DNA of 64,000 nt from Tritonibacter horizontis (GTDB taxonomy: Bacteria > Pseudomonadota > Alphaproteobacteria > Rhodobacterales > Rhodobacteraceae): NCBI RefSeq assembly GCF_001518015.1, contig NZ_LPUY01000074.1, positions 1-64,000 of the forward strand. Reading direction: 5' to 3'. A program made the translations under genes and the position numbers. Under the pieces are notes generated by a model. That model made no database searches, was not told the origin of the DNA, and saw nothing but the letters and a program-made list of their open reading frames with translations. This document shows positions 1 to 64,000 of the stretch, piece by piece. Position 1 is the stretch's first letter, and every line of letters begins with the position of its first letter.

Positions 1-25
1 CCCCGCAGGGGCGCGCGGCGCCGGT

Positions 26-48
26 CGCTTCGGGTAAAACCCGAAGCG
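26..48. repeat. Perfect 10-bp inverted repeat (hairpin)
   Basis: CGCTTCGGGT at 26-35 is followed by a 3-base loop and its exact complement at 39-48. It lies downstream of the stop codon of the minus-strand CorC-like gene. Neither strand has a clear T-run after the stem, so it is not a textbook intrinsic terminator. It may be an mRNA 3'-end stabiliser or a dispersed palindromic repeat. Confidence 0.5.
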
Positions 49-99
49 AAATCCCTCCCTGCGACAGCGCGGAAAACAGGCGGTGTTCTGATCCTGCCC

Positions 100-1413
100 T
101 CAGGAAATCAGGGGGCGGATTTTCAGACCTGTCACCCGGTTTCCATCACGGGCTGTGACTTCGAAACGGAAGCCATGAAAGGAAAAAACCTGCCCGACGG
201 TGGGGATCATCTGGGCCTCATGGATGACCAGCCCGGCGACGGTATTGGCCTCGAGATCCGGCAGGTTCCAGTCCATCGCACGGTTGAGGTCCCGGATGGT
301 GGTCGCGCCGTCGACGATGTAATTGCCATCGCCGGTCTTGCGGGCAAAGCTGCGCTCGGCCGGGTCGAATTCATCGGTGATCTCGCCAACGATCTCCTCC
401 AGGATGTCTTCAAGCGTGATCAGCCCCTGCAGCGAGCCATATTCATCCACAACCAGCGCGAAATGGGTCCGCATCCGCAGGAACTGGCGCATCTGGTCGT
501 CCAGCGTCGTGGTTTCGGGAATGAAGTAGGGCGGCTTGGTGACCTCGGTGATCTCGAAATCGCGCAGGGCGGAGGCATCGCCATCGGGGCCGCCGATTTT
601 TGCATACATCTTGCGCAAAAGATCCTTGGCATGCACCACGCCGATGATGTTTTCCTGATCGTTGCGATACACCGGCAGGCGGGTATGCGAAGAGGTCAGG
701 CATTGCTCCAGGATCGCCTCGGCATCGGCGCCGGCGTCGATCATTTCGATCTTGGACCGGTGGAGCATGATCTCTTCGACAAAGCGGTCGGACAGATCCA
801 GCGCGCCGAGGATCCGGTCGCGATCTTCCTTCTCCACCACCCCTTCGGAATGGCCAATCTGAAGCGCGCCGACGATCTCTTCCCGGACGGCCATGATATG
901 GCTGTCGGGATCGATCTGGACGCCAAAGATGCGCAGCACCCCCCGCACCAGCAGGCGCACGGCGCCGACGACGGGCGCCAGGATGGTCACAAGGGTTCCG
1001 ATCACGGGCGCAACCGCCGCTGCGGCTTTTTCCGCGTTGGTGATGGCATAGGTCTTGGGCAGGACCTCGGCAAAGATCAGCACCAGCAGCGTCATGACGA
1101 CAGTGGCCAGGGCGACGCCGCTTTCGCCAAAAATCTTTGTGAACAGGGCCGTGGCCAGCGAGGCGGCGAGAATATTCACCAGGTTGTTGCCCAGCAGAAC
1201 GGAACCGATCAGCCGTTCGCTGTCTTCGGTCACCTCCAGCGCCCGTTCCGCCCCATGAGAGCCTTTATCGGCCTGGCTGCGCAGCTTGCCGCGCGAGGCC
1301 GCCGTCAGTGCGGTCTCGGAGCCGGAAAAGAACCCCGAAAGCACGAGCAGCAGGAAGATCCCACCGGTGGTAATCCAGAAAGAACTGTCGAAAATGGTCG
1401 TTGTGCTGTCCAT
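100..1413 (-). CDS. CorC/HlyC (CNNM-type) membrane protein with CBS domains
   Basis: A 437-residue integral membrane protein of the DUF21-CBS-CorC family, associated with Mg2+/Co2+ transport or efflux; older databases call it hemolysin-like. The N-terminal DUF21 part (about 15-170) has several hydrophobic segments, the family GSETAL motif near residue 31 and EVLPK near 116. A paired CBS module follows (about 215-345; RLPVYR, then VVDEYGSLQGLITLEDILEEIVGEI split over the second repeat). A C-terminal CorC_HlyC domain covers about 355-435. Length and domain order are normal. It is the last minus-strand gene, 109 bases after xerD. The transported ion cannot be read from sequence. Confidence 0.9.
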   Translation of the reverse strand: MDSTTTIFDSSFWITTGGIFLLLVLSGFFSGSETALTAASRGKLRSQADKGSHGAERALEVTEDSERLIGSVLLGNNLVNILAASLATALFTKIFGESGVALATVVMTLLVLIFAEVLPKTYAITNAEKAAAAVAPVIGTLVTILAPVVGAVRLLVRGVLRIFGVQIDPDSHIMAVREEIVGALQIGHSEGVVEKEDRDRILGALDLSDRFVEEIMLHRSKIEMIDAGADAEAILEQCLTSSHTRLPVYRNDQENIIGVVHAKDLLRKMYAKIGGPDGDASALRDFEITEVTKPPYFIPETTTLDDQMRQFLRMRTHFALVVDEYGSLQGLITLEDILEEIVGEITDEFDPAERSFARKTGDGNYIVDGATTIRDLNRAMDWNLPDLEANTVAGLVIHEAQMIPTVGQVFSFHGFRFEVTARDGNRVTGLKIRPLIS

Positions 1414-1522
1414 GAGAGGTCCTGAAATACCTTCGCTTTCGTTTGGTTATGCGGCTGTCTGCGGGTGGGATCAAGCGTTGTCGGTGAGGCGGCCCCCGGA
1501 TCGGGGCCAGGCGCAGGCCGGA

Positions 1523-2491
1523 CTATCGCTCGTTGCTATCATCCGTGTTGCCCGCCAGCGGGTGATGCATGTGCACCAGCTCTGCCAGACGGGCGTCGAG
1601 CACATGGGTATAGATCTCGGTCGTTGCAATATCCGCATGACCGAGCAATGCCTGAATCGCCCGTAAATCGGCACCATTGGCCAGAAGATGGGTGGCAAAG
1701 GCATGGCGCAGCGTATGGGGGGTGACCTTTTCGGGTGACACCCCCCCGGCCACGGCCAGTTCCTTGATCAGCAGGTAAAAGCGGTGCCGGGTCAGGTGGC
1801 CTTCCTTGCTGTGGGAGGGAAACAGATGCAGCGAGGGTTTGTGACCTTTGCCTTCGCGGGCAGCCTCGTTGGTATCGCGCTGGTTCAGCCATGCGGCAAG
1901 CGCCTGGCGCGCGGGGGGCGACAGGGGCACCATCCGCTCCTTGTCTCCCTTGCCACGGATCAGCAACATCCTGGGATTGCCACGGGCGCTGGCAACCGGC
2001 AGGGACACCAGTTCGCTCACGCGCATCCCGGTGGCGTAAAGCAGCTCCATCAGGCAGGTGTTGCGGGTGCGGTCGGCGGCGGAGCGACCCACATCGCGCG
2101 CTGCTGCAAGAAGGCGGTCGACCTCTGTGATGGTCAGCGTCTTGGGGAGAGATTTCGCCCGGCCGGGCCCTTTGATCTGCAACGCGGGATTGTCGGCGCG
2201 CCAGCCTTCCTCAAAGGCGAAGCGATAGATCTGTTTGATCGACGACAGTCGGCGCGCGCGGGTTGCGCGGCTAAGGCCCTGACCATCGCACAGGATCAGA
2301 TAGGCCTCAATGTCGGCCTGTTGCGCATTGGAAAACCTCATTTTTTTTGCCGAAAGCCATTGCGCGACGTCTTTCAGGTCGCGCCCGTAGGCCAGAAGCG
2401 TATTGCGCGCAGCCCCCAGTTCGGCCGCCTGCGCGTCCAGAAAGGTGGAGATCCACTGCATGTCGTCTGAGGGGGGCTGCATGGCGATCAC
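1523..2491 (-). CDS. xerD: Site-specific tyrosine recombinase XerD
   Basis: A 322-residue tyrosine recombinase. With XerC it would resolve chromosome dimers at dif near the terminus. The N-terminal core-binding domain covers about 10-100 and the catalytic domain about 115-305. The catalytic set is visible: R157 (GMRVSEL), K182, H259 and R262 (HTLRHAFATHLL), H285 (LLGH) and nucleophile Y294 (TEIYTHV). The GTG start at 2491 overlaps the TGA of the upstream gene as GTGA; an in-frame ATG nine bases downstream (2482) is an alternative. Subfamily is judged from the HTLRHAFATHLLANGADLR block and from the frequent placement of alphaproteobacterial xerD near aroK. XerC is the only serious alternative. 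Confidence 0.88.
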   Translation of the reverse strand: MIAMQPPSDDMQWISTFLDAQAAELGAARNTLLAYGRDLKDVAQWLSAKKMRFSNAQQADIEAYLILCDGQGLSRATRARRLSSIKQIYRFAFEEGWRADNPALQIKGPGRAKSLPKTLTITEVDRLLAAARDVGRSAADRTRNTCLMELLYATGMRVSELVSLPVASARGNPRMLLIRGKGDKERMVPLSPPARQALAAWLNQRDTNEAAREGKGHKPSLHLFPSHSKEGHLTRHRFYLLIKELAVAGGVSPEKVTPHTLRHAFATHLLANGADLRAIQALLGHADIATTEIYTHVLDARLAELVHMHHPLAGNTDDSNER

Positions 2492-4017
2492 CGGCGTGGT
2501 ATCAGCAGCAGCTGCAATGCCGCACGGCGGGCGGTGTCTTCCAGCCCCATCTGGCGGAAGGCAGAGAGCGATTGGGCCACGGCGTCCAGGTTGCCATCGG
2601 CGCCGTAGGAAAAGCTCTTCATCGTCACCAGGATGGCCTCGCCAAGGCGCCCCTCGTCCAGCAGGTGTTTCTGCGGATCCGGCAAGGTGCTGTCCGGGCC
2701 AAAGGCGCGTGCAATGGTGCGCTCCAGGGCCGAGGCGGCAACAGTGGGGTCGGGCTCTCCCTGCGCCAGACTGGCCAGGAACAGCGTCGGGGCCGATTGG
2801 TCCGGCGGGTCGGCGGCGGCGGCTTCATAGGCGGGCGAGAGCAGGCGCATGTCCCAGGCGATGCGGGCGGCCTCGCCCGTCAGGGTGACCTCCGCCAGGC
2901 GCGGCGCGAACAGCTCCGCCATGATCATTTCCAGTCCGGCATCCTGCGCGGCTGTCCACAGCGCGGGCAAGGTCTTGCGGATGGCCTCTGCGCTACCGGT
3001 GCCGAGGGCGGTATCAAATCGCTGGACCGCGTCCACGCGATCCCAGATCCCGCCAGAGGCCGCAGGCTGGCGCGCGGTGAACAGGCCAAGCAGTTGGTTG
3101 GGGTTCATGGCCCGGCTGCGGGTCAGACGTTCGGCGGCTTCCAGCTGCGCCTTCCAGCCGGTGATGTCGCGCAGATCGGCGCTGGCAAAGGCGCGCGGCA
3201 GGGTGGCCGTGGGCATCGGCTCTCCGATGGCTTCGAAGATGCGAAATTCCAGCGGCGTCGGGCTGGTCGGCGAGGGCAGCGGCGGCATGCCTTCGTAGAT
3301 GTCAGGATTGAGGAACCGGTCAAACAGCGACAGTTCCGGGTTCGAGATCAGCCCCAGCGCGTGAGCGGTCTCCAGCATCAGCGCCGCTGTGGGCCAATCA
3401 CCACGGCGCGCCGCACAGAAAATCCGGGCGCCGTAATCCTCCATCAGATAGGGATCCGCGGTCAGCGCCGCACAGCTGCGGTCCTCATCACCGTTCAGCA
3501 GGGTGGCATCAAACCAGCGCGCGAAGCGGTCGGGAGTGGCTGTCGGGCCGGCCTCCTGCACAAGCGCCTGAACCGGGTCAGTGGCGCCGATGTCGCGCAG
3601 GCGGTCCAGCCGGGCCAGCAGGACCAGATCGTTGTCGTCAAACGGCGGTCGCGCCTCGGTCAGCAACAGCGTCATCAGCAGCGACTGCAGGGCCGGCAGG
3701 GTGTCGACGGAAACGTCGCGGATCAGATCGGCGAGGCGCTGCGGCGGGCTGCCCTGCCACAGGGTCACGGGCAGACCCGTACGGTTTTGAGAGACCAGAC
3801 CGACCGGCGGCAGGAGCCGCTCCAGCGGGGTGACGGTGATGTCGGGCCCATGGGCGGATTGCGCCACCGGGGGTTCCAGCAACAAGGTGGCGGGCAGGTT
3901 TTCCGATGAGCTGCCGGAGGCCAGCCAGTCGATGGCATTCAGCGGATCGCTGCCCCAGCCCGGACTGGCGAACAGCACAAAACCGGCAAGAGCCAGAGCT
4001 GCAGATCTAGTCGGCAT
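2488..4017 (-). CDS. Exported protein of unknown function
   Basis: Not recognised as a characterised family. The frame is open from 4401, but the likely start is the ATG at 4017, giving 509 residues that begin with a short basic n-region and a hydrophobic stretch (LALAGFVLFASPGWG) typical of a Sec signal peptide. The mature part is rich in Ala and Leu and looks all-helical, with no catalytic motif and no further membrane segment. It overlaps the small membrane gene upstream by 11 bases and xerD downstream by 4, so the three are probably one transcript. A helical-repeat scaffold in the periplasm is a guess from composition only. Confidence 0.72.
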   Translation of the reverse strand: MPTRSAALALAGFVLFASPGWGSDPLNAIDWLASGSSSENLPATLLLEPPVAQSAHGPDITVTPLERLLPPVGLVSQNRTGLPVTLWQGSPPQRLADLIRDVSVDTLPALQSLLMTLLLTEARPPFDDNDLVLLARLDRLRDIGATDPVQALVQEAGPTATPDRFARWFDATLLNGDEDRSCAALTADPYLMEDYGARIFCAARRGDWPTAALMLETAHALGLISNPELSLFDRFLNPDIYEGMPPLPSPTSPTPLEFRIFEAIGEPMPTATLPRAFASADLRDITGWKAQLEAAERLTRSRAMNPNQLLGLFTARQPAASGGIWDRVDAVQRFDTALGTGSAEAIRKTLPALWTAAQDAGLEMIMAELFAPRLAEVTLTGEAARIAWDMRLLSPAYEAAAADPPDQSAPTLFLASLAQGEPDPTVAASALERTIARAFGPDSTLPDPQKHLLDEGRLGEAILVTMKSFSYGADGNLDAVAQSLSAFRQMGLEDTARRAALQLLLIPRR

Positions 4018-4156
4018 TGAGCACGACAGGTTTGCGCACTTCTGCGGCCGGAGCCGAGAAATCCGCGCCGAACCAGGGGCCGATATAAGCATATGCCACC
4101 AGCGCAATCGCTGCCAGAAGAATGAGGATCGCCAAGTATTTTGCCAAACGTGCCAT
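4007..4156 (-). CDS. 49-residue single-pass membrane protein
   Basis: A short gene that is easily missed. ATG at 4156, TAG at 4007-4009, 49 codons. It encodes MARLAKYLAILILLAAIALV, one long hydrophobic helix (about residues 7-25) after a basic N-terminus, then a short soluble tail ending VVLNAD. Its last 11 bases overlap the start of the 509-residue exported protein gene, a tight coupling that supports it being real. It faces aroK across an 83-base divergent gap. Function unknown; by position it may act with the exported protein. Confidence 0.62.
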   Translation of the reverse strand: MARLAKYLAILILLAAIALVAYAYIGPWFGADFSAPAAEVRKPVVLNAD

Positions 4157-4239
4157 GGGTGTCCCGGTGCCTGCTTCTTTGCCTGTTTTACGAGTTTTAT
4201 ATATGGCCTTTTCGGCAATATCACGTCATTCACGGAAGA

Positions 4240-4830
4240 ATGAGCGAAAAAGACCAAATCACCGGCACGGTGGCAGAAAGTTGCGTGCCTGGGACCTTGA
4301 GGAAGACAATCGTGCTGGTCGGCATGATGGGGGCTGGCAAAACCGCCGTCGGCCGGGCCCTGGCCGCGCGCCTGAAGGTGCCGTTTCTGGACAGTGACCA
4401 CGAGATCGAAACCGCCGCGAATATGTCGATCCCGGAGATTTTCGCCCGCGATGGCGAGCCTTTTTTTCGCGAAAAGGAATATCAGGTCATCTGCCGTCTG
4501 CTGAAAGAAGAATGCGGTATCTTGTCAACCGGAGGCGGGGCCTTTCTTGCGCCGCGCAATCGAAAGGTGATTTCCGAGACCGGCGTGGCGGTCTGTCTGC
4601 AGGCGGATCTGGACGTGTTGTGGAAACGGGTGAAGGGGCGCGACAGCCGTCCGTTGTTGCGCTCAAACAACCCCTACCAAACGCTGACCGACCTTTATAA
4701 CGCCCGCGTGCCGATCTATGCGCAGGCGGATCTGGTTGTGGCCTCGGACGGGCAGGTCTCGATCGAGGCGATGGTGGACCGGGTGCTGGAGGCCTTGTCG
4801 GCCCGCCCTGATGTGCTGGAGAAGAGCTAA
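4240..4830 (+). CDS. aroK: Shikimate kinase
   Basis: Phosphorylates shikimate to shikimate-3-phosphate with ATP in the chorismate pathway. From the ATG at 4240 the protein has 196 residues. The frame is open further up, but that region does not look like kinase sequence. Walker A GMMGAGKT is at about 28-35, the substrate-binding DSD at about 51-53, the GGGA shikimate-binding turn follows, and the RPLL lid lies in the C-terminal half. The N-terminal extension of about 20 residues is typical of alphaproteobacteria. The stop codon overlaps the aroB start (TAATG), so the two are translationally coupled. Confidence 0.93.
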   Translation: MSEKDQITGTVAESCVPGTLRKTIVLVGMMGAGKTAVGRALAARLKVPFLDSDHEIETAANMSIPEIFARDGEPFFREKEYQVICRLLKEECGILSTGGGAFLAPRNRKVISETGVAVCLQADLDVLWKRVKGRDSRPLLRSNNPYQTLTDLYNARVPIYAQADLVVASDGQVSIEAMVDRVLEALSARPDVLEKS

Positions 4831-5954
4831 TGGAACGGATCGTTCATGTCCCACTGGGGGATCGTGCCTATGACGTTGTCATTGGGCCGGATTTGGTGGC
4901 GCGCGCCGGGCACTGGATTGCACCGCTGTTGCGGCGCCCGAAGGTGGCCGTTCTGACCGATGAGACGGTCGCGGCGCTGCATCTGGACGCGCTGCGGGCC
5001 GGGCTTGCGCGCGAGGGCATCGAAATGGAGGCCCTGGCCCTGCCAGCCGGCGAAAGCACCAAGGGCTGGCCCCAGTTCACCCGTGCGGTGGAGTGGTTGC
5101 TGGAAAAGAAAGTGGAGCGCGGCGATGTCGTGGTCGCCTTTGGCGGCGGCGTCATTGGCGACCTTGCCGGGTTCGCCGCCGCTGTCCTGCGTCGCGGAGT
5201 GCGGTTCGTGCAGATCCCGACCTCGCTGCTGGCGCAGGTGGACAGTTCCGTGGGCGGCAAGACCGGGATCAACGCGCCCCAGGGCAAGAACCTGATCGGG
5301 GCCTTTCATCAGCCAACGCTGGTGCTGGCCGATACCGCTGTCCTTGGGACATTGACCAAACGCGATTTCCTTGCCGGTTACGGTGAAGTCGTCAAATATG
5401 GCCTGCTGGGCGATGCGGCTTTCTTTGACTGGCTTGAGGTCAACGCGCCGGCGATGGCGGCGGGCGATATGGCCCTGCGGGTCGAAGCGGTGGCGCGGTC
5501 GGTGCAGATGAAGGCGGATATCGTGGTGCGCGACGAGACGGAACAGGGGGACCGGGCGTTGCTGAACCTTGGTCACACCTTCTGTCACGCGCTGGAGGCG
5601 GCCACCGGATATGGCAATCGGCTGATGCATGGCGAGGGTGTCGCCATTGGCTGCGCACTGGCGTTTGAACTCTCGGCCCGGCTGGGTCTGTGCAGTCAGG
5701 AAGAACCAAGCCGGGTACGCGCCCATCTGAAGGCGATGGGAATGAAGACGGACCTGCGCGATATCGACGGCGATTTGCCCTCGGCGGCCGAGTTGGTCAA
5801 TTTGATGGGGCAGGACAAAAAGGTGGTCGACGGGCAATTGCGGTTCATTTTGGCACGCGGCATCGGCACGGCCTTTGTGACCGGCGACGTGCCGCCCGCG
5901 GCGGTGACGTCGGTGCTGGAGGCTGCCCTGGCCGAACGCGGCCCCTCGGCCTAG
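4830..5954 (+). CDS. aroB: 3-dehydroquinate synthase
   Basis: Converts DAHP to 3-dehydroquinate, the second shikimate step, using NAD and a divalent metal. The 374-residue length is normal. Visible motifs: GGGVIGDLAGF (NAD/phosphate region), SLLAQVDSSVGGKTGIN, GYGEVVKYGLL, and metal ligands in LNLGHTFCHALE and MHGEGVAIG. Its ATG shares one base with the aroK stop. A short GC hairpin follows at 5968-5985 and a strong terminator at 6009-6042. Confidence 0.95.
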   Translation: MERIVHVPLGDRAYDVVIGPDLVARAGHWIAPLLRRPKVAVLTDETVAALHLDALRAGLAREGIEMEALALPAGESTKGWPQFTRAVEWLLEKKVERGDVVVAFGGGVIGDLAGFAAAVLRRGVRFVQIPTSLLAQVDSSVGGKTGINAPQGKNLIGAFHQPTLVLADTAVLGTLTKRDFLAGYGEVVKYGLLGDAAFFDWLEVNAPAMAAGDMALRVEAVARSVQMKADIVVRDETEQGDRALLNLGHTFCHALEAATGYGNRLMHGEGVAIGCALAFELSARLGLCSQEEPSRVRAHLKAMGMKTDLRDIDGDLPSAAELVNLMGQDKKVVDGQLRFILARGIGTAFVTGDVPPAAVTSVLEAALAERGPSA

Positions 5955-6008
5955 GGCCAGACGCGGCGGCGGCGCCTTCGCCGCCCCCCCGACCGGTGAG
6001 GTCAAACA

Positions 6009-6042
6009 AGAAACCCGGCCGCTGCATGCGACCGGGTTTTTC
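6009..6042. terminator. Bidirectional intrinsic terminator (aroB / ssb)
   Basis: AAACCCGG at 6011-6018 pairs with CCGGGTTT at 6032-6039 and is followed by a T-run on the plus strand. The A-rich left flank gives the mirror arrangement for ssb, which converges from the right. Confidence 0.75.
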
Positions 6043-6080
6043 GTTTGTCTTTGTCGCAGGCGCATGGGCCTGCGGAAGCT

Positions 6081-6611
6081 TCAGAACGGGATTTCGTCGT
6101 CGTCGATGTTCTGCGAGGGACCACCGCCGCCAAAGCCGCCGCCCTGGTTGCCGCCACCCTGATTGCCACCGCCGTAGCCACCGCCACCGCCGCCACCATA
6201 GCCGCCACCGTAGTCACCGCCCTGGTCGCCGCCGCCGCCAAAGCCACCGCCGCCTTCACCACGGCCGTCGAGCATGGTCAGCGTGGAGCCGAAGCCCTGC
6301 AGCACGATCTCGGTTGAATAGCGATCCTGACCGTTTTGATCCTGCCATTTGCGGGTCTGCAGCTGGCCTTCGATATAGACCTTCGATCCTTTCTTCAGAT
6401 ATTGCTCGGCCACGCGGACCAGGCCTTCGCTGAAGATCGCGACCGAATGCCATTCGGTTTTCTCGCGGCGTTCGCCAGTGTTGCGATCCTTCCAGTTCTC
6501 AGATGTGGCAATGCGCAGATTGCACACCTTGCCGCCGTTCTGGAAACTGCGGATTTCCGGGTCGCGGCCCAGATTTCCGATGATCATTACCTTGTTCAGG
6601 GAGCCGGCCAT
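6081..6611 (-). CDS. ssb: Single-stranded DNA-binding protein
   Basis: A 176-residue SSB that protects single-stranded DNA and recruits repair and replication partners. The OB-fold occupies about 1-110 ([14 protein letters not shown]-rich core, [18 protein letters not shown]). A long glycine-rich linker (about 118-165) follows, then the acidic tip DDDEIPF, the standard protein-interaction tail. The start ATG at 6611 gives [14 protein letters not shown], typical of the family. No LexA-type box was found in its upstream region. Confidence 0.95.
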
Positions 6612-6867
6612 ATGGGTCCTGTCCTTTGTTTCTTTCTATCACGTGAGCGTCTGCGACGGGTCGCCTGGAGGGATGTCGAATCCCATCCGTTGCCTGGGCG
6701 TTACAGTAGCGGCACCGGCTGGGCGATGAAAGAGCAGGAGCGGACAGGATCCACCCGCAGGGGTGGCATTTTTTCGAACGTGTCGCGAGATGAACCGGAA
6801 TTCTTCCATTTCGCGACAACTTCACTATATTGCCCTCATCCGAGGCCACAGATGTACCCAAGACCTG

Positions 6868-7443
6868 ATGCGACGCCTGATCCCCGCTGCCCTGTTCCTG
6901 TCCGCCTGTGCAACGCCTTTGGCGGCTGCGGACCTGTTCAAGAACTCTGACAAACGCAAGGCCTTTGCCGCGCAGACGAAATTTCTCGATACGCGGGCTG
7001 CCAGCCAGTACCAGAATTCCGAACGACTGAAACCTGATAGCCTGAAAGACGACGTTCTGCCCATCTACAGTGGCAGCTATCGAGGAGAGTTCCTCGAAGT
7101 GGCGCGCAGTGCTGCCCGGGCCAATGGGGTGCCGGAGGACCTGTTCTTGCGACTGGTCCAGCAGGAAAGCAACTGGAACCCGGTGGCCGAATCGCACAAA
7201 GGCGCGCTGGGGCTGGCGCAACTGATGCCCACGACGGCGTCGTTGCTGGGGGTGGATCCTCTTGTTCCGGCTGAAAATCTGCGCGGGGGGGCCAAATACC
7301 TTGCCCAGCAGTACCGCAAGTTCGGATCCTGGCGGCTGGCGCTGGCGGCTTATAATGCCGGCCCGGAAGCGGTGCGAAAATACGGTGGCGTGCCGCCATT
7401 CGAGGAAACCCAGACCTATGTGCGCCGGATCCTGGGCAGCTAG
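6868..7443 (+). CDS. Lytic transglycosylase (SLT domain), exported
   Basis: A peptidoglycan-cleaving muramidase-like enzyme. The ATG at 6868 is chosen because it starts a signal peptide ([21 protein letters not shown]), giving 191 residues. An in-frame extension to 6763 has no signal-like features. The SLT fold covers about 75-190: catalytic Glu in QQESNWNP, then [10 protein letters not shown], the GG-KYLAQQ segment and [13 protein letters not shown]. The SACA motif in the signal could be a lipobox, but the +2/+3 context is weak. Divergent from ssb over a 256-base gap. Confidence 0.88.
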
Positions 7444-7519
7444 GGGCAGGCAAACCTGCTGCGGCTGAAATTTCCTGTGGATAGATCCCGAAGATTAACC
7501 ATTTGCCTCTGCGGCTTCG

Positions 7520-7544
7520 TTAACCGGTCATTAATTTGCCTTAA
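7520..7544. promoter_or_regulatory. Candidate CtrA-type binding sites (TTAA-N7-TTAA)
   Basis: TTAA at 7520-7523, a seven-base spacer, and TTAA at 7531-7534 match the full CtrA consensus. A third TTAA at 7541-7544 follows with a six-base spacer. The box sits 39-63 bases before the preferred GTG start of the next gene. CtrA is encoded in this window. Confidence 0.5.
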
Positions 7545-7582
7545 TGAGAGGTAAATTTCCTCCGCAACATGGAGGGACAGTG

Positions 7583-7960
7583 GTGAGTGGGAAAACGTTT
7601 GAAGGGCAGGTGGCGCGGATGGGTTGGGTCCCCGGCGCAGAGCCCCGCCCGGAACTGGTGGAGGCGATTCTGCGCCACCATGGCAAGCCGGTGGCGCTGC
7701 GCGACATTACACCGACGGTGCTGGGCGTTTGTGTCGGCGCCTTGATCGGATTGCTGATCAAGGGTTTGGCGTTGGCAACGCTGCCCTGGGGGGCGGACGG
7801 CGGCTGGTTGGGAATGCTGGCGGGACTTATGGCGCTTTTGGGCGGGCTGATGTCTGTCGCAGGGGCGGTCTTTGCGGCGATGGTCAGCCGGCGGCATCCG
7901 GTGTTGATGCAGTTTGCCTCGGTCAATCTGCTGACGCTGTTGATTGTGATCTATGTCTAG
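7583..7960 (+). CDS. Small membrane protein of unknown function
   Basis: Not recognised. GTG at 7583 is preferred over the in-frame ATG at 7544 because a strong Shine-Dalgarno (GGAGGG, 7571-7576) lies about seven bases before it, and the ATG overlaps the TTAA box. That gives 125 residues: a soluble N-terminus (about 40) and then three hydrophobic segments (about 42-62, 70-95, 108-125) rich in Gly, Leu and Ala. There is no catalytic motif. It stands alone behind candidate CtrA sites, so cell-cycle or motility-linked expression is an inference. Confidence 0.6.
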   Translation: MSGKTFEGQVARMGWVPGAEPRPELVEAILRHHGKPVALRDITPTVLGVCVGALIGLLIKGLALATLPWGADGGWLGMLAGLMALLGGLMSVAGAVFAAMVSRRHPVLMQFASVNLLTLLIVIYV

Positions 7961-8111
7961 CAGCGGCGTGCGCATGGCCCGCTGACATGGCCTGTCGGCG
8001 GCAGGTCGGGCAGGGGCGCGGACAGGTCGGGCATTTGCCGCGTCTCTGCTGTCTGGAAAACAGGCGGCGGCTGCGCTAGACAACGACCCTGACAAACGGA
8101 GTCCCCGAGGC

Positions 8112-9236
8112 ATGGTCTTTCGCGCAGCTGTCTGTTTCACCTTTCTGGCAACCTCTGCGACCTCTGTCGTGGCTGGGGAGCTTGCGACTGCCGTTGCGCT
8201 TGGCGAGGCATTGTTTTTCGAGACAGCGCTTTCGGCCAATGGAACCCAGTCCTGTGCCAGCTGTCATGACCCCAATGCCGGTTTTGTCGACCCGCGCCGG
8301 GAGGCTGACGGCGCCTTTTCGCGCGGCGATGATGGCGTGTCCCTGGGCACGCGCCATGCGCCGTCGGCGGCCTATGCGGCGCTGTCGCCCGCCTTTCACC
8401 GCAATGACGAGGGCGATTGGGTCGGGGGGCAATTCTGGGACGGGCGCGCGGCGGATCTGGCAGCCCAGGCAGGTGGGCCGATCCTCAACCCGATCGAGCT
8501 TGGCCTGACAAGCGAGGCCGAGGCGGTGGCGCGGCTCGCGGAGAATGCCGATTACGTTGCCGCCTTTGACGCGATCTACGGCGTGGACATCCCCCAGGAC
8601 GCCGCCGGGGGATTTGCCGCCCTGACCGCTGCCCTGGCGACCTTTGAACAAAGTGCTGAATTTCAGCCCTTTGACAGCAAGTACGACCGGTTCCTGCGCG
8701 GCGAGATTGACCTCAGCCCAGAAGAAGAGCTGGGGCGGCTGTTGTTCTTTTCCGAGCAATTCACCAACTGCAACCAATGCCACCAGCTGCAGCGAAGCGC
8801 CATCGACCCGGCCGAGCCCTTCACCGATTTCCGCTACCACAACATCGGGGTGCCCGCGAACCTTGTGGCGCGGAGGGAAAACGGTGTTGACGCCAACTGG
8901 GTCGACAATGGTCTGCTCGACAATCCGTTGGTGGATGACCCCGGCGCACGCGGTGCGTTCAAGACGCCGACCCTGCGCAACGTCGCGGTGACGGCGCCCT
9001 ATATGCACAATGGTGTGTTTCAGGACCTGCGCACGGTCGTGGCCTTCTATAACAAATACAATAGCAACGCCCCGTCAGCCCAGATCAACCCGGAGACAAA
9101 CGCCCCCTGGGGTGCGCCGCCGGTGCCCGAGACAATTGCGACCGAAGAGCTGACCCATGGGCCTGCTCTGGATGCGCGCCGGATCGACGCATTGGTGGCG
9201 TTCTTGCGCACGTTGACGGACGCCAGATACGAGTGA
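8112..9236 (+). CDS. Di-haem cytochrome c peroxidase / MauG-like protein
   Basis: A periplasmic di-haem protein of the CcpA/MauG family. The signal peptide spans about 1-22 (TSVVAGE). Two c-type haem sites are present: CASCH at 48-52 and CNQCH at 220-224. Family blocks RHAPS, QFWDGRA, FRYHNIGVP and PTLRNVAVTAPYMHNG are visible; the last contains a candidate distal Met ligand. At 374 residues it is of normal length. Family members either reduce H2O2 or modify a partner protein. The partner is not encoded nearby, so the substrate is unknown. It appears to be a single-gene unit. Confidence 0.85.
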   Translation: MVFRAAVCFTFLATSATSVVAGELATAVALGEALFFETALSANGTQSCASCHDPNAGFVDPRREADGAFSRGDDGVSLGTRHAPSAAYAALSPAFHRNDEGDWVGGQFWDGRAADLAAQAGGPILNPIELGLTSEAEAVARLAENADYVAAFDAIYGVDIPQDAAGGFAALTAALATFEQSAEFQPFDSKYDRFLRGEIDLSPEEELGRLLFFSEQFTNCNQCHQLQRSAIDPAEPFTDFRYHNIGVPANLVARRENGVDANWVDNGLLDNPLVDDPGARGAFKTPTLRNVAVTAPYMHNGVFQDLRTVVAFYNKYNSNAPSAQINPETNAPWGAPPVPETIATEELTHGPALDARRIDALVAFLRTLTDARYE

Positions 9237-9386
9237 TCTGGCCAAATTGGGCGCGCGCGAAGCACAACCAAGGCGGGTTTGCGTGAATTTCCAAGAAAAA
9301 GACACAATTTTGAACCAACCGATTTACCGGGGGTTCACTTCTCTGCCGCAGGGTCGGGCGCATCGTTATAGAAGGGCGAACGTTAC

Positions 9387-10802
9387 ATGCTGGTAGAAAA
9401 CAGCCAAATTCCCGATGCCTTGAGCGAGGCATTCGCAACCGTCGACGGACTGATGTCCACGGGCAAATATGCGCAATCTCTCAGCGTGATGTTGCCCTAT
9501 GTCAAGTCTGGTGAACTTGATCTGCGGCTGCTTGAACGCACCGCCGACTGTTTTTATGAAATGCGTGACTTTGACAATGCGATCAATGTCATGAAGCATA
9601 TCACCGACAGTCACCCCGAAGATGCCGCCAGCTGGGGCAAACTGGGTCTGATGCTGCAGAGCAATGGCGAACTGAGCGATGCCGCGACGGCGTTCGAGCA
9701 GGTGCTGCAACAGGATCCGAACTCCATCCCCGCCCTGACGGCCCTGAACGGGATCGAGACTTTTTCGGTCGACAGCCTTTATGCACAACGCCTGCTTTCG
9801 CTGTCTGAACGTGACGATCTGGCCGCGAGCCATCGCGCGCTGGTGCATCATGCGCTGGCTCAGATTGCCCATGCCGCAGGCGAGACATCGGTCGCCTACA
9901 CGCTGTTCCAATCGTCCCGACAGGAAGTCGGGGGCACGTTTGTCCCTGCGATCTTTGACGAAATGGTTCAGGAACAAGAGCAACTGTTCGAGCCGCGCAT
10001 TGAAACAGGCGACACGGCCGATCTGCCAAAGATCGTCTTTGTGGGTGGGATGCCAATGGCGGGCACCGGGCTGGTGAACCGCATCCTGTCGAAACATTCC
10101 AACGTGTTCAGCGTCGGCGAAACCACCGCGCTCTCGCGTACCCATGGCGCCATCCGCATGCATCTGGCCAAGACAGATCGCCCCTGCAACTATTGGGACT
10201 GGCTGGACCAGCTGACTGCTGAAGAGATCGACATCTTCCGTCAGTATTATCTGGAACGCGCGCTGGGGGGCCAGGCTGCCGGTTGCAAGACCATTGTCGA
10301 CGCCCACCCGCTGGGCTGTCTTGAATTCGGGCTGGCACAGATTCTGTTCCCCGAGGCCAAATTCGTCTTTATGTCGCGTCATCCGCTGGACACCGCTCTG
10401 GCCAATGTCGCGTCCAATGTGCTCAACGGCAATGGGCTCGCCTCGCGGGCAGATTGGATCGCTCAGGCCACCCGCGCGGTCTATTCCTCGGCCACGCATT
10501 ATGCGGGCAAGCTGGGCGACGCCATGCATATGCAATCTTACGAGGCGCTGGTGCAGAGCCCCGACAGTGAGATCGCCAAGCTGCTGGAGCATTCAGGACT
10601 GGATTTCCAGGAGGCCTGCCTGACGCCGAACCCGCTGTGTGTGATCGACAATGTCGCCGCCAAGCTGGGCCACGAGGAATTGTCACCTGACACGCAGGGG
10701 CATTGGAAAACCTACGAGGCAGAGCTGGCTCCGGTTGCCGAGGCCCTTGGCGGGGACCGTTGGATTTCCGCATGGGAAACCTTTGACGAGGCGCTGCGCT
10801 AA
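9387..10802 (+). CDS. TPR-containing sulfotransferase family protein
   Basis: A 471-residue two-part protein. Residues about 1-210 are helical with tetratricopeptide-like units (for example ASWGKLGLMLQSNGELSDAA split by short loops). From about 215 it has a sulfotransferase fold: the PAPS 5'-phosphosulfate loop is IVFVGGMPMAGTGL, and the 3'-phosphate-binding region is KFVFMSRHPLDTALAN. TPR-sulfotransferases of this type are common in marine alphaproteobacteria, mostly without known acceptors. It is monocistronic and ends at the terminator 10883-10920. Confidence 0.82.
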   Translation: MLVENSQIPDALSEAFATVDGLMSTGKYAQSLSVMLPYVKSGELDLRLLERTADCFYEMRDFDNAINVMKHITDSHPEDAASWGKLGLMLQSNGELSDAATAFEQVLQQDPNSIPALTALNGIETFSVDSLYAQRLLSLSERDDLAASHRALVHHALAQIAHAAGETSVAYTLFQSSRQEVGGTFVPAIFDEMVQEQEQLFEPRIETGDTADLPKIVFVGGMPMAGTGLVNRILSKHSNVFSVGETTALSRTHGAIRMHLAKTDRPCNYWDWLDQLTAEEIDIFRQYYLERALGGQAAGCKTIVDAHPLGCLEFGLAQILFPEAKFVFMSRHPLDTALANVASNVLNGNGLASRADWIAQATRAVYSSATHYAGKLGDAMHMQSYEALVQSPDSEIAKLLEHSGLDFQEACLTPNPLCVIDNVAAKLGHEELSPDTQGHWKTYEAELAPVAEALGGDRWISAWETFDEALR

Positions 10803-10882
10803 ACCGTCATCGCCCTTCTGTGATCTGGCCGCTCGACCGGCGTCGGCGGAGGTTTCCGTCGGATCGCCCGAAGCAATGGATC

Positions 10883-10920
10883 AAAAAGCTGCCCTGCCGG
10901 ATCTGGCGGGGCAGCTTTTT
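10883..10920. terminator. Bidirectional intrinsic terminator
   Basis: AAAAAGCTGCC at 10883-10893 pairs with GGCAGCTTTTT at 10910-10920. The stem is flanked by A- and T-runs, so it can end the sulfotransferase transcript on plus and the ABC transporter operon on minus. Confidence 0.85.
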
Positions 10921-11000
10921 GCCGTTCTCAGCGGCGTGGGGCGGCAAGTGTGGTGCCCGTCAGCGCCGCGACGGGACAGGGCGCCGCGGTCGCACCCAGG

Positions 11001-13088
11001 TCATTCGGCTGCGATCTTGATCACCGGCTCCATGCTGTTCAGGTCCGCGTCGCTCAGATGGCATTTGATCTGATGACCGTTTGCAAGGCTGCGGATGGGG
11101 GGCACGTCGGTCTCGCACAGCCCGCCGGGCACTTTTGATTTCCAGCGACAGCGGGTCTGGAAGGGGCAGCCGGGCGGTGGATTCATCGCCGAGGGAATGT
11201 CGCCCTCCAGCACGATATGTGTTTTCTCGATCGAGGTGTCGGCAATTGGTACGGCCGACAACAGGGCCTCGGTATAGGGGTGATAGGGCGGCGAAAAGAC
11301 CTGATCCGTATCGCCGAGTTCGACCACATGGCCGAGATACATCACCATCACCCGGTCCGACAGATAGCGCACGATCGACAGATCGTGGCTGATGAACAGC
11401 AAGGTGGTTTTTTCCTTGCGCTGGATTTCCATCAACAGGTCGGTGACCGCGGCCTGAACCGACACATCCAATGCGGAGACAGGTTCGTCCGCCACCACGA
11501 TCCGCGCCCCACCGGCAAAGGCGCGGGCAATGCCGACCCGCTGTTTCTGCCCACCAGAAAGCTGTCGCGGCATCCGGTCGGCAAAGGCGCGCGGCAGTTT
11601 CACCAGATCCAGCAGCTCCAGCATCCGCTCTTTGCGCTCCACGTCGTTGTTGCCAATGCCAAAGACATCCAGCGCACGGATGATCTGCCGCCCCACCGTC
11701 ATCGACGGGTTGAGCGTGTCAAAGGGGTTCTGAAACACCATCTGCACATCGGCAATGGTGCCCGCATCGCGCGCCTGGATCGGGATCTGTTCAATATTGC
11801 GATTGTCGAGCAGGATCTCGCCTTCGGTTGCGGTCTCCAGCCCCATCAGGACCTTGGCAAAGGTGGATTTGCCGCAGCCGGACTCGCCGACGATGGCGAG
11901 TGTTTCGGATTCGCGGGCTTCGAAACTCAGCGTTTCGTTCGCCTTTACGACCTTGGTGGCGCCCCCCCCAAATAACGCATTGGCCGCGACCTCGTAGTAT
12001 TTCTTCAGCCCGTCTATCTTCAGGACCACGCGTCCGGGTTCGTTTTTCTGCTTCTGCGCGCCCAGGGTCAGCGGCGCGGACCAGTCGATGTCCTGAAAAC
12101 GGACGCAGCGGGTGTGGTGGCGTTCGTTGTCGGGAACGCTCACCATCGCGATATCGCCCGCGTCACAGCGTCCGGCCACGAAAAAGTCGCAGCGCGGGCC
12201 AAAATTGCAGCCTCTGGGCCGTTCATGCGGCAGGGGGAAATTGCCGGGAATGGCCACCAGCGGGCGGCTGTTCTTGTCCGCGCCGGGCAGGGGGATCGAC
12301 CGGAACAGCGCCTGCGTATAGGGGTGGCGCATCTCGTCAAAAACATCCTCGATGGAGCCACGCTCCACCGCCTCGCCGGAATACATCACGCAGATCCGGT
12401 CACAGGTTTCCAGCACCAGCCCGAGGTTGTGCGAAATGAACAGCATCGATGTGCCGTATTTCTTGCCAAGATCCTTGACCAGCTCGACCACGGCGGCCTC
12501 GACCGTCACATCGAGCGCGGTGGTCGGTTCGTCCAGGATCAACAGCGAGGGTTTCGACATCAACGCCATGGCGATGACGATCCGTTGCTGCTGACCACCC
12601 GACAGTTGGTGCGGGTAGGAGGACAGGATGCGTTTGGGGTCCGGCAGTTTCACATCCGTGACCACCTCGAGCGCGCGGGCAAAGGCCTCTTTTTCGCTGA
12701 CGCCTTCGTGGATCATCGGCACTTCCATCAGTTGCTTGCCGATCTTCATCGCCGGGTTGAGCGAGGCCATCGGCTCCTGATAGATCATCGCGATCTCGTT
12801 GCCGCGCACGTCGCGCAGCTCCTCGGCGGTCATGTCCGACAGGTCCTGGCCCTTGAACTTGATCGAGCCGCCGACGATCCGGCCGTTTTTGCCGAGATCC
12901 TGCATCACGCCCAGCGCCACGGTGGATTTGCCGCAACCGGATTCGCCGACCAGCCCGACCGCTTCGCCCGGTTGCACGGAGACGGAGAAATCCATCACCG
13001 CCGGGATTTCGCGCAGGCGGGTGAAAAAGGAGATGGACAGTTTGTCGATCTCCAGGATCGGGCCGTCGTAATCTGCAAGTTTGCTCAT
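11001..13088 (-). CDS. Peptide-type ABC transporter, fused double ATPase (DppD-DppF type)
   Basis: A 695-residue protein that joins both ATPase subunits of an oligopeptide/dipeptide importer. Cassette 1 (about 10-260) and cassette 2 (about 355-600) each show Walker A GESGCGKST, signature LSGGQQQR or LSGGQKQR, and a Walker B Asp/Glu (ILDEPTTALD, VADEPVSALD). Each is followed by an oligopeptide-binding C-terminal extension with cysteines (CNFGPRCDF; CPFQTRC). It is the last gene of a four-gene minus-strand operon behind the two permeases. Substrate is unknown; peptide, opine or glycoside importers share this layout. Confidence 0.92.
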   Translation of the reverse strand: MSKLADYDGPILEIDKLSISFFTRLREIPAVMDFSVSVQPGEAVGLVGESGCGKSTVALGVMQDLGKNGRIVGGSIKFKGQDLSDMTAEELRDVRGNEIAMIYQEPMASLNPAMKIGKQLMEVPMIHEGVSEKEAFARALEVVTDVKLPDPKRILSSYPHQLSGGQQQRIVIAMALMSKPSLLILDEPTTALDVTVEAAVVELVKDLGKKYGTSMLFISHNLGLVLETCDRICVMYSGEAVERGSIEDVFDEMRHPYTQALFRSIPLPGADKNSRPLVAIPGNFPLPHERPRGCNFGPRCDFFVAGRCDAGDIAMVSVPDNERHHTRCVRFQDIDWSAPLTLGAQKQKNEPGRVVLKIDGLKKYYEVAANALFGGGATKVVKANETLSFEARESETLAIVGESGCGKSTFAKVLMGLETATEGEILLDNRNIEQIPIQARDAGTIADVQMVFQNPFDTLNPSMTVGRQIIRALDVFGIGNNDVERKERMLELLDLVKLPRAFADRMPRQLSGGQKQRVGIARAFAGGARIVVADEPVSALDVSVQAAVTDLLMEIQRKEKTTLLFISHDLSIVRYLSDRVMVMYLGHVVELGDTDQVFSPPYHPYTEALLSAVPIADTSIEKTHIVLEGDIPSAMNPPPGCPFQTRCRWKSKVPGGLCETDVPPIRSLANGHQIKCHLSDADLNSMEPVIKIAAE

Positions 13089-13181
13089 CTTCGTCTCCCT
13101 GGTGGACCATCCGAAACAGCTGGGTCGGTCTGGGCCAGAATACCTTGGGCGGCGGCCGGGACGGGCCCGGCCGAGTGCATA

Positions 13182-14618
13182 TCAGTCTTTCAGGCTCTCT
13201 TCGCGCAGGCCATCGGCCAGCAGGTTCAGCCCCAAAACCAGGCTCATCAACGCCACCGCAGGCGGCAAGGCAGGGTGCAGGTAGATCCGCAGCAGCTTGC
13301 GCCCGTCATTGATGGTCGAGCCCCAGTCCGGGCTTTCGGGGGGCAGACCCAGGCCGAAGAAGCCAAGCGTGCCAAGCAGGATGGTGGTGTAGCCGATGCG
13401 CAGGCAGAAATCGACGATCAGCGGACCGCGCACATTCGGCAGAATTTCCCAGAGCATGATATACCAGGGCCGTTCGCCACGGGTCTGGGCGGCGGCCACG
13501 TAGTCGCGCGTCTTGATGTCCATGGCGAGGCCCCGCACGATGCGGAACACGGTCGGCGAATTCACAAACACCACAGAGACAAACACCACCAGCACACCGC
13601 CGGGGACCTCAAAGAAATCCAGCGGCCAAAAGTCGATCTTGGACCCGGCGGAGTTGATCAGCGACATATAGGTCAGAAAGATCGGCAGCAGCACGACCGC
13701 CAGCCAGATCCGGTTTTTACCGGGCTGGGTGCGGAACCGCGAGTGGATCAGCACCGCGCAGAACACCAGCGGAAAGGCAAAGAGCACCACCGCCATGAAC
13801 TGCGGCAAACCGGTCGCCACGATCTCTGGTGTGACGAGGAGGTAGAACAACAAGATGACCGGAAAGGCCAGGATCAGGTTCGCAATGAACGACAGCGCCG
13901 TGTCGAGGCGCCCGCCATAATAACCAGCAGGCAGGCCCAGCGTGATCCCGACCATAAAGGCAAAGAGCGTCGCGAGGGGGGCATATTTCAGAACCTCGCC
14001 CGCGCCTTTGACCACGCGGGAAAAGACATCCCGCGCCAGGTTGTCGCCGCCCAGAAGATACCAGGCATAGTCCCCCTCATCCGCGCCCCGGACCGGCGTG
14101 CCGGGGACCTTGTTTTTCATGCCGGAGATCTGCCCAAGCGGATCATGGGTGGCAATCAGGTCCAGCGCGCCGAACAGGCCGGTGAAGACCCAGAACATCA
14201 CCAGGGCAAAGCCGATCATGCCAATCGGGCTGTCAAAAAGCTTGCCATAGAGACCAAGCCGGCGTTTGAAGCTGACCGACAGGCCAAAGAGCAGCAGCAA
14301 TGCCACCCAGGTTGGCAGCAACTGGCGCGATATTGCGCCCAGGATGCCAGCGTCGCTTCCCAGGATCAGCCCCAACACGACATAGGCCAGCGCGAGGGCC
14401 GCCACCAAGAGACAGCTGAATTTTACGCCAAGCCCTGCTATCGCCTGCGGGTTGCCGGCCAGTGTCATTGTGCCATCCGCGTTGGCGACATGGCGCGTTC
14501 CGGCGGTGAGGATGCTGAGCAGCATCCAGATCACAAGAGCCGCGGCCATCGCCACAAGTGCAATCGCGAAGATCATGTTGAGAAAGGCGAGCGAGCCCGT
14601 CCATGTCAAAGGGTCCAT
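13182..14618 (-). CDS. ABC transporter permease (DppC type) with long N-terminal extension
   Basis: Inner-membrane permease of the peptide importer, 478 residues, whereas ordinary DppC proteins are near 300. The extra sequence is an N-terminal block of about 130 residues with several hydrophobic helices, plus a membrane-like insertion in the middle (about 285-345). The binding-protein-dependent permease core is visible: GGDNLARDVFSRVVKGAG near 185, the EAA-like loop (DYVAAAQTRGERPWYIMLWEILPN region), and the C-terminal GFFGLGLPPESPDWGSTI block. Only 16 bases separate it from the partner permease. Confidence 0.88.
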   Translation of the reverse strand: MDPLTWTGSLAFLNMIFAIALVAMAAALVIWMLLSILTAGTRHVANADGTMTLAGNPQAIAGLGVKFSCLLVAALALAYVVLGLILGSDAGILGAISRQLLPTWVALLLLFGLSVSFKRRLGLYGKLFDSPIGMIGFALVMFWVFTGLFGALDLIATHDPLGQISGMKNKVPGTPVRGADEGDYAWYLLGGDNLARDVFSRVVKGAGEVLKYAPLATLFAFMVGITLGLPAGYYGGRLDTALSFIANLILAFPVILLFYLLVTPEIVATGLPQFMAVVLFAFPLVFCAVLIHSRFRTQPGKNRIWLAVVLLPIFLTYMSLINSAGSKIDFWPLDFFEVPGGVLVVFVSVVFVNSPTVFRIVRGLAMDIKTRDYVAAAQTRGERPWYIMLWEILPNVRGPLIVDFCLRIGYTTILLGTLGFFGLGLPPESPDWGSTINDGRKLLRIYLHPALPPAVALMSLVLGLNLLADGLREESLKD

Positions 14619-14634
14619 GAGATGCCTCCCTGCC

Positions 14635-15687
14635 TTAGGAAATTCGAATACGGGGGTTCAGGAACACATAGCCGATATCGGCAATGAGCTGTGTCAGCAG
14701 AACCACGATGACGGAGACAACGGAGATTGCCAGCAGCAGCTCGATGTCATTGTTGCTTGCAGCTTCGACCAGCGCCCAGCCGAAGCCTTTGTAGTTGAAC
14801 AGGGTTTCGACGATCACGACGCCATTCAACAGCCAGGGAAACTGCAGCATGATAACGGTAAACGGCGCGATCAGCGCATTGCGCAGGGCGTGTTTCAGCA
14901 CGATGTTGGGGAAACTCACCCCTTTGAGCCGCGCCGTGCGCACATATTGCGCTGTCATGACCTCTGTCATCGAGGCGCGGGTCATGCGGGCGATATAGCC
15001 CATGCCATAAAGCGCGATGGTCAGCACCGGCAAAAAGAAATTTTCAAAGGTCGGGTTTTCCATCGCGGCGGTGGCGGTGCCCTTGAACCAGTTGAGCCCC
15101 ACCGTGGTCGAGGCAAAAACCGCGATAAAGATCACACCCGATACATATTCCGGCGTCGCGGTGGTCATGATCGACAGGGTGGAGAGCGACCGGTCCATGG
15201 CGGAGCCTTCGCGCATGCCTGCCAGCACTCCGACGATCAGCGCCGAGGGGATCATCAGGATCAGCACCCACATCATCAGATAGCCGGTATTGCCGAGCCG
15301 CGTCTGGATGATATCCCCGACGCCAGTCTTGAAACGGGTGGAATAGCCCCAGTCGCCCTGAAGGATGCCGCAGAACCGGGGCGCATCGGCGGCCACCTCC
15401 GGCGGCACGGTGCCGGTCACGCAGCGGCCGCTGACGCCTGCGTCGCTGACATAGGTCCAGCCCGGCACCACGCCCAGCCACTGGCCGTATTTGACGGCCA
15501 TCGGTTGACCGTAACCGTTTTTGTTCAGCCAGCTGGCGACGGCCTCGTCCGACATGCGAAAGTTGCCTTCGGTCTTGGCGAGCTTTTCCAGGTTCGGGTA
15601 GAGATTTGTCAGAAAGAACACGATGAACGTCAGGCACAACGCCGTCATGATCATCACGCCCGTGCGACGCAATATGAATAGTCCCAT
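14635..15687 (-). CDS. ABC transporter permease (DppB type)
   Basis: A 350-residue inner-membrane permease, first of the two in the operon. It starts MGLFILRRTGVMIMTALCL, the usual first helix. The core has GDWGYSTRF, the EAA-like segment (TRASMTEVMTAQYVRTARLKG split across the loop) and the closing helices with LLTQLIADIGYVFLNPRIR, the family C-terminus. A periplasmic insertion with two Cys residues (GRCVTG, RFCGIL) lies near residues 85-115. It follows the binding-protein gene after 162 bases containing a large hairpin. Confidence 0.9.
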   Translation of the reverse strand: MGLFILRRTGVMIMTALCLTFIVFFLTNLYPNLEKLAKTEGNFRMSDEAVASWLNKNGYGQPMAVKYGQWLGVVPGWTYVSDAGVSGRCVTGTVPPEVAADAPRFCGILQGDWGYSTRFKTGVGDIIQTRLGNTGYLMMWVLILMIPSALIVGVLAGMREGSAMDRSLSTLSIMTTATPEYVSGVIFIAVFASTTVGLNWFKGTATAAMENPTFENFFLPVLTIALYGMGYIARMTRASMTEVMTAQYVRTARLKGVSFPNIVLKHALRNALIAPFTVIMLQFPWLLNGVVIVETLFNYKGFGWALVEAASNNDIELLLAISVVSVIVVLLTQLIADIGYVFLNPRIRIS

Positions 15688-15788
15688 GTGATCCCCTGCA
15701 GACTGGCGGTCGGCTGGCCCTGAATGGTGCCGAAACTGGGCATTCCGGATCGGGGGCCGTCTTGTTCTTGTTTTTGTTTGGTCTTTCA

Positions 15789-15824
15789 GGGCTGCCCCAG
15801 GCCCGAGAGCAAGAGGGGCAACCC
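15789..15824 (-). other. Hairpin between binding-protein and permease genes
   Basis: GGGCTGCCCC at 15789-15798 pairs over ten positions with GGGGCAACCC at 15815-15824 (one G-T wobble on the transcript), loop 16. No T-run follows on the minus strand. Placement just after the binding-protein stop suggests 3'-end stabilisation or partial attenuation, giving more binding protein than permease. Confidence 0.55.
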
Positions 15825-15849
15825 AGGATTATCGGGTGGTTGGCACGGC

Positions 15850-17514
15850 TTAGGCCGCCCAACCCCATTTGTAGTGATGGTGCTCGTAAGAGATATGCAT
15901 ATCGGCGCCGCTGACGCCCTCGCGCATGTGACGGAACAGGGATTTCCAGTAGGGCTGGATGGTCACCCCTTCTTCCTGGATCAGCGCCTGACCCTTGGCG
16001 ACAACTTCGCGGCGCTTGTCCACATCCGCGATGGCCAGAGCTTCGGTCAGCAGCGCATCGAATTCCGGGTTCGACCAGCCGAATTCGTTCCAGGCCTCGC
16101 CAGAGCGATAGGCCAGCGCCCAGATCTGCACGCCCAAGGGACGGTGGTTCCAGTTGGTGGAGCTGAACGGATATTTGGTCCAGTCATTCCAGAAGGTGGA
16201 GCCCGGCAGCACGGTCCGTTTCACCTTGAAGCCCGCGTCGCGCAGCTGCGCGGCGACCGCATCGGTGGTGTTCTTGCGCCAGTCGTCGTCGATGGAGATG
16301 ATCTCGTGTTCGAAATCCATCATCCCGGCTTCTTCCATCAGGGCACGTGCACCTTCGGGGTCGGCTTCTTTCTTTGGCAGCTCGGCATATTCCGGGTGGG
16401 CCGGACCGACATGGTGGTTTTCCGCGACCACACCCCGGTTGCCATAGCCCAGTTCCAGACAGATGTTGTTGTCGACGGCCATATTGATTGCCTGACGGAC
16501 GCGTTTGTCCGCATATGGCGTCTTGCCGTCGATTTCTGCCAATTGGTTCGGGCGCACGACGATGGTGGCCATGGTCACGACTTCGGATTTCACAAAGCCC
16601 AGCGCGTCCATCACGTCGATGAATTCACCAACGGATTCATAGAGCATGTCGACTTCTTCGGATTCCAGCGCGGACAGCCACGAGGATGGATCGGTGCCAA
16701 AGTCGATGTATTCGATGGTATCCAGCGCCGGTTTGCCAAAGACCGCTTCGCCCCACCATGTGTGGTCTTCGTTGCGGGTCAGAACGCATTTCACGCCAAC
16801 TTCGAGTTCCGAAATCAGATAGGGGCCGGTGCCGACCGCATTCTGCGCATCATCGGCAGAGAAGCTGGCATGGGTGATGGCGGCGGGATAGTCCGCCATG
16901 CCGGGGATGATGGAAATGTCAGAGGTCGGCAGCTTCAGCTTTACCGTGTGGCTGTCCACCACTTCGATGGCGCCATCGAGGGCCGTCCCGGTGTCAGGGT
17001 CGATCAGGCTGCTGAAACGGCCGGCCATGGAGTTGCCTTCCATGTCCTTGTCGCACCAGCCGATGATGTTCCGCGCCACATCTTCGGCTGTGAAGTCGTC
17101 GCCATTGTTCCACTTGACGCCCTGGCGCACGTTCAACGTGTATTCGTCGGCGGCATCGTTGACTTCCCAGCTCTCCAGAAGCATCGGCGTGAAGCTCCCG
17201 TCGTTGTTGTATTCGACGAGATATTCCAGGGTGCCGCGCGATTCGTTGCCGATCTCGGACCAGTCATAGGTGCGCGGATCTTTCAGGCCACGGACGTTCA
17301 TCTGGACACGCAGGGTGCCGCCATCCTGCATTTCGGTTGCAGCGCGTGCTGGGGCGGCGAGACCGATCATGCCATAGGCTGCTGTCGCCGAGACACCCAA
17401 AGCTGTGGCGCGAGTCAGAAACTCGCGACGTGAGATCTTGCCGGTCTTAAGTTCCTGCGCATGCATTTCTGCCGCCCAATGGGGGGACGCGCTCTTGTGT
17501 TTGGTGGTGGTCAT
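15850..17514 (-). CDS. ABC transporter substrate-binding protein, family 5 (peptide type)
   Basis: A 554-residue periplasmic binding protein of the DppA/OppA family (SBP_bac_5). The N-terminus has a twin-arginine signal, [19 protein letters not shown], ending ARA near residue 50, so export folded through Tat is expected. The family block [14 protein letters not shown] lies near 130, and the C-terminal part ([19 protein letters not shown]) is typical. It is the first gene of the transporter operon. The AraC-family gene lies upstream in the same direction, with a 247-base gap holding candidate operator repeats. Confidence 0.92.
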
Positions 17515-17685
17515 TGATTTCTCCCGGTTCCAGACCGTCGTTGTGCGGGTCTCCTCGGATACGAGACCCCGCGCCGCGGGCTATTGGTATCATGTTGAGA
17601 TAGTTGACTAGTCACAGGGTATCTCGACTTTCCCATACGGCAATAGTTCCGCCATCAGGTCAATGCACAGTATCGACACCATGAA

Positions 17686-17728
17686 GTAAAAAAACGACAT
17701 CCAGGCTGTCGCGATTGAGAAAACGACA
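17686..17728. promoter_or_regulatory. Direct repeat upstream of ABC operon (candidate AraC-type sites)
   Basis: AAAACGACA occurs at 17691-17699 and again at 17720-17728, 29 bases apart, each preceded by an A-rich G(T/A)(G/A)A context (from 17686 and 17717). Similar GTGAAAAAA repeats lie upstream of the araC-type gene. This would fit operators of that regulator; no experimental match is known to me. Confidence 0.35.
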
Positions 17729-17761
17729 CTTCTGTACAGTTTTCGCGGTCCGTTTGCGAAA

Positions 17762-18613
17762 TCAGCGGTTCTGGACCTGCGGTTTTGCGTCACCGCGTGC
17801 CGATTTGCGCAATGCGCTGGGAGTCTCGCCGGTGTGCTGGGTAATGAAACGGGTGAAATATGCGGCACTGCCAAAGCCAAGCGTCTGCGCGATGTCGCGC
17901 ATCGGCAGGCTGGTGCGGATCAAAAGGCTCCTTGCGGAATGCAGGTGCCGTTCCGTCAGAAGCGCCGCTGCTGTCTTGCCGGTTTCCTGCTTGCAGACCC
18001 GCGTCAGATGGGTCGGCGTCACCCCAAGCTCGCAGGCATGGCCTGCCATGTTGTAGGCGCCTTCCGCATCCTGAGCGAGCCGCGCGCAATAGGCCCGGCA
18101 CAGGCGTCGTGCGGCAGAGATCTTTTGGTTCTCGCTGGCCCGCTGCCACAGGCGTTGCACCTGGATGCCCATCAGGTCAGCATAGCTCAGAACGGCGCGA
18201 AGGGCGTGGTCGTCATTGATCTGCTGTTCGCGCTGAATGGCATCAAACAAGGTGTTGAGCCGGGCCTGTTCCTGCATGTCGCTGACCCGGATCTGCATCG
18301 GCGTTTCGGGCAGGTTGCAGGGCAGAGCCTCGCCCACCCGCAGCACCTGTCCGATGCTCTGCCGCCCAAGTTCCAGCGCAAACAGGGTGCGGGCGGGGAT
18401 GCAGATTGCCGTATGAGGCCCAAATCCGCGACATTGCCCATCCATCAGCAACCGCCCCTGACCGCGTGTGATCCAGATAAGCAGATGACAATCGCGCTCA
18501 TGCGCCAGTTCTATCTGCCACGCGCCTCCTGACATCAACCGAAGCAAAGGGCTAACGTCGAGCGGCCCGGTGGACTTGGGATCAAAGGGCATCGTTATTT
18601 GGACCGTGCTCAA
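17762..18613 (-). CDS. AraC-family transcriptional regulator
   Basis: A 283-residue regulator. The N-terminal part (about 20-135) resembles a cupin-like sensing domain of the AraC-binding-like type (HLLIWITRGQGRLLMDG). The C-terminal part (about 165-270) is a double helix-turn-helix: ACELGVTPTHLTRVCKQETG for the first helix pair and MRDIAQTLGFGSAAYFTRF with a following HTGETPSALR for the second. It sits directly upstream of the peptide ABC operon in the same direction, so it probably controls that operon. The inducer is unknown. Confidence 0.85.
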   Translation of the reverse strand: MSTVQITMPFDPKSTGPLDVSPLLRLMSGGAWQIELAHERDCHLLIWITRGQGRLLMDGQCRGFGPHTAICIPARTLFALELGRQSIGQVLRVGEALPCNLPETPMQIRVSDMQEQARLNTLFDAIQREQQINDDHALRAVLSYADLMGIQVQRLWQRASENQKISAARRLCRAYCARLAQDAEGAYNMAGHACELGVTPTHLTRVCKQETGKTAAALLTERHLHSARSLLIRTSLPMRDIAQTLGFGSAAYFTRFITQHTGETPSALRKSARGDAKPQVQNR

Positions 18614-18687
18614 AATACTTGGATGACGGGACCTTGGCGCGATGGTTTGATTCGATCAATTTGTTTGCCCGGATTTTCGCGAGAACT

Positions 18688-18717
18688 GTGAAAAAAGCCC
18701 CGGAACCCGTGAAAAAA
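18688..18717. promoter_or_regulatory. 21-bp spaced direct repeat GTGAAAAAA
   Basis: GTGAAAAAA at 18688-18696 and at 18709-18717, exactly 21 bases apart (two helical turns), located 75-104 bases upstream of the AraC-type start. The geometry is typical of AraC-family operators, so autoregulation is plausible. The pair also lies just past the miaA stop. Confidence 0.35.
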
Positions 18718-18727
18718 CAGCAGGATT

Positions 18728-19594
18728 TTAGGGGGAGAGGTCGACTTTGGTCCAATCCCCCATGCGGGACCGCAACCAGGTGCGTTGCCGTTTGGCGTAT
18801 TGGCGTGTGGCGACAGAGGCGTCTTCCTGTGCCTGGTCCAGCGTCAGGCGCCCGTCCAGAAATCCCATGAGTTCCGGCACGCCGATCGCCTTGCAGGAGG
18901 GCAGAGCAGGGTCGTAGCGTGACCGCATCGCGCGGGCTTCGTCCAGCGCGCCACTGGCGATCATCCGGGAAAACCGCTGTCGGATGCGCGCCTCCAGGCT
19001 GTTCTTGTCCGGCAGAACCGCAAGGGCGCTACATTTGTCGAGCGGCAGCACCGGCGCTGGAGTTTCGTCCTGCCAATCGGCAAGAGGACGCTCGGTTGCG
19101 CGCAGGACTTCCCAGGCGCGCTGGACCCTGGCCCGATTGCGCATGTCGATGCGGGCCGCGGTCCTGGCATCCAAAAGCTGTGTAAGCTGGTCCAGCGTCA
19201 AGGTGTCGGCCTCGGCGCGCACCTGGGGCGGGGTTGGCGGAATTTCAGCCATGCCTTCGGTCAGCGCAAGAAAATACAGCCCGGTGCCGCCAACAATAAT
19301 GGGCCGCTGCGGCCCGGCCAGCAAGGGCGTCACCTCGCGCAGCCAATGGCCCGCAGAATAGGTCGCATCATAGGCGTGATGACCATAAAGCGCGTGCGGC
19401 GCACAGGATTCGTCGGCTTCGGAGGGGCGGGCGGTGACCACCCGCCAGCAGTCGTAGACCTGACTGGCATCGGCATTGATAATCACACCACCGCCCGACT
19501 GGGCGATTTTCAGCGCCAGCGCGGATTTGCCCGAGGCGGTGGGCCCGGCAATCAGAACCGGCTGGTCTGATGGGATGTTTTCCAGATTCATCAA
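18728..19594 (-). CDS. miaA: tRNA dimethylallyltransferase
   Basis: Transfers a dimethylallyl group to N6 of A37 in tRNAs reading codons that start with U. A 288-residue protein with P-loop [13 protein letters not shown] at about 17-29, the conserved [12 protein letters not shown], the RPSEADE region, and [16 protein letters not shown]. The second Met two codons in is hard to separate as start. It diverges from pyrH across 139 bases. The C-terminal [14 protein letters not shown] block is the tRNA-binding end of the family. Confidence 0.93.
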
Positions 19595-19733
19595 TGTCTT
19601 CCGCTGTGTAATTGGGCAAGCTGCGCGACCCGTCGCAGCCGATTTGCAATAATCCGAATGGCTGGATTGATCCCGGGCGGCTTTTGCTCCATTTTGCCGA
19701 CAGATTTAACCCCGACATAGTGCGGAGCACAAT

Positions 19734-20480
19734 ATGCCCCAGACAAGTGATCAACCGGACGCCTCGACGTCCGCGTCCTATAATCGTGTGATGTTGAAGA
19801 TTTCCGGCGAGGCTCTGATGGGCACGCAGGGCTTTGGTCTGCATCCGCCAACCGTGCGCAGAATCGCCGAAGAGGTGAAGGCGGTGCACGATCTCGATGT
19901 GGAAATCTGCATGGTGATCGGGGGCGGCAACATCTTTCGCGGGCTGTCCGGCTCGGCACAGGGTATGGAACGCACCACGGCAGACTACATGGGGATGCTG
20001 GCAACGGTGATGAACGCGCTGGCCATGCAATCGGCGCTTGAGGATCTTGGGGTCTTCACCCGGGTCATCTCGGCCATTCGGATGGATGAGGTTGCCGAAC
20101 CCTATATTCGCCGCCGTGCGGTGCGCCACCTGGAAAAGAAACGTGTCTGCATTTTTGCCGCCGGCACGGGCAACCCATATTTCACCACCGATACTGCTGC
20201 GACTTTGCGTGCCAATGAAATGGCTTGCGAGGCGATCTTCATGGGCAAGAACGGGGTTGACGGGGTCTATGACAAAGATCCGAAGACCAACGACGATGCC
20301 GTGCGCTATGACAACGTCAGCTACGATGATGTGCTGGCCAAACGGTTGAAGGTCATGGATGCCTCTGCCATCGCGCTGGCGCGGGACAACAATCTGCCGC
20401 TCTTTGTCTTCGGTCTCGATCAGCCCGGTGGTTTCCGGGGCGTTCTGGCGGGTGAGGGGACCTTTACCAAGGTGATGTAA
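19734..20480 (+). CDS. pyrH: UMP kinase
   Basis: Phosphorylates UMP to UDP. 248 residues of the amino-acid-kinase fold: KISGEALMG near 20, GGGNIFRG near 63 and [10 protein letters not shown] for the ATP-binding region. The N-terminal extension of about 15 residues is usual in alphaproteobacteria. First gene of the long plus-strand cluster pyrH-frr-uppS-cdsA-dxr-rseP-bamA, an order conserved widely in proteobacteria. Confidence 0.95.
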
Positions 20481-20675
20481 CCTCTCCGTTCGGGCGCGAT
20501 GATGTCCCGATCTTCTGCACCAGCTTTTGCACCAGGCCGCTGACCCCGGTCTGGTGTGGGTTTCTGTTGGGCGGTGCCGCTTTCGCGGGCATTTACCCAC
20601 TGAGATCGCTATACAATACCTCCATGATGGCTTATGAGCCGTCACAGACGACCTCAGCCAAGGGGAGAGAGCAGC

Positions 20676-21239
20676 ATGTCTGACGATTTTGAACTGGACA
20701 CCGACGACCTGAAGCGCCGCATGGATGGCGCAATGACAAACCTCAAGACCGAATTTGCCAGCCTGCGCACCGGCCGCGCCTCAGCGTCGATGCTGGAGCC
20801 GGTGATGGTGGACGCCTATGGCTCGCAAACGCCGATCAACCAGGTGGGGACCGTCAACGTCCCGGAACCGCGGATGGTCACGATCAACGTTTGGGACAAG
20901 GGTCTGGTTGGCAAGGTTGAAAAGGCGATCCGCGAGAGCGGCCTTGGCATCAATCCTCAGCTGAACGGCACCATTATCATGCTGCCGATCCCCGAACTGA
21001 ACGAAGAGCGCCGCCGCGAGCTGACCAAAGTGGCCGGCCAATACGCCGAGCACGCCCGCGTGTCGATCCGCAATGTGCGGCGCGACGGCATGGATCAGAT
21101 CAAGAAAGCCAAATCCGATGGCATGTCCGAGGATGACCAGAAATTCTGGGAAACCGAGGTGCAGGAGCTGACAGACAAGATGATCAAGGTGGTCGACGAC
21201 GCGCTTGAAACCAAGCAAGCCGAAATCATGCAGGTCTGA
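20676..21239 (+). CDS. frr: Ribosome recycling factor
   Basis: Splits post-termination ribosomes together with EF-G. ATG 20676 is chosen because AGGGGAGAG precedes it and the product (187 residues) has the usual length; an in-frame ATG at 20634 adds 14 unsupported residues. Family blocks: [40 protein letters not shown] and the C-terminal three-helix region. It follows pyrH after 195 bases, a gap in which I see no further gene. Confidence 0.95.
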
Positions 21240-21248
21240 TTGCAACGC

Positions 21249-22019
21249 ATGCCATCTGAGACCGACACAGGAGCCACGGCCAGCCTTGACACCGATGGCA
21301 CAGAGACCGGTCCCAGGGCGGGGCCACGACATGTTGCGATCATCATGGATGGCAACGGTCGCTGGGCCCAGGCTCGGGGTCGGCCACGGCTGTTTGGGCA
21401 TCATGCGGGCGCGCGCCGGGTGCGTGAAGTGGTCGAATGTTGCCCCGCGCTTGGCGTCAAATACCTGACGATATTTGCCTTTTCGACCGAGAATTGGAAA
21501 CGGACCCAGGTCGAGGTCGCCGGGTTGATGAGCCTGTTCAGGCGCTATATTTCCAAGGAAATGAAAGCGCTGGCGGCCAAGAACGTGCGCGTTCGTTTTA
21601 TCGGTGACCGGGTGCGGCTGGATACCAAGCTGATCAACCTGATGGACGCGCTGGAACGCGAAACCGCCTGCAACGATGGCACCCATCTGACCATTGCGCT
21701 GAACTATGGCGGAAGGGACGAGGTTGCCCGTGCAACCAAGCGGCTGGCGCAGGACGTTGCCAATGGCTCGCTGGATCCGGCGGACGTGGACGAGGAAACC
21801 CTGCCGCGCTATCTTGACACCCATGTGCTGCCCGATCCCGATCTGGTCATCCGCACCAGTGGCGAGGCGCGGATTTCGAATTTTCTGCTGTGGCAGTCCG
21901 CTTATGCGGAATATGAATTCATCGACACGCTCTGGCCGGATTTCACCGCCGAGGAGTTGGCCACGCTTTGTCAAAGCTATGGTCGGCGCGATCGTCGATT
22001 TGGCGCGGTCCGCAAATGA
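21249..22019 (+). CDS. uppS: Undecaprenyl diphosphate synthase (cis-prenyltransferase)
   Basis: Makes the C55 carrier lipid for peptidoglycan and O-antigen from farnesyl and isopentenyl diphosphate. From ATG 21249 it has 256 residues; a TTG directly after the frr stop (21240) would add three. The catalytic Asp lies in HVAIIMDGNGRWA, followed by GHHAGARRVREVV, LTIFAFSTENWKR, and the substrate-binding RTSGEARISNFLLWQ block. It overlaps cdsA by four bases (ATGA). Confidence 0.94.
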   Translation: MPSETDTGATASLDTDGTETGPRAGPRHVAIIMDGNGRWAQARGRPRLFGHHAGARRVREVVECCPALGVKYLTIFAFSTENWKRTQVEVAGLMSLFRRYISKEMKALAAKNVRVRFIGDRVRLDTKLINLMDALERETACNDGTHLTIALNYGGRDEVARATKRLAQDVANGSLDPADVDEETLPRYLDTHVLPDPDLVIRTSGEARISNFLLWQSAYAEYEFIDTLWPDFTAEELATLCQSYGRRDRRFGAVRK

Positions 22020-22822
22020 CCAGCGCGCCGCGTCCGTCTTCTTCTGATCCGACAAAGCCGGGCCGCTGGGCCGATCTTTGGCTGCGCAGCCTGTCCGCCG
22101 TGGTGCTGCTCGGGCTGGGGGGCGCGTCGATCCATTTCGGGGGCGCGGCTTTTGCGGGCTTTGTGGCGATCTGTGTCGGCGCCGTCTTCTGGGAAATCTT
22201 GCGGATGTTCTGCGCTGACAGAACCCGCGTCGCGCTTGCCGGCGGCATTGTGGCGACCGCTGCGGTGTTCGGCGCAAGCCTGCTGTCGGTGTGGCTGGCG
22301 CCGCTGGTGCTGCTGGTGCCACTGTTGTTTGGCGCCTGGTTGCTGGACGGCCCGCGCAAAGCGTTCCTGGTCGTGGCGGCTTGGGTGCTCTTTGCCGGGT
22401 TCGGGCTGATCTGGCTGCGCGATGCCTATTGGGTCGGCTGGACCTTTTGGCTGATCTTTGTTGTCGTTGCGACGGATGTTGCAGGGTATTTTGTCGGCAA
22501 ACACTTTGGCGGACCAAAGTTGTGGCCTGCCGTCAGCCCGAAAAAAACCTGGTCGGGAACCTCCGGGGGCTGGGCGGCGGCGGCGGCAATGGGGCTGGTT
22601 TTTGTGCTCCTGCTCGGCATGCCAGCGGATATCATCTGGATTTCGGTGTTTGTGTCGATGGCCAGTCAGGCAGGCGACATTGCCGAAAGCGCGCTGAAAC
22701 GCCGGTTGGCGGTCAAGGATTCCAGTCAGCTGATCCCGGGACATGGCGGCGTTTTCGACCGGTTCGACGGGATGCTGGGGGCCGGGGCCCTGTGTTTCGT
22801 GGTGGCGATAACCTGGGGCTGA
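22016..22822 (+). CDS. cdsA: Phosphatidate cytidylyltransferase
   Basis: Makes CDP-diacylglycerol from phosphatidic acid and CTP, the branch point to all phospholipids. A polytopic membrane protein of 268 residues with about seven hydrophobic segments. The signature is complete: ATDVAGYFVGKHFGGPK, SPKKTWSGTSGG, and the C-terminal KRRLAVKDSSQLIPGHGGV followed by FDRFD. The start ATG overlaps the uppS stop (ATGA), which rules out the longer open frame. Confidence 0.93.
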   Translation: MTSAPRPSSSDPTKPGRWADLWLRSLSAVVLLGLGGASIHFGGAAFAGFVAICVGAVFWEILRMFCADRTRVALAGGIVATAAVFGASLLSVWLAPLVLLVPLLFGAWLLDGPRKAFLVVAAWVLFAGFGLIWLRDAYWVGWTFWLIFVVVATDVAGYFVGKHFGGPKLWPAVSPKKTWSGTSGGWAAAAAMGLVFVLLLGMPADIIWISVFVSMASQAGDIAESALKRRLAVKDSSQLIPGHGGVFDRFDGMLGAGALCFVVAITWG

Positions 22823-22861
22823 GCCGCTTTTGGCGCGCAGGTCTGAACAGGTGAGAAACGG

Positions 22862-24040
22862 ATGGCGATGAGAAAAATTTCCATATTCGGGGCGACCGGC
22901 TCTATTGGACAGAACACCATCGACCTGATCCGGCGCGACCCGGAGGGCTATGACATCGTGGCCCTGACCGGTGGTCACAATATCGCGCAGCTCGCTCGGG
23001 ATGCGCGCGATCTTGGTGCCAAGATCGCCGTGACCGCGCATGAAGATCGCCTGCCCGAGTTAAAGCAGGCGCTTCTGGGCAGCGGGATCGAGGCCGCCGC
23101 AGGCGCGTCGGCGCTGGTCGAGGCGGCAAGCCGTCCTGCGGATTGGATCATGTCGGCGATTGTTGGCGCGGCTGGGTTGGCGCCGGGACTGAAGGCGCTG
23201 GAACAAGGCAGCACCCTGGCGTTGGCCAACAAGGAATCGCTGGTCTGTGCCGGGTCATTGCTGATGCAAACCGCTGCGCGGCACGGGGCTCGTATCCTGC
23301 CGGTGGACAGTGAACATTCCGCGGTGTTTCAAGCACTTGTTGGCGAGCGGATCGCGGAGGTCGAGCGGATCATCATCACCGCGTCGGGGGGGGCGTTTCG
23401 CGACTGGCCGCTGGAGCGGCTGAAGAGCGCGACCCTGGCGCAGGCCTCGTCTCATCCCAATTGGGACATGGGGCAGCGGATCACGGTCGATAGTGCCTCG
23501 ATGTTCAACAAGGCCCTGGAGGTCATTGAAACCCGTGAGTTTTTCGGCGTCCTCCCCGAGCAGATCGAGGTGCTGGTGCATCCGCAATCGCTGGTGCATG
23601 CGCTGGTAGGATTTCGCGATGGCGCGCTGATGAGCCATCTTGGCGCGCCCGATATGCGGCACGCCATCGGCTATGCGCTCCATTGGCCAGACCGCAAACA
23701 TTTGCCGGTGGCGCGCTTGGATCTGGCCGCCCATGGCGGGCTGGAGTTTCGCGCGCCCGACCCGGACCGCTACCCGGCGCTGCGCCTCGCCTATGAGGTG
23801 ATGGCGCGCGGTGGCCTGTGCGGGGCCGCCTTCAACGGGGCCAAGGAACGCGCGCTTGATCACTTTATCGCGGGGCGCATTGGCTTTCTCGATATGGCTG
23901 CCATAACCGAACATGTGCTTGACCAACTGGAGACCGAAGCTGGTCTTATTGATGACGCAATAACACTCGAAAACGTCACGCGAGTTGACGATCTCGCCCG
24001 CCGGGCCGTGGATCGTCGCGTGGTGCAGAAAGCAGGGTAA
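22862..24040 (+). CDS. dxr: 1-deoxy-D-xylulose 5-phosphate reductoisomerase
   Basis: Second enzyme of the MEP isoprenoid pathway, making 2-C-methylerythritol 4-phosphate with NADPH. 392 residues. NADPH loop GATGSIGQN at about 10-18; LANKESLVCAG; the metal and catalytic block PVDSEHSAVFQ; TASGGAFRDW; and HPNWDMGQRITVDSASMFNK. It supplies precursors to uppS upstream in the same cluster. A second ATG at 22868 is an equally good start. Confidence 0.95.
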   Translation: MAMRKISIFGATGSIGQNTIDLIRRDPEGYDIVALTGGHNIAQLARDARDLGAKIAVTAHEDRLPELKQALLGSGIEAAAGASALVEAASRPADWIMSAIVGAAGLAPGLKALEQGSTLALANKESLVCAGSLLMQTAARHGARILPVDSEHSAVFQALVGERIAEVERIIITASGGAFRDWPLERLKSATLAQASSHPNWDMGQRITVDSASMFNKALEVIETREFFGVLPEQIEVLVHPQSLVHALVGFRDGALMSHLGAPDMRHAIGYALHWPDRKHLPVARLDLAAHGGLEFRAPDPDRYPALRLAYEVMARGGLCGAAFNGAKERALDHFIAGRIGFLDMAAITEHVLDQLETEAGLIDDAITLENVTRVDDLARRAVDRRVVQKAG

Positions 24041-24044
24041 GATT

Positions 24045-25397
24045 TTGGACATAGCAATGGTGATCTCGCAACTGGGCGGGTTCTTGTACACGGTCGGCAG
24101 TTTTGTTGTTTTGCTGTCGATCATCGTGGCCGTGCATGAATATGGCCATTACATCGTCGGACGATGGAGCGGCATCCACCCGGAGGTCTTCTCGTTGGGA
24201 TTCGGCCCGGTTCTGCTGAGCCGCGTCGACAAACGGGGCACCCGCTGGCAGGTGGCGGCGATCCCCTTTGGCGGGTTCGTCAAATTCCTGGGCGATTCGG
24301 ATGCCGCCTCCGGGAAGGACGTCAGCCAGATTGAAGCCGCGCGGCAAGACCCTGAAATGTTGCGTAAAACCATGCATGGCGCACCGCTCTGGGCGCGCGC
24401 CGCCACCGTTGCGGCAGGGCCGATTTTTAACTTCATTCTGGCCATCGTGATCTTTGCCGGTGTCAACTTCAGCCAGGGGCAGATGCGCGAACCCTTGACC
24501 GTCGGCGAAATCAAACCGCTGCCAGAGCAGGGCTATACCCTGCGGGCGGGAGATGTGGTGCTTGGGGTCGAAGGGATCGCGACGCCGGATTTCTCTGACC
24601 CGCAGGCCTGGGACCGGTTCGTGTCCGAGGTGCCGATTGCGCGGCAGCTGGAGTATCGCGTCGACCGGGGGGGCAGCGAGAGGATTGTCGCGGGACCGGT
24701 GCTGATGCCCAGCGCCGTGGCGGGAATCGCGCCGCGCAGTGCGGCCTCGGACGCGGGCCTGCGCAGCGGCGATGTCATCACGCATATCGACGGGGACGAG
24801 ATTTTTGCCTTTGCGCAGCTCAAGGACAAAGTTGAACAGGCCAATGGCGCGCCGCTGGCGCTGACCGTCTGGCGGGAGGGCAAGACGCGCGAGCTGACCC
24901 TGAGCCCGCGCCGGACAGACGAACCGGCGGCAGATGGTGGGTTCGAGAACAACTGGCGAATTGGCATTGCCGGTGCGCTGGCCTTTGATCCCGCCCGCGA
25001 GCCGGTGTCGCCTCTCAGCGCAATCGGGCAGGGCGCCGCGCAGGTCTGGCTGATGATCGAGCGGTCCCTGTCAGGCCTGAAGCATATGATCACTGGCGAA
25101 ATCAGCACCTGCAACCTGTCTGGTCCGGTCGCAATCGCCGAGACATCCGGTGCAATGGCAAGTCAGGGCGCAATAGATTTCATCTGGCTGATCGCAGCGT
25201 TGTCGACGGGCATCGGCTTGCTCAACCTGTTTCCGGTGCCGGTTTTGGACGGTGGGCATCTGGTCTTTTTCGCCTATGAGGCAGTGTTCCGGCGGCCACC
25301 GAACGAACGTGCGATGCAGGTTCTGATGATGATCGGCATGGGCCTGATCCTCAGCCTGATGCTGTTCTCGATCAGCAATGATCTGCTGTTCTGCTGA
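24045..25397 (+). CDS. rseP: Site-2 (intramembrane) metalloprotease RseP
   Basis: Zinc protease that cuts membrane-anchored regulators such as anti-sigma factors. HEYGH at residues 31-35 is the zinc site, and NLFPVPVLDGGHL near the C-terminus supplies the third ligand. Two PDZ-like regions lie in between (about 125-205 and 215-280). I prefer the TTG at 24045 (MDIAMVISQ, 450 residues) because AGCAGGG lies about eight bases upstream. The ATG at 24057 would leave a long gap to that ribosome site. Its usual place between dxr and bamA is kept. Confidence 0.92.
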   Translation: MDIAMVISQLGGFLYTVGSFVVLLSIIVAVHEYGHYIVGRWSGIHPEVFSLGFGPVLLSRVDKRGTRWQVAAIPFGGFVKFLGDSDAASGKDVSQIEAARQDPEMLRKTMHGAPLWARAATVAAGPIFNFILAIVIFAGVNFSQGQMREPLTVGEIKPLPEQGYTLRAGDVVLGVEGIATPDFSDPQAWDRFVSEVPIARQLEYRVDRGGSERIVAGPVLMPSAVAGIAPRSAASDAGLRSGDVITHIDGDEIFAFAQLKDKVEQANGAPLALTVWREGKTRELTLSPRRTDEPAADGGFENNWRIGIAGALAFDPAREPVSPLSAIGQGAAQVWLMIERSLSGLKHMITGEISTCNLSGPVAIAETSGAMASQGAIDFIWLIAALSTGIGLLNLFPVPVLDGGHLVFFAYEAVFRRPPNERAMQVLMMIGMGLILSLMLFSISNDLLFC

Positions 25398-25435
25398 AGC
25401 CCCCACGGGGCGGGATCGAGGCAAATGGAATACGT

Positions 25436-25457
25436 CGGCGGGCATGACGTCCCGCCG
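25436..25457. other. Hairpin downstream of rseP
   Basis: CGGCGGG at 25436-25442 pairs with CCCGCCG at 25451-25457, loop eight bases. No T-run follows, so it is a doubtful terminator. It may protect the 3' end of the rseP message. Confidence 0.35.
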
Positions 25458-25557
25458 CTTTGCTGCCCAGATCTTGCCATAAAGCGGGGCTACGCTCGGT
25501 CTTGGGTGAGTGATTCCGGCCATGATTTCCGGATGACAAGAATTTCGGGAGCACGTT

Positions 25558-25686
25558 ATGCAAACTCTGCAACGGTCCTACATGGGGCTTGGTCTGCTTA
25601 TGCGGTTGAACACGGACCGGGCGCTGTTTTTCGGTGCGATCAGCGCGGCGCTGCTGTGTGGCGCATGGATCGCATCCGTTCTGTGA
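25558..25686 (+). CDS. 42-residue putative membrane protein
   Basis: A short gene between rseP and bamA: ATG 25558, TGA 25684-25686, preceded by GGGAGC about six bases upstream. It begins MQTLQRSYMGLGLLMRLNTD and ends in one hydrophobic helix (about residues 22-41, LFFGAISAALLCGAW). The basic N-terminal half suggests an N-in orientation. It is followed by a clear terminator, so it is probably its own unit. Not recognised by function; the support is start signal, composition and placement. Confidence 0.5.
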   Translation: MQTLQRSYMGLGLLMRLNTDRALFFGAISAALLCGAWIASVL

Positions 25687-25737
25687 CCTATCGGTTCGGT
25701 ACGCGCCCCTAAGAATTTGGCGCGACCGGCAAAAAAG

Positions 25738-25778
25738 AAAAGGCAGCGGGAACAGATCCGCTGCCTTTCTTGTTTTTG
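25738..25778 (+). terminator. Intrinsic terminator
   Basis: AAAGGCAGCGG at 25739-25749 pairs with CCGCTGCCTTT at 25758-25768, loop eight, followed by TCTTGTTTTT. It separates the 42-residue gene and rseP from bamA, implying bamA has its own promoter between 25780 and 25841. Confidence 0.8.
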
Positions 25779-25840
25779 ACAACAGAGGTCAAACCCGATA
25801 CGCACTTTTTAAGCGGTTACAAAAAATTGGGTTAAAACTG

Positions 25841-28249
25841 ATGGTCTGGGGGAAAAACGCGGCATATGTCCGCGGCGCGCGTCGGAAATCTATTCGGTCT
25901 GTTTCTGCAAAGGGGCTTTTGGGCTCCACCGCAATTTTAGCGGTCGTAGCTCTCGGTATCGGTCTGGCGCCCATGGCGGCGTTGTCACAGGATTTCCGTT
26001 TCACCAACGTGCGTGTCGAAGGCAACCAACGCATCCAGAGCAACACGATTGTTGCTTATACTGGCCTCGCGCGGGGCGAGACGGTCAGTGCGGGTGCCTT
26101 GAACGATGCCTATCGCGGTGTGTTTGACAGCGGTCTGTTCGAATCCGTTGAACTGGTTCCGAACGGCAATACCCTGGTCATCAAGGTGGTTGAGCATCCC
26201 ACCATCAGCCGCATCAATTTCGAGGGCAACCGCCGTCTGAAAGATGATGCGCTGTTCGAGATCATCGAATCCGCGTCGCGTCGCGTATTCAGTGCCGATC
26301 AGGCCGAGCGCGATGCGGCGGCAATCGCCGATCTCTACAAATCTCAGGGCCGGCTGGCATCGACCGTGACCCCACGGATCATTCGCCGCAGCGACAACCG
26401 GGTCGATCTGGTTTTTGAAATTGCCGAAGGCGACACGGTCGAGATCGAACGGGTGTCATTCGTTGGCAACCGGTCTTTTTCGGACCGCCGGTTGCGCCGG
26501 GTGCTGGAGACGAAACAGGCCACCTTCCTGCGCGCGCTTATCAACCGGGACACGTTGATCGAGGATCGCATTCAGTTCGATCGCCAGGTGCTGAACGATT
26601 TTTACCTCTCGCGCGGATATGTCGATTTTCGGATCAACAGCGTCAATGCCGAAGTCACCAAGGAACGCGATGCGGTGTTCATGGTGGTGGATGTCACCGA
26701 GGGTCAAAAGTTCAGCTTTGGTGACATCACCGTCACCAGCGAGTTCGCAGAGGCCGACCCGGACTTTTATCGCAGCTTTTTGCGGCTGAAGCCCGGCGTG
26801 ACCTATTCCCCGATTGTGGTTGAAAACGCGATTACCACGCTGGAACAGCTGGCCGTCAAACAGGGGATCGATTTCCTGCGGGTCGAACCTCGGGTGACGC
26901 GCAACGACCGGGATCTGACGCTGGATATCGAATTCGCCATGGTGCGGGGCCCGCGTATTTTCGTCGAGCGGATTGATATCGAAGGAAATACCACGACCCT
27001 GGATCGTGTGATCCGGCAACAGTTCACCCTGGTCGAGGGGGATCCGCTGAACCAGCGCGAGATCCGAAACTCGGCCGAGCGCATTCGGGCGCTGGGGTTC
27101 TTCTCTGACGCTGAGGTCGACGTGCGCGAAGGCGGCTCGCCCAGCGAAGTGATCGTGGACGTGGATGTGGTCGAGCAACCGACCGGCTCCTTTACCCTCG
27201 GCGGGTCCTATTCCGTGGATGACGGGATCGGTGTCGCCATCGGCATCAGCGAAGACAACTTTCTGGGCCGCGGGCAACAACTGTCGTTCAACATTTCCAC
27301 CACAGAAGAAAACGAAGCCTACAATCTGCGTTTTGTTGAGCCAAAGCTGTTGGGGCGCGATCTGCAATTCGCCATTGATCTTGGGCTGAGCGAATCCGAA
27401 TCGAGCTTTGCCGAATATGATACATCGGCGCTGATTTTCCGCCCGTCGCTTACCTTCAATGCGAGCGATACGACAACGCTGCAAGTGCGGTACGCCTGGG
27501 ACCAGGACGAGATGATTTCGCGCGGCAACGATTCCAATGGAAACCCGGTTGCCGGTCCGGTCTTTCGCAGTGAAATCGCCGAGGGTGAGCGGGTGACTAG
27601 CTCGGTTGGGGCGACATTTACTTATGACAGCCGCCGCACGGGGCTGAACCCAACCGCTGGGTTCCTGATCCAGAGCGGATTTGACTACGCTGGCATTGGC
27701 GGGGACAACGAATACCTGCGCGCAACCAACAAACTGGTGGCGCAAAAGCTGGTTTTCAACGAAGAAATCACGCTGCGAGCGACCTTTGAAGCCGGGTATC
27801 TCGGCTGGCTTGGCGACAACAACAGCCGTACCATCGACCGTTTCCTGTTGTCTTCGGACATCTTGCGCGGCTTTGAGCCTGGCGGTATCGGCCCACGGGA
27901 CCAGTCACCGACGGGCAACGGCGGGACCTATGATGATGCGCTTGGCGGCAACCTTTATGCTGTGGCGCGATTTGATGCGGAATTCCCGCTCGGCTTGCCC
28001 GAAGAGATCGGGTTGCGTGGCGGGGTTTTCTATGACGTCGGCAACCTCTGGGGGCTGGAAGACACCAACGCCGCTGTGGCGGGCGGAGATGTGGTCGGGC
28101 GCAATGGCTCCTTCCGGCATGTGGTTGGCTTTTCGCTGTTGTGGACCACAGGGCTCGGCCCGTTGCGGTTCAACTTCTCCAAGGCCGTTGTCAAAGAAGA
28201 CTTTGACAAAGAACGGAATTTCGACCTGACGATTCAGGCGCGGTTCTGA
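25841..28249 (+). CDS. bamA: Outer-membrane protein assembly factor BamA
   Basis: Central beta-barrel insertase of the outer membrane. From ATG 25841 it has 802 residues. A long N-terminal basic region and hydrophobic signal end near ALSQDF (about 50). Five POTRA repeats cover about 50-390, visible from recurring (V/I)EGN motifs such as VRVEGNQRI, INFEGNRRL and IDIEGNTT. The Omp85 barrel takes the rest and ends QARF, a C-terminal Phe as needed for insertion. The frame is open upstream to 25634, but that stretch crosses the terminator. Confidence 0.94.
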   Translation: MVWGKNAAYVRGARRKSIRSVSAKGLLGSTAILAVVALGIGLAPMAALSQDFRFTNVRVEGNQRIQSNTIVAYTGLARGETVSAGALNDAYRGVFDSGLFESVELVPNGNTLVIKVVEHPTISRINFEGNRRLKDDALFEIIESASRRVFSADQAERDAAAIADLYKSQGRLASTVTPRIIRRSDNRVDLVFEIAEGDTVEIERVSFVGNRSFSDRRLRRVLETKQATFLRALINRDTLIEDRIQFDRQVLNDFYLSRGYVDFRINSVNAEVTKERDAVFMVVDVTEGQKFSFGDITVTSEFAEADPDFYRSFLRLKPGVTYSPIVVENAITTLEQLAVKQGIDFLRVEPRVTRNDRDLTLDIEFAMVRGPRIFVERIDIEGNTTTLDRVIRQQFTLVEGDPLNQREIRNSAERIRALGFFSDAEVDVREGGSPSEVIVDVDVVEQPTGSFTLGGSYSVDDGIGVAIGISEDNFLGRGQQLSFNISTTEENEAYNLRFVEPKLLGRDLQFAIDLGLSESESSFAEYDTSALIFRPSLTFNASDTTTLQVRYAWDQDEMISRGNDSNGNPVAGPVFRSEIAEGERVTSSVGATFTYDSRRTGLNPTAGFLIQSGFDYAGIGGDNEYLRATNKLVAQKLVFNEEITLRATFEAGYLGWLGDNNSRTIDRFLLSSDILRGFEPGGIGPRDQSPTGNGGTYDDALGGNLYAVARFDAEFPLGLPEEIGLRGGVFYDVGNLWGLEDTNAAVAGGDVVGRNGSFRHVVGFSLLWTTGLGPLRFNFSKAVVKEDFDKERNFDLTIQARF

Positions 28250-28253
28250 CCCT

Positions 28254-28877
28254 TTGCTGTTGCGCGCAACAGGGCGATACTTTGGCGTAGCGGGGCTTCT
28301 GGTCTGGCTGCTCTTTGGGACGGGGCATGCGCAACCCTTTGCCCCCGGCGCTGGCACCGGGCAGTTCGCACCATTGAACAACCTTGGCCTGCCAAACAGT
28401 CCGCTGCTGACCATTCATTTCGACCGCCTGTTCAGCGAAAGCGCTTATGGCAAGCGCATCGCACGGGAAATGGAGGGGCGCAGCGCGGTTCTGATGGCCG
28501 AAAACCGGCGCATCGAATCAGAGCTGCGGGCCGAGGAGCTGGATCTGGCAGAGCGCCGGGCGACGATGGAGGCGGATGCCTTTCGGGCGCTGGCCACTGC
28601 CTTTGACCAGAAAGTCCAGGAAACGCGACGCACCCAAGAGGCCAAGTTCCTGGAAATCACCACCGCACGGGACGACGCGCGGCGGGCCTTTCGCGAAACG
28701 TCGATCCCGATCCTGGAACAGATCATGTCGGAAACCGGGGCTGCTGTGATCCTCGAGCAATCTACGGTCCTTTTGAGTGCAGAAGCCATCGACGTAACAG
28801 ATCTTGCCATTTCCCGTGTGGATGCCATCCTGGGTGAGGGCAATGACAGCGACGGGCAAGAGGCTGATCTGCCCTGA
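28254..28877 (+). CDS. OmpH/Skp family periplasmic chaperone
   Basis: Holds unfolded outer-membrane proteins on their way to BamA. 207 residues from a TTG start at 28254, five bases after the bamA stop. No ATG fits, because the signal peptide (VAGLLVWLLFGTGHAQP) begins right after it. The centre (about 70-150) is a charged coiled coil rich in Glu, Arg and Ala (MEGRSAVLMAENRRIESE and following), the Skp tentacle type. Immediate bamA neighbourhood supports the call. Confidence 0.82.
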   Translation: MLLRATGRYFGVAGLLVWLLFGTGHAQPFAPGAGTGQFAPLNNLGLPNSPLLTIHFDRLFSESAYGKRIAREMEGRSAVLMAENRRIESELRAEELDLAERRATMEADAFRALATAFDQKVQETRRTQEAKFLEITTARDDARRAFRETSIPILEQIMSETGAAVILEQSTVLLSAEAIDVTDLAISRVDAILGEGNDSDGQEADLP

Positions 28878-28934
28878 ACTTGCCCGCGCTGCCGGGACTT
28901 GTTAGGACCATCATCTACTTGAAACCATTGGAAT

Positions 28935-29423
28935 ATGACCATGACAGCTGACGCCAATCCAGACTTGAAAAGCGCCGACATCGGCTTGATCCAGAAAATC
29001 CTGCCTCACCGTTATCCGTTCCTGCTGGTGGATAAAGTGGTGGACATCGACGGCTTTCAATCTGCGCGTGGCATCAAGAACGTCACGATGAACGAACCGC
29101 ATTTCCAGGGGCATTTTCCCGGTGCGCCGATCATGCCCGGCGTGACCATCATCGAAGCGATGGCGCAGACCTCTGGGGTGATGCTGGGGGTCGGGATGGA
29201 TCTGGTCGGCACCGATATGCTGATCTATTTCATGAACATCGACAAATGCAAATTCCGCCGCAAGGTTGTTCCCGGAGACGTGCTGGAAATGCATGTGGAA
29301 ACGCTGCGCGGCAAACCGGGCGGCAAGATCTTTAAATTCTCGGGGCGTGCCACCGTCGACGGAGAACTCGCCGCAGAGGCAGAGTTTACCGCGATGATCG
29401 ACCGGGACGGAAAGGACGGCTGA
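28935..29423 (+). CDS. fabZ: 3-hydroxyacyl-ACP dehydratase FabZ
   Basis: Dehydrates 3-hydroxyacyl-ACP in fatty acid elongation and competes with lipid A synthesis for 3-hydroxymyristoyl-ACP. 162 residues, hot-dog fold: [13 protein letters not shown], catalytic His60 in [16 protein letters not shown] and Glu74 in IIEAMAQ. The stop overlaps the lpxA start (TGATG). It follows the Skp-like gene directly; the lpxD gene usually found between them is missing. Confidence 0.95.
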
Positions 29424-30208
29424 TGAGCACTATTCACCCCAGCGCGATTATCGAGGATGGCGCCCGGATCGGCGAAGGCTGTGAAATCGGACCCTTTTGC
29501 ATCGTGGGCGCTGAGGTGGCTCTTGGGGACCGCGTGGTTCTGAAATCTCATGTCGTTGTCACCGGTGATACGGAGATCGGCGCGGATACCGTCGTGTTCT
29601 CTTTTGCCGTGCTGGGCGAGATCCCTCAGGATCTGAAGTTCAAGGGTGAGAAATGCCGGACGGTCATCGGCCAGCGGAACCGGATCCGCGAACATGTGAC
29701 CATCAACGCCGGCACCGAAGGAGGCGGCGGTGTGACCCGGATCGGGGATGACGGCCTGTTCATGGCCGGCTGTCATATCGCCCATGATGCACAGGTCGGG
29801 GATCGTGTGATTGTCGTGAATTCCGCCGCGGTTGCCGGCCATTGTGTGCTGGAAGACGATGTGATCATTGGCGGGCTTTCCGGCATTCACCAATGGGTGC
29901 GGATCGGGCGCGGTGCCATCATCGGGGCCGTCACCATGGTCACGAACGATGTCATTCCCTATGGGCTTGTGCAGGCGTCACGTGGTGAACTGGATGGGCT
30001 CAACCTTGTTGGGTTGAAACGGCGCGGCGTGAAGCGGGGCGACATCACCGCGCTGCGGGCGGCGTTTCAGATGCTGGCACAGGGGGAGGGGACGTTTTCA
30101 GAACGGGCCCGCCGTCTGGGCGAGGAAAGCGAAAGCGAATACGTGCAGGAAATCGTGGCCTTCATTACAGGTGAAAGCGACCGGCATTTCCTGACCCCCG
30201 GCGGCTGA
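29423..30208 (+). CDS. lpxA: UDP-N-acetylglucosamine acyltransferase LpxA
   Basis: First step of lipid A synthesis: O-acylation of UDP-GlcNAc. 261 residues forming a left-handed beta-helix, seen as hexapeptide repeats through residues 1-190 (IIEDGARIGEGCEIGPF, then further turns). The catalytic His is in MAGCHIAHDAQVGD, and the acyl-pocket region reads RIREHVTINAG. A C-terminal helical domain follows. Its start overlaps the fabZ stop by one base. Confidence 0.95.
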   Translation: MSTIHPSAIIEDGARIGEGCEIGPFCIVGAEVALGDRVVLKSHVVVTGDTEIGADTVVFSFAVLGEIPQDLKFKGEKCRTVIGQRNRIREHVTINAGTEGGGGVTRIGDDGLFMAGCHIAHDAQVGDRVIVVNSAAVAGHCVLEDDVIIGGLSGIHQWVRIGRGAIIGAVTMVTNDVIPYGLVQASRGELDGLNLVGLKRRGVKRGDITALRAAFQMLAQGEGTFSERARRLGEESESEYVQEIVAFITGESDRHFLTPGG

Positions 30209-30223
30209 GAGAGATCTGAAACC

Positions 30224-31012
30224 ATGATAGCATTGATTGCCGGGCGCGGTGCCCTGCCGGCCGAACTTTTGGCGCGTTTGCCCGACCGTCCCCTGATCTG
30301 CGCGATGGCCGGATCGGAACCCGATATGGTCGAGGCTGAGATTACGTTTCGGCTGGAACAGTTCGGTTCTTTTCTGGAGCGGCTGAAGGCGGCGCAGGTG
30401 ACAGAGGTCTGTATGGCCGGCGCGGTCACCCGCCCCCAGATCGACCCCACCGCGATTGACGCCGCGACGCTGCCTTTGGTGCCGGTTTTGCAGGGCGCAA
30501 TCGCCTCCGGTGATGATGGGGCCTTGCGGGCGGTCATCACGATCCTGGAGCAATCCGGATTTATCGTCCGGGCCGCGCATGAAATCGCGCCGGATCTGTT
30601 GATGGACGAAGGCATTCCCACCCAGGTCAAGCCGGGCGAGATCGACAAATCGGATGCGACCCGCGCATCGCAGATTGCCGTCGCCATGAGTGCTGCTGAC
30701 GTCGGTCAGGCCTGCGTCGTGCGCGCCGGGCAAGCCATCGCGATCGAGACGCTGTTTGGCACCGACTGGATGCTGGCGAGTCTGGCCGCGCGCCCGGACG
30801 AACAGGGCGGTGTGCTGTTCAAAGCGCCGAAATCAGGTCAGGACCGGCGTGCGGATCTGCCCACAATCGGCCCGGCAACCGTCGAAGGTGCCGCCATGGC
30901 GGGCCTGAGCGGCATCGTGCTGGAGGCGCGGGGCGTGATCGTGCTGGACTGGGAAAAGGTCATCGCCGGATGTAATCGTCGCGGCATGTTCCTCTGGCTG
31001 CGTCAGGGCTAG
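30224..31012 (+). CDS. lpxI: UDP-2,3-diacylglucosamine pyrophosphatase LpxI
   Basis: Hydrolyses UDP-2,3-diacylglucosamine to lipid X plus UMP. This is the alphaproteobacterial replacement for LpxH, described first in Caulobacter. 262 residues, DUF1009 family: IALIAGRGALPAELL at the N-terminus, VTEVCMAGAVTRP, IASGDDGALRAVI, and the C-terminal catalytic region GPATVEGAAMAGLSGI. Placed between lpxA and lpxB, which fixes its pathway role. Confidence 0.92.
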   Translation: MIALIAGRGALPAELLARLPDRPLICAMAGSEPDMVEAEITFRLEQFGSFLERLKAAQVTEVCMAGAVTRPQIDPTAIDAATLPLVPVLQGAIASGDDGALRAVITILEQSGFIVRAAHEIAPDLLMDEGIPTQVKPGEIDKSDATRASQIAVAMSAADVGQACVVRAGQAIAIETLFGTDWMLASLAARPDEQGGVLFKAPKSGQDRRADLPTIGPATVEGAAMAGLSGIVLEARGVIVLDWEKVIAGCNRRGMFLWLRQG

Positions 31013-31016
31013 GCTG

Positions 31017-32180
31017 ATGGGCCTGCGGGTTTTCATTCTCGCCGGAGAGCCCTCGGGCGACCGGCTTGGCGCGGCGCTGATGGCGGGGCTGAAAACCCTG
31101 TCGCCCGGTGTCACCTTCGAGGGCATCGGCGGCGAGCGGATGCAGGCAGAAGGTCTCGCGTCGCAATTCCCGATGGAGGAGCTTTCGGTGATGGGGATCG
31201 CAGAGATCCTGCCGAAGTATCGCGCTCTCAAACGGCGGATCCGGGAGACCGCCGATGCGGTTTTGAAGATGCAACCGGATGTGGTGATCACCATCGACAG
31301 CCCGGATTTTTCCCTGCGCGTTGCTGGTTTGGTGAAAGCGGAAAGCGATATTCGCACCGTTCATTATGTTGCACCCTCTGTCTGGGCCTGGCGCCCCGGT
31401 CGGGCGCAAAAAATGGCGCGGGTCATCGATCATGTGCTGGCTCTGTTGCCCTTTGAACCCCCCTATATGCAGGCAGCCGGGATGGCGTGCGACTTTGTCG
31501 GCCACCCTGTTGTGTCAGAGCCGAAGGCGACGGAGGCTGACATCGCCGCCTTTCGTCAGTTGCATGACCTGGGGACCGACCCCGTGGTGCTTGCCTTGCC
31601 CGGATCACGGAGGTCAGAAGTTCACAAGCTTGCGGATGTCTTTGGCGCGGCCCTGCGGCAGTTTCACAGATCCCATCCGACCCATCGCATTGTCGTCCCG
31701 GCCGCTGGCAATGTGGCGCAGCTGGTGCGTGAAAAACTGGTGGATTGGCCGCAGGGCTGCGTGATCCTCGATCCCGCCGGGCAGGTGCCTGACGTCTTTG
31801 CCGCCCAGAAACGCGCGGCCTTTGCCACAGCAGAGCTGGCCCTGGCCGCCTCGGGCACGGTCTCCCTCGAACTGGCGGCGGCGCGCACGCCGATGGTGAT
31901 TGCCTATCGGTTCAACTGGCTCACATGGCAGATCATGACCCGCATGGCGCTGATTGATACCGTGACCTTGGTCAATCTGGTCAGCGATACCCGCACCGTG
32001 CCGGAATGCCTTGGGCCGCGCTGCACGGCCGCGGCCATAGCGGCGGCCCTCTCTGGTGTCTTGGCCGCGCCTGACGCACAGCATCAGGCCATGCGCCTGA
32101 CAATGGAGCGGGTCGGCGAGGATGGTCCACCACCGGGCCTGCGCGCCGCACAGGCCGTGTTGGACCGCCTTCCTGACTGA
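31017..32180 (+). CDS. lpxB: Lipid-A-disaccharide synthase
   Basis: Joins lipid X and UDP-2,3-diacylglucosamine into the tetraacyl disaccharide. 387 residues, GT-B glycosyltransferase fold (family GT19): FILAGEPSGDRLGAALM at the start, TIDSPDFSLRVAG, HYVAPSVWAWRPGRA, LALPGSRRSEVHKL, and SGTVSLELAAARTPMVIAYR near 280-300. It ends the envelope cluster; I see no plus-strand terminator just downstream. Confidence 0.94.
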   Translation: MGLRVFILAGEPSGDRLGAALMAGLKTLSPGVTFEGIGGERMQAEGLASQFPMEELSVMGIAEILPKYRALKRRIRETADAVLKMQPDVVITIDSPDFSLRVAGLVKAESDIRTVHYVAPSVWAWRPGRAQKMARVIDHVLALLPFEPPYMQAAGMACDFVGHPVVSEPKATEADIAAFRQLHDLGTDPVVLALPGSRRSEVHKLADVFGAALRQFHRSHPTHRIVVPAAGNVAQLVREKLVDWPQGCVILDPAGQVPDVFAAQKRAAFATAELALAASGTVSLELAAARTPMVIAYRFNWLTWQIMTRMALIDTVTLVNLVSDTRTVPECLGPRCTAAAIAAALSGVLAAPDAQHQAMRLTMERVGEDGPPPGLRAAQAVLDRLPD

Positions 32181-32182
32181 AA

Positions 32183-32221
32183 AACGCCCCTGCCGCACCA
32201 TCGGGGGCGACAAGGGCGTCA
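32183..32221 (-). terminator. Candidate intrinsic terminator of mnmA
   Basis: Read on minus, GACGCCC (32219-32213) can pair with GGGCGTT (32191-32185), followed by TTTTTC. The loop is long and has internal pairing. It lies 120 bases past the mnmA stop. In between (32222-32341) there is no convincing gene. Confidence 0.4.
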
Positions 32222-32341
32222 GATGGAGGCAATCACATTATATGCTGCGGTCAAATTTTTCACTCGGCCGCCGCAGACCTGTTTTTGCCCGCTGAGCCGA
32301 GCGCGACACAGCAGGGCGGTGCGCCGCGCCATGGCTTGGCC

Positions 32342-33487
32342 TCAGGCACCGCGCCAAATCCAACCGCCACCGTAGATGCGGCTGCTGTCCGGGTCGTAAA
32401 ACACACAGGCCTGACCGGGAGAGATCCCCTCTTCCGGGGTCATCAGCTCGACTTCGGCCTCGGTTTCAGAGATCGGTCGGACGATGGCATCCCGCGGCGG
32501 CCGGGTCGAACGGACCTTGATGCTCAGGTGCCATTCCTTGCGGCTGGAAAAGGGCACATCGCCCAGCCAGTTGATCTCGCGCACCGGAACGGTCCGTGTG
32601 GCCAGCATCTCTTTCGGGCCGACCACCACTTGTTTGCTGTCGACGTCCAGCTTGACCACATAGAGCGGATCACTCAGCCCCCCGATGCCCAGGCCACGCC
32701 GTTGACCGATGGTATAATGGATCACGCCGTTGTGGTCGCCAAGGACCCGCCCGTCCACATGCACGATCTGACCGGGTTCCGCCGCGCCGGGGCGCAGCTT
32801 TTCGATCACGGCCGCGTAGTTGCCGTTGGGCACAAAACAGATGTCCTGACTGTCCGGTTTGTCGGCCACGGCCAGACCATATTGCGCCGCCATTTCGCGG
32901 GTCGCATCCTTGGAGGGCAGGTGTCCCAGCGGGAAGCGCAAGAAATCCAGCTGCTCCGGCGTTGTTGAGAACAGAAAATAGCTCTGATCGCGGTTCGAAT
33001 CGGCGGCACTGTGCAGTTCTGGCCCGTTGGGACCCATCTTGCGCTGGATATAATGCCCGGTGGCCATGCAGTCGGCCTCCAGATCCTTGGCGGTTTCCAG
33101 CAGATCCTTGAACTTTACCCGCTCGTTGCAGCGGATGCAGGGCACAGGCGTCGCGCCGGCAAGGTAGCTGTCGGCAAACTCGTCAATCACGGCATCCTTA
33201 AAAATGTTCTCATAATCCAGGACGTAATGTGGAAAGCCGCGTTCCTCTGCCACGCGGCGGGCGTCATGAATATCAAGGCCCGCACAGCAGGCGCCCTTCT
33301 TGGCCAGCGCCGCCCCGTGGTCATAAAGTTGCAGCGTTACGCCCACGACATCATAGCCCTGATCCGCCAGATATGCTGCCACAACAGAGCTATCGACGCC
33401 ACCAGACATGGCAACGACGACACGCGTCTCGGAGGGCGGTTTTGCAAAACCAAGCGAATTCACTGGGGCCTCATTGTCCAGTGCCAT
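32342..33487 (-). CDS. mnmA: tRNA-specific 2-thiouridylase
   Basis: Adds sulfur at the 2-position of the wobble uridine in Lys, Glu and Gln tRNAs. Start ATG 33487 is preceded by AAGGAG and gives 381 residues; the frame is open to 33553 without a ribosome site. PP-loop SGGVDSS at 28-34. The catalytic Cys117 is in [10 protein letters not shown], the second Cys is in [10 protein letters not shown], and [13 protein letters not shown] follows. Divergent from sciP. Confidence 0.95.
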
Positions 33488-33645
33488 GGTGTACTCCTTA
33501 ACGGTCTGGGTGGGGATCGGGAAAGCATCGAAGAATATAAGAAAATGCAACATATTCTCAAGGGGTGCATTTCACTTAGCGTTAAGCCCTGCAAGCCAAT
33601 CTGCACCCAGCAATAAAGAAGACGCATCCTAGTAAGGGCATAGCG

Positions 33646-33924
33646 ATGTTTTTGAAGAAAGTTGATGGTCCGCGTGCGGTCACATTACCCGATGGCACGG
33701 TCATGACACGTGCGGATCTACCGCCGCAGACGACAAAACGCTGGGTTGCCTCTCGAAAGGCCGCGGTTGTGCGTGGCGTTTTATACGGATTGATTCCCCA
33801 AAGCGAGGCCCTGCGCCTGTATAATTTGAGCGAAGAAGAGTTTCGCAGCTGGATCGCCGCCGTTGCGGATTTCGGGGAGGAGGCGCTGAAAACCACCCGC
33901 CTGAAGGAATATCGTAAGCCTTAA
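33646..33924 (+). CDS. sciP: CtrA inhibitor SciP (DUF1153)
   Basis: A small DNA-binding protein that represses CtrA-dependent promoters in Caulobacter. 92 residues, matching the family length. It opens MFLKKVDGPRAVTLPDGTVM, followed by the highly conserved TKRWVASRKAAVVRGV and a helix-turn-helix (SEALRLYNLSEEEFRSW). It lies 125 bases upstream of ctrA in the same direction, so regulator and inhibitor are neighbours. The name rests on recognisable DUF1153 sequence plus this linkage. Confidence 0.9.
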   Translation: MFLKKVDGPRAVTLPDGTVMTRADLPPQTTKRWVASRKAAVVRGVLYGLIPQSEALRLYNLSEEEFRSWIAAVADFGEEALKTTRLKEYRKP

Positions 33925-33940
33925 GGTAAAAACGGTCGAG

Positions 33941-34010
33941 TTAACTTGTTTGATTCCTCAAAATTAACCAACATGGTAACGGGACATTAACCTTTTCCCA
34001 GCAAGGTTAA
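33941..34010 (+). promoter_or_regulatory. ctrA leader: TTAA half-sites and a GANTC methylation site
   Basis: TTAA half-sites occur at 33941, 33964, 33987 and 34007 in TTAAC/GGTTAA contexts; no pair has the exact seven-base spacing. GATTC at 33952-33956 is a CcrM-type GANTC site. In Caulobacter, ctrA is autoregulated and its P1 promoter is sensitive to GANTC methylation, so comparable control is plausible. Confidence 0.4.
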
Positions 34011-34049
34011 CGCAACCTGAGGAAAACAGAGTACAGGCGGAGACCAAAT

Positions 34050-34769
34050 ATGCGCATTCTACTCGTCGAGGATGATCCCACGACAGCGAAAAGCATCGAG
34101 CTGATGCTTACTCATGCGAACTTGAATGTTTACACCACCGATCTTGGCGAAGAAGGGATCGATCTGGCGAAGCTATACGACTACGATCTGATCCTTCTGG
34201 ATCTGGGTCTGCCGGATATGAACGGACATGAGGTTCTGCGTCAGTTGCGCTTGTCTCGTATCGAGACTCCGATTTTGATCCTGTCCGGTGCTGACGATAC
34301 GGAGAATAAAATCAAGGGCTTCGGCTTTGGTGCTGATGACTATCTGACGAAACCCTTCCACCGCGAAGAATTGGTTGCGCGCATTCACGCGATCATTCGC
34401 CGGTCCAAGGGGCATTCTCAGTCCATCATCAAAACCGGCAAGATTTCGGTCAACCTCGACGCCAAGACCGTCGATGTCGAAGGGAAATCCGTGCATCTGA
34501 CCGGCAAGGAGTACCAGATGCTGGAACTCCTGTCGCTGCGCAAGGGCACGACCTTGACCAAGGAGATGTTCCTGAACCACCTCTATGGCGGCATGGACGA
34601 GCCGGAACTGAAAATCATCGACGTGTTCATCTGCAAGCTGCGCAAAAAGCTCAGCACCGCAACGGACGGCGAAAACTATATCGAAACCGTCTGGGGCCGT
34701 GGCTATGTGCTGCGGGATCCGCAAGAAGACCTCTCCACCGGTGGTCCGCGCATGGCTGTCGGTGCCTGA
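34050..34769 (+). CDS. ctrA: Cell-cycle response regulator CtrA
   Basis: OmpR-type master regulator of polar development, motility and (in Caulobacter) replication. In Rhodobacteraceae it mainly controls flagella, gene transfer agents and related traits. 239 residues: receiver domain 1-120 with acidic pocket E7/D8/D9, phosphoacceptor D51 and K101; winged-helix DNA-binding domain about 130-225 ([20 protein letters not shown], then [10 protein letters not shown]). The tail ends MAVGA, a hydrophobic end resembling ClpXP-type degradation signals. Followed by a strong terminator. Confidence 0.96.
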
Positions 34770-34787
34770 GATCCGCTAACGATCTGA

Positions 34788-37166
<2,379 letters not shown>

Positions 37167-37173
37167 CGAAACG

Positions 37174-39264
37174 ATGAGCGGCCGCCCGGAACAGTTGTTC
37201 CCGCTTTTTGCGGAACTGGAAACTTTGCAAGGCGTCGGCCCCAAAACGGCCGAACATTTTGCGCAGTTGAATATAACAGCCCCGCGGGACCTGCTGTTTT
37301 CCTTGCCCTATCAGGTTATCGACCGCCGTCGGCGTGAAACCATCAAAGGTTTGACCTTGCCGACGACGGCGACGGTCGAGGTGACTGTTGGCCAGCATCG
37401 TCCAGCGCGAAACAAGGGCGGGGCCTATCGTATTGATGTCAGCGATCAGGAAACCGACTTTCAACTGGTGTTCTTTCACGGTCGAAGTCGCTATCTGACC
37501 GCGCAACTGCCGGAAGGGGCGCGGCGCGTCGTTTCGGGTAAGTTGGAGCTTTTTGACGGGACCGCTCAGATGGTCCATCCCGATCATATGGTGCCATTGG
37601 CCGAAGCATCAGAGATCCCCGAATTCGAGCCGGTCTATCGGCTGACCCACGGCATTAGCCAGAAAACCATCTTCAAGGCGGTCCAAAGTGCCTTGACCCG
37701 GGTCCCCGAGCTGCCGGAATGGATCGACGCCTCGTACAAAAAACAACAGGCCTGGGCGGATTGGCATACCGCCCTTGCGGCGGCCCATGCGCCGGCTGGT
37801 GTCGAGGATCTAGCACAGGACAGCCCAATGCGTGCGCGACTGGCCTATGACGAGCTGTTTGCGCATCAGTTGACCCTTGCGATTGCCCGCTCTGTCGAAC
37901 GGGAACAGCCCGGGCATCGTTCGGTCGCAACCGGGGCGCTGCAGCGCAAGGTCCTTGCCGCTTTGCCCTATCGCCCGACCGGCGCACAGGGACGTGCGAT
38001 CGAGGAAATCACCGCCGAGATGGCCAGCGAGCGGCGGATGAACCGGTTGCTGCAAGGCGATGTCGGGGCAGGCAAGACGCTCGTCGCCTTTATGGCGCTG
38101 CTGGTGGCCGTCGAAGCCGGGGGGCAGGGGGTCATGATGGCCCCGACGGAAATCCTGGCCCGCCAGCATATGGAGGGGCTGCAGCCCCTTGCGGAAGATG
38201 CGGGTGTGGTGCTGGAAATTTTGACCGGTCGGGACAAGGGAAAGGACCGCAAGGCAAAACTCGATGCGCTGGCGCGTGGGGATATTCACATCCTTCTGGG
38301 CACGCATGCGGTCTTTCAGGCGGATGTATCATTCAATGCGCTGCGTCTGGTCGTCGTGGACGAGCAGCACCGTTTTGGTGTGCGGCAACGAATGGAGCTG
38401 GCAGAAAAAGGCCAGCGCGCCGATGTACTGGTGATGACCGCGACGCCGATCCCCCGATCGCTTGCGCTGACCCAATATGGCGATATGGAAGTTTCGATCC
38501 TGGATGAAAAACCGCCGGGCCGCAAACCGATCAAGACCGCAATCATCAGCACCGAGCGGATGTCAGAAGTGGTCGACCATCTTCGCCGCGCCATTTCTGA
38601 AGGACGGCAATGCTACTGGGTCTGTCCGCTGGTTGAAGAGTCGGAGGTCATGGATCTGACCGCCGCGGATGTCCGGTTCAAGCAGTTGCGCGCCATCCTT
38701 GGCGACGATCTGGTCGGTCTTGTGCACGGGCAAATGCCACCGCGGGAAAAGGACGCTGCCATGGCGGCCTTCCAGGAGGGGCGGACGCGGGTTCTGGTGG
38801 CGACCACGGTGATCGAAGTGGGCGTCAATGTGCCCAATGCCTCCATCATGGTGATCGAGCGGGCCGAGATTTTCGGGCTGGCGCAACTACACCAGCTGCG
38901 CGGGCGTGTTGGCCGGGGCAGTACAGAATCCACCTGCCTGCTGATGTATCAACCGCCGCTGAGCGAAGGCGGGCGTAAACGGTTGGAAGTGCTGCGGCAG
39001 AGCGAAGATGGCTTCCTGATTGCCGAAACGGATCTGCAGATGCGCGGCGCCGGGGATGTCATTGGCACGGCGCAGTCTGGCTTGCCGAGATTTCACATTG
39101 CAGATCTGGAGCAGCAGGCGGACCTAATGGCCGTGGCGCAAAGCGATGCGCGGGCGCTGATGACCTCCGATCCCGATCTGGTCGGCGCGCGGGGCCGGGC
39201 GGCCAGAACGCTGTTGTGGTTGTTACGGCAGGACGAAGCTATCCGTCTGATTTCCGTGGGGTAA
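37174..39264 (+). CDS. recG: ATP-dependent DNA helicase RecG
   Basis: Branch-migrating helicase that remodels stalled forks. 696 residues. An N-terminal wedge/OB domain covers about 1-180 (LQGVGPKTAEHFAQL; VVSGKLELFDG). The helicase core has GDVGAGKT at about 294-301, DEQH motif II at about 394-397, TATPIPRS, and VATTVIEVGVNVPNA with QLHQLRGRVGRG in the second half. It follows ligA after seven bases; both are repair enzymes and probably share a transcript. Confidence 0.95.
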   Translation: MSGRPEQLFPLFAELETLQGVGPKTAEHFAQLNITAPRDLLFSLPYQVIDRRRRETIKGLTLPTTATVEVTVGQHRPARNKGGAYRIDVSDQETDFQLVFFHGRSRYLTAQLPEGARRVVSGKLELFDGTAQMVHPDHMVPLAEASEIPEFEPVYRLTHGISQKTIFKAVQSALTRVPELPEWIDASYKKQQAWADWHTALAAAHAPAGVEDLAQDSPMRARLAYDELFAHQLTLAIARSVEREQPGHRSVATGALQRKVLAALPYRPTGAQGRAIEEITAEMASERRMNRLLQGDVGAGKTLVAFMALLVAVEAGGQGVMMAPTEILARQHMEGLQPLAEDAGVVLEILTGRDKGKDRKAKLDALARGDIHILLGTHAVFQADVSFNALRLVVVDEQHRFGVRQRMELAEKGQRADVLVMTATPIPRSLALTQYGDMEVSILDEKPPGRKPIKTAIISTERMSEVVDHLRRAISEGRQCYWVCPLVEESEVMDLTAADVRFKQLRAILGDDLVGLVHGQMPPREKDAAMAAFQEGRTRVLVATTVIEVGVNVPNASIMVIERAEIFGLAQLHQLRGRVGRGSTESTCLLMYQPPLSEGGRKRLEVLRQSEDGFLIAETDLQMRGAGDVIGTAQSGLPRFHIADLEQQADLMAVAQSDARALMTSDPDLVGARGRAARTLLWLLRQDEAIRLISVG

Positions 39265-39294
39265 TTGCACGCCTCTCCTGGCTTGTGCTGATTT

Positions 39295-39319
39295 GTTCAC
39301 GAATGTTCTCAAAAAGTTC
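39295..39319 (+). promoter_or_regulatory. LexA-type SOS box (GTTC-N7-GTTC)
   Basis: GTTC at 39305-39308, a seven-base spacer, and GTTC at 39316-39319 match the LexA motif of Rhodobacter-type alphaproteobacteria. A further GTTC at 39295-39298 is spaced by six. GAGAAC at 39341-39346 mirrors GTTCTC at 39305-39310, and CTTTAC/GTAAAG (39319-39324 / 39334-39339) forms an inner stem. The box lies 82 bases upstream of the 40-residue gene. Confidence 0.55.
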
Positions 39320-39400
39320 TTTACAGCGACCTCGTAAAGTGAGAACAAAGGGGCAACAGAAGCGTCGCAGGCGCCTGACAGACAGCGGAGAGGTTTCAAG

Positions 39401-39523
39401 ATGGTTACGCAATTCAAATCTGCACTACGCAATGGCCAAACAACGCTCCTTCAGGATGCGATTGGTGCCGCTTCTCTGGTTGTCATGCTGGTCGTCGGCC
39501 TGCATCTGCCCAGCTTGTTCTGA
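39401..39523 (+). CDS. 40-residue membrane protein, likely LexA-controlled
   Basis: ATG 39401, TGA 39521-39523, with GGAGAGG about eight bases upstream, an excellent ribosome site. The protein has an amphipathic N-terminal half (MVTQFKSALRNGQTTLLQD) and one hydrophobic helix (about 20-37, GAASLVVMLVVGLHLP), ending SLF. A LexA-type box precedes it, so DNA-damage induction is expected. SOS-induced one-helix proteins are known elsewhere (SidA in Caulobacter blocks division, TisB in E. coli depolarises); whether this one does either is unknown. No recognised family. Confidence 0.6.
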   Translation: MVTQFKSALRNGQTTLLQDAIGAASLVVMLVVGLHLPSLF

Positions 39524-39668
39524 TCCCCATAGGGTTTGCCTGTGTTTTCATGCCGGGGGCGCCAGCCTCTTGTTTGCCAGGATTGATTGCCTGTTCGATC
39601 CGCACCCTTCGGCCTCGGCCCATCGGTGTTTGGTGTTCCCGGGTCCCGCATGAAGATACTGCCACTGG

Positions 39669-39704
39669 CCGCCGCCATCTGCCCGGATGTGCGGCGGTTT
39701 TTTT
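39669..39704 (+). terminator. Intrinsic terminator
   Basis: CCGCCGC at 39669-39675 pairs with GCGGCGG at 39691-39697, followed by seven T. It ends the 40-residue gene transcript. The stretch 39524-39668 before it holds no convincing gene on either strand. Confidence 0.75.
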
Positions 39705-39747
39705 CTGACTTTGACTGGGGGAACCTGATAAAACAGCGTGGCCCGGA

Positions 39748-40200
39748 TCAGGCGCAATCTGCCTTGAGCGCGGTTTGCATGGCTTCCAGTGTTGCCTCAA
39801 GCGCAAGAAGAATAGAGGCATGCCGGTTCTTGAACTCTCGTGCGGGCATCAAAACTTCCAGCCCGTCAAAAGGCGGCTGCGGCGCCGGCCCGCCTTCAAT
39901 CAGCATCGCTTTCAGTTGGTTGCGCGCGGTCTCCACCTCGGCGAGGCTGCGGCCCAGAATGGCCTGGCCCACGACCGAAGCCGAGGCCTGACCAAGGGCG
40001 CAGGCTTTGACATCCTGCCCAAATCGCGCCACCACACCGTCCTCGACTGCAATATCGACAGTCACGGTGGATCCACAGAGCGGAGAGCGCCGCTTCACCG
40101 TCGCGTCAGGCGTGTCCAGGCGCTGCTGATGAGGGATCTCCGCCGCAAGGGCCAGGATCTTTGTCGAATAGAGTTTGATCAGATCTGTTTCGCCGGACAT
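39748..40200 (-). CDS. Fe-S cluster assembly scaffold, SufU/IscU-like
   Basis: A 150-residue protein of the NifU N-terminal family, which carries nascent Fe-S clusters. Two of the usual Cys contexts are clear: SPLCGSTVTVDI (about 39-50) and VKACALGQASASVVGQAI (about 64-81). The third conserved Cys of IscU in the C-terminal half is not in its usual motif; the only late Cys is in the final KADCA. It may be a divergent scaffold or carrier rather than a true IscU. It converges with the 40-residue gene and diverges from hisI. Confidence 0.75.
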   Translation of the reverse strand: MSGETDLIKLYSTKILALAAEIPHQQRLDTPDATVKRRSPLCGSTVTVDIAVEDGVVARFGQDVKACALGQASASVVGQAILGRSLAEVETARNQLKAMLIEGGPAPQPPFDGLEVLMPAREFKNRHASILLALEATLEAMQTALKADCA

Positions 40201-40280
40201 CTGCGCTTTCCTTGGGGTTTCCCTTGCACTGCGTTCTCAATACATAGGGGTGCACTCCTCAGATGCAAAAGGTTTTTGAC

Positions 40281-40652
40281 ATGCAGACTTCGGTGACATT
40301 CTCGCCTGACACGTTGACATACAATGATGCCGGGCTGGTGCCCTGCATCGCACAGGATGCCGGGAGCGGCGAGGTCCTGATGATGGCCTGGATGAACGCA
40401 GAAAGCATCGCAAAGACGCTTGAAACGGGGCGCGTAACCTATTGGTCCCGCTCGCGTAAATCGTTCTGGGTCAAGGGCGAAAGCTCTGGCCACGTGCAAG
40501 AGCTGCAAGAGTTGCGTGTGGATTGTGATCGCGATGCGTTGCTTGCGATCGTGCGCCAGACCGGACCGGCCTGTCACACCAACCGCCGCAGCTGTTTCTA
40601 CACCGCGATCCGCGATGGAGAAGAGCATGAGATCATGGCGCCAATGAGCTGA
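40281..40652 (+). CDS. hisI: Phosphoribosyl-AMP cyclohydrolase
   Basis: Third step of histidine synthesis. 123 residues from ATG 40281, which has AAAAGG eight bases upstream. An in-frame ATG at 40263 would add six residues and is possible. Zn and catalytic motifs: WSRSRKSFWVKGESSGH, VDCDRDALL and ACHTNRRSCFY. The last 20 bases overlap the 3' end of gluQRS on the other strand. It is a stand-alone HisI, not fused to HisE. Confidence 0.93.
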   Translation: MQTSVTFSPDTLTYNDAGLVPCIAQDAGSGEVLMMAWMNAESIAKTLETGRVTYWSRSRKSFWVKGESSGHVQELQELRVDCDRDALLAIVRQTGPACHTNRRSCFYTAIRDGEEHEIMAPMS

Positions 40653-41520
40653 TTTTACCGGTTTCTTTTATGGTCGGCAGGCCGACCATTCTGCGAATAT
40701 CTTCCGGTGTGGCTCCTTCGGCGCGGTACTTGGCGATGGCGCGCGCGTCGTCGCGTTTTGCCAGACGTTTGCCATGGTCATCCCGGATCAGCCGGTGATG
40801 ATGATACCGTGGCACCGGCACCTTCAGCAATGTCTGAAGCACGACGTGGATCTGCGTGGTTTCAAAGAGGTCGGCGCCGCGAACCACATCCGTGATCGCC
40901 TGCGCGGCGTCATCGACCACAACAGACAGATGGTACGATGTCCCCATGTTCCGGCGCACAAGCACGACGTCCCCCACCGCCTCAATAAGATGAGTCGGAT
41001 TGATTGAGATCTTGCCGCCAAGGGTCTCGGATGTTTCGATAAAACTGAGTTCGTTCAAGTCGGACAGCGCGGCTGCCATATTGAGACGGATCACATCCTG
41101 GGGTGTGGCCTCGGCTATCGTTCGGTTGCGACAGGTGCCCGGGTAAATCCGCCCATCGGGGCCAAACTGCGGCACGCCTTCCTGGGGTGCCCCTGCGGCG
41201 GCCTCGATATCGGCGCGGTTGCATCGACAGGGGTAGGTCAGGCCAAGGTCCGAGAGTTTTGCCAGGGCCTCGGCATAACGCGGCAGCCGGTCGGATTGGC
41301 GCAAGACAGGTTTTCTCCAGCGCAGTCCGAGCCAGTTCAGATCCTCATAGATCTGTTGCTCCCAGGCTGGGCGAGCGCGGGATTGGTCAATATCTTCGAT
41401 GCGCAATATGAATGTGCCGCCGTGGGCATCCGCAAGACCTGCGGCGAGCAGGGCGGAATAGGCATGCCCAAGATGCAGCGGTCCGGTCGGCGATGGGGCA
41501 AACCTGGTCGTGAAGGTCAC
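40633..41520 (-). CDS. gluQ: Glutamyl-Q tRNA(Asp) synthetase
   Basis: Attaches glutamate to the queuosine base at position 34 of tRNA-Asp. 295 residues: a truncated glutamyl-tRNA synthetase with catalytic domain only and no anticodon-binding domain. HIGH-type motif SPTGPLHLGHAYSALLA (about 10-26). A zinc-region CRC sits in YPCRCNRADIE, and the KMSKS counterpart is GKRLAKRDDA. It overlaps the methyltransferase gene upstream by four bases, so the pair is one unit. Confidence 0.9.
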   Translation of the reverse strand: MTFTTRFAPSPTGPLHLGHAYSALLAAGLADAHGGTFILRIEDIDQSRARPAWEQQIYEDLNWLGLRWRKPVLRQSDRLPRYAEALAKLSDLGLTYPCRCNRADIEAAAGAPQEGVPQFGPDGRIYPGTCRNRTIAEATPQDVIRLNMAAALSDLNELSFIETSETLGGKISINPTHLIEAVGDVVLVRRNMGTSYHLSVVVDDAAQAITDVVRGADLFETTQIHVVLQTLLKVPVPRYHHHRLIRDDHGKRLAKRDDARAIAKYRAEGATPEDIRRMVGLPTIKETGKISSLAP

Positions 41521-42131
41521 GTCTTTTCAATCACGTAGACATCAGCATTAAGGTTGAGACCGGGAAGATGCGGGCCATGCTCCCGAAACAGCAAACTGGC
41601 AGCGCCACAATCGAGCCATTCGTTCATGGCGAATGTATAAGATTTATCCGCAAGGCTTTGATCGTTCAGCGAAAAGGCCAACAGGTCACCTCGGTTGAGC
41701 CCATGCATCAGGCGGGTCAATACGGTGGCCGGAGCCGCCCCAACCCCTAAGACACCACAGGCGACAACAGCCCGGTACAGGCCCGCGCGAAACGGCTTTG
41801 TGTCCTTGGGGTCGACGAGGGTCAGGCGACGATAGGCATCCTTGGCCCCTGCGACTTTGAGCATTTCGACCGATGGGTCGAGCCCGTCGATGATCTCATA
41901 GCCGGCGCGCCGCAGGGCGATCCCGGACAGACCGGTGCCACACCCGAAATCAAGGATCTGCGCCGCTGGATCCGGCAGCAATGACCAGAGCGCGTCCGCG
42001 ATCCGGCCCGGCGTGGCATAGGCGTTTTCGGCGATTTCCGCGTCGTAGCTGGCAGCCCAGCGGTTATAGTGCTCGAGCGTCTCTTCGACCGTCTCGAGCC
42101 CATAGGTTTTTTCGAGAAATTTTTCGGTCAT
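41517..42131 (-). CDS. Class I SAM-dependent methyltransferase
   Basis: A 204-residue methyltransferase. Motif I ILDFGCGTGLSGIALRRAG (about 60-78) binds S-adenosylmethionine; DGLDPS is the acidic loop after strand 2. The sequence HYNRWAASYDAEI near the N-terminus is common in small-molecule methyltransferases of the UbiE-like group. The substrate cannot be told. Immediately upstream of gluQ with a 4-base overlap and 33 bases after trmFO. Confidence 0.8.
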   Translation of the reverse strand: MTEKFLEKTYGLETVEETLEHYNRWAASYDAEIAENAYATPGRIADALWSLLPDPAAQILDFGCGTGLSGIALRRAGYEIIDGLDPSVEMLKVAGAKDAYRRLTLVDPKDTKPFRAGLYRAVVACGVLGVGAAPATVLTRLMHGLNRGDLLAFSLNDQSLADKSYTFAMNEWLDCGAASLLFREHGPHLPGLNLNADVYVIEKT

Positions 42132-42164
42132 GCGAACAGTGTAACCCGGCCGCCCGAAGAACGT

Positions 42165-43508
42165 CTATGAAAAGTTGCCGAGCCATGATTGCCACGCATC
42201 TTTGGCGCGATCAGTATAGGCCTTGTAGCGATCCTTGCGTCCGCGCCGGCCGGCTTTCAACCCGTCGACGGGGCGAAACAGACCGAAATTCACGTTCATC
42301 GGCTGAAACGTCTTGGCCTCGGCGCCACCGGTGATGTGGTGGATCAGGGCCCCCATGGCGCTGTCCTGCGGCACCGGAGGCAGGGCTTGCCCCAGGATCT
42401 CGGCAGCGGCGAGGCGGCCGGCCAGAAGCCCCATAGCGGCACTTTCAACATATCCTTCAACACCCGTCACTTGCCCGGCAAAGCGAATGTTGGGTTTGGA
42501 CCTGAGCCGCATTTCAGAATCGAGAAGGGTCGGGGAGTTCAGAAACGTGTTGCGGTGGATGCCGCCAAGGCGGGCAAAGCTGGCATTCTCCAGGCCGGGT
42601 ATCATCCGAAAAACATCGGTTTGGGCGCCATACTTCATCTTGGTCTGAAAGCCGACGATGTTGAACAGTGTTCCCAGCGCATTGTCGCGGCGCAGTTGCA
42701 CCACCGCATGCGCCTTGATGTCCGGCTGATGCGGGTTTGTCAGGCCGACCGGTTTCATCGGCCCGTGGCGAAGAGTTTCGCGGCCGCGTTCCGCCATCAC
42801 TTCAATCGGCAGGCAACCGTCGAAATACCCGGCGGTTTCGCCCTCGTGGAACTCGGTCTTGTCGGCGGCCAGCAGCGCGTCGATAAAGGCCTCATACTGG
42901 TCCTTGTCCATCGGGCAGTTGAGATAGGCGGTGCGCTCCTCCTCGGTCTCTCCCTTGTCATAACGGGACTGCATCCAGGCCTTCGACATGTCGATGCTGT
43001 CGGCGTAGATGATCGGCGCGATGGCATCAAAGAAGGCCAGACGCTCCGCGCCGGTCTCGCGCTGGATCGCTTCGCCAAGGGCCGCCGAGGTGAGCGGACC
43101 AGTGGCGAAAATCCAATGCCCGTCATCCGGCAATTCGGTGATCTCTTCGTAAGAGACACGCAAGTTCGGGTGCGCTTTTAGGCGCGCCGTCACGGTTTCG
43201 GCGAAGGGCTCACGGTCAACGGCCAGCGCGCCACCTGCGGGCAGGCGGTGTTGCTCGGCCGCGGCCATGATCAGCCCGTTCGCGGCCCGCATTTCCCAAT
43301 GCAGCAGACCCACGGCGTTTTGCTCGTCATCGTCGGACCGGAACGAGTTGGAACAGACCATCTCGCCCAGGTTGCCGGTCTGGTGGGCAAAGGTTTCGAC
43401 CTTGGGTCGCATCTCGTGGATGACCACTTTGATGCCCATATGGGCCGCCTGCCAGGCGGCCTCGGATCCGGCCATTCCGCCGCCAACGATGTGAAGTTCA
43501 TGTGTCAT
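42165..43508 (-). CDS. trmFO: tRNA (m5U54) methyltransferase TrmFO
   Basis: Folate- and FAD-dependent methylation of U54 in the tRNA T-loop. ATG 43508 gives 447 residues, starting [20 protein letters not shown], the FAD-binding GxGxxG type loop. Other blocks: [41 protein letters not shown], and the C-terminal [13 protein letters not shown]. With mnmA, miaA and gluQ it is the fourth tRNA modification gene in this window. A minus-strand promoter lies at 43581-43610. Confidence 0.95.
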
Positions 43509-43907
43509 GACAGGCCAGATAAGCCAGCCGGGGCGTCGGCGCAATATCGTCCGAACAGAGATAGAGGGAGAGGGGAGAGAAAATTAGGGCCGCAGCTTCG
43601 TGAACGTCAAGTCCGGGTGAGAGATCCGGTTGGAGGGACGGTTCGAAGCAGCGGCCCGAATTGCGTCAAGCCATCAGGCTTGCCCAACTCTTGACATTTT
43701 CTTGCCTTGTTTGGAAGCCTCAATATGGAAACAATACTATGCCAAACGTAAACAAAGCCTGAATTTTCTGAAAATTTTAGGAAATTTATATCGCTTTCGA
43801 TGTCTCGGAATGGATCGCGTGGCATATGCCGCAACGTTGTATGGCGACAGGGTTGTTGCAGCGGAGATCTCGTGCAGAGTACGCCGATACAGGCAAAGGG
43901 GCATAGC
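43509..43907. other. 399-base intergenic region with promoter and inverted repeats
   Basis: No gene seen. Contents: the trmFO promoter (43581-43610); a 14-base inverted repeat (43587-43600 and 43644-43657, one mismatch) whose left arm fills the promoter spacer; TTGACA at 43691-43696 on plus without a good -10; and a 7-1-7 palindrome AATTTTC/GAAAATT at 43761-43775 in an AT-rich stretch (43730-43800) before the thioesterase gene. Confidence 0.5.
43581..43610 (-). promoter_or_regulatory. Sigma-70-type promoter of trmFO
   Basis: Read on minus: TTGACG (43610-43605), an 18-base spacer, and TAATTT (43586-43581). It is about 75 bases upstream of the trmFO ATG. Confidence 0.55.
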
Positions 43908-44333
43908 ATGGATCTGGTTTTCGACGCGCCGCAATTGGCCGCTTATCTGGAGGACGTGTTTCCGCAGTTGCGGGGGGATTTCTCGGTCGAGACTTTGGCG
44001 CCCGGCAGCATTACCATGCGGTTGCATGTGCAGGAACAGCATTTGCGGCCGGGCGGCACCGTGTCCGGTCCCGCCATGTTCGCGCTGGCGGATGTATCGG
44101 TCTATGCGCTGGTGTTGGCCCATCTCGGGCGCGAGGCTCTGGCCGTCACGACAAATGCGTCATTTGATTTCATGCGCAAACCGGAAAACGGCCGTGACCT
44201 GCTGGCTCAGGCGCGCCTGCTCAAGCTGGGGCGCACGCTGGCGGTGGGGGACATTCTGTTGTTTTCTGAGGGCAAGGAGGAGCCCGTGGCGCGCTCCACG
44301 ATGACCTATTCCATTCCGCCCAAACGGAACTGA
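43908..44333 (+). CDS. PaaI-type hot-dog thioesterase
   Basis: A 141-residue protein of the hot-dog thioesterase family, hydrolysing an acyl-CoA or aryl-CoA. ATG 43908 has AAAGGGG upstream, and an in-frame extension to 43800 is not supported. The family signature LRPGGTVSGPAMFALADVSVYALV (about 46-69 in two parts) holds the active-site turn, and NASFDFMRKP is the typical second strand. Monocistronic, ending at the shared terminator. Substrate unknown. Confidence 0.82.
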   Translation: MDLVFDAPQLAAYLEDVFPQLRGDFSVETLAPGSITMRLHVQEQHLRPGGTVSGPAMFALADVSVYALVLAHLGREALAVTTNASFDFMRKPENGRDLLAQARLLKLGRTLAVGDILLFSEGKEEPVARSTMTYSIPPKRN

Positions 44334-44369
44334 AAAGCGCCCGCGGATTGCTCCGGGGCGCTCTTTAAT
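44333..44369. terminator. Bidirectional intrinsic terminator
   Basis: AGCGCCC at 44336-44342 pairs with GGGCGCT at 44356-44362. CTTTAATT follows on plus, and TTTTC on minus. It lies between the converging thioesterase and speE genes. Confidence 0.65.
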
Positions 44370-44387
44370 TGCGGCGGACAAGCTGCT

Positions 44388-45242
44388 TCAGGGAAACAGT
44401 TTTTGAACATATCCCGGCAGCGCAAAGGCCGCCTTGTGAACCGCGGGCGTGTAGTAGTCCGGGCGCAGGTCCGCGGCGGCGAACCGGGCTTCGAGCTTTG
44501 CAAGGTCAATGTCGCGCCCCTTGGTCGAATGGCTGCCCCACCCAAGCGCCATCGGGCCGCCCACATAGGTGGGAATGGTCGCGAGATAGCAGCTCGCATC
44601 GGCAAACAGCGTCTGAAACGCCCGCATCGTGTTGGTGAGTTCGTCCCCCTGCATGAACGGCACGCCGTTCTGGGTGACGATGATCCCTTCTGCCGACAGC
44701 GCGCGGGCGGCGTGGCCATAGAACGTGTCGGTGAACAGCACTTCGCCCGGACCAATGGGGTCGGTGGAATCGACGATGATCACGTCGAACGTGTCTCTCG
44801 TCGCTTTCATGAAGGCGGCGCCATCGTCGATCACCAGATTGAGCCGCGCATCGTCAAAGGCGCCCTGGCTGAGCATGGGGAGGTATTTGCGTGAAAAATC
44901 GACAACGCCGGCGTCGATTTCCACCATTGTGACATGCTCGACAGAGGCGTGTTTCAGGACCTCACGCGCAATGCCACCGTCGCCGCCGCCAATGATCAGC
45001 ACATGTTTGGCAGCCCCATGCGCCAGAAGCGGCACATGGGTCAGCATCTCGTGATAGATGAAGTTGTCGCCTTCTGTGGTCTGCACGACGTCATCCAGCG
45101 TCAGAACCCGCCCGAAGGTGCCGTTCTGAAAGACCTTGAGCCGCTGGTGCTCGGTCTCGCTGTCATAATACATTTCGCTGACCCGCAGGGACTGGGCAAA
45201 ATGACCGTGCAGGCGCTCGGTGTTCCAGACCTCATCGGTCAT
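44388..45242 (-). CDS. speE: Spermidine synthase (polyamine aminopropyltransferase)
   Basis: Transfers aminopropyl from decarboxylated SAM to putrescine. 284 residues from ATG 45242. The start overlaps the speD stop by four bases, which excludes the longer open frame. Motifs: VLIIGGGDGGIAREVLKH (nucleotide loop), VEIDAGVVDFSRKYL, and DVIIVDSTDPIGPGEVLF with the catalytic Asp. It forms a two-gene polyamine operon with speD. Confidence 0.95.
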   Translation of the reverse strand: MTDEVWNTERLHGHFAQSLRVSEMYYDSETEHQRLKVFQNGTFGRVLTLDDVVQTTEGDNFIYHEMLTHVPLLAHGAAKHVLIIGGGDGGIAREVLKHASVEHVTMVEIDAGVVDFSRKYLPMLSQGAFDDARLNLVIDDGAAFMKATRDTFDVIIVDSTDPIGPGEVLFTDTFYGHAARALSAEGIIVTQNGVPFMQGDELTNTMRAFQTLFADASCYLATIPTYVGGPMALGWGSHSTKGRDIDLAKLEARFAAADLRPDYYTPAVHKAAFALPGYVQKLFP

Positions 45243-45745
45243 GCGGCGACCTCCTTGGCGACGATTTCCTCGCCCCGCAGCAGCTCGCGCACTTCGACCA
45301 GATTGGTCTCGAAGGCGGATTTCAGCACATCGACGGCCTTCCACGGCTCTGCGTCGCCGCACATGAAGACGTCAAAGGCACCATAGCCGATCTCCGGCCA
45401 GGTGTGCACAGAGATATGGCTCTCGGCGAGCACCGCCACACCGGACACACCCTGGGGCGAGAACTTGTGGGTGTGGATATGCAGCAGGGTCGCGCCGCAG
45501 ACTTCGACCATCTTGCGAAAGGCGGTTTCGATCCGGGTCTGACAATCCAGCCCGGTGCCCTTCATCACTTCGATGATCAGATGTGTGCCGGCAAAAACCT
45601 TGCCGTCGCGACGAATGAAATGATCCTCCCGGTCGCTTTCGACCAAAGAGTTCACAATAGCGGTGGGTCCACCGCTGGCGGTATCTTCCTCATGGGCGCC
45701 TGTCTCCAGACCGATCCCCAGTTGGAAGAGGTTGGCGTCGGTCAT
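45239..45745 (-). CDS. speD: S-adenosylmethionine decarboxylase proenzyme
   Basis: Provides decarboxylated SAM for spermidine synthesis. 168 residues from ATG 45745, with GAAGGGG upstream. Bacterial class 1B type; self-cleavage should occur before Ser109 in AESHISVHTWPE to form the pyruvoyl group. The N-terminal extension of about 45 residues before FAGTHLIIEV is longer than in short thermophile enzymes. Coupled to speE. Confidence 0.93.
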   Translation of the reverse strand: MTDANLFQLGIGLETGAHEEDTASGGPTAIVNSLVESDREDHFIRRDGKVFAGTHLIIEVMKGTGLDCQTRIETAFRKMVEVCGATLLHIHTHKFSPQGVSGVAVLAESHISVHTWPEIGYGAFDVFMCGDAEPWKAVDVLKSAFETNLVEVRELLRGEEIVAKEVAA

Positions 45746-45907
45746 GACACGCCCCTTCGTTCCAGTAGATGACAATCCAGACGGTCCTTAGCGCCCCCCC
45801 GAATAAGAGTTCAGGGTTGGGATCGGTACCGAAAGTCAGTCGCAGATAGGGAAGCGGGAGGATTCGATCAAGGTAAAATTTTAAGAAATCCGGTATGCAA
45901 TACCATA

Positions 45908-45935
45908 CAAAAAGGGCCGGGGACGCGCCCCGGCC
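45908..45935 (-). terminator. Intrinsic terminator of the DUF1127 gene
   Basis: GGCCGGGG at 45915-45922 pairs with CCCCGGCC at 45928-45935, loop five. On minus it is followed by CTTTTTG. Confidence 0.75.
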
Positions 45936-45976
45936 TGACAGTTGGTTCTGGTCCCAATGATTGCCTCGGGGAGAGA

Positions 45977-46207
45977 TCAGGGTTTCCAGAACGGAAGAGT
46001 GGATTCGCGCGCCGCCTGGGCCTGGCTCAGCCCGATATCCTGCAGCTGATGAGCGGTCAGGCGCGACAAGTCTCGGCGCGTGCGTTTTCGGACGGACCAC
46101 TTTGTTGCCAGAACCGCGACACCGATTGCCCATTCCGCAACCACCGGCAGGGCCGGACGGCTGGTCAGATAGTCAAGCTGCGACGGGTGTTCTGGAACTT
46201 GTATCAT
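45977..46207 (-). CDS. DUF1127 protein
   Basis: A 76-residue protein. The C-terminal half carries the DUF1127 motif: RRDLSRLTAHQLQDIGLSQAQ followed by ARESTLPFW. Small arginine-rich DUF1127 proteins in other alphaproteobacteria affect phosphate, carbon or RNA metabolism; the role here is not known. It is divergent from the MocR regulator across about 100 bases holding repeated TTTGTA elements, so it may be that regulator's target. Confidence 0.8.
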   Translation of the reverse strand: MIQVPEHPSQLDYLTSRPALPVVAEWAIGVAVLATKWSVRKRTRRDLSRLTAHQLQDIGLSQAQAARESTLPFWKP

Positions 46208-46229
46208 GGTCTATCTCACATTCTCACAT

Positions 46230-46275
46230 TTTGTATTGATGCAATTCGTTTGTAGTGGCAGTATATGCGTACAAA
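46230..46275. promoter_or_regulatory. TTTGTA repeat array in the DUF1127/MocR gap
   Basis: TTTGTA at 46230-46235 and 46249-46254 (19 bases apart) and the inverted TACAAA at 46270-46275 (21 bases on). Half-sites at about two helical turns suit MocR/GntR regulators. Confidence 0.4.
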
Positions 46276-46307
46276 GAACGCTATGATTTGTCCAAATGGG
46301 GATTGTT

Positions 46308-47723
46308 ATGGGTACAATTTGGCCCTCCACGCTCACCGGATCCCTCGCGGAAAAGCCTGGCCCAAAGTATAAGCGTGTCGCCGATACGATACGATCCGCG
46401 GTGCAGAGTGGTACATTGGCGATTGGTGCCAAGTTACCACCTGTGCGCGAGCTGGCGTATCAGCTGAGCATTACGCCGGGCACCGTTGCACGGGCCTACA
46501 CCATCCTGACGGACGAGGGATTGTTGCAGGCCGAAGTTGGTCGCGGAACCTTTGTTGCGGAGCGTGAAACCGTTGTGATGGACGACGTGTGGTCGCGCCA
46601 GCTGCACTTGATGGAACGGACAAATCCCAATCATGTCAGCTTGTTCAGTCCGCGGCTTGTGGATGTGGGGCAGGTCGCGCTGATCCGTGAGGCGCTGCGA
46701 AAAGCGGCGGATTGTGATCGACTTGCGCTGCTCAACTACCCCACACGGGATGCCTATCAGGATGTCCGGCAGGCGGTGGTGGATTGGCTGTCCGACACTG
46801 CCCTCGGACCGCTGAGTGAGCAGGAAATCGTCCTGACCCATGGCGGGCAGAATGCGGTGATGACGGTGTTGCAGGCGATTCTCAAAGACGCGTCACCGAC
46901 CATTATGGTCGAGGATCTGTCTTATGCCGGGTTTCGCAGAGCTGCCGAAATTTTGCGCGCTAAGGTTGTCGGGGTTGCCATCGACGAACATGGAATCGTA
47001 CCGGAATCGCTGGATACGGTAATCCGCAATTCCGGTGCGTCGGTGCTCTGTACCAGTCCCGAAGTACACAATCCGACGGGGTCCTTTACGCCTCTGGCGC
47101 GCCGGGAGGCGATTCTTCGCGTGCTGCGGCGTCATGGGGTACAAGTCATCGAAGACGATTGTTACCGGATGGGCGAAGCGCGCGCGCCGACCTATCGTGC
47201 CTTGGCGCCAGAACTTGGCTGGCATGTCACCTCGATCTCCAAATCGCTGACGCCAGCCTTGCGCGTGGGGTTTGCGATTGCGCCGGTGGGGCGCTCGGCG
47301 GACCTGCGGCGGGTTGCGGAATACGGCTATTTTGGCCTTTCGCAGCCGCTGGCCGAGGTGACACGGATCCTGCTGTCGGATCCTCGCAGCAAACCGCTGG
47401 TGCAAAAGGTGCGACAGGAAATGGGCGAATACGTGCGCGTTGCGGTGAATGCCCTGGGAGCGTTCGAGCTGACCTGGGATGCGCAGGTTCCCTTTCTCTG
47501 GCTCAAGCTCCCGTCGGGCTGGCGGGCCGGCGCCTTTACCCGCGCGGCGGAGGCGCAGGGGGTGCAATTGCGCTCGGCGGATGAGTTTGCGCTACGGGAC
47601 GGGCGGGCGCCCAATGCGGTGCGCATCGCTGTCAACGGTCACGTCACCCTGGCGCGGTTCGAGGACGCGATGTTGCGGCTGCGGACGCTTCTGGACAACC
47701 CGCCCGAACAAATCAGCGTCTGA
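46308..47723 (+). CDS. MocR-type regulator (GntR DNA-binding + aminotransferase fold)
   Basis: A PLP-dependent transcription factor. ATG 46308 is preferred (GGGG six bases before), giving 471 residues; ATG 46296 in frame adds four. The winged helix covers about 10-90 (GAKLPPVRELAYQLSITPGTVARAYTIL in two parts). A fold-type I aminotransferase domain follows, with the PLP lysine in TSISKSLTPALRVGF and the substrate-side motif CTSPEVHNPTG. Effectors of the family include GABA, taurine and pyridoxal phosphate; none is indicated here. Confidence 0.88.
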   Translation: MGTIWPSTLTGSLAEKPGPKYKRVADTIRSAVQSGTLAIGAKLPPVRELAYQLSITPGTVARAYTILTDEGLLQAEVGRGTFVAERETVVMDDVWSRQLHLMERTNPNHVSLFSPRLVDVGQVALIREALRKAADCDRLALLNYPTRDAYQDVRQAVVDWLSDTALGPLSEQEIVLTHGGQNAVMTVLQAILKDASPTIMVEDLSYAGFRRAAEILRAKVVGVAIDEHGIVPESLDTVIRNSGASVLCTSPEVHNPTGSFTPLARREAILRVLRRHGVQVIEDDCYRMGEARAPTYRALAPELGWHVTSISKSLTPALRVGFAIAPVGRSADLRRVAEYGYFGLSQPLAEVTRILLSDPRSKPLVQKVRQEMGEYVRVAVNALGAFELTWDAQVPFLWLKLPSGWRAGAFTRAAEAQGVQLRSADEFALRDGRAPNAVRIAVNGHVTLARFEDAMLRLRTLLDNPPEQISV

Positions 47724-47801
47724 GCGAGTGTAAGTGTGGGGTATTATAGTACCTAATTTTCAACACGCTGAAAACAAACGGAATAATGTTCATTGCCTGT
47801 G

Positions 47802-47830
47802 TTGACGTGTCGCCGGTAGCACCGTAAACC
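47802..47830 (+). promoter_or_regulatory. Candidate promoter of rplM-rpsI
   Basis: TTGACG (47802-47807), spacer 17, TAAACC (47825-47830), leaving a leader of about 60 bases before rplM. The -10 is only partly consensus. Confidence 0.45.
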
Positions 47831-47896
47831 CCGTCCATCGAATTCAGATGGAGTCGGTTTCGGCGCCATCGTCACGACAAACAGGATTGACCTGAC

Positions 47897-48355
47897 ATGA
47901 AAACCTTCTCTGCTACCCCGGCAGATATCGAAAAGAAGTGGATCATCATCGACGCCGAAGGCGTGGTGCTGGGCCGTCTTGCTTCGATTATTGCCACTCG
48001 CCTGCGCGGCAAGCATAAACCGACCTTCACCCCGCACATGGATATGGGCGACAACGTGATTGTTGTGAATGCCGACAAGATCCAGATGACCGGCAAGAAG
48101 CGCGACGAGCACTTCTACTGGCACACGGGTCACCCCGGCGGAATCAAATCCCGCACCAAGCAGCAAATCCTCGAGGGTGCACACCCCGAGCGCGTGGTCT
48201 TTCAGGCCGTCAAGCGTATGCTGCCGGGCAACCGCCTGTCCCGCCAGCAGATGACCAACCTGCGCATCTATGCAAGTGCCGAGCACCCGCATGAAGCCCA
48301 GAGCCCCGAAGTTCTGGATGTCAAATCCATGAACAAGAAAAACACCCGGAGCTAA
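47897..48355 (+). CDS. rplM: 50S ribosomal protein L13
   Basis: Large-subunit ribosomal protein, 152 residues. Starts [20 protein letters not shown], then [35 protein letters not shown] and [20 protein letters not shown], all typical of L13. First of a two-gene operon; its stop TAATG touches an in-frame ATG of rpsI. Confidence 0.97.
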
Positions 48356-48360
48356 TGACG

Positions 48361-48849
48361 ATGGCTGATCAGATCACTACTCTCGAAGAGCTGGGCGCTG
48401 TCGCAGGCGTCGAAACCGCAGCCGAAGAGCTGGAAGCACCGCGCGAGCCCGTTCGGGACGAGCTGGGTCGCTCCTATGCAACCGGCAAGCGGAAAGACGC
48501 GGTTTCCCGTGTCTGGATCAAACCGGGTTCCGGCAAGGTCATCGTGAACGGCAAGGAAATGAAGGCTTATTTTGCACGCCCCGTGCTGCAAATGATCCTG
48601 CGTCAACCCTTCACCGTTGCCGGTGTCGAAGACCAGTTTGACGTTTACGCAACCGTCAAGGGCGGTGGCCTCTCCGGTCAGGCCGGCGCGGTCAAGCACG
48701 GCATCTCCAAGGCGCTGCAGCTTTATGATCCGTCCCTGCGTGGCGCGCTCAAGGCGGCTGGCTTCTTGACCCGCGACAGCCGTGTTGTTGAACGTAAGAA
48801 GTTCGGTCGCCGCAAAGCGCGTCGTTCCTTCCAGTTCTCCAAGCGTTAA
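48361..48849 (+). CDS. rpsI: 30S ribosomal protein S9
   Basis: Small-subunit protein whose C-terminal arginine/lysine tail reaches the P-site tRNA. ATG 48361 fits the ribosome site GGAG nine bases upstream (162 residues); ATG 48355 overlapping the rplM stop is possible. [41 protein letters not shown], and the basic end [10 protein letters not shown] are typical. The acidic N-terminal extension (about 35 residues) is usual in alphaproteobacteria. Confidence 0.96.
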
Positions 48850-48872
48850 TCGCTGTCTGGACTTTGGATTTG

Positions 48873-48901
48873 AAAAGGGCTGCCTCTGGGCGGCCCTTTT
48901 T
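48873..48901 (+). terminator. Intrinsic terminator of rplM-rpsI
   Basis: A 12-base stem: 48873-48884 pairs with 48889-48900 (one wobble), tetraloop TCTG, then T-run. Confidence 0.9.
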
Positions 48902-48960
48902 GCTGGCGTCCCCTTGTTTTGTGCCTGGGCAAATGGCTGTTGCTGCAGGAGCCTGTCTTC

Positions 48961-49020
48961 ACACCTACGTGTAACATCGCGGCGTGTCACATGGCGGCGT
49001 GTCCCGTGACGGGGTGGCAC
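48961..49020. repeat. Four-copy degenerate 15-bp tandem repeat
   Basis: Four consecutive 15-base units at 48961, 48976, 48991 and 49006. Units 2 and 3 (ATCGCGGCGTGTCAC, ATGGCGGCGTGTCCC) differ at two positions. Units 1 and 4 keep about 9-10 of 15 positions, mainly the GTGT core. It lies between the rpsI terminator and the end of tetR. Confidence 0.5.
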
Positions 49021-49056
49021 ACGGTAGGTATCAGACGGGGGAGCACATAGGGCGCT

Positions 49057-49674
49057 TCAATCGTCCGGCTGGATCAACCCAAGCCCGCGCAGATAGATCC
49101 CAATCCCGGATTCAAGCAGGTCCTCGGGCGCGTAGGGCGATGCGGTGCCGGGCGCATTGCGCGCAAAGAGTTCCACCACGCCATGGCTCATCGCCATGAT
49201 ATGGGCCGAAAACATCGAGGCCGGAGGGCGTTTTTCCGCCGGGATATGCTGGCTGAGTTCAGCCGCCGCGCGCTCCAGAACACCGCGGGCACGGGCAGCG
49301 GCATCAGACAGCTCTGGCGTGCGGTTTGTGGAAATGCCGCTTTCAAACATGGCGATGTAATGGCCGGGATGTTTGCGGGCAAAGGCAAGATAGGCCCGTC
49401 CCGTCGCCTCAAACGCTGCAAGGGCGGAGGGCTGGTATTTTTCATAGGCATGCTGCACGAGATCGGCAAACATCAAAAAACCCTGCCGGGCGGCTTCCGC
49501 AATCAGGTCTTCGCGCCCCTCAAAATGGCGATAAACGGCCGCCGGGGTGACACCGGCCTGTTTCGCGGCTTCTGACAGGGTGAAACCGGTTGGTCCCTTC
49601 GCCTCGATCAGCCGCAGCGCCGATTCCACCAGCGCCTGGCGCAGATTGCCATGATGATAGCCGCGTTTAGGCAT
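49057..49674 (-). CDS. TetR/AcrR-family regulator
   Basis: A 205-residue repressor-type protein. The N-terminal HTH (about 10-55) reads [22 protein letters not shown], classic TetR. The C-terminal ligand domain is of the WHG type ([16 protein letters not shown]). Its start overlaps the end of ppk2 by eight bases, so both are made from one message. Ligand and targets unknown; feedback on the ppk2 unit is one possibility. Confidence 0.88.
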
Positions 49675-50536
49675 CCCAGATTTCTGGACCTCCGCAGATC
49701 AATGGATCAGCTTTTCCAATCGCTTCAATGTCTTTGTTGTCATAGTCAATTGACAACAGGACATGGCGAATAGCTTCGAGCCGGGCGCGTTTCTTGTCAT
49801 CTGACCGCACGATGGTCCAGGGGGCATGCGGGCTCTGTGCTCGGGTGAGCGTTTCGCGGATTGCCTCAGAATAAGCGTCCCAACGTTTCAGCCCTTCAAC
49901 GTCAATCCAGCTGAGTTTCCATTGCTTTAACGGGTCTTCTTCACGCGCAAGGAACCGGCGCAACTGTTCGGCGCGCCCAACGTTCAGCCAGAACTTGAAC
50001 AGGTGAATGCCTTCATCGACCAACATCTTTTCGAATTCAATGACTTGCGAAAAGAAGTGCTCGCGCTGCGCATCGGTACAGAATTCAAAGACATGCTCCA
50101 CCACGCCACGATTGTACCAGCTGCGGTCAAAGAACACGATTTCCCCGCCTGCGGGCAATTGGGTAATGTAGCGCTGGAAATACCATTGGGTGGCCTCGGT
50201 TTCCGTCGGCTTTGACAGGGCAACAACACGGGCACCGCGAGGGTTAAGGTTCTCGCGAAAACGTTTGATTGTGCCGCCTTTTCCGGCGGCATCGCGGCCC
50301 TCGAACACAATCGCCACGCGTTGACCGGTGGCTTTGACCCAGGCCTGAAGCTTGACCAGTTCGATCTGCAGCGCGTCGTATTGCGCTGTGTAGTCTTTCT
50401 TTGAGATCTCGACATCGTAAGGGTAGCTCGGATTGAGGATATCGTCCTTGTGGGACCCTTTGATCGCCTTGCGGATATCGCTCGGAGCCGTCTTGTCAAA
50501 ATACTGGCTGATCGCCCCGTCAAACGGCTTGGTCAT
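49667..50536 (-). CDS. ppk2: Polyphosphate kinase 2
   Basis: Transfers phosphate between polyphosphate and nucleotides (GDP/ADP to GTP/ATP). 289 residues, single PPK2 domain. Walker [12 protein letters not shown] at about 78-88; the lid and Arg-rich [14 protein letters not shown]; Walker B region [18 protein letters not shown]; and LREEDP-type segment [19 protein letters not shown] 50536 is chosen on family start; ATG 50563 in frame is possible. Overlaps tetR downstream. Confidence 0.93.
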
Positions 50537-50596
50537 GTCTGATCCATCCTTTCCTGTCCGCATTCTTTGCTGGACGACTGTCCGATGTTAATGACG

Positions 50597-51565
50597 TTAA
50601 CGCAAGTTCGCGCGTTTGGCTGCCCGGTCTACCGCAGCAACCACCGCCTCGGTATGGGTCTGGTGCGGCATATGGCCGACGCCTTCCAGCCTGGTCAATC
50701 GGGCGGTTGAAGTTTCATTGGCAAGCCGTTCTGCGTGAATTGAAATCCCGACGGTGGTGTCTGCGGTTCCATGGACGATCTCGATCGGCATCGACAGATC
50801 GCCATAGCGCGGAGCCATGGCCTGGATTTCGGACCTGAGGTTTGCCCTTTGACGCGCATTGGCCCGCAGGGACGTGCGGCGCAGGCTCATCGCGAGCCCG
50901 AAATGGGCGCCGTAGCCCTCGGGCACCGTTTGCGGCGCATAGACCTCGTCCAGCGCATTGAGCACATAGTCTTCCGTCACCAGTGCGCTGAGAATGGGGA
51001 CCAGCAGCAGACCACCCAACCTTGAGGAGGTCAGCTTGTAAAACAGCGGCAGATCCGACTCCCAGGGGTGAGAGACGCCAGAGACCGAAACCACGGCAGA
51101 AACGCTGTCGGGATGGTCCGTCGCCCAGGCCAGTGCAACCGCGCCGCCATAGCTCTGACCGAGGACAATCGGACGCTCCACACCGAGCTGCTGGCTGACG
51201 CTGCGCATCATCTCTGCCTGGGTCTGCACACTGGTGCCCTCGGGGTCGATGATGTCGGAATAACCAAGCCCGGGACGGTCAAAAATCAGGATGTGATAGC
51301 GATCTTCCAGCGCCGGCGACAGGTGAAAGGTCATATCCCGCGTGCTGCCGTTTGAGCCATGTATCAATACAAGATCCGGCGCCGTGCCTTGGGGTTGGCC
51401 GCGTTCCACCACATGGACCTGATGGCCGTTATAGTTCAATAGCTTGCCTTCGGGCGGGTAGGCCGCTTCGCTACGGGCCTCGCGGACGGCGGCGCCCGCC
51501 AAGATGGCGCAGCCCGCAAGCAACAGCCCGACCGCCATCAACAAAAGAAACGATCCAGTCTGCAC
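50597..51565 (-). CDS. Alpha/beta hydrolase, membrane-anchored or lipoprotein
   Basis: A 322-residue serine hydrolase. The N-terminus is hydrophobic and ends LLLAGCAIL, a possible lipobox (Cys19), though the first residues lack positive charge. The hydrolase fold follows: oxyanion loop LIHGSNGSTRDM, nucleophile in GQSYGG, acid in HGTADTTV and catalytic His in GVGHMPHQTH. Four bases upstream of metA's 3' end, same direction, so probably co-transcribed. Substrate unknown. Confidence 0.82.
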   Translation of the reverse strand: MQTGSFLLLMAVGLLLAGCAILAGAAVREARSEAAYPPEGKLLNYNGHQVHVVERGQPQGTAPDLVLIHGSNGSTRDMTFHLSPALEDRYHILIFDRPGLGYSDIIDPEGTSVQTQAEMMRSVSQQLGVERPIVLGQSYGGAVALAWATDHPDSVSAVVSVSGVSHPWESDLPLFYKLTSSRLGGLLLVPILSALVTEDYVLNALDEVYAPQTVPEGYGAHFGLAMSLRRTSLRANARQRANLRSEIQAMAPRYGDLSMPIEIVHGTADTTVGISIHAERLANETSTARLTRLEGVGHMPHQTHTEAVVAAVDRAAKRANLR

Positions 51566-51568
51566 CGA

Positions 51569-52507
51569 TCAGACCCGATGATCTGTCACATCCAGCCCGA
51601 TGCGCGCTACGTCGTAAGGGGTGGTTTGATAGATCTCAGACAGCCAGTTTCCGTACAGAAGATGCGCATGCCCCCGCCAGCGGTTGAGCGGTTTCTGCGT
51701 TGGATCGTCATTCGGATAGTAGTTGCGAGGCACATTGATTTCCGCGCCACTTGCCACGTCGCGATCATATTCCTGCTTCAGCGTATCGCTATCATATTCG
51801 AAATGGTTGAAGATATAGAGCGCCCGGTGGTTCTTGTCCTCGACCAGGCAGGGGCCGACATCGGGGCTGCCCAGCAAGGTCGTCAGCCCCGGCGCGGCGT
51901 CTATTTCTGCCTGGCTCATTTCGGTCCAGCGCGACACCGGAATGACAAAATCATCCGAGAACCCGCGCAGATAGGGCGACGTCGGCTGCAGGTTCTGATG
52001 CCTGAAACAGCCAAAGGCCTTGTGGTCGAGCATGTGTTTGTCGACGCCATGGAAATAGTTGATCATCGCCATGCCGCCCCAGCATACGCCAAAGGTGGAA
52101 TGCACGTTTGTCTGGGTCCATTGAAAGACCTCGCGCAATTCGTCCCAATAGGTAACATCTTGAAATTCCAGATGTTCTATCGGGGCGCCGGTGATGATCA
52201 GCCCGTCGAATTTCTCGTCCTTGATGTCCTGAAACGGGCGATAGAACTCGGCCATATGTTCGGCCGCGGTGTTCTTCGTCTGATGTTCGGTCATCCGCAG
52301 CAACGAGAATTCGATCTGTAGCGGGGTCGCACCGATCAGTCTTGCAAACTGATTTTCTGTCTGGATCTTCTTTGGCATCAGGTTCAACAGCCCGATCCGA
52401 AGCGGACGAATATCCTGCCGCGCCGCGTGATCCGGTGTCATGACCATCACGCCTTCGTTCGACAGAACGGAGTAGGCGGGCAGGTCAGCTGGGATCTTGA
52501 TAGGCAT
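51569..52507 (-). CDS. metAA: Homoserine O-acetyltransferase (MetA family)
   Basis: Activates homoserine for methionine synthesis. 312 residues: nucleophile Cys142 in FGVCWGG, His235 and Glu237 in IFNHFEYD. Residue 111 is Glu ([10 protein letters not shown]). In this family Glu111 selects acetyl-CoA and Gly111 succinyl-CoA, so acetyl transfer is predicted despite the common succinyltransferase name. Located 63 bases after the ATPase gene; no recognisable SAM riboswitch in that gap. Confidence 0.9.
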
Positions 52508-52570
52508 GTCAGGTCCTTTGGTTGAAGATACACGGGCGAAGGGCGCTCGAAGCCTTTCTAGATAGGAGGG

Positions 52571-53434
52571 TTACGAACGCGCCTCAAGTGTGGATGAGAT
52601 CAAGTCTTCGAATTCGGCTGTGGTCTTGATCTCGCTGATCTGGTCGGCAGTGACGGTGATGCCCCATTTCTCGGCCATCGCCTGATACCGCGGCTGACGA
52701 TGGGCGAGCGCCTGGGCGTAGGTCCATCGCAGGAAGCTATGCGGATCAACATCCTCTTCCTGGATGTTGTGATCGTTCAGGAAATCGTTCCAGACAGCGG
52801 TCAGAAATTCCGGTTGATAGGCCATCGGTTTGGGGGCGCGGTCAAAACGGCGAACCAGCTCTTTGGTGTGGGCCTCGGTGCCTTTGATCCAGATCAGCAG
52901 GGCGTGTTGGCTCAATTCGGTCAACAAGGCGTCATTCTCTGCTGTCGGATCGACCCATTCGCAGATCGACCCGCCGGTATCGCAGATGAAATGGGGGTAG
53001 CCATAGATACGCTCGGACCGGTCGATAAAGTAGGCGGTATCAAGCAGGGCTTCGATTTCCGAACGGCGGAACTGGTCCTGGCGTCGGCGGTATTCCTCGA
53101 TCGGCAGTCCCCCCTTGGCCGCGTCCCCCGGCATGCCGAGATAGGCCGCCACCGCATTGAGGTTGTCGAAGGTGATATTGGGCGCAATGGTAATTGAATC
53201 GTTCAGCAACAGGTCCCGCAGGAACGGAACCTTCATCGCCTCGGCCTTGGCATTGTCAGTGATGTATTCGCCCATGTAGCGCGTGCCGATCCGGTAATCG
53301 ATGGAATAGTGGAACCATTGACCGTCGCCGCGCAGGATATTGCTGATATAGGTCTTGCCCAGGCCAGACATGCCAAAGAACAGAACTCGTTTGGAGGGCG
53401 CATCGCGCCACGCCTCAGCGGAGGAATAAAGCAT
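52571..53434 (-). CDS. P-loop ATPase/kinase-like protein of unknown function
   Basis: A 287-residue protein with Walker A FGMSGLGKTYIS at about 20-31. The region HFICDTGGSICEWVD near 150 could supply the Walker B acid. Overall look is of a nucleotide or small-molecule kinase with helical C-terminal half (FLRWTYAQALAHRQPRYQAMAEKWG in part). I know similar genes only as uncharacterised ATPases of Rhodobacteraceae. It is directly upstream of metAA, suggesting a link to methionine or one-carbon metabolism by context only. Confidence 0.65.
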   Translation of the reverse strand: MLYSSAEAWRDAPSKRVLFFGMSGLGKTYISNILRGDGQWFHYSIDYRIGTRYMGEYITDNAKAEAMKVPFLRDLLLNDSITIAPNITFDNLNAVAAYLGMPGDAAKGGLPIEEYRRRQDQFRRSEIEALLDTAYFIDRSERIYGYPHFICDTGGSICEWVDPTAENDALLTELSQHALLIWIKGTEAHTKELVRRFDRAPKPMAYQPEFLTAVWNDFLNDHNIQEEDVDPHSFLRWTYAQALAHRQPRYQAMAEKWGITVTADQISEIKTTAEFEDLISSTLEARS

Positions 53435-53532
53435 GTGTCAGAAGCCTTTGTCGCGGTCTTTGACTTCTTGCTAGACAGCTGGGCAAGCGGCGTCAATTGC
53501 CGCGCGGGGTCACGACCATGCCAAGGCGATAG

Positions 53533-53562
53533 AAAAAGCCCCGCCGGTTCGGGCGGGGCTTT
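53533..53562 (-). terminator. Intrinsic terminator of the FadL-like gene
   Basis: AAAGCCCCGCC at 53535-53545 pairs with GGCGGGGCTTT at 53552-53562. On minus the stem is followed by TTTTTC. It separates the porin gene from the ATPase gene. Confidence 0.85.
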
Positions 53563-53586
53563 GGTGTCTGGACTGCTGGGGGCGCG

Positions 53587-54726
53587 TCAGAAGTAATAGC
53601 CGACCTTCAGGCCAAAGCTGAGCGCATCGTTGTCGGTAAAGCTGGCCCGCGCCGTGTCCGGCGTGCCGGTTTCGGCAAAGGCATCTTCCAGCATTGTGTA
53701 GCGCACGCCCGCTGTCACCTTGAAGCCGGCATTCTGGTACTGCACAGCAAGACGGATGGCCTGCGACCCTTTGGTGGGGGCCAGAGGAGACACCAGTTTG
53801 TCGCCGTCTACGTCCTCATAGATATAGGCGAGGGACCCAGACCAGTTGTCGTTGAGACGGCGACCGATGCCAACCGTGTAGGTGATCGAATCGTCCAGCG
53901 TGATCAGCTCGACCGGTACAGGCAGGGCCGCGTTTGCCGCTGGCGGATCAAGACGCGTGGCGCTGTGTTCAACCCAACGCACACCGGCGAGCAGCAGGGT
54001 GTCCTTGGCAATGCCTGTCTGAAAATCAATGTTCAGGGACTGTGGCGTCTTGGTCTCTGTGGTCGAATTGACCGACGCACCGCCGAGGGCTGCGGGGAAA
54101 TTCTCGGTCAGGGCGAAATCATGGGTGATCTCGGAGCTGTAGGTCACCGCAAGCCGCAGTGCGATGTCCGGGATTTCGTAGGCACCGCCAACGACAAAGC
54201 CAAACCCGCCTTCGTTTTCGATGTTGACGTTATAGCCGGACAGCGCCCCATAGGCCGCGCCGGACAGCGTCACATCGCCCTTGATTTCCTGATAGCGCAG
54301 ACCGCCGTGCAGGCTGAACCGATCATCCAGCTTGTAGCGCAGAAGCGCCGTCAGCGAGTTGGACGACGCATCGGCCGCAGTCCCGTTCAAAAGAGCGGAC
54401 CCGCCAGTGGACGGATAGCGGACATCCACACCCCAAGGTTGATCAAAGATCAGGGCGAAGGCCAGCCGGTCATTGAGATCGGTTTTGTAGCCGCCGCCAA
54501 TCGTGTTGAAGCTGTTGCCGATATCGCCGGTGGCAGATTGCGCCGGGTTGAAGGCCGCCACATCATTGCCGCTCAGGTCGGGCGAAGTGGTGGCAAAAGA
54601 GAACTCTGCATAGGTCCCCTCTTCAAAGATGATACCGACCGGTTGTCCGGTCCGGTCCAGGCCAGCAGCGATGGCACTGGACGCCATGAGTGAAGTCGCA
54701 ACGGATGCGGCCATAAAATGTTTCAT
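53587..54726 (-). CDS. OmpP1/FadL/TodX-family outer-membrane transporter
   Basis: A 379-residue outer-membrane barrel for hydrophobic compounds. Signal peptide MKHFMAASVATSLMASSAIA. The barrel shows alternating strands such as LTALLRYKLDDRFSLHGGLR and YTVGIGRRLNDNWSGSLAYI. It ends SFGLKVGYYF, a C-terminal aromatic as required for Bam insertion. The Toluene_X family call rests on overall pattern, length and NFPA/DF-type hatch-region features. Solitary gene with a hairpin just upstream of its ribosome site. Confidence 0.8.
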   Translation of the reverse strand: MKHFMAASVATSLMASSAIAAGLDRTGQPVGIIFEEGTYAEFSFATTSPDLSGNDVAAFNPAQSATGDIGNSFNTIGGGYKTDLNDRLAFALIFDQPWGVDVRYPSTGGSALLNGTAADASSNSLTALLRYKLDDRFSLHGGLRYQEIKGDVTLSGAAYGALSGYNVNIENEGGFGFVVGGAYEIPDIALRLAVTYSSEITHDFALTENFPAALGGASVNSTTETKTPQSLNIDFQTGIAKDTLLLAGVRWVEHSATRLDPPAANAALPVPVELITLDDSITYTVGIGRRLNDNWSGSLAYIYEDVDGDKLVSPLAPTKGSQAIRLAVQYQNAGFKVTAGVRYTMLEDAFAETGTPDTARASFTDNDALSFGLKVGYYF

Positions 54727-54740
54727 AAGTGTCCTCCCTC

Positions 54741-54772
54741 GGGTGAGAATCGAAAGAATCTTTCAATCACCC
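54741..54772 (-). promoter_or_regulatory. Leader hairpin before the FadL-like gene
   Basis: Outer arms GGGTGA (54741-54746) and TCACCC (54767-54772) enclose a perfect GAAAGA-A-TCTTTC palindrome (54752-54764). Two GAATC (GANTC) sites lie inside (54747-54751, 54756-54760). On the transcript it ends a few bases before the ribosome site GGGAGGA. Confidence 0.45.
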
Positions 54773-54857
54773 TTCCGAGAGAAGAGTAAAAAATATGTGA
54801 CGTCTGAGGCAATGTTGACGGAACGGCAGCTTTGGTCTGCCGCGTGGCACAGGGGTC

Positions 54858-55751
54858 TCACTGTTGCCGGGAAGATACAATATTGAGGAAGTTCCCGGTC
54901 AGGATCAGAGCCGCCCCGACAAAAAGCCAGATTTCAACAGGCTCGCTATAGATCAGCCACCCCAGCAGCGCGATGAAGGGCAGGCGGACAAAGTCGATGG
55001 GGACCACAACTGCAGCGGGTGCAAGCGACAAGGCGTTGGTGATACAAAAATGCGCGCTCAGGCCGGCGCAGCCGATAATCAGCAGGAACGGCAGATTTTG
55101 CGCGTCAGGCAGGGCGATATCCAGATCCCATCCGGCAAAGACAATGCCCAGAACGAGCTGCATCACCGTCAGCCAGAACATGATCGACCAGATGCTTTCG
55201 GTCCGGGTCAGCCGCTTTGTCGCGATATTCGTCAGTGCAAAGAACACCGCCGATGCGGCGGCACAGGCAAGACCGATGTTGAAGGTCGCCGGGCTGGGAC
55301 GGGCAACGATCAGAATCCCCACAAAGCCCAGACAGACCGCAAGGCCGCGCATGCGCGTAAGCTTTTCCCCCAGAAAGATCGGCGCCAGCAGAATGACCCA
55401 GATCGGCGAGGTGAATTCCAGCGCAAAAACCTGCGCCAAGGGTATCACGGAGACCGCATAGAACCACAGGTTCTGACCGGTGAAATGCGCCATATTGCGC
55501 AGGCCATGTTGTTTGATGTGCGAAAACCCGACCTGTGGCCAGCGCCGCAGTGCGGTAATCAGGATCGTGACCACCAAAACCCCGACGCAACTGCGGTACA
55601 TCATGATTTCGAATGTATCGAGGGAGAGGCTCGCCTCCCGGCCGGCCACGGCCATCGCCGAGAACGACAGGATCGCGCCGATCATCCAGATGCCTGCATA
55701 GAGGAACGTTGTGTCCCGCTCCGCGCTCTTTACCGCTGCACTGTCCCGCAT
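54858..55751 (-). CDS. EamA/DMT-family transporter
   Basis: A 297-residue inner-membrane protein with about ten hydrophobic segments in two EamA repeats (about 15-150 and 160-295). ATG 55751 has GGAAGGG nine bases upstream; the frame is open to 55805 without such a site. Repeat landmarks are YAVSVIPLAQVFALEFTSPI in the first half and LSLAPAAVVVPIDFVRLPF in the second. Substrate unknown; related proteins export amino acids or metabolites. Confidence 0.85.
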   Translation of the reverse strand: MRDSAAVKSAERDTTFLYAGIWMIGAILSFSAMAVAGREASLSLDTFEIMMYRSCVGVLVVTILITALRRWPQVGFSHIKQHGLRNMAHFTGQNLWFYAVSVIPLAQVFALEFTSPIWVILLAPIFLGEKLTRMRGLAVCLGFVGILIVARPSPATFNIGLACAAASAVFFALTNIATKRLTRTESIWSIMFWLTVMQLVLGIVFAGWDLDIALPDAQNLPFLLIIGCAGLSAHFCITNALSLAPAAVVVPIDFVRLPFIALLGWLIYSEPVEIWLFVGAALILTGNFLNIVSSRQQ

Positions 55752-55811
55752 ACTGTCCCTTCCTGTACTTGTGTGCAGATGGGGGGCAAATGCCGGTGGG
55801 GTCAAGCCCGT

Positions 55812-56612
55812 TCAGGCGGCGTTGGTCCGTTTCGTGACATCCACCGCGCCGAAGGTGTCGAGGTATCTGTCCACGATCCCGTCGGGGTCAAAGCCAAGCT
55901 GCGCAATCATGTGGTCAATTTTCGCCACCAGGTCTTGCGATGTGGCGATTTGGCTCGCGTTTTTCTTGTCTGGCAGGATCGGAGCCGCGACATGGCCCAA
56001 CTCGGCCAGAAAGGCAGCGGCGCCTTGCGGTCTGGTGATCTCTTCCAGTTGCGCGTGCACAAAGCGGATGCGATCGCCGAAGAGCCGTTCATAGTAGGTC
56101 TGGCGACACTCCATTTCCAGCGTATACCAGAGCGCGGTTCCGCTTTGCCCCATCTTCTCAAAAGGGGCCGAATTCACGATATTGCTCGGGTACTGCGGCG
56201 TCAGATACCACTGCCACAGGGTGGTGATATTGCTGAAGTCGTGGCGGTTGATATAGCTCGCGCATTGCCGGGAGAGCGACCGGCGCAGGACGATCACGGT
56301 CGTGTCCGGCGCGCGCGGATGGTCCGCGATGGCCTCGATCAGCCCGCATTTCCCGAGGGTATGGTTCGTTTCGGCATAGGGTTCGTCGGTCGGCAACTCA
56401 TCCAGTTTTTGCTGCCAGAAACGGCGCACTTCCTGATTCGAGCCATAGCTGTTGAAGCTGCGCATCAAGCGGATGCTGGGCATTCGCGTGCCGAAATCCT
56501 CGATGCCGAGCGGTTCATGGACCGCATCGAACCCGAGATTGGTGGAGAGGAACTCTGCCAGCCAGGCAGAACCGGACCGACCCGAGGCGAGAGAGAAGTA
56601 TATCTTAGACAA
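55812..56612 (-). CDS. Sulfotransferase-domain protein
   Basis: A 266-residue protein with a PAPS-type phosphate loop at the very start (KIYFSLASGRSGSAWLAEFL) and the 3'-phosphate-binding strand-helix VIVLRRSLSRQCASYIN. The TTG at 56612 has AAGGA about seven bases upstream and is preferred; a GTG at 56633 in frame lacks a ribosome site. It could act on a polysaccharide, lipid or small molecule; the acceptor is unknown. Second sulfotransferase fold in the window. Confidence 0.72.
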   Translation of the reverse strand: MSKIYFSLASGRSGSAWLAEFLSTNLGFDAVHEPLGIEDFGTRMPSIRLMRSFNSYGSNQEVRRFWQQKLDELPTDEPYAETNHTLGKCGLIEAIADHPRAPDTTVIVLRRSLSRQCASYINRHDFSNITTLWQWYLTPQYPSNIVNSAPFEKMGQSGTALWYTLEMECRQTYYERLFGDRIRFVHAQLEEITRPQGAAAFLAELGHVAAPILPDKKNASQIATSQDLVAKIDHMIAQLGFDPDGIVDRYLDTFGAVDVTKRTNAA

Positions 56613-56731
56613 AACAGGTCCTTGAAGGGGCACCGATCGAAACCGGCGATCTGGATGTTCGTCGTGACCCTAGCAGCCCACGGTTAACGCGGTGTTGCGC
56701 CGGGGTGCCCGGACGATCCCTGTGCCAAGAG

Positions 56732-56760
56732 AAAAGCCGGTGCGAGAGGGCACCGGCTTT
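56732..56760 (-). terminator. Intrinsic terminator of guaA
   Basis: AAAGCCGGTGC at 56733-56743 pairs with GCACCGGCTTT at 56750-56760, loop six, followed on minus by a short T-run. Confidence 0.8.
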
Positions 56761-56787
56761 GGAAGGTTGTTTTGTCGATCCAGGTGG

Positions 56788-58350
56788 TTATTCCCACTCG
56801 ATCGTGCCCGGCGGTTTCGATGTAATGTCGTAGGTACACCGGTTTATGCCTTTGACTTCATTGATGATCCGGGTTGCGGTTTCACCGAGGAATTCATGGC
56901 TGAACGGGTAGTAGTCCGCGGTCATCCCATCCACCGAAGTGACAGCGCGGAGCGCGCAGGCGTAGTCATAGGTGCGGCCATCGCCCATCACGCCGACGGT
57001 GCGGACCGGCAGGATCGCAACGAAGGCCTGCCAGATGTCGTCATAGAGACCATGTTTGCGGATCTGGTCGAGGTAGATCGCATCGGCCTCGCGCAGGATG
57101 TTCAGCTTGTTGCGGGTGATCTCACCCGGGCAACGGATGGCCAGACCGGGTCCTGGGAAGGGGTGGCGGCCAATAAAGCTGTCGGGCAGTCCCAGCTCGC
57201 GTCCGAGGGCGCGCACCTCGTCCTTGAACAGCTCGCGCAGCGGTTCAATCAGCTTCAGCCCCATCTTTTCGGGCAGGCCGCCGACATTGTGGTGCGATTT
57301 GATCGTGACCGATGGCCCGCCAGAGAAGGAGACCGATTCAATCACATCCGGATAAAGCGTCCCCTGTGCGAGGAATTCCGCGCCTTCAATGCCGTCCGCG
57401 TATTTCTGGAACACGTCGATGAACAGTTTGCCGATGATCTTGCGCTTGGTTTCCGGGTCGGATTGCCCTTCGAGTTCGCCCAGGAACAATTCGGTTTCAT
57501 CGGCGTGGATCACCTGCAGGTTCATGTTGTCGCGGAACATGCCGACGACCTCCTGCGCTTCGTTCTTGCGCAACAGGCCATGATCCACAAACACACAGGT
57601 CAGCTGATCGCCAATCGCTTCGTGGATCAGGGCGGCAGCAACCGAGCTGTCAACGCCGCCGGACAGCGCGCAAATCACCTTCTTGTCGCCCACATCGGTG
57701 CGGATCTTTTCGACCATCTGCTCGCGGTAGGCGCCCATGGTCCAGTCACCGGCAAAGCCCGCAATCCGAACGAAGTTCTCATAGAGCGTCTTGCCGTTGG
57801 GCGTATGGTGGACTTCGGGGTGAAACTGGACCGCATAAAAATGCCGGTCGAGATCGGCGGTAATGGCAAAAGGGGCGTTTGGCGAGGTGCCGTAAACCTT
57901 GAAACCTGGTGCGATAACAGAGACATGGTCGCCGTGGCTCATCCAGACCTGTTCCTTGTTTTCAAGGAACCATCCACCGAGCAGATCAATCCGTTCGTCA
58001 CTTGGCGTCACATAGGCGCGACCGAATTCTGCAGTGCCATGACCGGACAGAACCGTCCCACCAAGCTGGTGCATCATCACCTGCTGACCGTAGCAGATCC
58101 CCAGGATCGGGACGCCATAGTCAAAGATCTCCTGCGGCACGCGGGGCGATCCCTCGCGCGTCACACTGTCTGGGCCTCCCGAGAAAATCACGGCCTTGGG
58201 CGCGAATTGGCGCACAAAATCCATCGTGACATTCTGATAGGGGTGAATTTCGCAATAGACATTCAATTCGCGCAGGCGGCGCGCAATCAGCTGCGTCACC
58301 TGGCTGCCGAAGTCTATAATAAGAAGGCGGTCATGGGCTGTCTCGGTCAT
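56788..58350 (-). CDS. guaA: GMP synthase (glutamine-hydrolysing)
   Basis: Converts XMP to GMP. 520 residues. Class I glutamine amidotransferase domain 1-200 with Cys86 in LGICYGQQ and the catalytic His/Glu in [11 protein letters not shown] pyrophosphatase domain from about 205 ([15 protein letters not shown]). Dimerisation domain at the end with the family close [12 protein letters not shown]. Divergent from the MttB-like gene. Confidence 0.96.
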
Positions 58351-58510
58351 GCTTGGCTCTTAGGGTCTGCGGCCCCGTCTGGCAAGAGGCCTGATTGCGC
58401 GACTGGGAGGTTTTCACCGGCCGCGGTCCCTGTGGTGGACCGATCGGCTGCCATCGGCGCATCCGTGGCGTGTCTGTGTCGCCTCGGGGGCGAAAATCCC
58501 GGCGCGAATG

Positions 58511-58524
58511 TCGCATTTATGCGA
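58511..58524. promoter_or_regulatory. Palindrome TCGCAT-TT-ATGCGA upstream of mttB-like gene
   Basis: Perfect six-base arms around TT, 85 bases before the MttB-like start in the 258-base divergent gap with guaA. Possible operator; no regulator is encoded next to it. Confidence 0.3.
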
Positions 58525-58608
58525 GAATAGCCGTTATCCTTCGAGGGCGGCGGTGTTGGCTCCGATAGGTAGACTGCACAAAGATTCATACTGTCGTGAG
58601 GAACAACG

Positions 58609-60153
58609 ATGACAGATGCAGCACCGCGTCGCCGGAACCGGGGTGGCGGTGGCGCCGCCCGTCGCGCAGAACGGACGAGCGTCAAATTCGAAACCGCCAG
58701 ATACATCGAACGGAACATACCGAATTTCGAGGTGCTGAACGAAGAGGCGCTTCAGATCATTGAAGCGAACGCGGAAACCGTGCTCGAAGAAATCGGCGTC
58801 AATTTCGTCGACAACCCAAGCGCACTGGATCTGTGGCGAAACGCAGGGGCCGATGTGCAGGGCGAACGGGTCCGCATCCCGCGTGGACTGGCGCGCAAGC
58901 TCTGCGAAACCGCGCCGAGCGAATTCACCCAGCATGCCCGCAACCCGGATCGAAATGTCGTAATCGGTGGCCGGAACCTCGTGCTTGCGCCGATCTACGG
59001 GCCTCCCTTTGTTCGGGACGCAAACGGCGGGCGCCGGTATGCGACGCTGGAGGATTTCCAGAAGTTCGTGAAGCTGGGGTATATGTCCAAATGGCTGCAT
59101 CACTCGGGTGGCACCGTCTGCGAGCCGACGGATGTGCCGGTGAACAAGCGCCATCTTGATATGCTGATGGCCCATATGGAGCTGTCGGACAAACCCTTTA
59201 TGGGGTCGGTCACCGAACCCAGCCGCGCCCAAGACTCTGTCGATATGTGCAGCGTTCTGTTTGGCGCCGACTTCGTCCAGAACAATACCGTGATGACCTC
59301 GCTCATCAATATCAACTCGCCGCTGACCTTTGACGACGTGATGATGGGCTCGCTCGAGGTCTACGCGCGGAACAACCAGGCCTGTATCATTTCGCCCTTT
59401 ATCGTCGGCGGCGCGATGGCGCCCGTGTCGGTCGCAGGCACGCTGACGCAGGTTCTCGCCGAAGTTCTGGCCGGTGTCGCCTACAGCCAGCTGGTCCGGG
59501 CCGGGGCGCCCGTGATCTTTGGCGCTTTTGTGTCCTCCATCGACATGAACTCCGGCGCGCCGACCTTTGGCACGCCAGAGGCCTCGCTTGTGACCTATGG
59601 CGCGGGTCAACTGGCGCGGCGTTTGAACCTGCCGTTCCGCTCGGCGGGATCGTTCTGCGGCTCCAAGCTGCCGGATGCTCAGGCCGCCTATGAAAGCGCG
59701 AATTCCCTGAACATGGGGCTGATGTCCGGGGTCAACTTCATGCTCCATTCCTGCGGCTGGCTCGAAGGGGGGCTGGTTGCGGATTTTGAGAAATTCGTGA
59801 TGGACGCCGACCAGCTTGGTGCGCTGCATGGGCTGGCCAAGGGGATTGTGGCGGACGAGACGGGGCAGGCCATGGACGCCATTCGCGAAGTCGGGCCGGG
59901 CGGGCATTATCTCGGCTGCGCCCATACCCAGGCCAATTTCAAAACGGCCTTCTGGAAGTCGGATCTTCTTGACTACAAGCCCTTTGAAACATGGGAAGAA
60001 GAAGGCGCGCGCGATACCTATAAACTGGCGACATCGCGGGTCGAGAACCTTCTGGCGACCTACAAGCAGCCAGAGATGGACCCCGCCACCCGCGAGGCCT
60101 TGCTTGCCTTTGTTGCCGAGAAGAAAGCCTCGATGCCGGACGCGTTTATGTAG
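58609..60153 (+). CDS. MttB-family methyltransferase, non-pyrrolysine
   Basis: A 514-residue protein of the trimethylamine methyltransferase (MttB) superfamily. In such enzymes a corrinoid protein accepts a methyl group from a quaternary or tertiary amine. The TIM-barrel family sequence runs from about 35 to 505 (LEEIGVNFVDNPSALDLW, PPFVRDANGGRRY, GSFCGSKLPDAQAAYES, NFMLHSCGWLEGGL). The frame has no in-frame stop, so no pyrrolysine. A basic low-complexity N-terminus (RRRNRGGGGAARR) precedes it. No corrinoid protein gene is adjacent; glycine betaine or a related compound is a family-based guess. Confidence 0.85.
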   Translation: MTDAAPRRRNRGGGGAARRAERTSVKFETARYIERNIPNFEVLNEEALQIIEANAETVLEEIGVNFVDNPSALDLWRNAGADVQGERVRIPRGLARKLCETAPSEFTQHARNPDRNVVIGGRNLVLAPIYGPPFVRDANGGRRYATLEDFQKFVKLGYMSKWLHHSGGTVCEPTDVPVNKRHLDMLMAHMELSDKPFMGSVTEPSRAQDSVDMCSVLFGADFVQNNTVMTSLININSPLTFDDVMMGSLEVYARNNQACIISPFIVGGAMAPVSVAGTLTQVLAEVLAGVAYSQLVRAGAPVIFGAFVSSIDMNSGAPTFGTPEASLVTYGAGQLARRLNLPFRSAGSFCGSKLPDAQAAYESANSLNMGLMSGVNFMLHSCGWLEGGLVADFEKFVMDADQLGALHGLAKGIVADETGQAMDAIREVGPGGHYLGCAHTQANFKTAFWKSDLLDYKPFETWEEEGARDTYKLATSRVENLLATYKQPEMDPATREALLAFVAEKKASMPDAFM

Positions 60154-60164
60154 CGCAGGCCACA

Positions 60165-60569
60165 TCATCCAAAACACTCCCAGGTTACGGCGTCGATTTC
60201 GGCGCCGTTTTCCGTTGTGGGATGCCGGTCAATTTCATTCTTTGTCGCCGCAGCCCCGGCGGCATGCCCTGTTGGGCCTCCGGACCGGCTGGCGGCGATA
60301 TAGTCCCGGCTTTCGGCGGCGATAGCGATCAGCACTTCGACATGGCGCACCAGCGAATATCCGGGGTTGCGGGCAACACGCGCGGCGTCCTGCTCTGCCT
60401 CAATGTCCAGAAGTCGCACCAGGATCAGGCCGTGGCGAACGGGCAGGACCGGCCCCAGTATCCGTCTGAGATCCCGGTGCCTGGAATACCCCGTCGCGCC
60501 GATCCGGGCCGCGCGTGACAGCAATCTGGGGCGGGAGAGAGTTTTGAGACGGCTTACCAAGTCCTGCAT
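60165..60569 (-). CDS. DUF6477 protein
   Basis: A 134-residue protein. ATG 60569 is preceded by GAGGA. It starts MQDLVSRLKTLSRPRLLSRA, then RDLRRILGPVLPVRHG and RLLDIEAEQDAARVARNPGY followed by RHVEVLIAIAAESR, matching the DUF6477 proteins known to me from Rhodobacteraceae. Function unknown. The C-terminal 40 residues look poorly conserved in character. It is divergent from the DUF6456 gene and nearly abuts the MttB-like gene. Confidence 0.68.
   Translation of the reverse strand: MQDLVSRLKTLSRPRLLSRAARIGATGYSRHRDLRRILGPVLPVRHGLILVRLLDIEAEQDAARVARNPGYSLVRHVEVLIAIAAESRDYIAASRSGGPTGHAAGAAATKNEIDRHPTTENGAEIDAVTWECFG
60187..60211 (+). terminator. Candidate terminator of the MttB-like gene
   Basis: ACGGCG at 60187-60192 pairs with CGCCGT at 60203-60208, then TTTT. 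It lies inside the converging DUF6477 coding end. Confidence 0.45.
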
Positions 60570-60803
60570 GACGGTCCTCATTAACCAGTGAACAATGGCG
60601 TGGATAATACTCAACCTCGACGGGTGTTGCGGATTTCTGCGGATTGGCGAACTGTGTATTTTCGTTCGCTTTGATAATCTGTGGCATGTTCGTTGAGCTG
60701 CCAGAATTCAATCGTCCAGCAAGGTGCATGAGAAAAGTCCCGGGGGCAGAGCCGCTGATGCTTCTTCGACTCTCAGCGCCATGCAACAAATCGGGGGACA
60801 ACT

Positions 60804-61853
60804 ATGAACGGAAACATCAAGACAGATTTACCTGGTTGGGTTTCTGCTGAGGTTTTTCGGTATCTGGAACATACGGTCGCGCAAGTTTCCATCCGCGAGC
60901 TGGCGAGGCGGGCTGATTGTCATGCTTCTACCGTGCTGCGGCAGGTGCGCCGGCTGGAGACGAACAGAGAGGACCCGCTGATCGACGGCGCCTTGCAGCG
61001 GTTGTCCGAGACATTCTATCCAAAGGCAGAGGGGGAGACAGAAAATCAGGACAAAAACTATTACTCTGAGCGGGATGCGGCCCGTTGCTTAACCATGCTG
61101 ACACAGCCGAGCGCTGTACTTGTTGCCGGACGGGACATGCCAAAGGTTGTTGTCGTGCGGGGCGCTGGCGAAGATCTGAACAAAACCGTGGTCGACCGCA
61201 GTCTCGCCGAGGTGCTGGCGCTGCTGGAGTGGATCACCTGTTTCGCGTCTGGTCGGGTGTTCCGCTATCGCATTTCGATGGAAGGTCGCGACTTTCTGGC
61301 AAAGACGATGGCGGCGGCAGAGAATAAACGCCGCGTTCGGATAGAGACAACGACGCAATCTGGTATTGCCGCCGTGATCGCCGCGACCCCGGTCAAGGCG
61401 GAAAAGTTTAGCAAACGGGCCCGATATGGGCAGCTTGAAACCCCAATCCAAACCCTCGCTCGGCTGGTGGACCGCAATGGCGACCCGTTCTTGACAGCGG
61501 AAATGGTAAGCGCTGGCGAGAGGTTGCGAGAAGACTTTGAACTGGCGCAGATCGGTCGACATGTCGCCATCGAACAAGCCAGCTTTGCAGAGCCAGGCGG
61601 TTTCGGAGAGCCCCGCGATTTTGACAGTCCGGCAAGACAGGCGTTTCAACGCGCCTCTTCCGCGCTTTGCGCCTTGGGGCCAGGGCTGAGCGACATTGCC
61701 ATGAAATGTTGTTGCCATCTGGAAGGGCTGGAGGCGGCAGAGCGGGATTTGGGGTGGTCCGCACGATCCGGTAAGATCGTGCTCCGCATCGCATTGGAGC
61801 AGTTGCACCAGCACTATATGGCGCAACCGCCTCAAAGCCAGATGATTGGGTGA
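60804..61853 (+). CDS. DUF6456 helix-turn-helix protein
   Basis: A 349-residue protein. An N-terminal HTH covers about 12-52 (QVSIRELARRADCHASTVLRQVRRLE in part). The middle is variable. The C-terminal domain, from about 195 (FSKRARYGQLETPIQTLARL, through LSDIAMKCCCHLEGLEAAER), matches DUF6456, as found in Rhodobacteraceae with a DUF6477 gene beside it. A DNA-binding regulatory role is inferred from the HTH only. The start ATG has GGGGGA about nine bases upstream. Confidence 0.75.
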   Translation: MNGNIKTDLPGWVSAEVFRYLEHTVAQVSIRELARRADCHASTVLRQVRRLETNREDPLIDGALQRLSETFYPKAEGETENQDKNYYSERDAARCLTMLTQPSAVLVAGRDMPKVVVVRGAGEDLNKTVVDRSLAEVLALLEWITCFASGRVFRYRISMEGRDFLAKTMAAAENKRRVRIETTTQSGIAAVIAATPVKAEKFSKRARYGQLETPIQTLARLVDRNGDPFLTAEMVSAGERLREDFELAQIGRHVAIEQASFAEPGGFGEPRDFDSPARQAFQRASSALCALGPGLSDIAMKCCCHLEGLEAAERDLGWSARSGKIVLRIALEQLHQHYMAQPPQSQMIG

Positions 61854-62340
61854 CCGATGCGCAAGAATATTACCCAATATCAAAAGATGGCCGACGCGGC
61901 AGAGGGTAACCTTCAAAAAGGTGAAGTTAGGGATTGTACCTGACAGCGCTGCGGCGTCGGGTGGGGTAAAGGGAGAACAAATGAATATGTGCCAAGGGAA
62001 ATTAAGAGGGCTGTCAGAATAATAAACGAAATTTCAGAGTGGTTGAATTGATATGTGCAAACAAAGTTCGATGATCAATGGAAATGAAACGGAGAATGTA
62101 AGTGAAAGACACGCGAAATAAATCCGTACGATCCGGTGAAGTGAGAGGTGGAAGTTTTATCGCCCACATTCGGTATTTTTATGAGGGTTTTCGAATTCAG
62201 GTCACCTGATGTGTTAACGATCTGGAATTGGTCAACGGTTTCAATGCGTTTTGCGCAGGGCAGGCATGCGCCTCTGGTCGTGGTCCTCTGCGGCTGCTAT
62301 GTTACGGTGCAACAACCGACGTAGCCACAAGGAAGACCCT
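61854..62340. other. 487-base AT-rich region without a firm gene
   Basis: Base composition drops sharply compared with both neighbours, most clearly at 61970-62240. No RNA gene recognised. Short frames exist: a 35-codon GTG frame (62102-62209) ending in a basic/aromatic stretch HIRYFYEGFRIQVT, and a 22-codon ATG frame before it. Neither has a strong ribosome site. The lipA promoter must lie in the right part; a TTAAC at 62215 is the only notable element. Confidence 0.4.
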
Positions 62341-63294
62341 GTGCGAGATCTGAAGATTCCAGAGCAGCGCCACCCAGAAAAAGCGCATCGCCCCGATAAT
62401 GCTCAGCCCAAGAAGCCAAGCTGGATTCGCGTCAAGGCCCCAGGTGGCAAAGGCTATGCCGAGACCCACAAGATCATGCGGGAAAATAATCTCGTCACCG
62501 TCTGTGAGGAAGCCGGCTGTCCCAATGTCGGTGAATGCTGGAGCCAGGGGCACGCGACCATGATGATCATGGGCGACACCTGTACGCGGGCCTGTTCGTT
62601 CTGTAATATCGCCACGGGAAAACCGCCGGAGGATCTGGATGCATTCGAGCCTGGGCGCGTCGCCCATGCGGTCGCCAAACTGGGTCTGAACCACGTGGTC
62701 ATCACCTCCGTTGACCGCGATGACGTGGAGGATGGCGGCGCGTCGCATTTCGCACAGACCATCCGCGCGGTCCGTCATCGCTCGCCGTCGACAACGATCG
62801 AAATTCTGACGCCCGATTTTTTGCGCTGTGATGACTCCGCGCTGGAGACCGTGGTTGCGGCCAAGCCAGATGTCTTCAACCACAACCTTGAAACCGTGCC
62901 AGGCCTTTATCCAGAGGTGCGCGCCGGGGCCCGTTACTTCCACTCCCTGCGCCTGTTGCAACGGGTGAAGGAAATCGATCCCAGCATCTTCACCAAATCC
63001 GGGATCATGGTGGGCCTGGGCGAGGGGGCAATGCAGGTCAAACAGGTGATGGATGACATGCGCGCCGCGGATATTGATTTTCTGACCATCGGTCAGTATC
63101 TGCAGCCGACACCGAAACATCACGCTGTCGATCGGTTCGTGACGCCGGAGGAGTTCGCTTCGTATGAAAAAGCGGCCTATGGCAAGGGGTTCCTGATGGT
63201 ATCAGCCACGCCGTTGACGCGTTCGTCTTATCATGCGGGCGAAGATTTTGCCCGACTGCGCGCAGCCCGGAACGCCAAGCTCGGCCTGGCATGA
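62341..63294 (+). CDS. lipA: Lipoyl synthase
   Basis: Radical-SAM enzyme that inserts two sulfurs into octanoyl groups on lipoyl domains. GTG 62341 follows AGGAAG by six bases and gives 317 residues; the open frame to 62251 is not supported. Auxiliary cluster motif [12 protein letters not shown] (about 58-69), radical-SAM CTRACSFC (about 84-91), and the C-terminal RSSYHAGED with the conserved RSSY serine ligand. It overlaps the next gene by four bases. Confidence 0.95.
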
Positions 63295-64000
63295 CGCCGG
63301 AGCAGTTGGCGAGGTTGACGAGGCTTCGCCACACGCTTCATGCCGCGCCGGAACTGTCGGGGGCTGAACATGCCACTGCCCGCCGCATCCAGTCCGAGAT
63401 GGAGGCGCTTGGCGCTGACCGGGTTCTGACGGGGCTTGGCGGCGCCGGGGTGGCGGCGGTGTTTGACAGCGGGTGCGCAGGGCCAACTCTCGCGATCCGT
63501 TGCGAGCTGGATGCGCTGCCCATTCCCGAAGAAAACGACCTGAACTATGCGTCGCAAGTTGCGGGCAGGGCGCATCTTTGCGGGCATGATGGCCATATGA
63601 CGATAGTGGTCGGCGTGGCGATGGAGCTGGCGCGGCAGCGCCCGGCCAACGGCCGGGTAGTTTTGATGTTTCAGCCCGCAGAGGAGACAGGAGAAGGCGC
63701 CATCGCCTTTCGATCATCGCCTGGATTTGCCGAGATCTCGCCCGATGTCGTTTTGTCGCTCCACAATCTTCCTGGGCTACCTTTGGGCGAGGTCGAGCTG
63801 CCGAACGGTGCGGCGAATTGTGCATCGCGGCGGGCGCGTATTCGGTTGATCGGGCGGACCTCTCACGCGGCTGCGCCGCAGGACGGGGTGTCGCCCGCGG
63901 CGGCGCTGGCTGATCTGATCGCCGAGCTGGCGCAGTTGGGAGGGGGCGGCGCGGTACGTGACGAGACCTATGCCTTGACCGCGATCACCCATGCGGTTCT
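63291..64000 (+). CDS. M20-family amidohydrolase (partial, runs off the window)
   Basis: The 5' part of a metal-dependent amidohydrolase/aminoacylase of the hippurate hydrolase group; 236 codons are visible with no stop. Motifs: [19 protein letters not shown] at the N-terminus; metal site [12 protein letters not shown] with Cys/His ligands; [11 protein letters not shown] with the catalytic Glu pair; and [15 protein letters not shown] in the lid-domain region. Its ATG overlaps the lipA stop (ATGA). Natural substrate (an N-acyl amino acid or indole conjugate) cannot be told. Confidence 0.88.

Follow-up and report, generated by a model that had tools for sequence, protein, structure and literature searches.

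A 40-codon core gene of the Rhodobacteraceae, very likely controlled by LexA, is a candidate for a DNA-damage brake on division

The short reading frame that follows recG in the window (the whole 64-kb stretch of DNA that was analysed) is, judging from sequence comparisons, a protein-coding core gene of the Rhodobacteraceae, and its control by LexA is very likely. Its product, a predicted single-span membrane protein, appears to represent a new family among the SOS one-span membrane proteins and is a good candidate for the brake on division which the Rhodobacteraceae would apply upon DNA damage. The chances that this is a LexA-repressed SOS gene whose product restrains septal wall synthesis and division as SidA and YneA do appear to us about even; the division target is proposed by analogy only.

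Results

The locus

The features of the locus are listed below in the order of their coordinates.

37174..39264, plus strand: recG (NF008164, 1106.9 bits), the conserved upstream neighbour
39295..39298, plus strand: third GTTC half-site, 6 nt 5' of operator 1, read in the sequence
39305..39319, plus strand: operator 1, LexA box GTTCTCAAAAAGTTC, exact GTTC-N7-GTTC, in 89/90 homologous loci
39320..39325, plus strand: predicted -35, TTTACA, placed by conservation
39341..39346, plus strand: predicted -10, GAGAAC, within operator 2; conserved, a poor match to TATAAT
39343..39357, minus strand: operator 2, inverted degenerate LexA box GAACAAAGGGGCAAC (GAAC-N7-CAAC), putatively bound by LexA
39353..39400, plus strand: predicted 5' untranslated leader, deduced from the -10, with the start at about 39353-39355
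39387..39393, plus strand: ribosome binding site GGAGAGG, read in the sequence, 7 nt 5' of the ATG
39401..39523, plus strand: gene of the 40-residue single-span membrane protein (reading frame, homologues, coding test and hydropathy)
39667..39704, plus strand: intrinsic terminator, hairpin then T-run, 143 nt past the stop codon
39748..40200, minus strand: NifU/SufU-like gene (family search), the convergent downstream neighbour

The small gene is the single short gene between recG and the convergent NifU/SufU-like gene. It encodes MVTQFKSALRNGQTTLLQDAIGAASLVVMLVVGLHLPSLF in 40 codons (ATG at 39401, stop codon included to 39523). A preliminary description of this DNA had listed a 40-codon gene with the ribosome site GGAGAGG, one hydrophobic helix and a terminator, and all of these are present where it had placed them. 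The terminator hairpin, which is followed by the T-run, has a folding energy of -23.1 kcal/mol (z -3.15, RNA folding); it is absent from the list produced by a simple consensus terminator scan.

The surroundings of the gene are conserved as well. recG is located 5' of the small gene on the same strand in 88/90 homologous loci, in agreement with the earlier placing of the gene right after ligA-recG, and the NifU/SufU-like gene is located 3' on the opposite strand in 82/90. Family searches identified ligA and ctrA upstream of recG, the matched CtrA model being the NCBI Rhodobacteraceae-type. Since the small gene has a predicted promoter of its own, its place after ligA-recG probably represents a stable position and not an operon. 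ctrA (34050-34769) has the same direction, with ligA between ctrA and recG, which puts a gene of a cell-cycle regulator near the SOS gene.

Distribution and coding capacity

When the single 40-residue sequence was used as query, the small protein was found in 239/394 genomes of the family. A profile search detected it in 343/394 (304/347 of the good assemblies), so that the frame is conserved across the family, as a search of related genomes proposed in the preliminary description was meant to establish. The profile gave one match per genome in 341/343 cases and two in G342 and G383; 51/394 genomes were without a match, 43 of them good assemblies. In a second sample, drawn at the level of the order and consisting entirely of genomes of the same family, 183/196 had a match at E 0.01, and one genus (g24) accounts for 9/13 misses. 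Two matches, possibly second copies, were seen in this sample also in G046, G117, G187 and G820; for genomes common to both samples, second matches surface only at the looser cut-off of the 196-genome search. Among 385 genomes of the class the profile gave 7 matches, 5 of them within the family of the source organism, and the other two (E 0.0045 and 0.0085) fall inside frames of 290 and 495 residues and are chance-like.

Some of the genomes negative by profile carry a diverged relative: in G014, G023, G056 and G058 a match to the promoter pattern (see below) is followed by a diverged one-helix frame of 38-43 residues. G023, which belongs to genus g24 (L281), has kept the promoter and has a diverged 43-residue frame behind it. 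Similarly, three Paracoccus loci (L143, L159, L176) combine a strongly diverged small protein with a kept promoter.

The homologous loci analysed in detail were 90: the window's own, 29 fetched as matches of the single-sequence search and 60 picked by hand from the listing, which means that better-scoring matches are over-represented among them. Start codons were set by a script near the aligned start. Two alignments were used, A1 with 89/90 loci (without L028) and A2 with 51 (the window and 50 of 73 usable loci), and the coding test was restricted to the 76/90 homologues exactly 40 residues long. In this test the mismatches at the three codon positions were 0.418/0.245/0.592, indicating purifying selection on the small gene. 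Over the final 30 nt of the gene pairwise identity was 0.65, and over the 30 nt behind it 0.29 (76 loci). D19, G22 and L34 were invariant in the 89 aligned proteins. It is the wide distribution seen with the profile, the codon-position signature, the drop of identity past the stop codon and the invariant residues which lead us to regard the frame as a core gene coding for protein. That the transcript would be a LexA-controlled small RNA, with the reading frame incidental, is barely conceivable: annotation often overlooks small RNAs, but the coding signature, the near-chance identity past the stop codon and the invariant D19, G22 and L34 speak against it, and a search of Rfam returned no family besides one chance-level match. 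This match, to OmrA-B at 39619-39705 (18 bits with a cut-off of 40, E 0.87), overlaps the terminator and was dismissed.

Neither 72,556 records of plasmids nor 50,697 of phages contained a match, and a mobile toxin was rejected for this reason, with the limit that a 40-residue query is weak in such collections and distant plasmid or phage copies could therefore be missed. By its distribution the small gene is best described as a chromosomal core gene rather than a patchy one.

The LexA operator

By chance, 1.86 occurrences of GTTC-N7-GTTC are expected in the 64-kb window, and 2 were found; one lone box is not significant in a window of this size. The other box, at 26150-26164 on the minus strand, is situated within a long plus-strand frame at 25634-28249 that by eye resembles BamA, and as an operator is probably a chance occurrence.

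A chance origin of the box at 39305-39319 is ruled out by its conservation. GTTC-N7-GTTC is present within 150 nt before the ATG in 89/90 homologous loci (the exception is L029), at a box-to-ATG distance of 69-110 bp, whereas the rest of the same loci contained it, on the same strand, once in 384,277 nt. When other spacers between N3 and N12 were counted, N6 was found in 82/90 loci and each remaining spacer in 0-3. The frequency of N6 is due to the third GTTC, a half-site that has been kept as well: 80/90 loci contain the triple GTTC-N6-GTTC-N7-GTTC. Both the box and the third GTTC at 39295 had been noticed in the preliminary description, and both are confirmed and conserved. Taking into account that the loci were picked by protein similarity, the box goes along with the protein, another point on which a check had been suggested.

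The relation was also examined in the reverse direction. A scan of 84,980 species with the pattern AAAGTTCTTTAC-N15-TGAGAACAAA yielded at least 119 stretches, and 118 of the 119 listed carry the small-protein frame within 330 nt after the pattern; in the single exception only 32 nt of DNA remain there. The weakest of the 118 frames, among the matches listed, had E 0.04 (L159, Z set to 1000). The full GTTC-N7-GTTC is present in 116/118 of the listed stretches, a count that is partly circular because the search pattern already includes the second half-site. The listed stretches and the 90 loci have species in common and are not independent. The titles of 80 listed stretches name genera which we take to belong to the Rhodobacteraceae, or are records named only by family, order or as Alphaproteobacteria. 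These titles and the CtrA model are the basis on which the sampled family is taken to be the Rhodobacteraceae.

Promoter layout and the second operator

A consensus sigma-70 scan of 39200-39800 found 0 promoters (0.2 expected), and the placing of the promoter therefore rests on conservation. TGAGAAC stands 20 nt from the end of operator 1 in 84/90 loci and 21 nt from it in 2/90, the other 4 being off pattern. TTTAC follows directly 3' of operator 1 in 79/89 loci and a TTG-type variant in 8; G030 has TTGACA at the -35 place and, as its second operator, GAAC-N7-GAAC without any deviation. Most lexA promoters (L247-L273, inspected by eye) have the form TTGACA-N17-TAGAAC, the TAGAAC part falling within the LexA box. 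Because the rigid spacing between operator 1 and TGAGAAC resembles that of a -35 and a -10, because TTTAC or TTG stands after operator 1, and because the -10 of lexA likewise lies inside the box, we predict a -35 at 39320-39325, a -10 at 39341-39346 and a transcription start near 39353-39355.

The second, inverted operator, GAAC-N7-xAAC, is found at a fixed place in 83/89 loci, with C (74), T (4), A (3) or G (2) as x; the exact form (x = G) belongs to L022 and L049. LexA bound to operator 1 and to this degenerate operator 2 would cover the whole promoter. In the alignment conservation is not confined to the GTTC pairs but extends into the spacer, and the stretch between promoter and ATG is variable among the loci.

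recA, lexA and genomes without lexA

Operators of recA and lexA were compared in 28 chosen genomes carrying the small gene. recA has an inverted GAAC-N7-GAAC box in 28/28, and lexA has the same type of box in 27/28; in the 28th genome lexA is a split match whose N-terminal piece (L275) has the box. In 24/28 recA promoters (L217-L244) the recA box is faced by an upstream GTTC-N7 box within one mismatch, whose second half is GATC in 14, GGTC in 7, GTCC in 2 and GTTC in 1. The arrangement is like that at the small gene, with an inverted LexA box facing an upstream box; one recA example, AATGTTCTCTTTTTGATC...GAACAAGAGGCGAACAAAG, is close to the small gene's AATGTTCTCAAAAAGTTC...GAACAAAGGGGCAACA. 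The two differ in that the distance between the operators, start to start, varies at recA (22-35 nt) and is nearly fixed (38 nt) at the small gene. Because the box is conserved in 89/90 loci and recA and lexA carry the same operator, control of the small gene by LexA is very likely, and this claim of the preliminary description is well supported.

With up to 3 mismatches allowed, the promoter pattern was run on 20/51 of the profile-negative genomes and gave 8 matches in 6 genomes, compared with 5 for a control pattern read backward. The matches include the recA promoter in G004 and G109, and in G056 and G058 two further weak matches lie before other frames. Apart from their landing places, such 3-mismatch matches are near chance.

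lexA was found in 378/394 genomes of the family and not found in 16, 6 of which are good assemblies. In two of these six, G167 and G029, recA lacks the box even when one mismatch is allowed, and the profile does not detect the small protein; in G167 there is no such frame after recG, and in G029 recG itself was not found. G160 and G301 have kept the recA box, which suggests that lexA is probably just unassembled, and in both the small gene and its box are present (the copy of G301 is diverged and outside the profile). G195 has kept the recA box, yet has no copy of the small gene after recG. In G069, where neither lexA nor recA was found, the small gene and its box are present. A Fisher test (profile-negative, 4/6 without lexA versus 39/341) gives P 0.0026, a value inflated by assembly gaps and divergence. 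The losses in G167 and G029 agree with a dependence of the small gene on LexA, two clear losses being few. These two near-complete genomes (L286 and L292 for G167, L288 for G029) may represent a natural loss of the SOS response. The recG match of G160 (L293) contains one in-frame TAG.

These data bear on the possibility that a regulator other than LexA binds the repeat and that the gene stands outside the SOS response. The conservation of the spacer beyond the GTTC pairs, the fact that the whole element marks the small gene, and a link to lexA loss that rests on two genomes would be compatible with it. However, the box exactly matches the published alphaproteobacterial LexA consensus, in 24/28 genomes the same inverted box at recA is faced by a second one that deviates at no more than one position, and the small gene's own pattern recovered recA promoters in two genomes. 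We consider another regulator very improbable.

The leader

It had been proposed from the nested dyads GTTCTC/GAGAAC and CTTTAC/GTAAAG that translation may be governed by a structured leader, as in tisB. The dyads are present, and for the window sequence RNA folding of 39305-39346 gives -9.9 kcal/mol (z -2.10). Of 89 loci, five rows scoring under 8 were set aside, and in the remaining 84 the inner stem is complete in 1 and the outer in 68; for neither stem did covariation exceed that of shuffles. The arms of the outer dyad are two LexA-type half-sites facing each other, each of which is conserved alone. The dyads are situated upstream of the predicted transcription start, and the predicted leader itself is not unusually structured (z -0.43, RNA folding). 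A conserved RNA structure was rejected on account of the single complete inner stem and the missing covariation. The proposal of a structured leader controlling translation is not supported by these comparisons, a conclusion which depends in part on the predicted start.

The protein

A single stretch of the protein is hydrophobic, with a mean hydropathy of 2.05 over its best 19 residues. Residues 1-18 have a mean net charge of +1.1, and residues 20-40 are free of K, R, D and E in 75/76, with H35 in 66/76. According to the positive-inside rule, this charge pattern predicts an N-in orientation with the helix ending with the chain. The mean hydrophobic moment of residues 2-12 is 0.48 versus 0.34 for shuffled sequences. 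Between residues 16 and 37 the periodicity of conservation peaks at 100 degrees, that of an alpha helix (P 0.0066); the values for other ranges were 0.0165 (19-37), 0.086 (19-40) and 0.067 (2-18). D19, G22, L26, L30, L34 and P37 fall on one face of the helix, and conservation of a single face suggests one specific partner helix.

The sequence had been described as unrecognised, and indeed no relative above chance was found in Pfam, NCBIfam, PHROGs or PDB. Two low-scoring matches, YgaH in NCBIfam (E 0.0019, 18.3 bits with a cut-off of 124) and DUF826 (E 0.0077, for one member of 51), are attributed to chance similarity between hydrophobic helices.

Proposed function

The following sequence of events is envisaged. 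LexA would shut the promoter through operator 1, just 5' of the -35, and through the inverted operator 2, over the -10 and the start, and upon DNA damage RecA-driven self-cleavage of LexA would open it. The product would sit N-in in the inner membrane, with an amphipathic cytoplasmic segment (residues 1-18) and one membrane helix (about 20-40), and its conserved stripe D19-G22-L26-L30-L34-P37 would dock on a helix of a membrane partner. Docking would delay division, the likeliest partner being the septal wall synthase FtsW/FtsI, as for SidA and YneA. The SulA domain (PF03846) was found in 0/100 genomes of the family, the source genome included, with E. coli positive as control. A division brake appears to fit better than a depolarising peptide because the gene is syntenic and family-wide, one helix face is conserved, and neither an antisense partner nor SulA has come to light. 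Against it counts that the small protein has almost nothing outside the membrane.

The main competitor for the membrane target is a protein other than those of the divisome, such as a protease, a transporter, or a respiratory or signalling protein, that the SOS effector would retune during DNA damage. Conservation of one face would fit any helix-helix partner, and small single-span regulators with many different targets are known, but neither recG nor the NifU-like gene, the two neighbours that are conserved, offers a membrane partner; we hold such a target to be possible, if rather unlikely.

TisB depolarises the membrane, and a TisB- or DinQ-like peptide would, in the SOS response, lower the membrane potential and make cells dormant, perhaps with an antisense RNA as partner. 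The size class and LexA control are the same, and dinQ is described as also having two LexA operators (PMC3567139). On the other hand, the lack of conserved sequence after the gene and the variable stretch between promoter and ATG give no sign of a conserved antisense partner, although a variable antisense RNA may still be compatible with the absence of conserved 3' sequence. Furthermore, the predicted leaders are short (about 21-62 nt across the loci, as calculated from the box distances) and have no conserved structure, the helix lacks K, R, D and E in 75/76 in spite of H35 in 66/76, and the gene is core and not patchy. A depolarising role is, in our judgement, improbable. As a class, the SOS effectors like SidA or TisB, to which the preliminary description assigned the gene, fit the sequence data.

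Returning to the division brake, a more specific version can be formulated, which we put forward tentatively and which is somewhat more likely to fail than to hold: the Rhodobacteraceae would possess a core SOS division checkpoint of their own, a 40-residue one-helix protein unrelated to the named families and controlled by two opposed LexA operators, which would stop septal wall synthesis within the membrane without a periplasmic domain.

Rhodobacter, Ruegeria and Dinoroseobacter serve as models within the Rhodobacteraceae, a family abundant in the sea. In the parts of the open literature covered, no paper names the small gene, and an SOS division brake of the Rhodobacteraceae is not named; work on R. 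capsulatus lexA may mention the gene. The portions consulted of an in silico LexA study of D. shibae do not name it either (PMC6473078). For alpha- and betaproteobacteria a LexA core consisting of lexA, recA, dinB and/or polB, uvrA and imuA-imuB-dnaE2 has been described in a comparative regulon study that covered R. sphaeroides and P. denitrificans; the text of its section 7 names no such small gene (PMC3323433). The case illustrates how easily a 40-codon core gene is overlooked. It provides a precise, single-gene and family-wide candidate for the SOS division brake, which makes the question directly testable.

Comparison with known systems

FtsW is a known target of division inhibitors that span the membrane once and are induced in the SOS response (PMC4211646, PMC13396833). 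DinQ and TisB, the SOS type I toxins of E. coli, resemble the small gene product as LexA-controlled one-span peptides, and DinQ is reported to depolarise the membrane (PMC3567139). The small gene differs from them by having no visible antisense partner or structured leader and by its core chromosomal distribution.

YneA of Bacillus, SosA of Staphylococcus and ChiZ of Mycobacterium share with the proposed brake that they are damage-induced small membrane division inhibitors (PMC13396833). The helix of YneA is described as binding TM7 of FtsW, where low-confidence models put SidA, SosA and ChiZ too (PMC13396833). An outer LysM domain is present in YneA and ChiZ, and YneA needs it to inhibit, while SosA has an extended region required for toxicity (PMC13396833). 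The small protein, in contrast, is predicted to end with the helix.

Another parallel is SidA of Caulobacter crescentus, a LexA-controlled protein of 29 residues that binds FtsW (PMC4211646, PMC12700426). Both organisms are alphaproteobacteria with the LexA consensus GTTCN7GTTC, and both proteins are very short and located, or predicted to be located, in the inner membrane (PMC4211646, PMC12700426). The promoters differ: about 97% of Caulobacter SOS promoters are reported to have one box (PMC12700426), whereas at the small gene one box is accompanied by a half-site and by a second, degenerate box. The small protein differs from SidA in its 40 residues instead of 29, its predicted amphipathic cytoplasmic segment and its conserved D19, G22 and P37.
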